Below, piece after piece: positions 1 to 64,000 of a stretch of 64,000 nucleotides of DNA. How positions within the stretch are numbered: the first letter of the stretch is position 1; every line of letters starts with the position of its first letter. A program made the position numbers and the translations under genes. Origin of the DNA: Peromyscus leucopus. Taxonomy: Eukaryota; Chordata; Mammalia; Rodentia; Cricetidae. Below the pieces are notes generated by a model. That model ran no database searches, was not told where the DNA came from, and saw only the letters and a list, made by a program, of their open reading frames with translations. The stretch spans positions 95,509,920 to 95,573,919 of the forward strand of contig NC_051083.1 of assembly GCF_004664715.2 (NCBI RefSeq), in the 5' to 3' direction.

Positions 1-343
1 TGCACATACGAACAAGGACAGTGGTAGAGCCAATAGAAACATGGGTTAATTAACATGTGATGGCCAAATATCACTGAGGAATACAAGGTTCGAGGAGCAC
101 AGACACACTCACCTATCAATTAGCTCTGTTTCCTTATTTATGCTGATCAGCGAGTTGGAGATATGAAATTATCTATACATTAGTTACAGAGTTCCGTGCC
201 AAAGTTAATGTCAAACGACTACATCTTCAGATGGCGCTTTCTCAAATGTCCATCCTATTTATGCTGCTTTCCCATTACTGAATCGGGTCATCATTTTTTT
301 GCTCGCATCCCACACACAAACACTCTCTACCTTTAAATGGAAG

Positions 344-512
344 AATGCAGGCACTTCTCTGAACATTTCACATTAATGCAACAACTATATATATCTAATA
401 TAACCGCTAGCGATGGCTGCCCTGCTGAGAGCATTGGCGTTAACAATGCCTCTTGTCCAAAAGATGAGTGAGCTCAGACACCAAGGGCATTGAGCACATG
501 ATCAGTTACTTG
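344..512 (-). CDS. ACSL4: ACSL4 exon 15, error-ridden copy
   Basis: The plus strand shows gcaggcacttctctgaacatttc, then gatggctgc, cttgtccaaaagatg, caccaag and gagcacatgatcag. These parallel the reverse complement expected for the exon encoding QSYVISFVVPNQKK through REAANAM. Boundaries are approximate. Only the terminal coding exon (KLERFEIPIK through MYGGK) is then missing, off the left edge. Confidence 0.5.
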
Positions 513-1209
513 CAATAAAGTTCAAACATATTACGAATAACCTATCCCTAAAGCCTCGCAGAGGGACCAGACACTAAATGTTAAAATTTTCCTGTTACAC
601 TATCATATTTTTCAGAGTTTAACACTACAATGTAGAAGCACAAAATGACCGAAGACTATTGAGTATAGAAAAAAAGAGAGAAATACTGACGCAGGTCACA
701 TAATCTACAAACAACGCAATCGCGGAGGTAACCTCCATCCCAAAATAACTCAAAAAACTAGATGACACAAAAAAAACACATCTGCGTAGCACAAATTTTT
801 ATCAATCCACAGAAATCACACTTCCTTGACATATGGTTTTACTACATTTCCGTTTTTTTAATCAAAGATCGAGCCTCAATGAGAGAGTAAATAATTCAAT
901 CAAAACCCAATCACCACGATAATCACCTCATGGTGATATGGTCTAAAAATAACTTGTATTACTTGATATAAACACACCTAGATATGCCTCAATTTTAAAA
1001 AAATAGATAATCACATTATGTATTCCACTGAAAGATGCATAAAATATTCATCTTTAACTTGATTAAAATTCTTCTATAGAAAACATACAATTTAAGTTAT
1101 TGTGCTCGAGTTCTATCTCACCAAAGACAAACATATGGAAAAACTGTGATAGTAATATGATGTTGTGGTTTGAGTATGTGTAGTAGTGGTCACGAGTTGT
1201 AACACTGGG

Positions 1210-1372
1210 CGGCTTTGCATTTAACATACATGTCGCACCAGTTGGTTCTTCCTTCCACTTGGTGGTCCCAGGATCAAAACTCGAGGCACATCAGGACTTG
1301 GCGACACATAGTGCACAATTAGACGGTAGGCTGCAGTCATCCATCTTACAACACCCTTCAGTTACCACCGTT
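1210..1372 (-). CDS. ACSL4: ACSL4 exon 14, error-ridden copy
   Basis: The plus strand shows ctttgcat, acatgtc, cagttggttcttc, ccactt, tcccaggat, aactc, acttg, ggctgcag, catccatc and accaccg in the order expected for the reverse complement of the exon encoding RWFCTGDIGEFHPDG through LIDNICAFAKS. That exon would carry the catalytic hinge region (TGD, DRKKD). The 127-residue open frame predicted on the plus strand here (1259-1642) is a chance product. Confidence 0.5.
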
Positions 1373-2002
1373 GTCTCTTTATTCTTGTACATTCGTACAC
1401 CCCAATATCGATGGTTAATGGGAGACTCTATAGTTACATTTAGTCTGAGCGACACAGCGAACGAAGACAACTCTACAATATCACCACTGAAAACCTATGG
1501 CCTAACCCAAGGAGCCATTCAAGGCTTACTCAGGCTACACAAAGACCCACTAAAGTACCCGACTCTTGTGGTACACACGGAGGGACGCTCAGAGAGAGAT
1601 TCAGAAACCAATCCGCAACATCATCAGAAGACCAATGCTTAAAGCCTTGGTTCTCTAAGTAAATCCATCAATGTGTCGGATTAGTAACACTAATCTAGAG
1701 GAGATCCTAGAGCTCAGAAGTTCTCCAGCCACAAAAACTTAAAGCACAGATCATAGTACCTCAAGAAAAGCCAAATGCATTCACAGCAAGGGAGAAGTGT
1801 ACGAGACGGATGGCCATGAGAAATGGAGAAATTTTGATCGAGGATTCCACACAACTTCATGAATACCCAGACAATTAAACTAAATTATCTGTGCAAGTAG
1901 TTGAAATTACGTACAATTCTATGTCTGCAGTAGTTCTGTTTGCAATGATTGTCGACATTAATTTAATAATCACCGTACACACATTAATACTATTTACTAT
2001 GA

Positions 2003-2165
2003 TGTTTCTCATTTTATTCCATGTGCTCACAGAGGGAAAAGTGGTGAGTAATATATCTTCTGTCTCCTAGCTCCTAATGTAAAAAGAAATCTCCAAGGAA
2101 TCCAACACACACGATTGGTAATTATCTGTTTCTGGGGTCTTCCCTCTCTAATGATGTTGCCCCTC
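2003..2165 (-). CDS. ACSL4: ACSL4 exon 13, error-ridden copy
   Basis: The plus strand shows in order tttctcatttta, ccatgtgctcacaga, taatatatcttctg, tgtaaaaag, atctccaagga, attggtaatta and tctgggg. These follow the reverse complement expected for the exon encoding GYTVHDKPNPRGEIVIGG through AEDYSVDENGQ, with insertions and some substitutions. Boundaries are approximate and no frame is open. The call depends on my recall of the ACSL4 coding sequence. Confidence 0.55.
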
Positions 2166-2751
2166 TTTATACATATTTTGCTAATATCAGCGTTTACGCG
2201 TACACAGTTACCCACTAGACGGGTCTTTACTATGAAATCTGCTCAGGGTCAAAAATCTTGTTAGCTCTTCCCTGTGACCTGACAAAAGAGCGGTCTTTTC
2301 GTTATGTCTCGATCTCAAGCACCAACACCACAACATAATCCACTTGAGAGTTACAAAAAAGGCGAAAGCTACAGCATTATAATCCCTATTTAGCACGAAA
2401 TTAGTAATCTTTTCCCCACTCATTGCCCAATACAAGAAAATAATACGCTACCCTAACTTAATCTAATCCAACACATATTTGTTGGTAGCTGACACATCGA
2501 GACATTTTCAAGCCCATATCCATATCTCTATCTAGGGAATAGAATGACAAAATTGGTTGGGTATGTACATTCCAATGGCATACCAAGCGAATCGCTTATT
2601 TGGTATGAGCTGGACAGATTCTCACTCAATGAAGAAGATCTAGAAAGTTCTCTACAGCACTCCACAGAAATCGTGGTTGCGAGCTGCATCTAGAGATCCC
2701 CTCATTAGTCACTGCGCACGATCGAGCTTGTAGATCAAAATCTTCATATTA

Positions 2752-2851
2752 CGTCTTTCCGTTTAGAGCCATTGTCGTGTTCAGCTTACAGACTGTTGTC
2801 ACAGCATGATAAAGAGGCAGCTCCCAACTCTTCAGTTAGTATAGTCAGTAA
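2752..2851 (-). CDS. ACSL4: ACSL4 exon 12, error-ridden copy
   Basis: On the minus strand an acceptor ctctacag is followed by TTACTGACTATACT, then AGAGTTGG, CCTCTT, TGCTGTGA, TAAGCT and TGGC. These are the ordered words expected for the exon encoding VTDYTTGRVGAPLICCE through KDWQE. About 100 nt stand where about 75 are expected, so most differences are inserted bases. No reading frame survives. The order and the splice acceptor make chance unlikely; see the findings for the interpretation as sequencing error. Confidence 0.75.
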
Positions 2852-3922
2852 CTGTAGAGATAAGGCCCAACCAACCATTACTAAACAATAGCTGCCCAAT
2901 TGTGCAACACCTGAGTCCAGCCTTAGATATCAATGCCAACCGAGTCCGAAAGAGCCACATGCTGAAGAGGCCACTCTTACGGCAAATGGCTACGCACCCT
3001 TAGCTGCAAAGCTCAGACACCTATACACCCTTTCGCCTTTAGAAGCGTGCTTGGACTCCCACATTTCCGCTCGAGTGCATTATGTCGGTGCCTTTTTGTC
3101 TGTGCGTTGTTATTCGATAGAGAAACTCAACATGTTACTCTTAACACAAATCTGCTACAATGAAGGACTGGTCACCAGTAACTGTGCATTAACTGAAATG
3201 CTCATGCAAAAGTACAAAGTGAGATGAGAGTATTTCGCTGCTTCTTCATCTCAGTCTTATGTTTGATTAATCTGCAGATGAATTGTCTTTAGTCTCCCAT
3301 TCTTGGGAAATAATGGCTGGCAGCAACCAGTCAACAAATAGATCGCATCCCTAGTAAATATGAAATTTACTACCAGTCGAGGTTAAGAACCAAACTCTGT
3401 CAAGAGAGAGATGACTGGTTTGCCTAGAGAGATTAAGACAGGTTGATTCAATCATAGCACCTCGATGAGCAGGAAATTCTGTCTTGTTTGTCTGAAGTGT
3501 TACCTCTTCCTGTGATGCGTGAATTAAGGATATGCTTAGAATCCAAAGTACATCCTCATGAAGATAGCCAGAGAGAGCGTGTTAGTTTATAGAGCTCTCT
3601 TCAATTAGCATCTGTCAGGCGGAGGGTGGGCTAGACGTGCCTAATAAAAGCAGAGGATGGACTAAAGGGCTGTCCTGTCATCTCAGAGCCAACTCAAGTA
3701 ATAAAGCGCAACCTGGTCAACCGATGGGAAGATCTGACTAAAGTTAAAGGCAGTAAACGTTGGAGGACTTCAAAGTTGACTAAGTGCTGGAATGATTTCA
3801 AAGACGTAATAATATTGATACAAACAAGAATTTAGCAGTAAGGTGACAGTGTGGAAAAAGGATATTAATTTTGGACATAACCAGAGTGAAGTGATAGTAA
3901 TCTCATTCAAAGAAAAGTTCCT

Positions 3923-4120
3923 AGGCTGCAGACATGGCTCAGATGTTAAGAGTCCTTGCTGTTCTTGCAGAGGACTGGATTTTAGCTCTGAGCACCAATC
4001 TCAGGAGGCTTACATACAAGCACCTGTAAATCTAGCCACAGGGCATCCAACATACTCTTCTGGTCTCTGTGCATGTTCCACTAACATGCTCTTGCACACA
4101 CACAAACACATGATTAAAAC
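3923..4120 (+). mobile_element. diverged B3-type SINE
   Basis: Has ggctgcagacatggctcag, a gctgttcttgcagaggac box and a gctcttgcacacacac tail, the B3 layout, with many substitutions. It is the first recognisable repeat after the low-fidelity block. Confidence 0.65.
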
Positions 4121-4139
4121 AGAAGTCATTTTGTACTTA

Positions 4140-4309
4140 GAATTTTTTTCATATGATTTTCATATATTTTTGATGATATTCTATTCCCTCCCCAACTCCT
4201 CCTCACCTCCCTATCCACCCAACTCCATAAAAACAACAAAAAATAAAAATTAAAACAAACAAAAATCACTAAGACAATCCCCCAAGAAATATGCGTGCGT
4301 GCGCGTATA

Positions 4310-4359
<50 letters not shown>

Positions 4360-4480
4360 TCCATTTTGTGTTGGCCAACTACTCATGGGCATGAGACGTG
4401 TCCTTGAGTGTAATACTCTATTGAATAAAAATTTTCCTTTTACTAGCTGACATCAATTCGGCTAATTCAGAACTCAGAGA
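4140..4480 (-). mobile_element. rodent L1 3'UTR fragment, reversed
   Basis: Contains the reversed Lx-type 3' end: cctcccaactcctcc-like tract, A-rich stretch, (AC)n, then tgttggccaactactcatgg and gagacgtgtccttgagtg. Confidence 0.65.
4315..4357. repeat. (AC)n microsatellite
   Basis: About 21 uninterrupted AC units, following a short gcgtgcgcgtatac alternating stretch, inside the reversed L1 3'UTR. Confidence 0.95.
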
Positions 4481-4542
4481 CTGGGACGCATATAACAGCT
4501 ACACAGGTTCAAACCAGGAAAAAAAAAGTATTCCTATAACCT

Positions 4543-4744
4543 CAGTGTTTCTCAACCTGGCATGATGTCGTGTGCTAAGGAGATATGTGGCAATATTTCG
4601 AATATGTTTCATTTTGACAGTGTGGGTGAGCAAGTTACTACTAGCAATATGACTGTTAACATCCTTCAGTGGACGAGAGAGAACGCAACAACAAAGAATT
4701 ATGTGGTTCAAAAATGTGAAGAGGGTCAAGGATGAGACACCCTG
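4543..4744 (+). mobile_element. MER5A-like hAT-Charlie DNA transposon relic
   Basis: Begins cagtgtttctcaacctgg, has a tgtggcaatatttcgaa segment, aacatcctt, then acaacaaagaattatgtgg, and ends near accctg. These are the terminal repeats and internal words of MER5A, old and diverged. Confidence 0.7.
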
Positions 4745-5030
4745 CCTTGGGGAATTGAAGGTAACAAAAGACAAAGCAAAAAAGAGGGATGTGAGAGGGA
4801 TACTTCATCCCAAGGTCACAAGTGTACACAGTGATTATTGAGATCATACGATCGTCAAACTTTCTATCTGTGTGCATGCCCACCGACTGGTGATGCTCTC
4901 AACTTGGACTAGAGAACCTTCTTTTTGCAGTGGGTAATGGTTAATTCAGAGAATCATAGCTGCTTAAAGCACCTAGTGTAAGTAGCCATGAGAACACAGC
5001 CATGGAGGAATCATCTATAACAGGGGGTCT

Positions 5031-5245
5031 CCACCTCTGGGTCATGACCCTTTCAACAAACCATATCTCCAAAAATATTTACATTATTGCCCTTTCAATG
5101 AACCTCTGTCTTCAAAAATACCTACATAACAGAAGCAAAATTATAGTTATGAAGTAGCAATGAAAATAATTGTATGGTTGGGGGTCAGCACACCATGAGG
5201 AACTGTATTCATGGGTCACATCATCAGGAAGGTTGAGGACCACTG
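5031..5245 (+). mobile_element. URR1-type rodent hAT transposon
   Basis: Contains cacctctgggtcatgaccc, agcaaaattatagttatgaagtagca, tgtatggttgggggtcagcac and ends aaggttgaggaccactg, the non-autonomous rodent URR1 layout with inverted ends. Confidence 0.8.
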
Positions 5246-5311
5246 AGCTCAACCTTCTTCCATCCAGTGCACAGGAACATCTCATAAGAGGGAGTAGAAA
5301 GAATGTAAGAG

Positions 5312-5312
<1 letters not shown>

Positions 5313-5370
<58 letters not shown>

Positions 5371-5384
5371 GAAAGAGAGAGAGA
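5313..5384. repeat. (GT)n with GA-rich tail
   Basis: About 27 GT units to 5366, followed by aaaagaaagagagagagag. The open frames predicted here are translations of the repeat. Confidence 0.95.
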
Positions 5385-5790
5385 GAAATGGTATTTTCTG
5401 AACATGACATGACTGTTGCACATATCAACTCACAGCAGCTGTATTTCCTGCACAAGACTAAACCAGTCAAAATTCCAAAGGGTCCCTAAGACCCCACCCT
5501 TGGCAAAGGAGCTATTGGGTAATAACAGCTGCTGAGATAGGAAAATGCATTACCCTCTGGGAACACAGACATCCTCCGTGGGCTTACAGCTATCAATAAT
5601 AAAAATAGGGGAGAAAGAGCAAAGAGCCCTAAGGGAAGCTAGAGGGATATAGTGGGATATATACGGATCTGACAAAAAAATCTGTTGCATTAATGTACGA
5701 AATTTGAATGAAAAAACATTATTTTTAAAAAGTGCTTAAAGAAAGAAAATTAAACCAACATGACAGAATTATGAGGCTTAAATTATTTTT

Positions 5791-5924
5791 TAAGGTTTCT
5801 CTGTGTAGCTTTGCGCCTTTCCTGGATCTTGCTCCGTAGACCAGGCTGGCCTCCAACTCACAGAGGTACACCTGCCTCTGCCTCCCAAGTGCTGGGATTA
5901 AAGGCATGTGCCACTACTGCCCGG
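5791..5924 (-). mobile_element. B1 SINE (reversed)
   Basis: ggtttctctgtgtagctttgcgcc through gggattaaaggcatgtgccac and ctgcccgg, a 7SL-derived B1 read backwards. Confidence 0.9.
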
Positions 5925-6376
5925 AAAAAGAAAAAAGAAAAAAAAAAAGAAATATGAAAAAAAAATATGACGCTTAAAATATTTATGAAACTAATCCTAG
6001 GTAGGTTTATAACAAACCTTGTATTACTCAAAAGGAATCATAAGGTAAGTTCCTAATGCTGAAGACATGCATTTCAGACAGAGGTCTATGGGCTAGAACT
6101 GATCTGAAAGCCTTCTCCCTGAGGACTAGCTTTCATGGTACCAGAAGCTGCCTCACTAACTTCATTTACAAAACAACTCCTGCACTTAATGTTCAGGGAA
6201 TACTGTGGTAAAAGGAGCCAGAGGATCAGGGAATTGACTGTGCAATCATGTCTCCAAGTAATGTGAGAAGCTATATCCATGAAAATCTCACCAACATGAC
6301 TGCCTAAACATGAGCTGATCAAGGACAACAGGCATGTCAAATTGGACAGGGAAAAGACCAGGAGGCCTCAACTCTA

Positions 6377-6667
<291 letters not shown>

Positions 6668-6833
6668 TCACACTGTCACACACTTTTCTTGGTACCCGGC
6701 TAACTTATAAATAGTTCTCAAAAGTGGCTGGACACGAACATTTCCAAATATGATGGCAATGGGAGGGAGGGTGATACAGGACGAAACAGAACGCGATAGA
6801 GGTTCAAAATCCAGGGTCTTTGAAATGTACTTA

Positions 6834-7193
<360 letters not shown>

Positions 7194-7291
7194 CTAAAAC
7201 AAAATACAAATTTCATTTTAAAAAGACTCAGTGCAAGTATAAGATTTACTTTGGTTCAACATGCTAAGTTGATCTAAAATATTAAAAAACA

Positions 7292-7480
7292 GGGCTGGAG
7301 AGATGGCTCAGTGGTTAAGAGCACCGACTGCTCTTCCAGGTCCTGAGTTTGATTCCCAGCAACCACATGGTGGCTCACAACCACCTGCAATTAGATCTGG
7401 TGCCTTCTTCTGGCCTGCAAGGACACATGCAGACAGAACACTAAACATAATAAAAAAAAATAAACCTTTAAAAAAGGCTT
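7292..7480 (+). mobile_element. B2 SINE
   Basis: gggctggagagatggctcagtgg start with pol III box words, cagcaaccacatggtggctc core, and ataataaaaaaaaataaacc tail. Confidence 0.92.
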
Positions 7481-7585
7481 AAAAAATATTTTTAAAAAAC
7501 AAACAAACAAACAAATAACCCTTAGGTGATTAACAGACCCTCAACTGGTCAACGTGCAGAAAAGTCTGGAGTGTTCTGCTGTAAA

Positions 7586-7656
7586 TGAGATATAACCCCC
7601 CCCCTCCAGAGAGGGAGGGAGGGAGGGAGAGGGGGAGAGAGGGAGGGGGAGAAGAG
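7586..7656. repeat. C-run and (GGGA)n purine-rich tract
   Basis: ccccccccctcc followed by repeated gagggagggaggg units to gagggggagaag. Confidence 0.85.
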
Positions 7657-7781
7657 AACTCACAATGACTGTAACATGCCAAAGACCTATGCAAGATCAA
7701 GCCAAACAAAATACCACCACGGAGGCAGGGCACAAAATCCTACTAGCAGTGTAGAAAGTATTGGCCTTTGAGAGCTGCTGG

Positions 7782-7995
7782 AAGAGGGAGAGTCAGTTTT
7801 CTTTAACGGTGTGACCCTGGGTAAGTCAACCACACGGGCCCCATAAACTCGATAGTTTAAAACAACAACAACAAAGTGAATCTAAACTCAAGGTTGGGTT
7901 GGCAGGGAGACAAGAATACTGGAAGGAATTGGGGGAGGAGAGTGAGTATGATCAAAATGTACTGTATTATTCTCAAAGAACTTAATAAAATTTCG
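7782..7995 (+). mobile_element. L1 3' end, internally deleted
   Basis: gagggagagtcagttttc near the start and ggaattgggggaggag with atgatcaaaatgtactgtatt and aacttaataaaattt at the end, all characteristic of rodent L1 3'UTR; the middle is shortened. Confidence 0.65.
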
Positions 7996-9027
7996 TGTAA
8001 AAATCTTAGCACAGAAAGAATTCATTCATTCAGCTCTGATAGTTTTTTCAAAAAGTTATTTCAAATAAATTCCCTTATTTTCATATAGCAGCAAAATACG
8101 TAACTGTGTTGAATCAAATCATGATACTTTTCTCTTTATTACTATGACCATGGCAGGGGTCTTAACCATTTCCTAAAAATCGTATAAAGATTAAAAATAT
8201 AAACTTCTTGCTGGTAGTTACTTGATAAATTAGAAGTAGGGCAAGGTTTGGGCTAATATGTATAAGGCAAAAACAAACACCTCCATCACTAAGTGATGAT
8301 TTAAAAAACACTCAGCAAATTATTACAATAAAGCACAACTGTTCATAAATATCTGGTTCTAAATATTGAAGGCATCAGTCAGCAGTATGACTTACGTTGT
8401 GCTATAATAACTAAATTTATGGATGTTTCTTCCATTATTAAAGCCAAGCCACATACAAATGGAGGTCAGTAGAATCATTCCATAAAAGCTGCCAACATAG
8501 CGAAGCATGGTACACATAAAGCTGTCTTCTCCACTGCCACAAAAGGATTCACTACTATATCCCTGGTCTTTTTCTGATAAGTCTGCGACTGAGAACCCTC
8601 AGGGTTTTCCCTCAGGGAAACACTTTAACATACTAGAACACCCCCTTTATAAGCTCCAGGGCCCAAAAAATATGGACACAAAAGCAAACAGATGGGCAGG
8701 AGGTGTGGGAACCACTTCCATGGCTTCCTAATCGTGCCCACGGAAGGTCTTGGGACTCAGATGTGCAACAGTCACACAGTGGCAGGATTTATAGTTCGCT
8801 CATCAAACCACTTCCCATCTCAAGCGAACGAACGATATACCACGTTCCAGCCAGTTATCTGTACTTCCAAGCAGTGTCATATTCTGCATTCTCTTTGTAA
8901 ATATCTACAATGCTAAAGCTTACATCATCTAGGAATGCAACAAACTCAGAAAACAATCTCCCGGGGGGAGGGGGGAATCTAAATGAAGAGTTCTTTTAAA
9001 AAGCCCACCCATAGACGAACAAGAGGG

Positions 9028-9440
9028 GTCAGGATCATGATGGGAAAAACCAGAGACAGCTGACCCAAGCGAGTGGGAGCTCATGGACTCTGGGACCGCA
9101 ATAGGCCCTCTGAATGTGGGTGACAGTTGTATGGCTTGATGTGTTTGTGAGTCCCCTGGCAATGGGGCCAGGACTTATCCTGGGTCTAGGAACTGGCTTT
9201 TTAGAGCCTGTTCCCTATGGTGCAATGCCTTACTCGGCCTTGATGCAGGGGAAGGGGTTAGGTCCCGCCCCAACTTGGTATGCTAGCTTGTGTTGACTAC
9301 CCCAAGGCCTTACCCACTATGAAAAGGAGATGGCAGTGGGATGGGAGGGGGAGATGGAGGGGAACAGGAGAAGGGGAGGGAGGAGGAACAGGGTTTGGTA
9401 TGTGAAAAGAATGAAAAAATTTTTAAATAAAATTATTTTA
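9028..9440 (+). mobile_element. 5'-truncated L1 3'UTR insertion with target duplication
   Basis: Contains gctgacccaagcgagtggg, ccctctgaatgtgggtgac, a G-rich polypurine tract and an A/T-rich tail with aataaaa. It is flanked by an imperfect direct repeat of about 30 nt: ttttaaaaagcccacc at 8996 and at 9436. Confidence 0.8.
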
Positions 9441-10759
9441 AAAAAGCCCACCTATAGAGCAACAGGAGGATTTAAGGAAAGCAACCAGGTCTGATGTACC
9501 ACGGACTATTTACTATCCTTCAGTTTGAGGAACATAAGGAAGTATCACCGTCAATATGAACAAGGACAGCAGCCATGGAGAGGACCTGATACAACCAATG
9601 GGAAAGAGACGGTCCAACAAGTCCTGGACAGCTAGCTGATGAACTCATAGCCCAGTAGGAGGGAATAGGAAAAATAAACCTGTTAGGAGGGTCTTCAGTT
9701 GTCCTAATCCAAACAACAGTCACAGGGACTAAGGGAAGCCTAGATGAGTCTAGATGCATCTGTGATTTCCAGAGATCACGTGATCACGAGGGCTCTGAGC
9801 AAGCCAATGGTTTAAACCACTAATAGATTCAAGTTTTGACTATATTACTGGGAAACTGTGGTGCTTTGGAATCATTTCCTCATTTATCAAGCCCAAAGCC
9901 TCTCCATTCAGTTTGAAAACTTGGCAAATGCTACAGTACCTCTAAATAACAGGACAAAATCTTTTCGGGGCTACTCTAGCTCTAATAATTTTTGTAGAAA
10001 AAAATTTAAGGACAACAAAGTATTTCACATCTGTAATGCTTAGAAAATTTGGACTGAACAAAATATCATCTAAATCTCAGACTTTCCATGCACAAAAATA
10101 ACTTGTGAAGATACTAGGCTATGTCTGGAAGTTTGATTCTAACACAAGCAGTAGTAATAAACTCTCCCTGTGGTTTGCCAAGTGTAAGTAAATGTGCTAG
10201 AACATGACAGATTTATGCACATCTGAAACACTACATTAGACCTTTCAACTCATCGTTATATGGCTTTAGATGTAACATCTGTTCTTTTTAAAAGCAGCAT
10301 TTCGGTTAAAGATTTTACATCTATGAAATAGAACAGTACTCCTGTGGCAGCTTTTGGAAATTGGTAGATTTCTTTAGGAAGTACTTCCAGGAAGATGATA
10401 GGTCAGATGCTGCATCATGTGATGGAGTGAGTGAGAAGTGCTGCCTGTTAGTTAAGACTCAGCTCTGTCACCAACCTGTCCCAGAACCTCAGTTCTCTGG
10501 GATGACACAGGGCCTGATTGTTCTTAATTATAAGATTAAACGTAATGATCTAGGGAGTACATATCTACCTTAAGATATTAGGACCATGCCTCAATTCTAG
10601 GCACTTTGAAGGTCATTTTCATCTTGAATTTCCAAGCATCAGCAAATACTCACAGGTATACATTCCAGCCTTGTTACTTCTATGATTTTAAGGATTATCT
10701 ATGCCAATATTCCAAAGTAAAATTATGCTTCAAGTGTACACAAATACCTAAAAGAATTA

Positions 10760-12608
<1,849 letters not shown>

Positions 12609-12641
12609 CTATTGGTCATAAAGCTGAGGGAGCCTCTCTTA

Positions 12642-14315
<1,674 letters not shown>

Positions 14316-14454
14316 CGTTTTCTGGCTTGGATCCCAACTCTTCCACTGATTGCATGCTGTGAATCTCAAACCCTTCAGGGTACTCTGCTTTATTGATAGT
14401 CTTATTATCCACATAAATGATGTGTTTAACACAATTGATATCTAATAAAGCCGC
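14316..14454 (-). CDS. ACSL4: ACSL4 exon 6: residues 214-259
   Basis: The acceptor gttcaacag and donor GTAAGT bound 139 nt encoding [18 protein letters not shown] through [12 protein letters not shown], plus one base. The human equivalents I recall are TALLDISC and LGSNPEN, so this is among the more variable parts of the protein. Confidence 0.95.
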
Positions 14455-15100
14455 CTGTTGAACGGAAATAAAAGCCAGCTATTCAATTTGGCACACCATC
14501 AAAATTAATACTAAATGATAGGACTGAAAATATTTACTAAGTAAATTTCACTGTGGTAATTATAGACAAATTCCAAGTGCTCTAATATTGTAATCATATT
14601 AAATAAACCACCCACATCTTTAGGAAGAAACGTACTAAGACCAAAACATTTAAAAATAATAGCAACTATATTAAGATGCTAAGAGCCAGGCAATATAAAA
14701 ATATGTAAAACTCGATTAACAAAATTTTAAATGGAGCAGGAAAGGAGTACATGTATATTTTCCTTACTAGTGTATGTTCTCTTTTTGTTTCTTATCATTC
14801 TGATCATGTACCTGTCTCTTAAGATCTTAATGTAGCTTGTCACAAAATGCACCTCCATAAGCCCCATTATAACCACAAAGCAAAAACCAATGTTAGGCAA
14901 ACAAAAATAAAAAGCAAGGGCCCAAAATATATCAGTAGAGTGAAGCAGTTAACCACACACGGACTCGAAGGGAGAGAGATCAGACCTCACCCAAATTAGA
15001 AAACACGCCACAGAATAGCTGTAGTAACCTACCTTCTGATAGTTAAATGATTAACGTTAAAAGACAGAACTACTGAATGGATTATTACGATTACCTAGCT

Positions 15101-15242
15101 GGCCGGTGGTGGCACACACCTTTAATTTGAGCACTCGGGAGGCAGAGGCAGGCAGATTTCTGTGAATTCAAAGACAGCCTGGTTTACAGAGCTAGTTCCA
15201 AGATAGCCAAAGCTATCTATCTTGAAACCCTGGCTCGAAAAA
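15101..15242 (+). mobile_element. B1 SINE, diverged
   Basis: gctggccggtggtggcacacacc start, then gagcactcgggaggcagaggc and tgaaaccctggctcg. Confidence 0.88.
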
Positions 15243-15419
15243 TGAAATAAATAAATACATACTCCATGATAGACAATTAGATAGGACACAAAACAAGTTC
15301 CAACAAACTCTTAAAAGTTAAAAATATGTCAAGTATCTATTCTGACCATAGTACAATAATTAGTCATAAATTACACAAATATGAAAATTAAACTCAATGG
15401 GTCAATAAAAAAAAAATCA

Positions 15420-16810
15420 AAAAAGAAATTTAAAATTTTTCTGAAACAAATGAAAATAAAGACAAAATATTAAAACATATAGGATACAAAAGGTAATATA
15501 AAAAGTGAGGTTTATAGTAAATCAAATTCTAGATTAAAAATGGAAAAAGACTGCAATAAACCATCGAGCCTCAAAAACCTAGAAAATCAACAATAAATCA
15601 AACTCAAAAATCTAACAGAAAAGAAATAACAAAGAACTGAGCTAACTAAATAAATAGACTTCAATACAAAAGATGAAGGAGACCAAGATAGGGTTCTAAA
15701 ACGTTCAACAGGACCTGGGGAGATGGGCCAGGCTGGAAAAATGTTTCAGAACATTGAAGTGGAAAGGATTTTTTAATTGTTGCTGGTTTTGTTTAGTTTT
15801 TGGATAAATCCCCAAAGCAGAGAAAACAGAAAGAAAAGCAGACAAACAGCATTATGTGAAAGTAAAAAGTTTCTAACTAGTAAAGGAAACCATTATCAGA
15901 ATGAAGAGAACCTACAGGACAGGATAAAGTACTGCAAACCCTCCTGACACATGGTATACATCCAGAAACTCAGCAGCAAGTCAAAGAACCCAAGTGACAA
16001 CGGGCAAATAGCTACCTAAGCATTTCTCCAAAGATACACGGAAAACTCCTCAGCATCACTAGTCACCAGAGAAACGCAAATTGAAACCACATGAAATCTC
16101 ACCTATCTCCCAAGAGAAGAATGACTACCATCAAAAAGGGAAAGGGCCCTGGTAAGTCTGTGGAGAAAGGAGAATCCTTGCACCACACTGTTGATGAAAT
16201 TCTACATCAATATAGTCATTCTAAGGGAAAAAAAAGTACAGAAGGTTCTCCAAAACTTAAAAAAAAAATGAAATTACTATGTAACTACAACAATCTTACT
16301 ATCAGAAATCCTGAAGAAATGAAATCAGTATGTCAATGACATTTATGCTCTCATGTTCAGTTTCTTACTGTTCACAATAGCCAAGGAATGGATATAGCCT
16401 ATCAGCTGATGAATGGATAAAGAAGACATGTTACATATATACATTGGAATACTATTCGGCCATAAGAAGAACAAGAGCCTACCATTTGCAACAACTTGGT
16501 TGCAGCTAAAGATCATCACTGTAAGTAAAATAAGCCAGACACAGAAAAGCTAGGTAGCATATAATCTCATTCTTGTGAAATGTACGAAAACCTTATCAAG
16601 TGGAAGTTGAGGGTAGAATTGTAGTTCCCAGAGACTGGATAGAATGGGAGTGGTAAGATAGAGAAATTGATTAATGGATACTAAGTTACAGGTGGATATG
16701 GAGCAGGAAGATACGGTGTTACTGCACAGCAAGATGGCTACTGAGACTGTACCATGTATTTCAAAAAAACTAAAAGAAAGTATAGTCAATGTTTCCATCA
16801 TAAAAAAAAA
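15420..16810 (+). mobile_element. ancient L1 3' portion
   Basis: Words typical of the end of L1 ORF2 and its 3'UTR occur in order: catttctccaaagatacac, caccagagaaacgcaaat, tgttcacaatagccaagg, gatgaatggataaagaagac and gaatactattcggcc. The A-rich end is near 16801-16810. No open frame survives. Confidence 0.75.
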
Positions 16811-16929
16811 ATGAAAAAATGTTGACAGAAACATGTTTTAAGCTGATCTGAGCATTACATAGTGTAAACATGTATTGAAATAAGACATGGCACCACATAT
16901 ATACCACACACGTTTTCACACATTGGTTA

Positions 16930-17232
<303 letters not shown>

Positions 17233-17832
17233 TCAGTCTTACAAGTTCCCAGGAATCAAACTTTAAGGTCGACAGGTCCTGGGAGAAGTCAGGTCAGAGG
17301 GCAGCCCAGCAACGACTTCCCCTTCAGTGGTCATTGCCCAAAAGAATGGATAAGCCAATTTTCAAAACTGTTCAAGATCTCAAGTCAGAAGATGAGCCAC
17401 AAATAATGCCCTTACTCCTTTCCAGAAAGCTTTCTCAGTGTGTTCAATTTCTAATCCCATTGGTTATCTCCATCCCTTACCTGGGGAGGCTGGCAGATCC
17501 GTTCCAGAGGACTCGCCAGACTACAGCCTAAACTAACAGTAATATCAGTCGGAACTGAGTAGTAACATGTGCTAAACTTCGAACAGACATGGAGATTCAG
17601 CTTTCAGCTGATAACTAGAAATAGCCCATACATTCAGTAACAGGCACTTTTCACTATTGAAGGTGGGCGATTAAGAAGACAAAAATGGGAACATTTTTGT
17701 AGCATCTATCTTTGTTTGAAATGAAGGTTGATTCCCACACTTAACCTGCAGTACTCTATTTTCTGAAAGAAAAACCAAATACTTAGGGTGCAACAAGGCA
17801 TTCTTATGAACTCAATTTTTTTTTAAAATTAG

Positions 17833-18035
17833 TTCCTGAGATTGTAGAGGCTCTGTGGCTAGGAGACTTGCTTGCTGTTCTTGCAGAGAACAAGGGGTTG
17901 GTTCCCAGCATCCGCGTGGCTGCTCACACTCCTCAGTAATTCCGGTGCCAGGCCTCTGGGCATCAAGAATGCACAGGGTGCATTTACATACATGCCGGCA
18001 TATACTCATACATAAATTCAAATGAAAAATCTTGA
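17833..18035 (+). mobile_element. B3-type SINE, diverged
   Basis: ttgctgttcttgcagagaac, ggttcccagcatccgcgtggctgctcac, then gtgccaggcctctgggcatc, matching the B3 order. Confidence 0.75.
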
Positions 18036-18374
18036 AAAAATTACCTCTTGTACAATGGCAAAAACAAGTGCCTGCCAGCCAGAAACATGCCAAGTTTTCC
18101 TCATTTTCTGGTTCTCTAGTGCCAGGTCTAGCGGGCACAGGACTTTGTACGCAAAACGAAGGAAGTAAATATGAGGGTTCAAAGTGCAAGAGTGAACTCA
18201 GAATTTGTGGGCGATCACTTTTGTTGTACGGTCTCCAAAACCATACCTTCAATCTAAACTTTTAGGTTATAGTTCATGTCTAATTGAAAAATAAAATTAG
18301 GTCTCAAGTTCCCAAACTTAACTCTTAGAAGTTGCGATCCTTAATAGGAGCAATTGGATTATTCCTAATTTATT

Positions 18375-18660
18375 TATTTAGTGTGTGTGTGTGTGTACAT
18401 GGGCACAACGTTGAGTGTTGTTCCTTACTTCCACTTTGAGAAAGGGTCTCTCATGGGCTTTCGTTCTGCTGTCTATGCAGGCTAGCTGGCCCATGGGCTT
18501 CCAAGGATTCTCATGTCTCCACTTCCCATCTTGCCTTAGGAAAGCTGAGAGTGAAGACTTACGCTACCACTGCCAGCTTTATGTGAGTTCTCGGGATTTG
18601 AACTCAGGTCCTGCTAGCACAGCAAGTTCTTCATCCACCAAACCATCTTCCTAGTCCCTA
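18375..18660 (-). mobile_element. RSINE/B4-type SINE (reversed)
   Basis: Starts at a (GT)8 tract and ends gggatttgaactcaggtcctgc and caccaaaccatcttcctagtccc, the reversed tRNA-like head of a B4-type element. Confidence 0.6.
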
Positions 18661-18718
18661 GCCATGTTTTAGGGACATAATCACACAGAAAACTAGCTAA
18701 GGAACAACTTCTTTGTTT

Positions 18719-18740
18719 CGTGTGTGTGTGTGTGTGTGTT
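18719..18740. repeat. (GT)n short tract
   Basis: About ten GT units. Confidence 0.9.
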
Positions 18741-18819
18741 GCGAATGTAATTATTTTTTTTCACTGCTGAGGAACAACTCGATGATCTCAAGTATGCTAT
18801 AAAAACGCTTTCCCCACAT

Positions 18820-19215
18820 GAACTATGAACCAAAGGCTGAGGGGCTCCCAGCTGGATCAGGCCCTCTGAATAGGTGAGACAGTTGATTGGCTTGATCTGT
18901 TTGGGAGGCATCTAGGAAGTGGGACCGAGTCCTGTGCTCATTGCATGAGTTGGCTGTTTGAAACCTGGAGCTTATGCAGGGACACTTGGCTCAGTCTGGG
19001 AGGAGGGGACTGGACCTGCCTGGACTGAGTCTACCAAGTTGATCACAGTCCTCGGGGGAGGACTTGTCCTGGAAGAGGTGGGAATGGAGGGTGGGCTGGG
19101 GTAAGGGGAGGGGGTGGGAGGGGGGAGAATAGGGGAACCCATGGCTGATATGTAGAACTGAATGGTATTGTAAAATAAAAAATATATATCACAAAAAAAA
19201 AAAAAAAAAAAAAAA
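18820..19215 (+). mobile_element. L1 3'UTR, 5'-truncated, with A-tail
   Basis: ccctctgaataggtgagac, a long G-rich polypurine tract (19075-19135), gctgatatgtagaactg and an A23 tail at about 19193-19215. Confidence 0.85.
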
Positions 19216-19314
19216 CGCTTTCCCAATGAGTTATGCTATCAGCCTACTTTGAAAACAGAAGCGTCTCAGAACACCCTTCCCTGGGATCCCCTGGGAAAAT
19301 CCATACAAAAATCA

Positions 19315-20469
<1,155 letters not shown>

Positions 20470-21324
20470 CTGTAGGTGAAGACAATGAACCAGGCAGAGA
20501 GTAGGAAAAAAAAAACAACAAAAGAATATTAGCAAGTTGATAGCACCACTAATTTAAATATCCAGACCTTTATTAGTTTATATAATTCATTTGATATGGA
20601 AAGAGGAAGTAACTGGCATGAAATGCTGGAATTTAAGTTCAGTCATTACTGACATCAACATTTTTTAGTGCAAGAACTTCTGAATTTCATTTTTGTTTTC
20701 TGTGTTGAGTTACAAGAGTATTCTGTTTTCTTCTCTAAATCAGGCAAGTAACAGCAATTTCATGCTCTCATCAATGCACGGAGGATGCAAAGAACACCCC
20801 AGATGCTATCCTTACTTCTTTACTAAGGTAAGTAAGTTTCTGAGATATTGCTGATCACCATCTTCCCCCAATGGGAACAATACAGCTATAGCGTTCTTTC
20901 TCAGCGACCATATTGGGCCTGGGCAGAGCGTAGGTCTGAAATAGTGTTAAGTCCTAACCCTGACCTATTATGAGTTAACATACTCCTATGTGCAGCCAGC
21001 ATAGAAGACAGACCTAGTGTTTTTCAAAGTGGGGTGGGGTATGGGAACAGGGGAAACAACTAAACAATTTCCTTAAATAAAAACTCACGAGGCTTGCCCA
21101 TATGCCACCCTGCAGTCACTGTAAGCGAGGCTGAGGTTTAGAATGTCCTATGATCTCAGAAGTCCCTGGCACTTTACTCCAAAGGCACGTCCCCTGAAAA
21201 AACACTGACGTAATCCTCAACTACACTACAGTGTGCAGCACAAACGACTGATGTACGGAGAGTTCAGAGGAAACACCATAAAATGGCCAAGAGCACCTAA
21301 GGGATTGCTGATGGTTAGATGGAG

Positions 21325-21425
21325 GCTGAAGAAGAAACTTAGTCACTGGGTTTCAATATGTGCCTCTGCCACTACCTGACTATGTAACCTCGAACCATCG
21401 TTTGTGATCAGACTAAACCAGGAGG
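21325..21425 (+). mobile_element. MIR-like relic
   Basis: tgcctctgccactacctgactatgtaacctcg resembles the MIR core (tctgccacttactagctgtgtgacc). Confidence 0.5.
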
Positions 21426-21811
21426 CCTTCATTTTCTGTAAGAAGACATCAATCTTTACCTTACATATTTTAGGTCTCCATGATTTATTTGGGACTTTCC
21501 AAGTTGAAATTCTGATTTTCACTAACCCTAGACATTGCTTTCTTGGTCTCTCTGACGTGCCTGTCTAGTCACTCACTTCTTCAAGTAGCTGTCAAGTGTC
21601 TGCTGCAGAGCCCAGGCTTCAGACACCCAAGATCACTCTTCCATCAGAAATTTCTTAACCACTTAAGTCTTTAACAATCTTTCCTTCTTCTACTTTCCGA
21701 CATTACTAAAAGTAGCTAGCTACCCTTCTGCTACTTGACGACATCAACATCTCCACACATCTGGGCAGCTAACTTTAAAGCACAGACCAGTAGTTCTAAA
21801 CCAATGTCTTT

Positions 21812-21942
21812 TTGGAGAGACAGGGTCTCATTGTGTATTCCTGGCTAGCCCAGAACTCACTACATAGACCAGGCTAGCTTTAAATCCATCTGCCTCTGGC
21901 TCCCACAGCAGGGACTACAGATATGTGCCAACAGCCTGGCTC
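21812..21942 (-). mobile_element. old B1-type SINE (reversed)
   Basis: gagagacagggtctcattgtg through gggactacagatatgtgcc and agcctggct. Confidence 0.8.
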
Positions 21943-23090
21943 CAACATTTCTTTCTTGCAACAGAGATGTTTTGTACTCCTTGATAAGCCTTAAGTCAGT
22001 CATAGACAAGCTAGCCACATGCATAATTTTTAAAAATAAGTTCTTAATGGATGTATAAAAAAAGTACAAAAGAGAACTAATTTGAAAAAAACAACTTGAG
22101 TATATACATTTTCAGGGACAATAGTTGAAGACAAAAATTTATACAATGTCCCTAAGGGACAGTACCACTTCAGTCTCAAATACGGAATTGTCAAACTTAG
22201 GGCAGCAAATTCAAAGAAATAGAAAGTAGCCTTTGAGTCACTTCTAATTTATTTAGCTATAAATTGATTATATGTTTTTAATCATTTGTAATACTAGTCA
22301 TATATCTAAAATGTCTTATATATACTGGCTTCAGTGCTTCGTACAGAGATACAGATAAATACTCTGCTCCTGTACTAGGGGAAAACGGAACTGTTATCTA
22401 CAACCCAGATAATGAGCACACGTGACTGAGCTAGGTCTAGCCCCGGCCTCTACTATCAATGTGACTTGAAACAGGGAAAAGCTGGCAGAGCTCTGTAGCA
22501 GCACCTTTCATCTGGAAAACAGAAGGACTATCTATCGGAGTTCCCGACTCCACAGTTTCCTTGGAGGAACCCTTTGTCTTCCCGACTTCACTCTGTGAGC
22601 AATCCGAATGGCCCCTGCCCTACTCCCTCGGCACTCCTGTCGCTCACTCGGCCGCTCTCCTGACTCAGCTAAATCACATGCTAATCTCCAGCCATGCCCA
22701 CGCGGCTTCATGTGCAGGAACACATTATCGTGCTGACCGCCTTCCTTGAGGACACACGGAAACCCTACACTGAACGAGTGTCCCCACTATATCACTCTCA
22801 AACTGGCTGCCTCATCTGCAGACCACCACGGACTCCTCTACATCCTCACCCTCGCTTGCTGTCCTGAGTTATTCGCTATGGACTCACCTCCATGTGTCGC
22901 CGGCCATATGCATCTCCCTTCTATGCCAGGACGAACCATCGATGTTCCCATCCCTCTATCTGACATCCTGCCTTGGTCTCCATGTGGACCCGGGGGTAGT
23001 GCTCCGCCCACTCTTGCTCTACAGCATCACTGCCATGGGCATTCCTCTAACACCCTAGCATTTATTTCACCTTAAAACCCATTCCTTCTG

Positions 23091-23243
23091 GCCGGGCGGT
23101 GGTGGCGCACGCCTTTAATCCCAGCACTCAGGAGGCAGAGGCAGGCAGATCTCTGTGAGTTTGAGGCCAGCCTGGGCTACCAAGTGAGTTCCAGGAAAAA
23201 GGCGCAAAGCTACACAGAGAAACCTTGTCTCGAAAAACCAAAA
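23091..23243 (+). mobile_element. B1 SINE with target duplication
   Basis: ggccgggcggtggtggcgcacgcc start, full length, CpG-rich (young). Flanked by cattccttct at 23081-23090 and 23244-23253. Confidence 0.95.
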
Positions 23244-23253
23244 CATTCCTTCT

Positions 23254-24295
23254 CTTGTACCCAACGCTCAGATCTACTCCATTTCTTCTCTAAAAAAGAG
23301 CGGTCTGTCCCCCACTTCCCATATTTGTTTCCTCTGCTACCCACTATCCAAGGGTCTTTGTCGCCCACCACACATCACAAGTGCTCTCTGATCGGTAGCA
23401 CCAATGACCTCCACACTATTAGACCCAAAGGTCAATTAAAGCTCTGTCGCCATCTTCCTCTGCCAGTTAGCCTTTGAAACAGCTGGTTCCTTTCTCACCT
23501 GAAATTCACCCCCAAGACACCAGAGTTCAATTTTCTTCCTAGCCCCTGCATTGCCAGCCTTCCTGACTTCTTCCTCGTTTCCCTGATCCCACAGCACTGC
23601 AGCGTTCAATCCACTGATTGCTTCCCTATCTACACTCATGCCTGCGCCAGTCTCATTTAGTCTCACGGATGGAAATATCACATAGGGTGATGATTCCCAA
23701 ATAAGCCCGAGAGTCTCCCCTAAACTTCACATCGTTTCCTCCATGGCTAGAAGTAGACGTCAATTAAGTACCTGAATTTTAGCCTGTTTAAAGCATAGCC
23801 ACTGATCCTTCTACAACTGTATTGTACCCAGCCTTGCCTCTTGTATATGCCCTGATCCTCGAGTTTCTGAGTTCATCTCCTACTGTGCCCTCCCCTGGCA
23901 CAGCTCTAGTCCCATGTGCTCATTACAGCTTGGGGGTACACTATGCTGTGACTCAGAGCTGTTGCATGTATTATTATTCTTTCTGCCCGAATTCTTCTCC
24001 TAAGATAGCCATGTATGCTATTTTTTGCCTACTTTCTATATTTAATCAAGTAACGTCATATCCCCAGTTAGATTTTCTCTAGCCACCCTATTTAAAACTA
24101 CTCTTGCAACACTCGCTTTCTCACTTTATTTTTCTCCTCCCCCCCTTTCACTAATATACTACCGGGTCCTATTTTTCACGTTTATTGTCTGTGTCTCCAT
24201 TAGAATCATGAGGAGGCAGTTGGCTGCGGAAACCTTACCCAAACAGCGGAGTACCTCCATGTGTCCACTGTTCAATAAATGTACTGAATAAGAAC
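23254..24295 (+). mobile_element. L2/CR1-clade LINE relic
   Basis: Pyrimidine-rich sequence with caccaatgacctccacac, gatgattcccaaataagcc, ctcactttatttttctcc, cgtttattgtctgtgtctcc and ttcaataaatgtactgaat, the order seen in the ORF2 end and 3'UTR of L2. It is highly diverged and interrupted upstream by the B1; the pyrimidine-rich stretch 22560-23080 may belong to the same element. Confidence 0.55.
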
Positions 24296-24834
24296 ATCCA
24301 CGAAACTGCTCTGAATTAGAAACTGAAAGAATATACAAACAAAACAATCGGAACATACTTAACTTTAGCTGTACTTGAAGAAAACACTGTGTCAAAGTTC
24401 TAAGAAACACAGTGCTCTTAAAATCTTTGGCAACTACACTGAACTGGAAAAGATATTGATTGTTTAATGGGAACCACGAAACTGAAATGCCTCCCCACTG
24501 CAGAGGATCAAGATTGCTGCTTGCTGTTAAGAGCAGGGAGGTTCCACATCCTGCACGTTGTGACTTTATGTCTACTGATGGCCCTTAGGAAGGTAGGCTG
24601 TCATTTCCTGGATGAAAACTATACTGCATCCTCACGTTATTAGGGTGCAAACTGAGCTGTGTTTCCTTGAGGTCAGGTGACAGACATCTGCTCCATGGGA
24701 ATAGTTCATTGTACCTTCAAACCTTTGCTAGGCCAGGTGGGAATGAGCTTTATAAATAATTCCCGAGCATTTCCTGTGGGAAAGTTGTAGAGATGGATAT
24801 ATTTTCACTGACTCAGTCAGTGAACCCTTTAAGG

Positions 24835-24935
24835 TGGTATCTTTACAGATGTAAGAAACTCAGGTAGAGTACAGAGTTTGCCAAAGTTAGCACAGCCAAG
24901 GAGAGGTTAGCCTGGGTTTATTGGATTGTAAGTTT
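24835..24935 (-). mobile_element. MIR relic (reversed)
   Basis: tttacagatgtaagaaactcagg and agtttgccaaagttagcacagcc are the reversed MIR core. Confidence 0.65.
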
Positions 24936-25436
24936 GCATCTCTACCATCTGCTCTGACCAAACTCTAGGTAGGTAAGAGCGACAAACCTTATAGGGGAAG
25001 AAATACTAGCAACAGTTGTGAGCACTGACTTGTCCTTCCTCCAAAAGCTTCAGGAGGCAAAAACCTCTCATATGTCTAGAAAAATTAGAAGGTTTCGTAA
25101 AGAATCAGGTAGAATTTGATGTACTTTTGTTCTGATGTCAAATTTAGTCAGTATTTCATTCCAGTTACTTCAAACACCCTGAGACAGGTTAAATGAAAAA
25201 AGCATTAGCCATACATTCAGCTCTAGGGCCCAAAGTAAATGTTACAGACTGAATAAAGTCTGAACTTCAAAGAAATTTCTCCACCAGAAGCATGTGACAC
25301 AATACCAATTTAAGATGATTAATGCCAAGATACTTTTTTACGGAAGTCGTAGAAATGAACCAAACCAAGCAAGGCTCAATGCACCTGCCACCCCAGTAAC
25401 AAACCAGCAGCAGATATCTATCTTTTACAGTAAGAC

Positions 25437-25624
25437 GGTGGTTCTCAACCTGTGGGTCGTGAGCCCACACCAGTGGCACAGCAGATATTTACATTACAAT
25501 TCCTAACAACAGCAAACTTACAGTGATGAAGCAGCAACAAAAATAATTGTATGGCTGGGGGGGTCACCATGACATGAGGAACTGTATTAAAGGGTCGCAG
25601 CACTAGGAAGGTTGAGAACCACTG
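25437..25624 (+). mobile_element. URR1-type rodent hAT transposon
   Basis: ggtggttctcaacctgtgggtcg start, tgtatggctgggggggtcaccatgac and aaggttgagaaccactg end; the second copy in the window (the other is at 5031). Confidence 0.88.
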
Positions 25625-26305
25625 CACTAAGGTTTTATGAAATGTTTAATAAATCAATTTGAAAATCAACAATCAACTATACAAATATCACTTTAGTCAC
25701 ATTTTCAAATCATATTATTTATGAGTAAATTAAAAATCAACTAAAGATAATTTGCCCACAGTTTTATCTACCAAACATTAAACGATACAATTATAAAATT
25801 TCAACAGATTAAACAGATAAGAATACCTGCTATACTTTAAAAGATATTTCTAAATAAATGTTGCATCACCAAGATTTTTATGAAAGGGTGGAGTGCTTTA
25901 TGAAAAAAAAATTTTCACATATTATAGATGTTCTGAATTTGAAACATGAGAATGCTCACATACTAAGTTACAAAATGGATGCCTACACTTGGCAAATAAA
26001 ATTAAACTTTAAGGAGATGCATTACAATCTAATTTGCTTGACAACTTAACTTTAAACCTTACAAAATGTTAGTATTTTAAGACAATAAATGAGCTTAGAT
26101 TAGCTAACAAGATCTCTTGCTATCAGATAATCTGCAGCACCAAATCTTTCCATAATATATATGGCTCCCCTGGTCAGTCTCAGCAAACTCAAATTGTTAG
26201 ACTGAAAACAATGGTCATTTTAACCAATACCAAATGATCTGTATAAACAAACTTAATAGTCAAGTTATTAAAACTGAAAACAGGGCAAAATAAAAACCTT
26301 GGAGA

Positions 26306-26306
<1 letters not shown>

Positions 26307-26342
<36 letters not shown>
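26307..26342. repeat. (TG)n microsatellite
   Basis: About 18 TG units. Confidence 0.95.
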
Positions 26343-26344
<2 letters not shown>

Positions 26345-28871
26345 CATGTATGTGCTTGCACATGTATCTGTGTGTATAAAAAAGCACAAATATGCTCACA
26401 CACACACCCCTTCACCAACATATACACACTAGTTATTGTTTTGCTCGAAAGTATTTCGTGATTACAACTCATCTCTGAGTGTGTCTCTCACGAAATTAGC
26501 CAAACCTGTTTATTTCATCACCTGGAGAAGCATTAACTCCTGAAGTCGCCATTCTGCCAGTCTCTTCCCAGCTTTCCCCAGCAAAGAAAGCACCCCAGCA
26601 GCCATGGTGAAGGTACTCGTTCATGCACTAGCAAGAGCTCCCTCCCTCCCATAATGCCTTCAAAAGATCCCCAGCATGTATCAGATCTTTTATCTAGGTC
26701 ACAGTTTAGTATAATTGGGATCTTATCTCTCTGTATGTTGAAATATGGAGATTTAGGAGCCAATGTTACTGCCTACACACTTCACATCTATACTGTGTAG
26801 GACTAGATGTCTAGTATTCATTCGAAGTGATAAGAGACACAACTGACTTTTAAATATGTATTTTTTCAGTTGGTAATTGACTATGTAATTTAATCCAAAG
26901 TTTTAAGGAACTTGGAAAAGAAATTTATTAGAAGGTGGCACCACCTACTGGCAAAGCATAATATTACAATCCAAGTTCATTAAATGTGGTGAAAAGAGAA
27001 AAAGCACCAGGGAGTGAAGTATTTGGAAAGAACCAGAAAGGGTTTAAGGCTGGAAAAGCAAAGCACACAGCAAAGATGATGTCAAAGTTCTACAATGGCA
27101 GCTAAGGAGTAACTTCTACAGGTTCCTGTACATTTAAAAACATTCCAACATTTAAAAACTAATGAATTCTTGACTGAGAACAGAAATCATACAAAGTCAA
27201 ATAAAAAAAAAATCCCATGGAAAAATATTCCTAATGCTAGCATTTCCATGTTAAGGTCAGGAATAGATTCCACACTCTTCTTTCTTCTTACATTCCCATG
27301 GCTTATCTGGCCCATGTCTCACAAAGTTGAGTGAGGCAAAGGCAATAAGGAAATTATTTTTATTTTGCAATCTATTCTGAGACGGCTGGAGCAAAGTTAT
27401 GATAACTGAAGGAGAGCCTCCAAATGGCCACAGGGCACTACCTGGACACTCTTGAAAACAACTGGCCAGGTGTTTTGCCAACTCACTGACCGTCCCTACT
27501 CTTCACCTTCAGAGTGTCTTTTCTGCCGAAGCCTGGGTGGGCTAACACTTGGGTTGGCCAAGATCAATTGCTGCAGGCCAGTGGCTATAATGTGTCCCTG
27601 TGTATGTAGGTGCATGTGCATGAGAACGGCAGTACTCTGCTGAGATAACTAGAGGCTTGAGATACTGACCCTCCCAATGGTAGCAATACGTTTTCCAAAG
27701 GAAAAGCTAAGCTGACTGATATTTGTCTAGCATGCAGTAGCACAGACCCCGAGGAAACTGGATTCACAGATTCTAGCCTCATCTGTGGCCATGTTTAAGA
27801 TTCCTCGAATGCCAACTAATGGGTGGCCATTAAGTCTTTTGAATTTCTTCATGCTTGGAAATCAGTCATTAGCACAGAAAAACGACTCCATCTTCTGTTT
27901 CAAATTCCTAACTTAGTACAATGAAATCCATTCTTAAAAGACCAGAAATACTAGAGAGGCAGCGTCAGAGCTGCTGAGCTGTCAAGTCTGAAACACATGG
28001 GCCTGTCATTTCTCATCTGTAAAATTAGAAAGGTGGATTCACATTTCAACACATCAAAAGCTAGTTTGGTTTTAAGAAAAAGGGTAATGACACGGAGCTG
28101 TTTTGTTGCCAGATATGGGTATTAAAAACACCCCTACCATTTCCTGTCATGGTCATGTTAAAAAATACAGTGCATGCGTACCTCTCAGAAATGAGACCGG
28201 CATATCCTTTATATTGAAAATGGCTAGCATTCAAGAGAGCGCATGCCTACTGTTCCTTTTCGTCATGCTTCAGAGTGGACGAGTAAAAATTTGTCCACTA
28301 GTGAGCCCTGGCCTCAAAATCCACATCTGGGAATCACTGAACTGGATGATTTTCCAGTTCAAGGTCTCAAACGTGACTTCAAGTGCTCTGCTGCATTTGT
28401 TTGACGCTCCACATCATGGTCCAGAAATGAACACCTCAGTGAAGACGACGCTGACATTTCAGTTTACTCACATCAGCTTGAGAAGTAGCCACTAACGAAT
28501 TAAGCTTCAGTTTCTGAGATGGGCCTAAGTGGCTACCACGAATCAGTGATTGTGTGCTTGTTCTCCAGCCACTTTACAGACAAGGAAGCTATCCAGCCTG
28601 CCAAAAATAGCTCAGACACCTCAGTACTCAAAAACTGGAACTCTTATTTTGGGGGCATGCCTTGAGAAAGGATTTAACTAGTCCTCCCCTTCTATAATTG
28701 AGCTACATATGGATGAAATTCTGGAAGTTGCATAAAGTGAGTATGTTTTCCCATTTTACTTTTCCAAATATTGCCTTTTTAACATTATAGATACTGGCAA
28801 GGTTTCTCCCTTCATAGCCTCAAATCGTGGATACAAGTATATATTTTAATTCCTGAAGGACACATACTTAC

Positions 28872-28924
28872 AGATTTCTTCTTTCCCTTTTAAGAAGAAC
28901 AGGAATATCTCCAGTGATTTGATT
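28872..28924 (-). other. ACSL4: candidate ACSL4 5'UTR exon 2 (53 nt)
   Basis: On the minus strand a pyrimidine-containing acceptor ending CTGCAG (AG at 28926-28925) is followed by 53 nt ending AAATCT, then the near-ideal donor GTAAGTATG. It lies between exon 1 and the coding exon 3, where ACSL4 transcripts are known to carry alternative non-coding exons. It is called on splice-site quality and position only; transcript evidence would decide. Confidence 0.5.
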
Positions 28925-29286
28925 CTGCAGTGAGAGACAACATTTTATGAGTACTGTGACATGGGACCTGAGGAAAACCAGGTGACAGCGCCCATCTTCT
29001 GCATATCTTAGCTCAGGATAAGCCAGTTACTAAAGGCAAACTAAGAAACGCCTACGATGAGCGCCTGATTCAAAGTAGTAACATTAGGAGCTCAGCTAAG
29101 TTCACTGAGTGGGACTCACTCAAGAAATGACAGCAGCCAAAACCCTGAGAAAATGCCAATTGGCAGGAACCAAGTTGTTAGTAGGTAGTTTGCACTTTTG
29201 ATCCCTTCATTAGCAAACCAGCTGCTGTTAACTGGAACCATTAGTTTTCTGCTGTGAACCTCTCAATGTGAAGGAAAGAATGATTT

Positions 29287-29288
<2 letters not shown>

Positions 29289-29318
<30 letters not shown>

Positions 29319-29466
29319 TGTTTTTCGAGACAGGGTTTCTCTGTGTAGCTTTGCGCCTTTCCTGGAGCTCACTTGGTAGCCCAGGCTGGCCTCGAACTCA
29401 CAGAGATCCACCTGGCTCTGCCTCCCGAGTGCTGGGATTAAAGGCGTGCGCCACCAACGCCCGGCT
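29289..29466 (-). mobile_element. B1 SINE (reversed) with target duplication
   Basis: (TTTTG)n tail, then gagacagggtttctctg through gtgcgccaccaacgcccggc. It is flanked by the exact 16-nt repeat ggaaagaatgattttt at 29273 and 29467. Confidence 0.96.
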
Positions 29467-29775
29467 GGAAAGAATGATTTTTATGGGAACACGTAACCAA
29501 CAGGTGACGTCACTTTTGTTATATTTACTAGAACTTTTTCCAGCACTTCTGGGGAGGGAGTGTTGGAGCTAATAACAGTATGGGTCTGACTATATAAAAG
29601 GTATGCTATTTGAGATTCTCTTATTTATCCCCAGTTATTAACATGGGGGCAGCAATGCATATACATATTAAAATAAAGTCCAAAGAGTTCGGAAGGTGAA
29701 TGTCATAGGATAAAAACTTCAGTTTTATATACAAATCATATAATTCCCCATAGAAAATTCTGGTAACTACAATAT

Positions 29776-29797
29776 TATAATAATAATAATAATAATA
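29776..29797. repeat. (TAA)n short tract
   Basis: About seven TAA units. Confidence 0.9.
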
Positions 29798-30059
29798 CCC
29801 AACCATGAAATAATTTGAAGACTTGTAGGTGGCAGGAAGATGTAGGAGGAATGGAGTGTAGGACTACATTAGAAACTACCCACTACTTTGCTTCATAAAT
29901 ATTTGCAAACACTTCCGCCTGGATACTCAGGAAGCAGCAGCCGGGAATGACCATCCCCATCAGAGCGTTCTCCTAGGCAGACGAGCACTTTAGCTCTATT
30001 TAACCCCCTGCTCATCGCCAGGCCCAAACTGGCTGTGCAAAAGCAACTCTCACTACAAA

Positions 30060-30275
30060 CCGAGATGGGGCTTAGGGGTTAAGAGCACTTGTTGCTCTTG
30101 CAGAGGACCTGGGTTCAGCTCCCAGCACCCATGTGGCAGCTCACAACCATCTGTACCTCCAGTTGCGGGGGATCCAATCCCCTTTCTGACCTTCAAAGGC
30201 ACCAGGCATGCATGAAACACACATCCAGGCAAAACACTCATACAGGTAAAGTAAATATAGTTTTAAAAATTCAAA
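30060..30275 (+). mobile_element. B3 SINE
   Basis: gagatggggcttaggggttaagagcacttgttgctc start, ccagcacccatgtggcagctcac, and caggcaaaacactcatacagg end. Confidence 0.88.
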
Positions 30276-30491
30276 AAGGGGAGGAAATATTTCTCAATGT
30301 CTACAACCTTGAAAGCCATTTCATTCATCGTAAGAAAAGGGAACTAGAGGCGCAGCTCTGTGGTAGAACCTGTGCTTAACATATGTGGCAATGGGTTTGA
30401 TTCAAACCTGGAGTCGTGTGAGGAATTCTGAATGCTTGTGAAAACACCCACCCCAAGTCTTGTGACCCCAGTTTCTTCAAAAATACCAAAT

Positions 30492-30773
30492 TGTTCCTGG
30501 AATGTGTTTTCATGCTCCCCTGGTGTACTGGATAGGAGTGAGCTGACTTCAGCTGTTATTAGTCATTGGCCTCTATGGAAAAAGATGTTTTTGCCACGTG
30601 TGACTTGTCCTGGTGATTGAACACCTTACTCATATGATTCTTAACCCTCAAGAGTATAAATTGCCTGATGCTCTGATTAAAGTTGGCTACTGCATGAGAC
30701 TTTAGGCCACCTGGTTTTTGGCCCCGCTTTCCCAGGTTTAGGATCCCAACAACTAGGGTAGCAGCACCTAGCA
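30492..30773 (+). mobile_element. ERV class II solo LTR (282 bp)
   Basis: Begins TGTTCC and ends CCTAGCA, and is flanked by the identical 6-bp repeat ccaaat at 30486-30491 and 30774-30779, as expected for class II (ERVK/IAP/MYS-like) integrases. It has a TATA-like tataaa at 30655 and an ATTAAA polyadenylation signal at 30676. It carries no coding sequence. It is transcribed, if at all, opposite to ACSL4. The subfamily is not identified. Confidence 0.8.
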
Positions 30774-31049
30774 CCAAATAGGAAAATGAAGAATACAATG
30801 ACTACCCAGCAGAGAAAATGAAACCAAATCTCATTTTCTAATCTAGCCAACCAGAGTTTCCTATCCAACAGAACTAATCTACAACTCTCCCAGCCTCCCT
30901 CTGCAAAACAGCACCCTCCCCTCAGTCAGTCTAGGCAAAGAAATTGAGACAGAATGTAATACAGAAAACTTAAATAGATTATCATAAGCAGGTTAAAATT
31001 TTGGGTGATCAGAAACAGGGATATTTTGCTAAAATTACAAAGCAAACCT

Positions 31050-31880
31050 TACTCAGAATTTTTTTTTTGTGAAAATACAAGGCTTTTACTACAAGGTATT
31101 GGGAGCCATGAGACCTAGTTTGGGACCAGTCTATGAGTGCTTGTCCAATGGGTCTCCAGATAAGGCAAAAGCCCACAGGGACAGTATCACTCGGCAAGGA
31201 TCCGTGCACTTCTGGACAGCGCAGAATACTGCTGGGACCATGCAGCCTGCACACTCTCTTCTCTCTTACCATTGATGATTCTCTTGATGGTTTTAGTGTC
31301 ATTTTGTCAATCATGCATTGGACAGTTCTGATCATTCCTGGAAACTCCATTTTTCCCCCCTAAAATTCTTTGGGAGATGATGCTTTTCAGGTTTCTTGTC
31401 TGGGGAAGCCAGCTGTCACTCCAGACCCCCGGGGAACTGTTCTGATTCAGGCTGACAGGATAGGAGGCTGATCATCCCTATTTCTGTAAATATGTTTTGA
31501 ATGATATTGTTGTTCTTGAAAATGTGTGCCTATGTCAATCATCTTTCAGTTTTGTAAAGACAGGATGTACCTGGCTCGGTATTTGGCCAAGCTAACAAAA
31601 TAATAAGTGTTGTTTTGAGTTTAAAGATGTTTTGATGTTACAGTAGGGGAAAACACATTTGACATATTTGTGTTTGCTAGAGGTTAACATTACAGGATGG
31701 GAAAAACCTTGTTTGTTAGTATGGTAAAACATGCTTGTTTTTGATGTATAAAGAAAGCTGGCTGGAGCTATCTGGGGCTGACCACTTGTGTGAAACTCAT
31801 CTGGTAGTCAAACAATTCATTTCTTCAAGCTGACACCCCTTCCCTGTGTTTCAACCTGAACACAGGCTAAGGCTGGACCA
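31050..31880. other. unclassified sequence, possibly LTR-derived
   Basis: No SINE or L1 is recognisable. It includes a T-run (31060-31068) and a tgtataaagaaagctgg TATA-like word near 31745, followed by promoter-like unique sequence ending near gaacacaggctaagg. I could not find matching ends or a target duplication, so this remains a guess. Confidence 0.3.
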
Positions 31881-32735
31881 CAGCAATAGGAAGTTGAAAT
31901 GTTTTAGCTTAGAAAAAAATTCACACACTGACAGCAGATAATACAGTTTGTTTCTATGGAATAATAACGGTAGTGTGGAAAAATACAGTGTCAAAGACTG
32001 ACAATTATGGAAGAAACAGAACTGACAAATTCGAATTCACTAAATACAAAGGAGAAAAACCACATCCATAGAGCTAAGGAGAGAGCTGAGTTAACTAATG
32101 AAATTTTCCAAAGGAGCTCCCAAAGTATTACAAATACATGGAAGTGTAGTTAAACTTCAGATAACCTCATACTTCAGAACAGACTTCAAAAACAATCCAT
32201 TACAGAGTGGGTCCTCTCTGTTAGTAAATGAGTCTCTTAACCAATCATTTTAAAACATTCTTTGAAAAGTCAAGTAAATAGCATCTGTGATAGCATCTGT
32301 TGGAAATGTTCCAGGCATGAGTTGCTCTCCTGTACTTAATATCTCAAGCATCAATGTTAAGTTGAAAATAGGAAGTTTCAGAGATGAGTGGAAAAATATC
32401 AAGAAAATCAGCACATTGTGTTCAAACCTCAAAGTAAATTCGAGCTGGGCTAATTCAAAACAATTTCCTTAGCAATAACAGTGTTTTATACATATTATTA
32501 GGTAAACAGATAATCTTCTATTGATAAATGCTTGTGAATAAAAATCCTCCTGTACTGGAACATGGCTTAAAATTTTAAAATATTGAGCTCCAAACCAATT
32601 ATGATACCTTTACACATGCATGTTTGAGTTTTACATAGTCACAACAATTATGTCAAATATTAAATCTAGCTGTTTTAATATTTGTATGCTTTTGTATTTT
32701 CATGCAAATTTAGTATTTTCCATAAAATAAGAAAT

Positions 32736-32890
32736 GTAGCCTGGCAGTGATGGCACACGCCTTTAATCCCAGCACTTGGGAGGCAGAGACAAGGGGATCT
32801 CTGTGAGTGAGTTCGAGGCCAGCCTAGTCTACAAATCAAGTTCCAGGATAGGCTCAGCTACAGAGAAACACTGTCTTGAACCCTCCCTCT
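32736..32890 (+). mobile_element. B1 SINE
   Basis: gcctggcagtgatggcacacgcctttaatcccagcacttgg start through agagaaacactgtcttg, followed by a C-rich tail. Confidence 0.92.
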
Positions 32891-32946
32891 CCCCACCCCC
32901 CGCCCGCGCCCCGACACACACACAAAATGAATAGAAATGTATAGTT

Positions 32947-33115
32947 GGGAGCTGGAGAGACAGTCCAGGGGTGGTGAAAAGCTCTTACTGCTCCTGCGGA
33001 GGACCTAAGTTCAGTTTCCAGTACCCACACTGGTTGGTTCAGTTGCAGGTGATCTAACAATGTCCTCTTCTGGACCCCACAGGCACTGACCACACCCACA
33101 GACTGATGAATGCCA
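32947..33115 (+). mobile_element. B3-type SINE, shortened
   Basis: gggagctggagagacagtcc, actgctcctgcggaggacc and ccccacaggcactgacc. Confidence 0.75.
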
Positions 33116-33237
33116 GCTCCAACAGGAAAAATTGGGAAGTTGAAACTGGATATTGCATGGTCTCAAAGTATCCACTCAAATATGTATTGATAAAATATAA
33201 TATAAACATTAATATTTACTATAAATATAAAAACAAA

Positions 33238-33365
33238 AGCCAGGCATGGCAGCATATGCCTTACAGAGGTTGCGGCAGGTGGATCTCTGTGAGTTCAAGA
33301 CAAGCCTGGTCTACATGGCAAATTCCAGGTCAGCCAGGGCTACATAGTGAGACCCTGCCTCAAAC
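33238..33365 (+). mobile_element. B1 SINE with internal deletion
   Basis: gccaggcatggcagcatatgcc then gaggttgcggcaggtgg, lacking the 'taatcccagcac' segment, and ending gaccctgcctcaaac. Confidence 0.85.
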
Positions 33366-33767
33366 AAACAAAACAGTGAAAATAGAAATATTACCCTAGA
33401 AAATCCCAGCTGACACTACCTTAATTGATCACAGCTACCTTCACTAGTTACAGGAACTATCACCATCCCACAAGTTCTGGCCTGATACAGAATTTCATTT
33501 CCATGGTGTTCTGAGAAATATAAAACACAGTAACTTACAGTGGGCAAAACCTTAACAAAGTGGAGAAATTTAGCATGACAGTAATGAGACATCTCATCCT
33601 GTGTCCTCTGGCATGACACATCTTAAAGAGCACAGTGTTCCCGAGGCAATTCTGCCCGAAATGAATAATTTCAAGATGTCATGGATAAAACATCAGAGAA
33701 GTCCAAACTGCGGACATCCAATGAGGAAATGAAGAATATCATCTACAAAATGATCAACTGTGGGAAG

Positions 33768-33853
33768 CTGGAGATGGAGCTCAGTGGCACAGGACTTGCC
33801 TCCCAAGCATAAGGCGCCAGGTCCAATCCCTAGCATGGAGGTTTTTTTTTTTT
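33768..33853 (+). mobile_element. ID-type SINE
   Basis: tggagatggagctcagtggc, cttgcctcccaagcataagg and ccaatccctagcatgg: tRNA-Ala-like ID layout, diverged. Confidence 0.65.
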
Positions 33854-34379
33854 ACAAGACGTTATCGTGGTAGCAGGAGAGTAAGAGAGAATGAGGCAGC
33901 ATGACTCGAGACTACAAACCAAAGCAGAGAAAGATTAGCACAAATACTGCTTTCTGAGCTGGTTGGTCGAGTATACCAACTTCAATAGTGTTGATGATTA
34001 ATCTACTGTATGCAAGATGTTAATATTAAGTGAAGGTATATGAACGACCCATACCATTTAGACATTTCTGTCATTACCTAAAGAGGAGTCAGAAAATAAA
34101 CAGGTTCTCTAACAAACAATATGCCACTTCATGTTCCCAGAAGAAATCTATCAATGTGCTCCTTTCCCCGGATCCTCTCTGACACTGAACTGAACTATGT
34201 ATGTACTAAAGCAGTATTTATTCAACACTTCGTTTTTTCTTATATTAGGTTTTCGTTCAAGTCCTTTGCCCAATTTTCTATTTCTACTTAGGTATTCATT
34301 GTTGATTCATCAAGAGTTCTTTGCATATTAAGGAAATAGATCTTTTTTGTATGAAATACTCTTTTTCTCACCATAGCTT

Positions 34380-34681
34380 TTCTTTTCTTTTTTAAACTTT
34401 TATTCTTTTTCTCATACATTGCATCCCAACCATAGTTTCCCCTCCTTCCATTCCCCTCAATCTCTTCCCATACCTCCCCTCTCCCCCAAATCTACCCCTT
34501 CTCCTCCATTTCCCTTAATAAAAGGGAGCAAGGCCGGGCGGTGGTGGCACGCCTTTAATCCCAGCACTCGGGAGGCAGAGCCCGGCGGATCTCTGTGAGT
34601 TCGAGGCCAGCCTGGGCTACCAAGTGAGTTCCAGGAAAAGGCGCAAAGCTACACAGAGAAACCCTGTCTCAAAAAACCAAA

Positions 34682-34724
<43 letters not shown>

Positions 34725-35235
34725 AAGGGAGCAGGCCTCCCAGAATATCCACCAAAAAAAAAAAAAAAAAAAAAAAACTCACAAGATACAATAATACTGG
34801 GCACAAACCCTCATTTCAAGGCTGAACAAGGTAACCCAGTAGGAGAAAAAGGGTCCCAAGCTCAGGCAAGACTCAGAGACACGCCCCCCACCCCCCCCAC
34901 CCCCACTGTTCAGAGTCCCACAAAAACACCAGGCTACACAACTCTAAGGTACATGCAGAGGACCTAGCTCAGACCCATACACGGTCCGTGTTTGTCGCTT
35001 CAGCCTCTGTGAGCCCCTACGAGCCCTGCTTAGTTGATTCTGTGGGCCGTTTGTTTTTTTGTCGTGTCTGTCCTTGACTCCTCTGGCTCCTACAATCAAT
35101 CCTTCCTCCCTGTCTTCTGCGGGGTTCCTCTGGCTCCACCTAGTGTTCGGCTGCAGGTCTCTGCATCTGCTCCCATCAGTTTTAGCTTTTCTTTTCAATT
35201 TAGGTGCTTTTTGGTCAAAAGTGATTTTTTTTTTT
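34380..35235 (-). mobile_element. abundant rodent interspersed repeat (L1-associated, family uncertain)
   Basis: Contains caggcctcccagaatatccacc, gggcacaaaccctcatttcaagg, agagtcccacaaaaacacc and cttcagcctctgtgagcccc, words I know from many rodent loci. A B1 with its (AAAT)n tail is inserted at 34531-34722, and an A24 run lies at 34754-34777. Confidence 0.55.
34531..34722 (+). mobile_element. B1 SINE with (AAAT)n tail and target duplication
   Basis: aggccgggcggtggtggcacgcc start; the A-tail has expanded into about eleven AAAT units. Flanked by ataaaagggagca at 34518 and 34721. Confidence 0.95.
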
Positions 35236-35599
35236 AAGTAGTAAGATATCTCCTTTTGTGATTTCCAGGTCATCTTCTCATTTCAAGATTATAAAATTCT
35301 TCCCTGTATTTCCAAATCAAGATTACCAAGCCCAATATGTATCATTTGGTTGGGGCTGACAGCATGAATGTGGGTAGGGAATCTATCAATATATACCACA
35401 AACTGCTTTGAAGAACAACTGTATCTATAGTTCTATCAGTAGTGCATAATATTCTACAATAATAGACATAATACTTTGTTACTTTAATACGCAAAAAGCA
35501 TCTACTTATATCATGCCCCAAAGAAACCACTTACTACCTGAAAAACTGCTCAAATTCCCATTTTCGGAAGAGCTCTTGTTTTACAGGCTGGAGTTCATG

Positions 35600-35601
<2 letters not shown>

Positions 35602-35635
<34 letters not shown>

Positions 35636-35755
35636 CGAGACGTTTTCTGTGTAGCTTTCGCCTTTCTGAACTACTTTAGCCAGGCTGGCTCGACTCCAGA
35701 GATCCGCCTGGCTCTGCTCCGAGTGCTGGATTAGCGTGCCCCCCCGCCCGGCCTT
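35602..35755 (-). mobile_element. B1 SINE (reversed) with many single-base deletions, after a T-run
   Basis: A T-run of about 34, then a B1 in which almost every difference from the copy at 29289 is a missing base (gggattaaaggcg reduced to ggattagcg; tttgcgcctttcctgg to tttcgcctttctg). CpG sites are kept. Confidence 0.8.
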
Positions 35756-36549
35756 TTTTTTCTACCCAGAATTGTGCTCCAAAGCTACCTTTACTAGGAA
35801 TACCTTCATGGACACAAGTTAAGATGTCTGCTCCTCTTCGAATTCCTAAAGCTCTTCTCCAATAGTCCTTAAGTTGAGTATTGATTGCCCTGCGTTCTGA
35901 TCTAAAGCGCAAGAGCCAGGTCTTATGATCACTGTGTCTCACTGTCTGGTAAATAGCATCAATTATTTCATAGGACAAATCATGGAAACTAACTCCCGGT
36001 GTGAACCATTACTTTTCCCCTCACACTTCACATCAACCTTCATTTGTTTGAAACTATTTTTTAGTTCAGATTATTTTTTTACATTCTATTCAACAGACAT
36101 TTTGAAAACATACTTAAGACAAAAGGTTACTGTTATATTTTAGAAAACTGAGAACTCATTTTTTAACTAAATGAGATCTTTATCATGCTGAAAGTATACA
36201 TATATATGTATTGCATATCATGGCAACGTCAGTATTTCTTCTTTGCATGGTTAAATTATCAACTTTGAAACCAATGCTAGAACCGTATCTATATTATCTA
36301 AGCACTACCGACAGTCTAGTTTCAATGCCAAAAGAAACTCATCCCAGCTAATAGTTCTATTACTACCCATTATTTTATATAACTTCTCCCCCAACTAATT
36401 AGTACATAGCTAGATACAGATTTGTTTAAGCTACAAAGCAAGTTCCAGACTTCAACTGAGACAAGAAGATAAATTTCTTATAGACAAACTCCACTCCTTA
36501 CAAACAATCAAACAATGTTAGGGACTTCAGAGACAAATAATACACTCTT

Positions 36550-36632
36550 TTTATGTAGCCCAGGATAGCCTCAGACTTGGCAATCCTAATGCCCCAGCCT
36601 TCTGAGTGCTGGGATTACTAGCCATACAACAC
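36550..36632 (-). mobile_element. B1-type fragment (reversed)
   Basis: atgtagcccaggatagcctcag through gagtgctgggattactagcc. Confidence 0.7.
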
Positions 36633-37284
36633 CTCAACAAAATAAAAGAATAGAAATGAACTCAGCTTTAAAAAGGGAATTCTTCTCATAGATACATCAA
36701 GGAGCATTCTGCTAGGGCATATAAGTATGCTAAGTCAGGCACAGCAGTACCAAATGAGACACTACTTATGTACAGAATCAAAAATAGCTAAATTCATAGA
36801 CACAGAGCGGAACAGTGCTTTAGTAGGATCTGAGGGAGAAATAAGGTTGCAGTAGTCCAAGAACCCGAAGTTTCAGTTACACAAGATAATTCCTAGAGAT
36901 CTATTCTGCAATATGGTGACTCCAGATAACAATACTGTCTCACACACTTTAAAAAACTGCAGAAAGAACTTTTGTGAAACATTCCAGTCAGCCATATGCA
37001 AATAAGATGAGAGGAAAATTCAGGGGGGTGCAGGATTGGTTTATTATACAGACCGTGGTGACAATTTTATGGTATACACTTATCTGTAAACTTACTAAAC
37101 TGTACACATTAAATATATTCAACTTTTATATCAACCATATCTCAGAAACCTTAAAAGACGGGATATTAATTACTGTCCATTTGTAGAACAATTGTTGTGT
37201 AGCAATAGCAGCTATCTAGCCTACAGTGAATCCAAATACAAATGCCAAACTAGTTTACCCATTTCTCTTTCAGAAGTCTGTAGA

Positions 37285-37890
37285 GCACACCTTCCTTAAG
37301 ACAGCAGTTTTAGACTCTGAGATACCACCTTACACCTGTCAGATGGCTATGATCAAAAACACTGAAGACAACTTATGCTGGAGAGGATGTGGAGAAAGGG
37401 GAACTCTCCTCCACTGTTGGTGGGAGTGCAAACTTGTACAACCACTGTGAAAATCAGTATGGCAGCCATACCACTCTTGGGCATATACCCAAGGAATGCT
37501 CGATCATACCACAAAGATGTATGTCCAACTATGTTCATAGCAGCACTATTTGTAGTAGCCAGAACCTGGAAACAACCTAGATGCCCGTCAACTGAAGAAT
37601 GGATTAAGAAAATGTGGTACATATACACAATGGAGTACTACTCAGCAGAGAAAAATAATGACAGCGTGAAATTGCATGCAAATGGATGGAACTAGAAAAT
37701 ATCATCCTGAGTGAAGTAACCCAAACCCAGAAGAACAAACATGGTATGTACTCATCACTCATAAGTGGATACTAGATATAAAGCAAAGAACAATCAGACT
37801 GCAACCCACAGAACCACGGAGACTACATAGCAGGAGGGGACCCTAGGATGAATGTGGCTATAAGAAGTTTTGGTTTTACTCAATTACTGG
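37285..37890 (+). mobile_element. L1 3' end with internal deletion
   Basis: gagataccaccttacacctgtcag, ggagaggatgtggagaaagg, gaatactactcagc-like words, gtgaagtaacccaaacccag and catggtatgtactcatc. The segment normally between 'aaaatcagtatgg' and 'ataccactcttggg' is missing near 37462. Confidence 0.85.
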
Positions 37891-38687
37891 GCAAGCCTCA
37901 GTGAATGAAACATTTCACTATTAGGATACGAATTTGTACTGTATCAAGCTGATAATAGAAATGAATAAATAATAAAATGAGGAAAAAAGACAGCAGTTTT
38001 ATTTGAGGGAGCTTTCCTTGTTCTGCTATCAGTGGCACATCTAGTGTGACTGCTCTGAAGTGCCCACTAGGTGACAGGAGCTTTGAAGAGATGATCACTT
38101 CACCACACCCAACTCAAGTATCTTAGACAGTAAACTAAAGAACAGCAGGGACCAGGCTGCCCGGAAATGTGCTGAGACCACGGATGGATGGATGAGAGCT
38201 GACTCATTCTTCAAGGAAGTGCTGCTGGTTACTTAAAAGATCTGGTGAGAAACTACAATCATGACTTTCCACAAAATTTGTGGGTTTCTTTTTTTAATCA
38301 AGAAGTTATAAAAAGTCACACACACACACACACACAAAACATGTCTTAATAGGTGTGATCATAGAAATGACTAACATAATGAGTGGTTATGGAGTAATAC
38401 TTTTAATGAGTGCAATTTCCTCTATAAAAAGGATTTAAGAAAAAAATGTATCTTTAGAAACAAGGTCTTAGAGCTAAAATACAGCTTGTTCCTGTGATTC
38501 TGAAAGTGTCATCAAGGACTATCAGTTCCTTACAGTCTAGCATGTATGGTACTGCACATCGACTTCCAGTTCTGCAGGAATAATTTTATTTGCTAAAACA
38601 GGTAAGAAGGGTACATTATAGTTTCAGCAAAAGTAGGGCCAACAAAAAGAAATTGGTGCCGTCAAAGTCAGACAAGTATTGAAATTC

Positions 38688-38830
38688 ACCAGGTATGGTG
38701 ATATGTGCCTTTAATCCCAGCACTCGAGGAGGCAGATCTCTAAATTCAAGGCCAGCCTGGTCTACAGAGTAAGTTCCAGGACAGCCAGGGCTACACAGAG
38801 AAGCCTTGTATCAAAAAAAAAAAAAAAAAG
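38688..38830 (+). mobile_element. B1 SINE with A-tail
   Basis: accaggtatggtgatatgtgcctttaatcccagcactcg start, agaagccttgtatc end, then A19. It lacks part of the 'gcagaggcaggc' stretch. Confidence 0.9.
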
Positions 38831-39543
38831 GATATTAAGTCTGTAAATTGGCACGTTAGAAAGGAATTTGGCAAATGTGTGGCAAGAGGCCTGAAGTCGT
38901 ATTTTAGGAATTGTTAGCTTATGATTATACTTCCAGGAATGTCTTTAGAAAATAACAAGATGGAGATATACACATAAAAAAGAAAGTGAAATACAGCCAC
39001 CACTGTGGTAGATACAGGAAAATTAGGAAAGACCTCAAAAGGAGACTGGTCATATAGTGATATACTTGTGATATCAAATACTTACCAATCACCAAATGCA
39101 CCACTGTTAAAGAATAGTGTTTGTGGATATGAGAAAATATCCAAGACATATGAAATAAAACTAGTTTAAGATGAAACAAACTTCAAGTACAACACTTTCT
39201 GAAACTCACCAAAGCAAAAAAAAAAAAAAAAAAGAAGAAAGAAAGAGAAGAAAAGAAAAGAAAAAAACCCTGCTGTTCTGGTTCCATGAGTCACCCCCAG
39301 AAATAGTTTACCACTAACTGAATAGACAGTATCAAAAAACCAAGACTCATGGAGCATCCCACACAATTGAAAGTGTAAATCGTTTCTGTGGATACCACAG
39401 TTCCATTTACCTTTCCTATTAAAACAAACAAGAAGACAAGTGCATAATACTCAACACACATGCCTTCATTCCATAATGAAAACCTTTCTCGTTCAGCAGA
39501 CTCAGGCCCTCTCTCTAGGAAGCCTGTAAGAACCACTCTTTTA

Positions 39544-39546
<3 letters not shown>

Positions 39547-39601
<55 letters not shown>
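39547..39601. repeat. (GT)n microsatellite
   Basis: About 27 uninterrupted GT units, the longest clean dinucleotide array here together with 5313. Predicted His/Thr- or Val/Cys-repeat frames are artefacts. Confidence 0.95.
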
Positions 39602-41104
39602 TAAACACAGACTGTTGCTTTCTACACTGGCAATCAGAGGGTCTTGAAGAGATGGGATTTCAGCAGTGAACCCTATTAATCCTCTCTTGTTTACCATCTG
39701 GCCTCTGGGAACAAATATTCAAATTCTGGAGGCTATCACTTTACCTAACACAGTCTTGCTTCAGACATTCTACGCAACTGGGAGACCTTACATGTGTACT
39801 GGCTGACTTCACAAAGCAGGACTCGGAAAAGGCTGAATTTCTTTCCCTCAGAGTTTTCATTTCAAACTCTTTCGGGCAACAATAAAGTATCATTAAGTAA
39901 TCTCACTTCCTGTAAGGCCAACAACACATCTATCAAAGTGTCCTGCAATAACCTCGCCGGGGCCTAGCGGCAGGAAGTTCACAATACTGACAATTATGAA
40001 AGGAATACAAGTGCTGTGCACATGATTTTAGTGCAATACACAACAAGAGATTTACTCAAAACGTAATGCACATTCACGTTAAAGGAAACTGCTCCACTGC
40101 TTACATGTAACTGCATGGAACCAACACACTTGAGAAGCCATACTCCAAAATACGATCCACTGAGATTGGATTAAAATTAGGGTGATCCAATTTCCCAACT
40201 TGCCAAGGACTGTCACTCCCCCTCTTTCGGAAAAATATCCCCTACTCTGGTGCCCACATACACCAAATACTGTGGTGTAAGGCCACAGTAGCCAAAGCGC
40301 GCCTTCACTATACAAAACACTCCCACGTCCACTCCTCTTTGAACCTATAGACATGTGTGACGTCTAAGTACCGAGAGCACTAGCTAGCTACATGCCATCA
40401 ACCTCATTCTGTCTCTGTCTCCCCCAACCCTCTCTCTCTCACACACACACTACATTCTTCCAAAACCTGCTATTATTTTAGTTTATGTAAAACTGAACAT
40501 CTGTAATCCAGCTAAAATCTAGAATAACCCATTAATTAATTGTTGACTTCAAACTGAAGTAAATTCCTCATCTTAAAAGTTTATATTTTAAGATAAAATA
40601 AATCAGATGCACTGGAAGGAATATCCATCTATAGTTAGGTTTTTTTGTTCTTTTTTACATTCACATAGGTTAAAAAGACTATAGTCCTATTTTTGAAAAT
40701 ACATTCCAATTTAACTTTAAAATCAGAAAAAAAATACTGCCAAGTTAATTTTAGCAATCAAATAAAAGTTCTACCTTTGTAAGTAATGCACATTTGTACT
40801 GTTTTGGAGAAAATATAACCACCAGTTTAACTTCCCACCTATAATTTTCTGGAAACCTTTGCAATGCATACCAAATAATGCTTGTTTGCTTGCTGGCCAA
40901 TGACAAAAGACTATAAAGCAGATCTAGATGTGTATAAACTAATACATATCCTACAGATGGAGTTGCTGGAATGGCCTGTTAGCATACTAAGAAACGGGAG
41001 AAGAGATGGGCGCAGTGAGTGCCCCACCCAAGGTTACCACTCCAACTCAACACTCCACCCACTGAGAGGCGGGTGGCAGAGCAAGCAGGCGGCAATATGC
41101 CACC

Positions 41105-41215
41105 ACTAGACAGCCTATCTTCAATTGCTGGCTGTGCCACTTACTGGAAGGAGGTGACCTTAGCTCCAGGTGCCGTAACTATAAAATGGAAAGAACGTGA
41201 CTAGCAAATGCTGTG
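41105..41215 (+). mobile_element. MIR-like relic
   Basis: ttgctggctgtgccacttactgg and aactataaaatggaaagaacg match the MIR core order. Confidence 0.55.
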
Positions 41216-41510
41216 GGTACCGTGGGAGCCCATTTTCAGGTTCCTCGGGGCTTTACCCAGCAGGTCCTCATAGAGACGATGATTGGACCACGGGCCTGAG
41301 TGCAGGTGTCTGAGATGGTCTGCACTTGGCTGTGCTAAGGAGAGGTCTTTTGCTCCATCCACTTGGCGTCTCTATAAATACCCTGGGGCAGAGCCAGTCA
41401 GGGCCCATTGGAAAAGGTTCCAGGCTCTCGAGGTTATCCTTTATTTTCTACCTGTTTATCTCCGCAATCTAAATCATTCTATCTAATATTTCCTGCTGCA
41501 CGCACTCAAG
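41216..41510 (+). mobile_element. probable solo LTR (family uncertain)
   Basis: A promoter-like block with cttggcgtctctataaataccctggggcagagcc (TATA box at about 41370), followed by gggcccattgg and a T-rich 3' part. I could not fix both ends or a target duplication. The 163-residue open frame starting at 41408 overlaps its end and is not convincing. Confidence 0.45.
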
Positions 41511-42861
41511 AAAACTCTGGGGAACTGTGGGGGTGGTGGGTAAACGCCCCTCAGGGTACAAGTCACTTTTATCCTTCACCCCCTTTCCCAGCACCTATTT
41601 TTCCTTCGGCTCTGAACATTCTCTTTTTCTGGCCTCCTTTCGATCTTAATTTAAGCAGTACTGGTGGAAGAAAGCCTTGTCTGACTGCCCGTTTATGTCA
41701 TGTGCACTTGACATTGGGCCCCGAAGCACCCTTGAGCACTGACTTAAACTTCTCTAACTCCGTGTTCTCCTGCTTTGGTTCTCCCACTGAAGATGGAGCT
41801 CATGCTGGTCTTGATCACCTCTGTACCACTCAGACCCCATTCAGACGCAGCGCAGGCTCCCAGGAGATTCTTAGCAAGCACTCCTTAAATGAATATTGAA
41901 TGAAACGGCGAGTCAAATGATGGCAATCAAGGGAGGATTTCTAAGCTACAGCTTTCATACTAGGTTGAAGTCTGGGCCTCTTCGTATCTTTACAGGAGTG
42001 TTTCTTCTCATACACTAAGAGGCTTTCCATTAAACACAGGAAGTGTCATATTCTTACCAAGTACAAAGTATATTCACTTTTAATGCAAAGGACCATGACT
42101 TCATAAAGCAAAGCAAACAAGAGTCTGCTCAGTATGTTTACACTTATTATTAATATCATGTCTCATATCCCACAGTCTTATTTACCTAGACTATCAGAGC
42201 CACATTGTACACCCAGTGTTCAGCTCCCTGAATATCAACTGAAACCTTAAAGTATTAGTGTCTTGAGTAGAGAAAATAAACAGAAAAGGAATCCATGGAC
42301 ATAGAAGAAAAAGTATTTGAAATGGCGGAAAGTTAACTGAAGCAATAATAGCTGTATGTCAATAAATGGCCACCAGGTGGCATCATTGTCACTAGCTATC
42401 CAATACAGAAATGAACCCTGGAGAGAACTCTCAGGCTGTTTGACAAAGCTTAACCTGGAAAGCTGCATAATCTACTTCTATTATATTCATGGGCAACATA
42501 TTCGAGTTCTCTAGTCACAGGAATAGGTGTTAAGGACAATCTCCATCAGGAGCTTGTGGAAGGTAAGCTTGGTTAACACTTTGGCCTAACGATTCGTGCC
42601 AGCTCACTATTCTAAATGTGGAGATTCTCAGTGGAGAAAGGAAGATCAGAAAAACCTTGAAAGCATTTGCAAACTTCAGGGTTGAACCACAAAAGAACAT
42701 GATAGTCAAAAATCCACTACACACAAAATTTCTTAAAACTCACAAATTTAAATGGTCCAACAACGTGCACACACATTAAGCCAGTTCTATTGCTGGTTTG
42801 TTATGTAGAAAAGCGTTGAAAACAATACACAGTTGGCCTTGTGCTTAAAGTAATAAAGCAT

Positions 42862-43025
42862 TAGGGGCTGGAGAGGTGGCTCAGTGGTTAAGAGCACTGA
42901 CTGCTCTTCCAGAGGACCTGGGTTCAATTCCCAGCACCCACATGGCAGCTCACAACTGTCTGTAACCCTCACACACACATGCAGGCAAAACACTGATGCA
43001 AACAAAATAAAATAAATTAAAAAAA
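42862..43025 (+). mobile_element. B2/B3-type SINE, shortened
   Basis: ggggctggagaggtggctcag start, cagcacccacatggcagctcac, then a direct jump to the cacacacatgcaggcaaaac tail. Confidence 0.9.
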
Positions 43026-43157
43026 GAATTAGCTGAACAAAGAAGTAGATATGACAAAGTATCTTAGGAGAATGAGTAAGTTTTATTAAAAACAGGAGAC
43101 ATGAGAAGTTTACCAAAGAAACAAACCATAAATGTTATATTTAACTATAAAAGACAT

Positions 43158-43236
43158 TTTTTTTAAATTTCAGGGCTGAGGACCGAACCCAGGGCCTCTA
43201 GCATGCGCTCTACCACTGAGCTAAATCCCCAACCCC
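43158..43236 (-). mobile_element. ID-type SINE (reversed)
   Basis: T-run, ggaccgaacccagggcctc, gcgctctaccactgagctaaatccccaacccc: clear reversed ID element with intact box A and box B words. Confidence 0.9.
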
Positions 43237-43642
43237 AAAAGGCAAATTTTTAAAATGTATTTAAAATATGTTCAGCAGCCTATCTTTTAGGGAAACCCAG
43301 ATTCTCTAATGGATTTTTATATTTTCCATAGAAACAACATAAACAAATGTGTCTATAAAATGTTTAAAATAATAGGTGTCTCTGGGTAAAAGGATTACCC
43401 ATAACTTATTTTATAATTGTATCTATATTTTCTAAAAATAAATATATTTTGGGTGCTGCAATAGAAAATAACACCTAGGAAACACAAAGTGAATTCTAGT
43501 TTTCATAATCACTTTGCCACTGTTACATACATGTTAAAATTAGGGGAAATAGTTCCAATCATACATGGACACTAGCACTATCTCTAATGCATTTATGCAT
43601 AATGAGCTTAATATTGTTCAAAATTTTAAAAATGTTCATTTA

Positions 43643-43824
43643 GGGACTGGAGAGATGGCTCAGTGGTTAAGAACACTGACTGCTCTCCCAGAGGTTCTGA
43701 GTTCAATTTCCAGCAAGCACATGGTGACTTATAACCACCTATAATGAGATCTGGTGCCCTCTTCTGGCATGCAGGGACACATTCAGGCAGAACACTGTAT
43801 ACATAATAAATAAATCTATCTTTT
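43643..43824 (+). mobile_element. B2 SINE with target duplication
   Basis: ggactggagagatggctcagtgg start, taataaataaatc tail. Flanked by the exact 16-nt repeat taaaaatgttcattta at 43627 and 43825. Confidence 0.96.
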
Positions 43825-43922
43825 TAAAAATGTTCATTTAAAGCAATAAGATCAGTAACAATGTCACATTTAAAAATGCAGAGTATACATTAACTATTTT
43901 AACTTATAAGAAAGAAGCCATC

Positions 43923-44082
43923 GCCGGGCGGTGGGGGCGCACGCCTTTAATCCCAGCACTCGGGAGGCAGAAGCAGGCAGATCTCTGTGAGTTAGAGGCC
44001 AGCCTGGTCTACAAAGCCAGTTCCAGGAAAGGCACAAAGCTGCACAGAGAAACCCTGTCTCGAAAAAGCAAAAAGAAAAGAA
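43923..44082 (+). mobile_element. B1 SINE with target duplication
   Basis: gccgggcggtgggggcgcacgcc start; 15-nt repeat aagaaagaagccatc at 43908 and 44083. Confidence 0.96.
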
Positions 44083-44948
44083 AAGAAAGAAGCCATCATA
44101 GTTTCTAACATTACAACACAAAATTGTAGAGACAATGATATCGTTGGGTCTCCCTTAAATACTCAAGTAATAGCACCCTGCTGTACCAACTTTACAGAAG
44201 CATGAAACAAATCATTAAGGGTCTACTGATTGGGTTTTATAAATACCATTACATGGAGAGTTGAGTAGGGAAGGAATTAAAAATTAAAGTATAGTCAGTG
44301 AAAGCCCGTTTCTTTCACATTTAAAAAGAACGTAGTTTCCCAAATCCTTAGTAGTTACAGATGCATGGGCACACATTTGTTCAAGAAATATTCCACAAGC
44401 ACAAACCGCTCTGCACTCATGGAACACGTTAGGGACACGGCAGCCTAATAGACACACAGAGGTACAACAGGACACGGCCACCTATCAGACAATTCTCTCA
44501 TCCTACTAGACGGTTACAGATGTTTAAGTTATTCATAATAGCTACTGAGTATCCAGTTACACCTGCAGCTGCTATATAAGGAGAGTATTATCTAGCTGGC
44601 TTAAAAATCAATTTTTTATTTTAAAGTTGTTTTAAATGTCAGGCCATGAAAAACCATGCGTAACAAAGAATGAATGTGAAGTTCTAAAGAGCACAGAGGA
44701 ATGAAAAATGTCATCTCAAAAAGTCACTGACAGAATGCTTAAAGGCCCTGACTAATCTCATATCGACTGGCCAACTATTACAGACCACACTCCCGTCTGC
44801 TTATATGATCTTAGCAACTGTAGAATTTGGAATAGGTTAGATCCATAGTGGAACATGTCCGAAGGAGGTTTTCGTACGTATGTATTTAAAATGCTTTACT
44901 ATTGCTTCACTGTAAGACATACATCTGGAGTGCCAAAATAAAAGCTTA

Positions 44949-45003
44949 GGGCTGGGGGTACAGCTCAAGATCATACATAGCATGATCTCTGGCACTGCAA
45001 AAT
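44949..45003 (+). mobile_element. ID-type SINE fragment
   Basis: gggctgggggtacagctcaag then catgatctctggcactgc; the middle is missing. Confidence 0.5.
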
Positions 45004-45511
45004 ATAAGCAAGAACAGATTAAAAGCCAAGTGGCAGACTACTAAAAGATGCCTAGCAGAGTAGAAGCATTCTCCCATCTCAATGAAACCCTGTTCAAGGA
45101 AGGTGAGCTTTGCATTCACATACAGTGGTCAGTAAGTGTTGGTATTTCATACTGGTGAATACTGACCATAAACCCCTAATATATTTTAGCTTCTGCTGGA
45201 ACATGATGGGAAGTCCCTTTGAGACTTCCTTTCGCAGTTCCATCTGTGATTACTTAATCTCAAATGTGTCATCTTTAAAGGAGGCAGTAATTCAACCGTC
45301 TTTGAAGCATCTGTAACCAACGTCAGCAGCAGTAAAAGAAGGTAGATTGTCTTTTCATGTGCATGGAGCAATCTGTTGTTTATCGTTCTTCAAAAGCAAG
45401 GCCAAGGTCAGTAGCCCAAGAGGATGTTGTGAAATGCTTTCTCTTACAATGCATCATTGAGCTCAGCCGGCTATGTGAGAGTGACCTGCAGTTAGGATTA
45501 TTTTTTTTTAA

Positions 45512-45728
45512 CTTTTTTAGATGTATATTTAGTTTATGCTTGTGAGTGGTTGGCCTAAATGTGTGTATGGCTGTACACTATTTGCATGCCTGATAGCCAT
45601 GGAGGTCAGAAGAGGGCACTAGATTCCCCAGAATGGGAGCTGGAGAGGACTAAGAGCTGCCATGTGGATTCTGGGAACAGACTGGGATCCTCTGCAAGAG
45701 CTCTTAACCACTAAGGCTCTCCCCAGAC
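45512..45728 (-). mobile_element. B3-type SINE (reversed)
   Basis: gtatggctgtacactatttgcatgcctg, gaggtcagaagagggc and gcaagagctcttaaccactaaggc. Confidence 0.8.
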
Positions 45729-45734
45729 CGGGGC

Positions 45735-45912
45735 CTTTTTGTTTTTTGTTTTTTGTTTTTTTGGTTTTTCAAGACAGGGTTTCTGTGTGTGTAGCTTTGC
45801 GCCTTTCCTGGAACTCACTCTGTAGCCCAAGCTGGCCTCGACCTCAGAGATCCGCCTGCCTCTGCCTCCTGAGTACTGGGATTAAAGGCATGCACAACCA
45901 CCGCCCAGCCCG
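45735..45912 (-). mobile_element. B1 SINE (reversed)
   Basis: (TTTTG)-rich tail, agacagggtttctgtg through gcatgcacaaccaccgcccagcc. Confidence 0.93.
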
Positions 45913-46127
45913 GAGACTTTTTAAAAGACTAGTTTAAAAAAAAGTATCTTTTGATGCCCTTATTTTACAGTCCCCTATGCTTGAAAACAGAACACTGAGG
46001 TTGAGCGCCAGGTACCCAGTCCCGGTCTTTCGGCATCACTGGGTCAGTGCCAGTGAAACCAGAGCGAAGGGGTGCTCTAGCAAGCACAGGACAGGGTTGC
46101 AGACCCAGCCAAGAACTCAACTCCAAG

Positions 46128-46165
46128 CAGGGTATCCAACCTGCAGCAGGGTATCCAACCTGCAG
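46128..46165. repeat. perfect tandem duplication, 2 x 19 bp
   Basis: cagggtatccaacctgcag occurs twice head to tail. The surrounding words (aacctgcagcctctgggccga) recall an ancient DNA-transposon relic. Confidence 0.9.
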
Positions 46166-46496
46166 CCTCTGGGCCGAATGTTGACAAGGAGAGTTGTGAA
46201 TCTGGACCAATATAAAATCGAATACATTATGAACTGCTTTTGCCTCCATTGCTATAACTCAACCATGCAGTTCTAAAACATCTTGTCGCAAGGTCAAATT
46301 CTGTAAAGACACACCTTACAGAATCAGTCTACAGGACAGTCACATACATACAAGCCAAATGAGGTAACTGTCCAACTCTGAACTACCATTTCTTTTCTTT
46401 AACCCAAGAGGCAGAAGTCAATCCTACAACTTTGGAATATGAGGCAAAAAGATCACAAGTTTGACTGGTTTAAAAAAAAAAAAAAAAAAAAAAAAG

Positions 46497-46680
46497 GTCA
46501 GGGCTGTGGAGATGGCTCAGCGGTTAAGAGCACTGGCTACTCTTCCAGAAGTCCTGAGTTCAATTCCCAGCAAACACATGGTGGTTCAGAACCATCTATA
46601 CTGGGCTCCAATGCCCTCCTCTGGCATAAAGTCATACATGCAGACAGAGCACTCATACACATAAAATAAATAAACCTTTA
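46497..46680 (+). mobile_element. B2 SINE
   Basis: gtcagggctgtggagatggctcag start after an A25 run, cagcaaacacatggtggttc, aaaataaataaacc tail. Confidence 0.93.
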
Positions 46681-46694
46681 AAAAAAGCCATCAT

Positions 46695-46751
46695 AGGGGT
46701 TGGGGATTTAGATCAGTGGTAGAGTGGGTTCCGTCCTCAGCTCCAGAAAAA
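46695..46751 (+). mobile_element. ID SINE with internal deletion and target duplication
   Basis: aggggttggggatttagatcagtggtagag then gttccgtcctcagctcc. Flanked by aaaaaagccatcat at 46681 and 46752, so it inserted at the end of the B2 tail. Confidence 0.9.
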
Positions 46752-46765
46752 AAAAAAGCCATCAT

Positions 46766-47095
46766 GCCTCCCTCTATCAAGGTATAGGAGGCAGTTGTGT
46801 AGCTGGGTCTGTGTGAGGGGCCCCTGACAGTGGGATCAGGATCTATCCCTGGTGCATGAGCTGACTTTCTGGATCCCATGGGACACCTTGCTCACCCTTG
46901 AGGCAGGGGGCAGGGGCTGGATCCTGCCTCAACTGAATGTACCAGGCTTTGCTGTCCCCCCATGGGAGAACTTACCCTTTTGGAGGAGGAGATGAGAGGT
47001 GGGTGGGAGGCGGCTAGGCAGGGGTGGAGGAGGAGGGAGGAGGGGTAAGAGGCGGATCTGTGGTTGGTATGTAAAATCAATAAAAAAATTTTAAT
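46766..47095 (+). mobile_element. L1 3'UTR, 5'-truncated
   Basis: tggtgcatgagctgactttctgg, ctgcctcaactgaatgtacc, G-rich tract, ggttggtatgtaaaatcaataaaaaa end. Confidence 0.88.
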
Positions 47096-47249
47096 TAACA
47101 AGTCTAACACTAATTTTCCACCTTAAATTTGTAGACATTCCTAAACAAAAGAAATACTTCCCATGATTCTGTAATAAAATGTTGTAACAGCCAGAAAACA
47201 TTAAAGTGTTTCTTATCTAGGAATGATATAAAACTAGAGAAATAAATTG

Positions 47250-47396
47250 TTTTTTTTCAAGACAGGGTTTCTCTGTGAAACAGTCCTGGCTGTCCTGGAA
47301 CTCACTCTGTAGACCAGGCTGGCCTCAAACTCAAAGATCCACCTGGCTCTGCCTGCGGAGTGCTAGGATTAAAGGCGTGTGCCACCACCACCCGGC
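47250..47396 (-). mobile_element. B1 SINE (reversed)
   Basis: T8 tail, caagacagggtttctctgtg through gtgtgccaccaccacccggc. Confidence 0.93.
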
Positions 47397-47599
47397 AAGA
47401 AATGAATTTTTGCTGGGGGAAATAAAAAAAAAAACTATAGAGTCACTGTTTCCAAATGACTTACTTGCCACCTATTAAAAGTCATTGCAGTTCCATTATG
47501 AACGTTAAATAACAATACTCTCACCTTGCCCATTTTTACTGGAGACTGTGCTCATCAAGTTAGACTACACCTAGAGCTTCCCACCGGTCTAATTAGCTT

Positions 47600-47975
47600 A
47601 AGGAAGCTGCTCTACTTTGTTTTCTGTTGCTGTGATAAACATCAGGACCAAAAGCAACTTGAAGAGGAAAGGGTTGATCTCATCACCCAGGGAAGTCCGG
47701 GCAGGGACTCGGGAAACTGAAGCAGAGGCCATGGAGGAGAGCGAGCTGTTTACTAGTTTGCTCCTCATGGCTTGATCAGCCTGCTTTCTTAAACAATCCA
47801 GGACCACCTACCAAGGAGCGGCAATCCCCCCCCAGGCCCTCCCTCCCACATCAATCAAAACAATACCCCAACAGACTTGCCAATCAATGGGCAGTGAGAC
47901 TGAGGCACTTTCGTCAGTTGAGGGTCTCTCTTCCCAGAGGACTCCAGCTTGCGTCTGTCCGGGTGACACAACCTG
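47600..47975 (+). mobile_element. rodent RMER-type repeat
   Basis: tgttgctgtgataaacatcagg, aaaagcaacttgaagaggaaagggttg, gccatggaggagagc, ccaggaccacc and gttgagggtctctcttccc are the ordered words of an abundant rodent medium-reiterated element. The exact family is not certain. Confidence 0.65.
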
Positions 47976-48661
47976 TTCTTCAAATGTCTTCCAAGAAACT
48001 GAATTGCAAAGTTCTGGTTCTCACAACTGAAGGTACACTCTAGTACAGACCTTCACTGTAACTTCCTCCTTATCTTTGGTAATGACCTTGTACATCATCC
48101 ACCTCCTCTTTCCTTCAGGGAGTGTCCGGAGCAATGTGATCTTTCAATTCAAGACAAGGCACGGTCACAAGCCTCCCCAAGTTCAAGGCAGATAGCTGGA
48201 AACTTTACCCCACACGAATAAAACAAAGATGTTATAGTCCTTACAGTGAAAGTTGTTTTTGAGAAAAGCACAAGCTATCTGAAACTTGTTCGTTAAGAAC
48301 AAATCTCCCATTTTACTAAAATCTTATCACTGAAGGCCAAGTCATTACAGAGAACTATTTCACACAATCAAAGTACACGGTAGACATGAAGGATGACACA
48401 GGGGGGATAAGGCAGGAGTTGGTCAGGTATCCTGCAACGGTTAGATTTTTCTCACAAATACCTTTTATGGAGCCCTTATGTCTATTTCTCGCCCCACTAT
48501 TATACCCTACAGTGCTGGGACAAGTACCTTTTTAATCCTGATGTTTTGTACTTCAGGACTGGACAATGGCCCATTACTCAATTCTACCTAGGAAAGTCCC
48601 AAAAGAACTGTATACAGACAGCTAAACTGTAAACGTGGTCTTGCTTACAAACAGGATTAGG

Positions 48662-48750
48662 GCCAGCTGGAGGGCTCAGTGAATAGAGGTACCTATGTGC
48701 TGGCCTGACAAGCAGAGTCTGGTCCCCAGAGGCCTCAAGGTTGCAAGAGA
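48662..48750 (+). mobile_element. B3/B4-type SINE fragment
   Basis: gccagctggagggctcagtg and gtctggtccccagagg; weak. Confidence 0.45.
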
Positions 48751-48778
48751 GAGCCAATTCTCAAGAATTTGTCTTCAA

Positions 48779-48950
48779 GCCGGGCGTGGTGGCACACGCC
48801 TTTAATCCCAGCACTGGAAGCAGAGGCAGGTGGATCTCTGTGAGTTTGAGGCCAGCCTGGGCTACCAAGTGAGTTCCAAGAAAGGCGCAAAGCTACACAG
48901 AGAAACCCTGTCTCGAAAAAACCAAAAAAGAAAAAAGAAAAGAAAAAAGA
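48779..48950 (+). mobile_element. B1 SINE with target duplication
   Basis: gccgggcgtggtggcacacgcc start and A/G-rich tail; flanked by aagaatttgtcttca at 48764 and aagaattgtcttca at 48951. Confidence 0.95.
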
Positions 48951-49887
48951 AAGAATTGTCTTCAGACCTCCATGTGCAATGGCACATGCACACAAATAAT
49001 AAACAGGACATTCCAAGATAACTTCAGGAACACAGAGTCCTTACCTCAAAACATAAATGAACAAATACAGGAATAAAAAAGAAGGAGATTCATTGCAAAG
49101 GTTTTCATTTTGCAGTTGTCTCTTCTAAAGCAGCCTGTACTTTAAGGGGATACCACCTGTCAGGAAGTCCCTGTTACCATGGAGGAAAATGTAAGACATT
49201 CCTTTCATGCCTGAAGTCGTGGAGAGTACCATGCTTTATCTATACTAATTTTCCCCTTTATACACATCTCTATAATAAAGTTTAATTTAGAAGTTGGGCA
49301 AGGAAAGAGATGAGCAGCACTAGGTATTAGTAAAATAATTATAACAAGGTATGGTAGTAAATTTTATATAAAACTCATGAATTATTCATTTCTGGAATTT
49401 TCCATTTAATATTTTCAGGCTGATTGTGGCTAACTGAAACTAGAAAGTGAAACTAGAAACTAGAAAGATAAGAGGAATTCTTTGGAAAAGATACTCTGTA
49501 TAAATAATATTTAATTGTTTGGTAATCAGGAAAATGAAAAAAATAATGAAATATATATAATTTTTTAAACTTAGTTGCACATAAAAATCCTGGCCTTATA
49601 TACTTGATATAAAAACCAAACCTAAGTAAAAGAGTCTAAAAATGTCTGGGGGTTATTTTGAATTGTAACATCCTTAGGTGATCATTTTGCTTTTTTAAAG
49701 AAAGTATAGCATGTATAATTGTGTTTGAATGAAAATGCTAATGCCAACATTTCTATTTGTGGAAATAAACACCACATGGCTTCCCAATTAAGGGTTGCAT
49801 AACTCACAAAAGGTGCACCTGAGCCTTGCCTTTTTTAGGTTCCAATTCTGGAAACAACTTCCTTCCAAGAAATTCTAACCTATCTTC

Positions 49888-50225
49888 GCGTGATGGTTTG
49901 AAGGAGAATGTCCCGCACAGGGTCAGGTATCTGGACACTTGGCCCCCAGTTGGTGGTGCTGTTTGGGGAGGTGACACAGCCCAGCTGGAAGTCTATCCCT
50001 CAGGTGGGCTTTGACAGGCACCACTTTCAATTCACTCTCTCTGCTTCATGTTCAAGGCTGAAGATGTTTCTGCTGCCTGTTCCTGCTGCCATGTCTGCCC
50101 CCTTGCCGCCATGCCTCCCTGCCATGACGGTCTCCAATCTCTCAAGAACGGTCAGCTCAGAAAAACTTCCCTTAAATTGCTTTTGGTCATGGTATTTTAT
50201 CACAGCAACAGAAAAGCAGTGAGTA
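49888..50225 (+). mobile_element. rodent RMER-type repeat
   Basis: gtgatggtttgaaggagaatg, acacttggcccccagttggtgg, ctgctgccatgtctgcc, ccgccatgcctccctgcc and gtcatggtattttatcacagcaac follow a well-known rodent repeat. The predicted open frames on both strands come from it. Confidence 0.65.
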
Positions 50226-50773
50226 CACGTTGTAAAAAAAACGTCTGGGCATAGAGAATCCCAACACTCTCTGAAATCTTTTTGTTCTTGTCTTGGTACC
50301 CGATACTCTCTGCACCCCAAATATTCCAAATACCTTAAAGCCGTGCTAGACTAAGCTTGCAATTAGCCAACTTTGGAAGTCTCTGGTTCCAACTCTACGG
50401 ATATCATTATGCCTGGTCTACTTTTCTCCTTTCTGCTCTACTTTTCTGAAACATACTTACCTGGCAAGGGTTATGACCACTACTTAGTTCTATCCTTCAC
50501 TAAAGCTATGGATTTTCTTCTATTCTTCTAACTCACTTCTCAACTCCATGGCTTCAGTGCTCATATAAACACAGCATCTTCCACTTAGATCCATCCCAGT
50601 GCTATATTATTGTGCCTTCTATCTTCTCTTCTCAAAGCCAGGACTGGCTTTTAGCTCGGTCACCAAGTTCCTGTTTCCTGTCTGAGAGCTCTAAGTTTTC
50701 CGTTCAACTGAGAAGCAGAAATGCCTAACACATTCTAAGCACAAGTAATGCTCACCAGCCTCTCAGCAGCAAC

Positions 50774-51100
50774 TGTTGTGGACTATTTGTACACTGTGGG
50801 AAGGTGTATTGCTGTATTGGTGTAATAAAAAGCTGAATGGTCAATAGCTAGGCAGGAGGTATAGGCAGGATTTCCAGGGAGAGAAGAAAGGAAGAGGAGG
50901 AGGAACAGGAGACATGGGAGAGGAAACAGGAGGTGCAGGATGGAAGAGAGGTAACGAGCCACATGGCAGAACATAGATTACTATAAACAGCTTAATTTAA
51001 ATTATAAGAGCTAGTTAGGAACAAGCCTAAGCTATAGGCGAAGCTTTCATAATAAGTCTCCATGTCATTTGGGAGCCAGCGGCCCAAAGAAAAGACTACA
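50774..51100 (+). mobile_element. probable ERV class II solo LTR
   Basis: tgtggactatttgtac start, gccacatggcagaacatagatta, ttaatttaaattataagagctagttag, aataagtctccatgtcattt and ctaca end, the order of a common rodent LTR. Flanking 6-mers (agcaac / agtcac) agree at only four positions. Confidence 0.7.
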
Positions 51101-51451
51101 AGTCACAGCTCTGCTCACTTCTCCAGGTTTTCTTAGATGAGTGATCCTGCAGAAGCCTGCTATTACTTTTTCATAGTATGACGATCATGTGACTATACAT
51201 TAAAGGAAATTAGCAGAAAAATACAAGAAAACAGTTATTTCAGTATGCCTCCCCCTGCATTAGCCTCATCCACAACCACCAGAATTCACCAGTAACTTAC
51301 AACATCTTTTCTCATTAACCAAGTCAGAAATAGAGAGCCTCTATATTAATGCTCCTATAAAGTCTGTGACCTTTGCTTTACTTCTAGTAGCCATTTATGA
51401 GTGAGTACATACCATGTTTGTCCTTCTGAGGCAGCCTGGATGCAGGGAGAG

Positions 51452-51980
51452 TGTAGCAGGAATTTTAAAAGTTCTTATTAATAAAATCAAACCTGAGGCG
51501 AGTTATTGGGGTCCATGCTGGTAGATCAGAGAGACAGAACAAGCCACAGCTATCTCACCTTGCCAATCCTCAGCTTGTCCTGTTTCCTCAGACTGGAAGC
51601 CTCTCTGTCCTCATCCAGAATGAATCTCAGCTGAACTGTGTTGCTCCAAAGCCTGAAAGCTTAACCAGCCCAATGCTTAACCAGCCAAATGCCTCTAGTT
51701 TCTGGTCCTCACGCCTTATATATCTTCCTGTTTTCTACCACCACTCCCTGGGATTAAAGGCTGGCTTTCTGGGATTAAAGGCGTGTGTCACCATGCTTGG
51801 CTATTTCCAATGTGGCCTTGAACTCACAGAGATCCAGAGGGATTTCTATCTCTGGAATGCTAGGATTAAAGGTGTGAGTGCCACCATTTTCTAGCCTTTG
51901 TATCTAGTGGCTGTCTGTTCTCTGACCCCAGATATTTTTATTAGAGTACACAATATTTTGGTGAACACAATACCACCACA
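51452..51980 (+). mobile_element. ERV class II solo LTR (529 bp) containing B1-like modules
   Basis: Begins TGTAGCAGG and ends ACCACCACA, and is flanked by the exact 6-bp repeat ggagag at 51446-51451 and 51981-51986. Three segments with the reversed-B1 word gggattaaagg / aggattaaaggtgtg lie at about 51751, 51771 and 51861. It sits inside the L1 insertion, so it is younger than that L1. Confidence 0.8.
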
Positions 51981-52034
51981 GGAGAGGGGCTTGGACCTGC
52001 CTCAGCTGAATGTGCTAGGCTTTGCTGACTCCCT

Positions 52035-52066
52035 ATGGGAGGCCATACCCATGGGAGGCCATACCT
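52035..52066. repeat. short tandem duplication in L1 3'UTR
   Basis: atgggaggccatacc is repeated with a short spacer, once more than in the other L1 3' ends of this window. Confidence 0.7.
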
Positions 52067-52347
52067 TTTTGGAGAGGGTGGGGATTGGGCTAGGGGAAAA
52101 ACTGGGAGGGAGCAGGAAAAAGGATGGGCGGGATCTGTAGTTGGTTTGTGAATGAATAAAAAAAATCTTACTAAAAAAATAAATAAAAAATAAAGTCTGT
52201 GACCTGATTAACTGCACCTATGAGTGGAAAATCCTGATATGAAATCAAATTCCAAGAGGCAGACAGATAGCCTTGGAAAATGGGGATGTTTTGATTATCA
52301 TAACAAAAAAATATGAGTAGTCTCTCATTAGAAAAGAGAAGGCTCCC

Positions 52348-52495
52348 GGCAGTGTTGGTGCATGCCTTTAATCCCAGCACCTGAGAGGCAGAGCCAGGCG
52401 GATCTCTCTGAGTTCAAGGCCAGCCTGGGCTACAGAGCGAGATCCAGGACAGGCACCAAAACAACACAGAGAAGCCCTGTCTCAGAAAAACTATG
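52348..52495 (+). mobile_element. B1 SINE (variant with 'gacaggcaccaaaacaacacag')
   Basis: cggcagtgttggtgcatgcc start, gatccaggacaggcaccaaaac, gaagccctgtctc end. Confidence 0.92.
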
Positions 52496-52621
52496 AAAAA
52501 GGAGTAGCTATGCAGAGTTTCCATATGAAAACCCCTGTCCACACGTAGTCTTTTTAAATAATGAAATGTCCTACTGAATTTGTGGAAAATGACTAAAGGA
52601 AAACAATATAGTTTACCTAGG

Positions 52622-52765
52622 CTTGGTGGTGTCCTCCTGTAATCCCGGCATTTGAGAGGCCAGGGCGGGGGCCTGCCATGAGTTTGAGGCCAGCCTGGAG
52701 TACACAGTGAGGTAGTTCTTGGGCTGTATAGTGAGACCCTGGCTCAAAAACTACAGCAACAAAAA
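52622..52765 (+). mobile_element. old B1-type SINE
   Basis: cttggtggtgtcctcctgtaatcccggcatttgag start, gagaccctggctc end. Confidence 0.8.
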
Positions 52766-53117
52766 CAGCAGATTTGTGCTTCCAGGTCCCACATCATCAA
52801 CTCAGGAGATTATAATGGGTCTTGTCTGTTTAATTAATGCTTCACGAGAAAGCAAGGTACAGACACGCATGCTCAAATCAATCAAATCAAAGGTGGTCCT
52901 CTAACATGTTTCTCGCAATTCTCAATTTTACATACTACAGAGACAAAGATTCATGTTACTACAGATAGCTAGATTTCCTTTACTTTTCTAAGCTGCAAAA
53001 TGAAGTAAGTCCTTTACCACATACAACTACCCAAAATCTAGATTCGGCTACTGTTTTCTTCTTTAAGCAAAATAAGCACACAGGTTCAATTTGAATACGT
53101 TTCACTGGAGTCCAAGT

Positions 53118-53142
53118 TCACACACACACACACACACACACA
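53118..53142. repeat. (CA)n short tract
   Basis: About twelve CA units. Confidence 0.9.
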
Positions 53143-53189
53143 TTCTCCACATACTGCACTTATTCCCCATCACTTTAGCAATAATTTTG

Positions 53190-53520
53190 TGCTTGTGTGG
53201 AATCTATGTATATGTGTGTGCATGGCCTATGTGCATGTATATGCAGGAGCAAGCCCGTGTCTATGGAGAAGCCAGGAGACATCAGGTGTCTTATTCTACT
53301 CCTCTGCATCTTACTTCCTTGAGACAGGGTCTGTCACAGAACCTGGAACTAGGCTTATGACCAGGAAGCCAGTGAGCCTCCTGGTGCCATCTCCACCCTT
53401 ACTCCACTCCCTAAGACCGGGGTTACAGGGAGTCATTCAACCATGCCCAGCTTTTTTACAGGGGGATTTGAACTCAGTCCTCACATTTGTACGGCATGCA
53501 CTCTTAGCCCCTGACCTGTA
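53190..53520 (-). mobile_element. RSINE/B4-type SINE (reversed)
   Basis: ttgagacagggtctgtcacagaacctgg, ggggttacagggagtcattc, gggatttgaactcagtcctc and ctcttagcccctgacc: B1-like and tRNA-like halves, reversed. Confidence 0.7.
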
Positions 53521-53573
53521 ACTACAATTTTAATACAGGTTAGGTCTGTATAGACATTACCATCACAACAGAA

Positions 53574-53619
53574 TGCGCGCGCGTGCGCACGCGCGCGCGC
53601 ACACACACACACACACACA
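53574..53619. repeat. alternating (GC)n-(CA)n tract
   Basis: About 46 bp of strictly or nearly alternating purine-pyrimidine: gcgcgcgcgtgcgcacgcgc followed by (CA)n. Confidence 0.92.
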
Positions 53620-54783
53620 TGATGGTGGTCCTATAGGACTATAATGAAGTTCACCAATTCCTATTGCCTAGTAAGGTTGTAGAAAAACCAACCCATTAGT
53701 TACATTTGTGATGTTGTTGGTGTTAGCAAACCCACTGTGCCCCAGTCATATTTGAACCGCAGAATGCAAATGTGTTCACTACATATACAATGGGCTCTAC
53801 CACCTAGCTTTGTGTAAATACAACCTATGGTGTTCACACAATGATTGAAAGCAGCCAGTGCGTTTCTCAGAATAGAGTCCCATCATAAAGTGACACACAT
53901 CTGCAACCTGGTCATACTTTAATCCCAAACCATCTGAACTGGCTTGACATTGAGAACATAAAACTTCATTGGTTGTTTACTTTCGGTGATTGTAACTTCC
54001 CCCCCATGATTACAGTTTGTCAAAGAAACCAGCTATTTTGATGAATATACTATATTTACATAGCACTATGTGGGTTTTTTTCCTCACAAGGTCTTTTTCA
54101 CTTACATCGTCACCAATCCTCAAAGATGCCTCCAGTACACTGTGAAAAAAGCAAAGTTACAAATCAGTATGTAGAGCAAAAACCCATTTTGTAGACAGTA
54201 TAGATGTGTTTGTATCTATGAATACTAAGTATCTGTATGCCTGCAAACATGTATGTGCAAGCATCTACATCAGAAAGTTAATGGATCTGAACATGGCATT
54301 ATATACTTATAGTCATATTTTCAAAGTAGAAATAAGATTCTCCATGGGAGAAAAAGTTTTCTAGAACACCTGAATGCTCGCTCAGTACAAGGCATTAATT
54401 ACATTTGCTATATAATACTCCTAAGTATCCTCCAGTGGGCAAATGTTTCTGATTAACTTGTACAACTACCAATAAAACAGCAATTAAAATGTTAAATACA
54501 CTATAGATTTATATAAGTTTCCTCTACGACCACTCCCTTTTCCTCTTGGGATAAGTCCTCTGCAGTATGTTATCAATCATACCTTTTTTATTATCTACAC
54601 ACATGATAAGGTTAGTTTACCTTTAGATAAGTGGAATCATGGTGTATAACGTTCTGTGATTCCTTTATCGTACTCTAGAACTCCTGTGTCAGTTCATCTA
54701 AGTCTCTCTGATGGGAACTTCTCCTTTCCTCTTTGTTCTAGGATACTATATACCACAGCAAAATATTTATACAAATTCTCTTT

Positions 54784-54915
54784 TGGCTTCCTGAGACACT
54801 ATGTAGCCATGACTGGCCTAGAGCTCACTATGTAGTTGACCTCCAACTCAATTCACAGTGATCTGCCTGCCTTCGCCTCTAAATGCTGGCATTAAAGGCA
54901 TGTGCCAGCACACCT
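54784..54915 (-). mobile_element. old B1-type SINE (reversed)
   Basis: cctgagacactatgtagcc through aatgctggcattaaaggcatgtgccagc. Confidence 0.8.
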
Positions 54916-54956
54916 GGGAAAATATGTATGTGTTCTTAAATGAGAAGATTCAGATA

Positions 54957-54957
54957 T

Positions 54958-54995
<38 letters not shown>
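54957..54995. repeat. (CT)n tract
   Basis: About 19 CT units with one interruption, then TTTTC-rich sequence. Confidence 0.92.
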
Positions 54996-55027
54996 GTTTT
55001 TTCTTTCCTTTTCTTTTTCATTGTTGT

Positions 55028-55194
55028 TTTCAAGACAGGGTTTCCAGGGTTTCTCCGTGTAGGTTTTTTTTCTTTTTTTTTTTTGAGCCTGTCCTGGATC
55101 TCACACTGTAGACCAGGCTGGCCTCAAACTCATGGAGATCTGCCTGGCTCTGCCTCCTGAGTGCTGGGATTAAAGGCGTGCGCCACCGCCCCGG
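55028..55194 (-). mobile_element. B1 SINE (reversed)
   Basis: ttttcaagacagggtttcc, with a 'cagggtttcc' duplication and an internal T-rich insertion, through ggcgtgcgccaccgccccgg. Confidence 0.9.
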
Positions 55195-55625
55195 TGACTT
55201 TTTTCTTGATTGTAAAGAAATTTAAACTGAATTCTTGGGATAAAAATGTCAAGGAACTAAAGAAACTTGCAAAGCAATGAGCTTGCAGACAATATTCAAA
55301 CTTCTGTATTTACAGAAATTTTATACTGTCTTTACCTAATTACAGTTATTATTTTTAGCAATTTTCACTCATCAACTCTTCCTAAAACAACTCAGTGTGA
55401 TTCATAATAATGAGCCTAATGTGATTATCACCCGTTTCAACCATTATCCATATGTTGAACTGTTTTCTTCAGCGTCCACTCCCCACTGCCATCCACCTGC
55501 CATATGATGTGAAGGGAATCCCACACACTGTATCATTTCACTGGTTTCAGGAAGAATGCCAATTCCGCCCACTCATATTTCATCAATTTATAAAATATTA
55601 AATCATATATTTTAAAAACACTACA

Positions 55626-55702
55626 TGAAGATGTAACTCAGTGGTGAAACACTTGCCTAGCACGTAGAAGGCTGTGGGTTCCATCCCCAGCAAAACACAA
55701 AC
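55626..55702 (+). mobile_element. ID-type SINE
   Basis: gaagatgtaactcagtggtgaaacacttgcctagcac and gtgggttccatccccagc. Confidence 0.75.
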
Positions 55703-56898
55703 AGACACACTAATATGTACAACCAACTACACAGGCTGAGTAGTAAAGCCTATACGCCCAGCTGGTAGGCATACAGGCACACTGAACTAACAGCAATTGC
55801 TCAGTTTACTGTGTCTTTTACCACAGAAATGAAGATCATCAGTAGTGAATCAGGTGAATAGAAGTCAATTCAAGTTTCTACAGCACATTCAGAAGCCATC
55901 CCCCCTCAAAATCTGCCACTTGCCTTTTTGACTTTGTTAAAATATGCGTTTATATTTTCAAAATATATTTACTATATACTTGTGCATATGACAGGATCCA
56001 CTTCCTTCCAAATGTACAGCCAAGAGTCCTAACTTCATTTCCATTTTCAGCATGACACTTAGGACATTTAAAAGAACCAAAGTGTCAAGTTAACAAAAGA
56101 AGGAAGTTGTGCAAACAAAATAATAAAGAACAGTGGAAGTTCAACTTGGTAGCCTCATACTATGTACTTAAAGGTTACAAAACAGTTTCTGGTGCAAAAC
56201 TGTAGCCATGCCTAGCTCACTCATTAGTGGTCTGGCTTGGACTAACCCAACTGCATAGGTGTCTATTAAGACTCGTAATTACCATACAGTAAACTGACAT
56301 TCGCTCTGAAGCAGCCCACACCTCAACAACAAAAGTCAACTTCTCTAAGTTCTCGAACTAGGCCTTAATTCTACTGTCAGGCTTTGAATGCAATCTTCAA
56401 AGAAAAGCAAAGGCTATATAAAAATGTCCTTGATAAAATAGAAGAAACTGGTCCTAGTTAAAGTTGCGTTATCTGGGAGTTCATCAAAATTTTTCTCTAA
56501 TGGTCCACAGAGTAAACAGACCCAGGAGGCCACAGGGTCCCTGTGAATACTGCCAGACAATACATAAATGAAGCCATATGGCTGTGTTCCAACTGAAGTT
56601 TATTTACAGAAACAGGTGGTGGACAAGATTTGGCCACAGGGACTGTTTTTCTGTCCCTGACTTACACCAGTTCGCTCTTTTTTCTAGTAGGAATTTGATA
56701 CCCTAACTGCATACTAACTGGGGCAGATATGGCAGCCACAAAGAGACAACTGATTGCTGCAGTACCACCATAAAAATGAATATCCGTAAAATTAATCACT
56801 ACTCTAGCAAGTTCTTACCATAATACAGGCACACACCATTTTCAAAATATGATAGTATAAGCATCACTAAAAACTAATAGTCACTGTGGAAACAGTTA

Positions 56899-56955
56899 AG
56901 GGTTGGAGATGTTAGCTCAGTGGTAAAGCAATGTCCTGGCCTCTATCCTTACACC
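56899..56955 (+). mobile_element. ID-type SINE fragment
   Basis: agggttggagatgttagctcagtggtaaagcaatg; the second half is lost. Confidence 0.6.
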
Positions 56956-57149
56956 ATACAGAATAAACCGTTAAAACAAATGACAAGTAGTGACTATAAA
57001 AGAAAAATACACAGTGAAGACAAATTTAAGAATTAGAGTAAACAGAAAAGGCCTACAAAGAATATAATTGAGATTCACAACTTCACTACTCAAAATGTAG
57101 GAATAAACTCTCAAAATGTGTTTAAGTAAAAGTAAAGATTTGGTTTTGG

Positions 57150-57294
57150 TTTTTCAAGACAGGGTTTCTCTGTGTTGTTTTGGTGCCTGTCCTGGAACTC
57201 ATTCTGTAGCCCAGGCTGGCCTCGAACTCACAGAGATCCGCCTGGCTCTGCCTCCGAGTGCTGGGATTAAAGGCGTGCGCCACCACCGTCCGGC
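57150..57294 (-). mobile_element. B1 SINE (reversed)
   Basis: ggtttttcaagacagggtttctctg through aaaggcgtgcgccaccaccgtccggc. Confidence 0.94.
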
Positions 57295-57961
57295 AAGTTT
57301 TGTTCTTTAGATAATTTAAAAAAAAAAAAAAACTTTGCTGAACAACTATAGTTTTGCCCACATATTTCTAATTTAAAAAGTGGAACCCAAAATCTCCTTG
57401 GCACTTTGTGTATCAGTTTAATTCTACATTGCGTATGACGAGTGGTAAAACAGACACTGTATTTTAAGGCCCTAAAGGATAGCAGCCATTTTAGTAAGCT
57501 AAGAACATGTATAACCAGATTTCACAGCCACTTGCCAAAGAACATATGTGAGCTCTGGATCTATCAAAACAGTAAATGCATTGCTTGCAGGAAAAGATTA
57601 ATGGGATGTAAGGCTGAAAACAAAGGCTTAAAATTGAATAATGTAAGTATCTAAGACCCCTTGAGATCAGAAGCACAGGCCGTGTGTTCAAAAAAATTTT
57701 TCTGCAACTAATGTATTTACTGTCTCAGCAGTCCAAATTCAAGTTCTGCAGAACTTTCAAGCCATGTAACAACAAAAGATCAGTATTTAAAATATACAAA
57801 GAACTTTTACTACTCAACAATTTCAAATAATCCAACACAAAAATAGACAAAAGGATGATGACAGAATTTTACTGAAGACCTAGCAGTGGCCTGGTAGGTT
57901 GTCCATCCACCAGTGAATGGCACCATACCCATGCATCCATGGCACTTGGTGATTAAAAAAA

Positions 57962-58425
57962 AAAAAAAAGGACCGTCGGGGTGGGAGCACCCAGGAGGTA
58001 GTAGCAGTGGGGAAGAAGGGAGGCAACTATGATCAGCAGTCAGTGTATAGATGTATGAAATTCTCCAACAATAAATTTTAAAAGACCTAGTAAGTGTGTT
58101 TTCAGGGCTGACCATTTGGCATTGGACCTCCAATTGGTGTGCTCTTCCCTGGGGAGGACCACCTCTTCCCCTCCCAAGCTTTCCTCAGTGCCTGTGGTTT
58201 GTGTAGCATTGAGTCCCTAGTCCCTGTCCACTTTGGCATGTTGGGTGGTGTCCTCCTTCCTTGCTCAGGTCACATTTGGGTGATCATGTTGGTGAGACAT
58301 TACAGGCATAACTTAGCCAACTCCTTGACCCTCTGGCTCATACAATCTTTCTGCCTCCTCTGGCAATATTCCCTGAGCCTTAGGTGGGGGAGTGTTTTGT
58401 ATCTATCCACTGGGATTGGAAACAT
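57962..58425 (+). mobile_element. L1-associated rodent repeat
   Basis: The first part ends atgtatgaaattctccaacaataaatttt (L1 3' end). The second (58098 on) has gctgaccatttggcattgg, gtgctcttccctggggagg, ccactttggcatgttg and ccctgagccttaggtggg, a common rodent L1-related block. Class uncertain for the second half. Confidence 0.55.
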
Positions 58426-58620
58426 AAACACAAACTAACAGTATACCGACCCAACGATTATATTTAGTGTGTGTGTGTATGAGTATACACAAACACATAT
58501 ATACACCCAATAACAATAAAAAAAGAGGCCATGAATTTGAAGAATAGAGAGGGGTAGTTAGGAGGGAGAATTTGGAGTGAATAGAGAGGGGAGAAACATT
58601 GTTATTAAACTAGAACTTCA

Positions 58621-58765
58621 AACCAGGTAGACCACACCTTTAATCCCAGTACTTGGGAGGCAGAGGCAGGCAGATCTCTGTGAGTTCAGGCCAGCTTGAT
58701 CTACACAGTTTCAGGACAGCCAGGGAGAGACCTACATAGAGAGACCCTGTCTCAAAAAACAACAA
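58621..58765 (+). mobile_element. B1 SINE
   Basis: accaggtagaccacacctttaatcccag start, gagagaccctgtctc end. Confidence 0.9.
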
Positions 58766-58896
58766 CAAAAAATTACAACCTCAGAAAGCTAAAGAAAATG
58801 CACAAATATAGTACACAAATAAAAACAAGACCAACTAGTAGCAAATGCAGAACATGAGCCATCAGGGTATTATAAATTAAAACTATTAACAATCAC

Positions 58897-59076
58897 ATCG
58901 GGCGGTGGTGGCACACGCCTTTAATCCCAGCCCTGAGGAGGCAGATCCAGGCAGATCTCTGTGAGTTCAAGGCCAGCCTGATCTACATAGTGAGATCCAG
59001 GACAGGCACCAAAGATACAGAGAAATCCTGTCTCGAAAAACAAAAACAAAAAAAAAGAGAGAGAGAGAGAGAGAGA
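58897..59076 (+). mobile_element. B1 SINE with (GA)n tail
   Basis: cgggcggtggtggcacacgcc start, gatccaggacaggcacc, gaaatcctgtctcg, then A-rich and (GA)n. Confidence 0.92.
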
Positions 59077-59687
59077 TCCCTACATAGTGAGTGATAACTA
59101 AAGGGAAATTAGAATAACACCACATAGACTAGCTAAGTGGAGGGAAAAGTAGCAACAATGCAAAAAAACTGACAAAGTCATGACACAGTCACACACTACT
59201 AATGGGAAACAACTACTCTGAAACCTAAACGTGCAACTACTGTATAACCTGGCAATTGTATTCTTAGACAATTATCCCGGAAGTGAAAATTTACGCTCAT
59301 ACACAGAAACAGAGGTTCATTGATAGATGAACGGTTAAGCATACATCTATGACAAGCCATACCACTCAATACTGAAAATAAACAGATTATTGATTAAGAG
59401 TATATTAACTCTACAAATCTCATGGATCTCCAAGGAATTCTGCTAGTGGTAGGAGGCAGTCTAAAAGGGTTACAGTCTGTGCTCCCATTTATTTAGCATT
59501 CTTGAAAGGACAAGAAGGGACATGGGAAATAGATCACTGAGAGCGAGATGACTGTGAGTAGAAAAAGGAAACACACGGAATCCTTGTGGGCTAGAATTGT
59601 TTCGTGACTTGCCTGGCGTGGTCACAGAAAGCTATGCATGGCAACACTGTGCAGAACTAAACAGAGACAAACTGCACGCTAAAAGTG

Positions 59688-59875
59688 GCTGAGCAGTGAA
59701 GAATGCTTGCTGTTCTTGCAGAGAAAGAGTTCAGTTCCCTGCACCTATATCAGGCAGCTCATAATTCCTATGACTCCAGCTTCAAGGCACCCAGGCCCTC
59801 TTCTGGCTTAGGTGGGCATCTGCACACATGTGGCATGCACACATAAATATAAATCAAAACAGGAAAATAAAATTT
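59688..59875 (+). mobile_element. B3-type SINE
   Basis: gctgttcttgcagagaaag, gttccctgcacctatatcaggcagctc, gccctcttctggcttagg. Confidence 0.78.
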
Positions 59876-60177
59876 TAAAAAGAAAAAACTTGTAGAATGT
59901 GAATATGATGGACAGATTGCATCTATTCAACTGCTTAGCTGTACTGTTATATAATAATTACTTGTGATACTAACATTGGGTGAAATCAGATATAGGGTAT
60001 TATTTCTTCTAACTGTATGACAACCTACAACACCAGAATTCATAATCAAAAGAGAAAAAAGTTCAAATGTATAATATCAGCCAGGAGGAGGAGTGGAAAA
60101 ACAAAGCTTATGTGTTTCCTAAGGAAAGTCAAGGAAGTGAGAATATGTAATGCCACAAAGAACCACCTGGAGAGCCT

Positions 60178-60308
60178 GGGTGTGGTGGCACACACCTTTA
60201 ATCCCAGCACTTGAGAGGCAGAAGCAGGGGGATCAAGGACAGCCTTGTCTACAGAACTAGTTCCAGGACAGCCAGGCCTGTTACAGAGAAATCCTGTTTT
60301 GGAAAACA
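60178..60308 (+). mobile_element. B1 SINE with internal deletion
   Basis: gggtgtggtggcacacaccttt start; the 'gagttcgaggccagcctgg' part is reduced to gatcaaggacagcc; gaaatcctgttttgg end. Confidence 0.88.
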
Positions 60309-60420
60309 AAAACTAAAAAGAACCAACAGTCCTCAATATGATACAATTATCTCCTCCTCCCTTATTGAGGCTTAACCTTGAGGCAATTTTGTTCATCCCA
60401 ACTTGGATATTACTATCTTT

Positions 60421-60581
60421 TTTTTTTTCCAGAGACAGGGTTTCTCTGTGTACCTTTGGAGCCTATCCTGGCTGTCCTGGAACTCCCTCTGTAGACCAGG
60501 CTGGCCCCGAACTCACAGAGATCCACCTGCCTCTGCCTCTCGAGTGCTGGGATTACAGGCGAGTGCTACCACCGCCCAGCA
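60421..60581 (-). mobile_element. B1 SINE (reversed) with target duplication
   Basis: T-run, gagacagggtttctctg through gcgagtgctaccaccgcccagc. Exact 15-nt repeat gatattactatcttt at 60406 and 60582. Confidence 0.96.
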
Positions 60582-60804
60582 GATATTACTATCTTTAATA
60601 AAAATGAACTACATGTCCATGTCTCAGTAAAACCACACCACCCTCTCAGACTACAATTTCATAGGTGTTCTCTTAACCATCATATCCTGAAGGTCTACCA
60701 CAAAATACATGAGCCACTAAGAACAAGAGAGTGGAATGAATTTATAAATAGAACGAGTGAGATGTCTGCATATGCTTTTTAAATTTTTTTAATGTATTTT
60801 TGTT

Positions 60805-60919
60805 GTTGTTGCTTGAGACAGGGTCTCTCTATGTAATCCTGGCTGTTCTGGAACTTTCTATGTTGATCAGGCTGGCCTCTGCTTCCCAAGTCTGGGACTG
60901 TGTGCCACAACTCCCAGCT
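60805..60919 (-). mobile_element. old B1-type SINE (reversed)
   Basis: ttgttgcttgagacagggtctctc through gtgccacaactcccagct. Confidence 0.8.
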
Positions 60920-60936
60920 GAATATTTTTATTTTAT

Positions 60937-60987
60937 TTATTTAAATTTTTTTTTTTTTGGTTTTTTGAGACAGGGTTTCTCTGTGTA
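60937..60987 (-). mobile_element. 51-bp 5'-truncated B1 insertion
   Basis: Only the B1 3' end (gagacagggtttctctgtgta, reversed) plus its A-tail. Flanked by the exact 17-nt repeat gaatatttttattttat at 60920 and 60988. Confidence 0.92.
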
Positions 60988-61004
60988 GAATATTTTTATT
61001 TTAT

Positions 61005-61200
61005 GTATATAGGTGTTTTGTCTATATGTTTGTGTACCACATGCATGCCTGGTGCTCACAGACGCCAGAAGAGGGTGCTGGATCCCTTGAGACTGGAGTT
61101 ACAGGCAGCTGTGAGCCACCATGTGGGTGCTGGGAACTGAACCCAGGTCCTATGGAAGAGCAGCCATTGGTCTTAACCACTGAGCCATCATTCCAGCCCC
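61005..61200 (-). mobile_element. B3-type SINE (reversed)
   Basis: accacatgcatgcctggtgctc, gaagagggtgctggatccc, gctgggaactgaacccagg and cttaaccactgagccatcattccagcccc. Confidence 0.9.
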
Positions 61201-63265
61201 TCTGTATATGCTTTTAAAGTTACTAGCCAATTACAATTGTACATCCTCCTCCAAGTGTCTAATGGCCATGAATGTCTAAAACTCAGTGTGGTACCCATAC
61301 TTTTCATCTGCCTATGGAAGTTAACCTAACATTTGTGAAACTGCTTCGGAAATTATGAACTACATGCAGTAACTCATTAAGTCAGGATGAATTAAGAACT
61401 AAGCATAACTTGCTATGCAGACCTTTGAGAAAATGTTTTAAACTGATGTAACAAGATTCAGCCACAGCTTTAATGTGAACTACATTAAAATACATATAGA
61501 TTCATAAAAATCTCATTATTTTCATAGTACAAAATCCAACACGAGGGATTTATGAATCATCTTGGAAACTGTAGATTCATTTTAATTTATATATGTGAAA
61601 ACTAAGAAAAGTGCCTTGTTCAGGGTTGATATAGCTAGATACAGCTGAGGCTAAAATCTGAAACTCTCCAGAGTCTGGATTCAGGTCTCTTGGCAACTAA
61701 TTGGACAAGATTCTTTGTTCTTTCTCCACCCATCACATCCCTACAAAACTGGGTAACAAAAATTCTATATTTGATCTAGTTTTAAGAATATTTATTTTAA
61801 AGAAGCTACAAAGCTGAAATCACTCAAACTTTTAAATCAGCACATTAAACGCTTCTGGGATTTTTTTTTTTATGTCAAGGTCCTTTATCTCAATTTGCAA
61901 GTATAACAGCCAATATAATGCTGGTTCCTCCATGGAAGTGGCAGAGAAGGGCCATTTGAACAGAAGTCTAGCTTGTTTTCCACTTTTGCAGATTCAGCTG
62001 AAAAGATGAGCTAGTTTGCAATTTAAGGGAGGCCTTACATTTAAATTTTTGCTTGACATGCTCAGTAGCAGCACTGTAATTGATATCCACTTGCTGATTT
62101 ATATATCGAGAACATGTGGAATCCTGGCTTGTTGGAAGTGAAAGAAGAAAAACTAAAGTTAAAGCAAGTGCAGGAAACTGCTTTCTTAGGTTGAATTAGC
62201 AATGCGTTAATAAGCATGAATTTAGAGGTCCAAGAAACAAAACACGAGAAGGAACCTCGGTTATGCTTGAATCCAACTGCATGACAGCTGGACATATTTT
62301 CACAGAAGAGGAAACTGAGTGGTTGATTAAACCATTAACCAGTAAAGCAAAGGGCTTACTTCTTCAGCGAGGTTCATTTCCCCTTATTCCGACTCTTAAC
62401 GTCGTTTCTCTAAGTGAAGATTGACTTTTAGGATGAAAAGTACAAAGGAGCAAATTAATTTCAAGAGAATTAAAAATAAATGTCTTCGAAGGAGATGCTG
62501 GAGTAAAACGGAGAAATGACGTCTGATTTCAAATATGTAACCAGTTAGGCAATGAATCACATTCTCCTAGGTTTTTCTGTCTATAGACATCAGCCACAGT
62601 TCTTCTCGGTACTCGAATGAGAGGAAGAGGAAGTGAATAAACCTTATATTAAATATACCTACTGAACGCGGGGATGAAGACGGGAAGAACACACCATGCA
62701 CGCTTCAGCTAGGATCCAGCTGTTTGCTAACATACCTAAAGGTATGGATGCTGAGAGGTTATCTATCGAAACCTAAGGTTCCCCCGCCTCAAATGCGAGA
62801 GGGCAGATGTTTCTGGAGCCAAAGAGACATCCCCCCCCCCCCCCGCGCGCGCCCGGACCCTGTTACAGAGTGACTGGGAGGGGACAAAATGGAGCGGAGG
62901 TCTAGGGGCGCCCTAAAGGTCGTTTGGAGGTCTAGCAGGCACTTTGTGTGCTCTTATCAACTGAGTCATGGCAAAGCCCTGTACCCCCGGGAGGAAGAGT
63001 TCTCATGGCCCTCGGGTACAGGGAGCTGCAGGGAAGAACCAGGCGGGTTTCTGGAGGATCCCGGAGCGCATCCAAAGAGATAGCTACAGCGGTTATCTCC
63101 CCAGAAGCCCAGGTGCTCCAGGAGCCAGCGGCCACTCCCGAGAAGCCGAGCGCCCCCCTGACCTCCAGCCGGCTCAGGTGAACAACGCGGAGCCCGACAG
63201 GGATAGGGGGGCCCTCCCGGGCACCGACCCAGCGGCCGCAGCCTCCCCAGTCTAGGATCACTCAC

Positions 63266-63480
63266 CAAAGGTTGCTGCCTGGTCCACCACGTCTCCGCCG
63301 CTCGGTCCGGCCTTAAGGGGAAGGAAGCTCACGGAGAGCACCCGCGTGCCCGCTAGCTCCAGAGCTGCCGTGCAAGGAGGGGCGCGCCGCGGAGGGCAGT
63401 GGAAAAAAAAAAAAAAGCCGCAGCGGCGCGCGCGCAACCCGGACGGCCAGCGGAGGCGGGGCGCAGCGCGAGCCCGGAAA
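63266..63480 (-). other. ACSL4: ACSL4 exon 1 (5'UTR; donor certain, 5' end estimated)
   Basis: On the minus strand the sequence ends CAACCTTTG at 63266 and is followed by the strong donor GTGAGT (63265-63260). It lies inside the CpG island and has no start codon in frame with the protein, so it is taken as the non-coding first exon. A T14 run (minus strand) lies at about 63402-63415. The upstream limit is a guess; only the donor position is well supported. Confidence 0.65.
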
Positions 63481-63593
63481 AGACGCGCCTGGAGGGGCGG
63501 GCGGAGTGGGGGCGCGCGGTGGTGTGGCTGAGCCCGCCGAATCGCAGGCGGCCGCCGGCTCGGCCCACCCACGCGCCCGCCTCCGTTCGCGAA

Positions 63594-63603
63594 GGACGTC
63601 ACC
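63594..63603 (-). promoter_or_regulatory. ACSL4: CRE-like site in the ACSL4 promoter
   Basis: On the minus strand this reads GGTGACGTCC, containing the TGACGTC core of a cAMP response element. It sits in the CpG island upstream of, or close to, the inferred transcription start. A CREB/ATF role is inferred from the motif alone. Confidence 0.45.
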
Positions 63604-64000
63604 GGCAAAGAGGAGGAGCCCGGTGGGGCTCGCGGCTGCTGCAAAGGAGGGCTGCTACCAAGGGGTCGCGAGTCGCTAAAGGCTCCCTAGAGCCCATTGC
63701 CACAATGCTGGTCCCGCAGTGCTGGGCTGGGCTGCCCGCGAGGGCTTGGCGCCCGACGGCGGAGAGCTGCAGAACTGGCACACGCCCTAGCGGGCTTCCC
63801 AGGACTCCACCCAGGATGAAAGTTCCCCCGAGGTCATCTTCCAGCTGCCCTAGTAGATACCTATCTTTTGATTGCCTCGTGCTTCGTATAGGAGAGATCT
63901 TAACCCAGTTTGCTGGCTTCGAGCTCCTGTAAGCCTGAGCCAAAGCTACCCATCCTTTTATCTTACCTTGAGTCGTGTTAAGATTCTTGCTCCCTCGGGC

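Follow-up and report, generated by a model that had tools for sequence, protein, structure and literature searches.

The closest described setting for the sequence reported here is gap filling with PacBio reads, by PBJelly and by later gap closers. The PBJelly authors put PacBio error at about 15%, skewed to insertions, and simulated a PacBio RS profile of 9% insertions, 4% deletions, and 2% mismatches; in the portion of that paper available to us, gap-fill similarity had a mean of 91.7% over 45 gaps and was 67.8–76% in the four worst rows shown (PMC3504050). In the available portion of the DENTIST paper, other gap closers inserted sequence of 81.5–97.3% mean identity when run on data sets simulated for Drosophila, Arabidopsis, and hummingbird (PMC8848313). 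A cricetid assembly with thin PacBio gap filling exists as well: the accessible text on the cactus mouse (Peromyscus eremicus) describes PBJelly gap filling with about 5× PacBio data, followed by Pilon (PMC7204510), and is taken as a precedent only. The literature search returned general precedents of this kind and nothing on the ACSL4 locus described below.

The window, i.e., the whole stretch of 64,000 nucleotides that was analyzed, carries ACSL4 on its minus strand and starts with a corrupted block (1–3820), which reaches the left window edge and shows random-insertion noise in exon and intron. The block is like PacBio gap filling in that insertion-skewed error is confined beside accurate sequence, and unlike it in two respects: its insertion load is higher than in the published figures available to us, and it has fewer deletions than the assumed 9:4 ratio would give. 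As far as the excerpts of those papers go, published gap fills mostly have higher identity than the block, where 65/86 alignment columns were identical in exon 12 and 156/258 in the next exon. We are confident that the sequence from 1 to about 3820 is assembly filler from error-prone long reads, lying over an ordinary and very probably intact 3′ part of ACSL4.

Upstream of the block, the gene is clean. In tblastn, residues 1–438 (short-isoform numbering) were covered by a database protein (P0002; 711 residues, from a cluster that bears the name of Myodes glareolus) in eight pieces from 20166 down to 6470, one of which bridges an intron, giving nine clean coding exons. A human ACSL4 protein gave the same coverage, minus residues 219–220. 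P0002 was nearer to the window protein than the Otolemur garnettii protein (P0001), with 476 vs 464 residues in common over the eight pieces; the pieces of the Apodemus speciosus protein (P0005) differed in extent. Coding exons 3–10, seen by tblastn and as open reading frames, occupy 6834–20289 (−) and encode residues 1–381 of the short isoform plus the long-isoform N-terminus. Exon 11 (6469–6640, −; residues 382–438) is the last one before the block, has its donor GT at 6468–6467, and aligned to a human exon with 155 matches, 14 mismatches, and no indels. Exons 3–11, which the sequence-only reading had called perfect, were thus open, ordered, and on one strand. The long-isoform N-terminus is encoded immediately upstream of the short-isoform start (20289–20166), and this piece was identical to P0002 residues 1–118 at 116/118 positions. 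At the other end of the window, 62001–64000 has a GC content of 0.55 and a CpG observed/expected ratio (o/e) of 0.78, and is probably the promoter CpG island of ACSL4, marking the 5′ end of this minus-strand gene. In a whole-protein PDB query, the 60 matches listed out of 199 were other adenylating enzymes. No match was obtained for a 47-residue query in PDB, for two window ORFs in Pfam, or for an ACSL4 query against viral contigs.

Exon 12 was found inside the block at 2768–2851 (−; residues 439–462), next to a normal acceptor (AG at 2853–2852), which agrees with the earlier placement at about 2.85 kb beside a plausible acceptor. The codon split between exons 11 and 12 was read directly and is in phase. 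On the gene strand, the first 14 bases of the exon are exact, and extra bases build up afterwards; over 70 reference bases of a human cDNA, the alignment had 65 matches, 4 mismatches, 16 insertions, and 1 deletion. With P0002 residues only as the reference, the exon scored 60.4 bits, which was reached by none of 100 dinucleotide shuffles (maximum 32.1) and none of 28 length-matched pieces of real genomic sequence (best 33.2), and the search on the plus strand gave 20.0 bits. Exon 12 was also the sole segment above every shuffle in a 30-residue scan, and it was recovered by spliced alignment of residues 439–670 at moderate gap costs. Two further fragments from the spliced alignment, 1064–1051 (14 bases) and 460–449 (12 bases), were taken as chance.

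The next ACSL4 exon emerged only once insertions were made cheap in the alignment. It lies at 686–962 (−; residues about 465–530) with 80 insertions and 0–1 deletion, and its firm part is 942–686 (residues 471–530). With the human cDNA, this part scored 64.9 bits, whereas the best of 100 shuffles reached 35.0 and the plus strand 25.0; with P0002 residues alone, it scored 41.5 bits, a value attained neither by 100 shuffles (best 33.7) nor by the 28 genomic pieces (best 35.8). Of three alignment settings, one (insertion −2.2, deletion −3.5, mismatch 0.2) gave 37.1 bits, with 1–2 of 100 shuffles higher depending on reference length, and at the two others the score was reached by 0/100 shuffles. 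Codon-permuted references (0/40) reached the score of neither exon, and neither score was attained on the opposite strand. In the 30-residue scan, 736–694 gave a hint of the same exon, with 2/100 shuffles as good. Both exons are in the expected order and strand and contiguous with the clean gene, and with the P0002 reference both stand above all 100 shuffles in a gapped comparison of the kind that had been proposed as a check.

Four damaged exons (12–15) had been proposed for the block, and two exons are supported, exon 12 and the one at 962–686; the other placements were near chance. For exon 13 at 2.1 kb, the best score was 26.5 bits (14/100 shuffles as good), for exon 14 at 1.3 kb 29.2 bits (2/100), and for exon 15 at 0.4 kb 23.1 bits (46/100). 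The strongest candidate among these placements (1495–1469, at 1.3 kb) outscored each of 60 shuffles with two of the three overlapping segments tried; in other runs, it was reached by 2–5 of 40 shuffles, and by 15/100 with a residue-only reference. It was rejected, being 27 bases long and covering the same residues as the 942–686 alignment. Residues 531–670 were undetectable in 1–3900; when 1–690 was searched for them, 62–191 of 200 shuffles were as good in 20 combinations of setting and segment. These residues are presumably encoded to the left of the window.

Corruption of the block was also visible in reference-free composition. Mammalian DNA is CpG-depleted. In 1–3100, the CpG o/e stood at 0.63 and dinucleotide mutual information (MI) at 0.009 bits. 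The 108 overlapping windows of the same size taken between 4900 and 62000 spanned 0.15–0.41 and 0.024–0.060 bits; the CpG-rich 62–64 kb end (0.78) was excluded from this comparison. CpG depletion and dinucleotide structure are thus largely erased in 1–3100, and both are back at about 3820. Since the signal is lost across a region that is mostly intron, the introns are corrupted too, and the claim that both exon and flanking intron are affected holds: the random change is independent of function. Composition measures how much random change there was but does not tell its kind, because differing error mixes produced nearly equal values. Simulated insertions, deletions, and substitutions of 20/8/4% on clean window sequence gave a CpG o/e of 0.66 and an MI of 0.009, and mixes of 10/10/10% or 5/10/15% gave nearly the same. 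The loss in 1–3100 equals a simulated total error of about 30%; the error type can be read only from the two exons.

A third-order Markov comparison of clean with artificially noised sequence favored noise in 1–3100 by 0.0211 bits per base, the highest of 106 other windows reaching 0.0070. The change-point was placed at 3821, and at 3819–3820 under three noise settings, where the block joins accurate sequence and close to the end at 3800 given earlier. Positions within 3 bits of the best right edge were 3708–3969 under the middle noise model, 3637–3925 under the strongest, and 3708–4998 under the mildest. The adjoining 3901–4900 holds what we take to be an old, diverged B2-like element and other repeat-like sequence, which may blur the edge under the mildest model. 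Within it, 4251–4750 has raised CpG (o/e 0.57), partly from a simple repeat. The Markov test is less specific at the 500-base scale, where 22501–23000 scored 30.8 bits, above any piece of the block (maximum 21.7). This piece belongs to a CpG-rich stretch at 22250–23700 (o/e 0.46 in 22001–24000) that is noise-like in the Markov test and is probably genuine sequence with retained CpG; it may instead be a second patch beside a SINE, the latter being presumably a well-preserved B1-like copy at about 23090–23240.

No repeat had been recognizable in the block from the letters alone, and none was recognized when the corrupted sequence was compared with the remainder of the window: 25 pieces of 300 bases in 1–3900 scored at most 39.6 bits, against a shuffled maximum of 39.2, and 4/9 clean blocks exceeded 45 bits. 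A 26th piece was dropped for overlapping the target. When five clean blocks were artificially corrupted, 3/5 stayed above 39.6 bits at 29% insertions and 5/5 at 15%. The absence of recognizable repeats is therefore weak evidence, because the repeat signal fell below 39.6 in some of the corrupted clean blocks. Elsewhere in the window, the B1 and B2 repeats look cricetid, as far as we can judge, and 42876–42935 gave an Rfam tRNA match (33.2 bits; gathering threshold 29) that is perhaps a tRNA-derived SINE. No self-palindrome of the kind left by a missed adapter was seen in 13 blocks (best 35.3 vs 35.0 in shuffles).

The error profile was fitted on both exons with a pair-HMM by expectation-maximization. 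Per reference base, this yielded 0.41 insertions, 0.027 deletions, and 0.125 substitutions; in the shorter fit against which simulations were compared, the three rates were 0.41, 0.032, and 0.120. The insertion:deletion ratio over both exons was 13–15:1. Since the same procedure on clean exon 11 gave 0 insertions, 0 deletions, and 0.083 substitutions, most of the substitutions are probably human–rodent divergence. The insertion load is uneven: exon 12 (0.24 insertions per base) is nearly clean at its start and dense towards its 3′ end, and the next exon (0.46–0.47) is loaded about twice as heavily. The inserted base matched a neighbor in 28% of cases; simulated random insertion gave 24–26% and copied bases 50%.

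Such insertion-dominated error is what an uncorrected PacBio CLR gap fill would show. The filler would have been put into a gap or a contig end of a rodent assembly, and would derive from single-molecule long reads with a high error rate, most likely PacBio CLR, for which an accurate consensus was never reached. The DNA beneath it would be the end of intron 11, exon 12, intron 12, exon 13, and the start of intron 13, and ACSL4 would very probably be intact in the animal. We infer the assembly origin, the long-read origin, and PacBio rather than nanopore as the source. The idea of an uncorrected-read patch is borne out as to insertion-dominated noise that hits exon and intron alike beside clean sequence; the insertion load and ratio exceed the assumed PacBio profile. 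Compared with the 9% assumed for PacBio RS, insertions are about 2.6 to 5 times as frequent. The block does not fit an average CLR read (9/4/2%), and the excess calls either for an atypical read or for a consensus step in which insertions are retained.

These two forms were compared with the block in simulations (12 runs per model, fitted like-for-like). The first would be one very bad long read, or just a low-quality part of a long read, pasted unchanged, and we regard it as quite possible, short of an even chance. The uneven load along the two exons speaks for it, and an insertion-heavy read (per step about 29% insertions, with 6% deletions and 3% substitutions) gave insertions of 0.41 with deletions of 0.058 (sd 0.018), which is fairly close to the 0.032 observed. 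A read with ordinary proportions fits less well: scaled in 9:4:2 proportions, it gave insertions of 0.41 with deletions of 0.133 (sd 0.036), 0/12 simulations being at or below 0.027, and a plain 9/4/2 read had similar deletions (0.044) but insertions of only 0.09. The second form would make the block a distinct artefact class, a union consensus that keeps nearly all the extra bases of its reads, so that the sequence grows by about one third and deletions nearly vanish; it is conceivable, if rather doubtful. The simulated union of four ordinary reads gave insertions of 0.40 and deletions of 0.005 (sd 0.006). Neither the union nor the insertion-heavy read is favored, because the observed deletion rate lies midway between the two.

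Filler from nanopore reads would be a variant of the same artefact, since they are likewise an error-prone long-read type used for gap closing, according to the part of the source at hand (PMC7476103). The inserted bases in the block are mostly not neighbor copies, and insertions are 13–15 fold above deletions. Raw nanopore error, by contrast, is dominated by deletions and homopolymers, which makes this source improbable.

Real decay of the ACSL4 3′ part, by pseudogenization or as a degenerate duplicate, would account for the stops in all three reading frames of both exon intervals and for the undetectable residues after 530, and we give it almost no credence. Simulated decay gave insertions of 0.03, deletions of 0.055, and substitutions of 0.35, against 0.41, 0.03, and 0.12 observed; introns are changed too, CpG is restored and not lost, and the nine upstream exons are open. 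Neither substitution-dominated change, nor deletions equal to or above insertions, nor normal composition of the flanking intron, as expected of a pseudogene, was found, and the earlier view of an artefact instead of selective decay is supported by the insertion excess, the changed intron, and the restored CpG. That 1–3800 is unrelated sequence with a chance resemblance, the ACSL4 exons lying elsewhere, would suit the weak repeat test and the one alignment setting at which a few shuffles reached the next-exon score, but is hardly credible when no shuffle and no genomic piece reached either exon score with the database reference and the noise is visible independently in composition.

Read as long-read filler, the block is a strong example of an already known artefact and no biological feature. 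As in false gene truncation by residual long-read indels, an annotator would probably report ACSL4 here as truncated or as a pseudogene. In those cases the indels are scattered and single, whereas in the block they are very dense, probably too dense for short reads to be mapped and used in polishing. Genome users have here a concrete case of seeming gene truncation that most likely reflects an assembly error, and the case suggests that CpG and dinucleotide statistics over about 3 kb can flag blocks of this kind without a reference. Should the union class be true and recur in the assembly, truncation or loss could be called wrongly for many genes; the class would then be findable in any vertebrate assembly, reference-free, by local CpG restoration and loss of dinucleotide structure. 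Gene-loss surveys using this assembly should mask such blocks. For the biology of the animal, the finding carries little weight: the lipid enzyme ACSL4, which is central to ferroptosis, has very probably not been lost.
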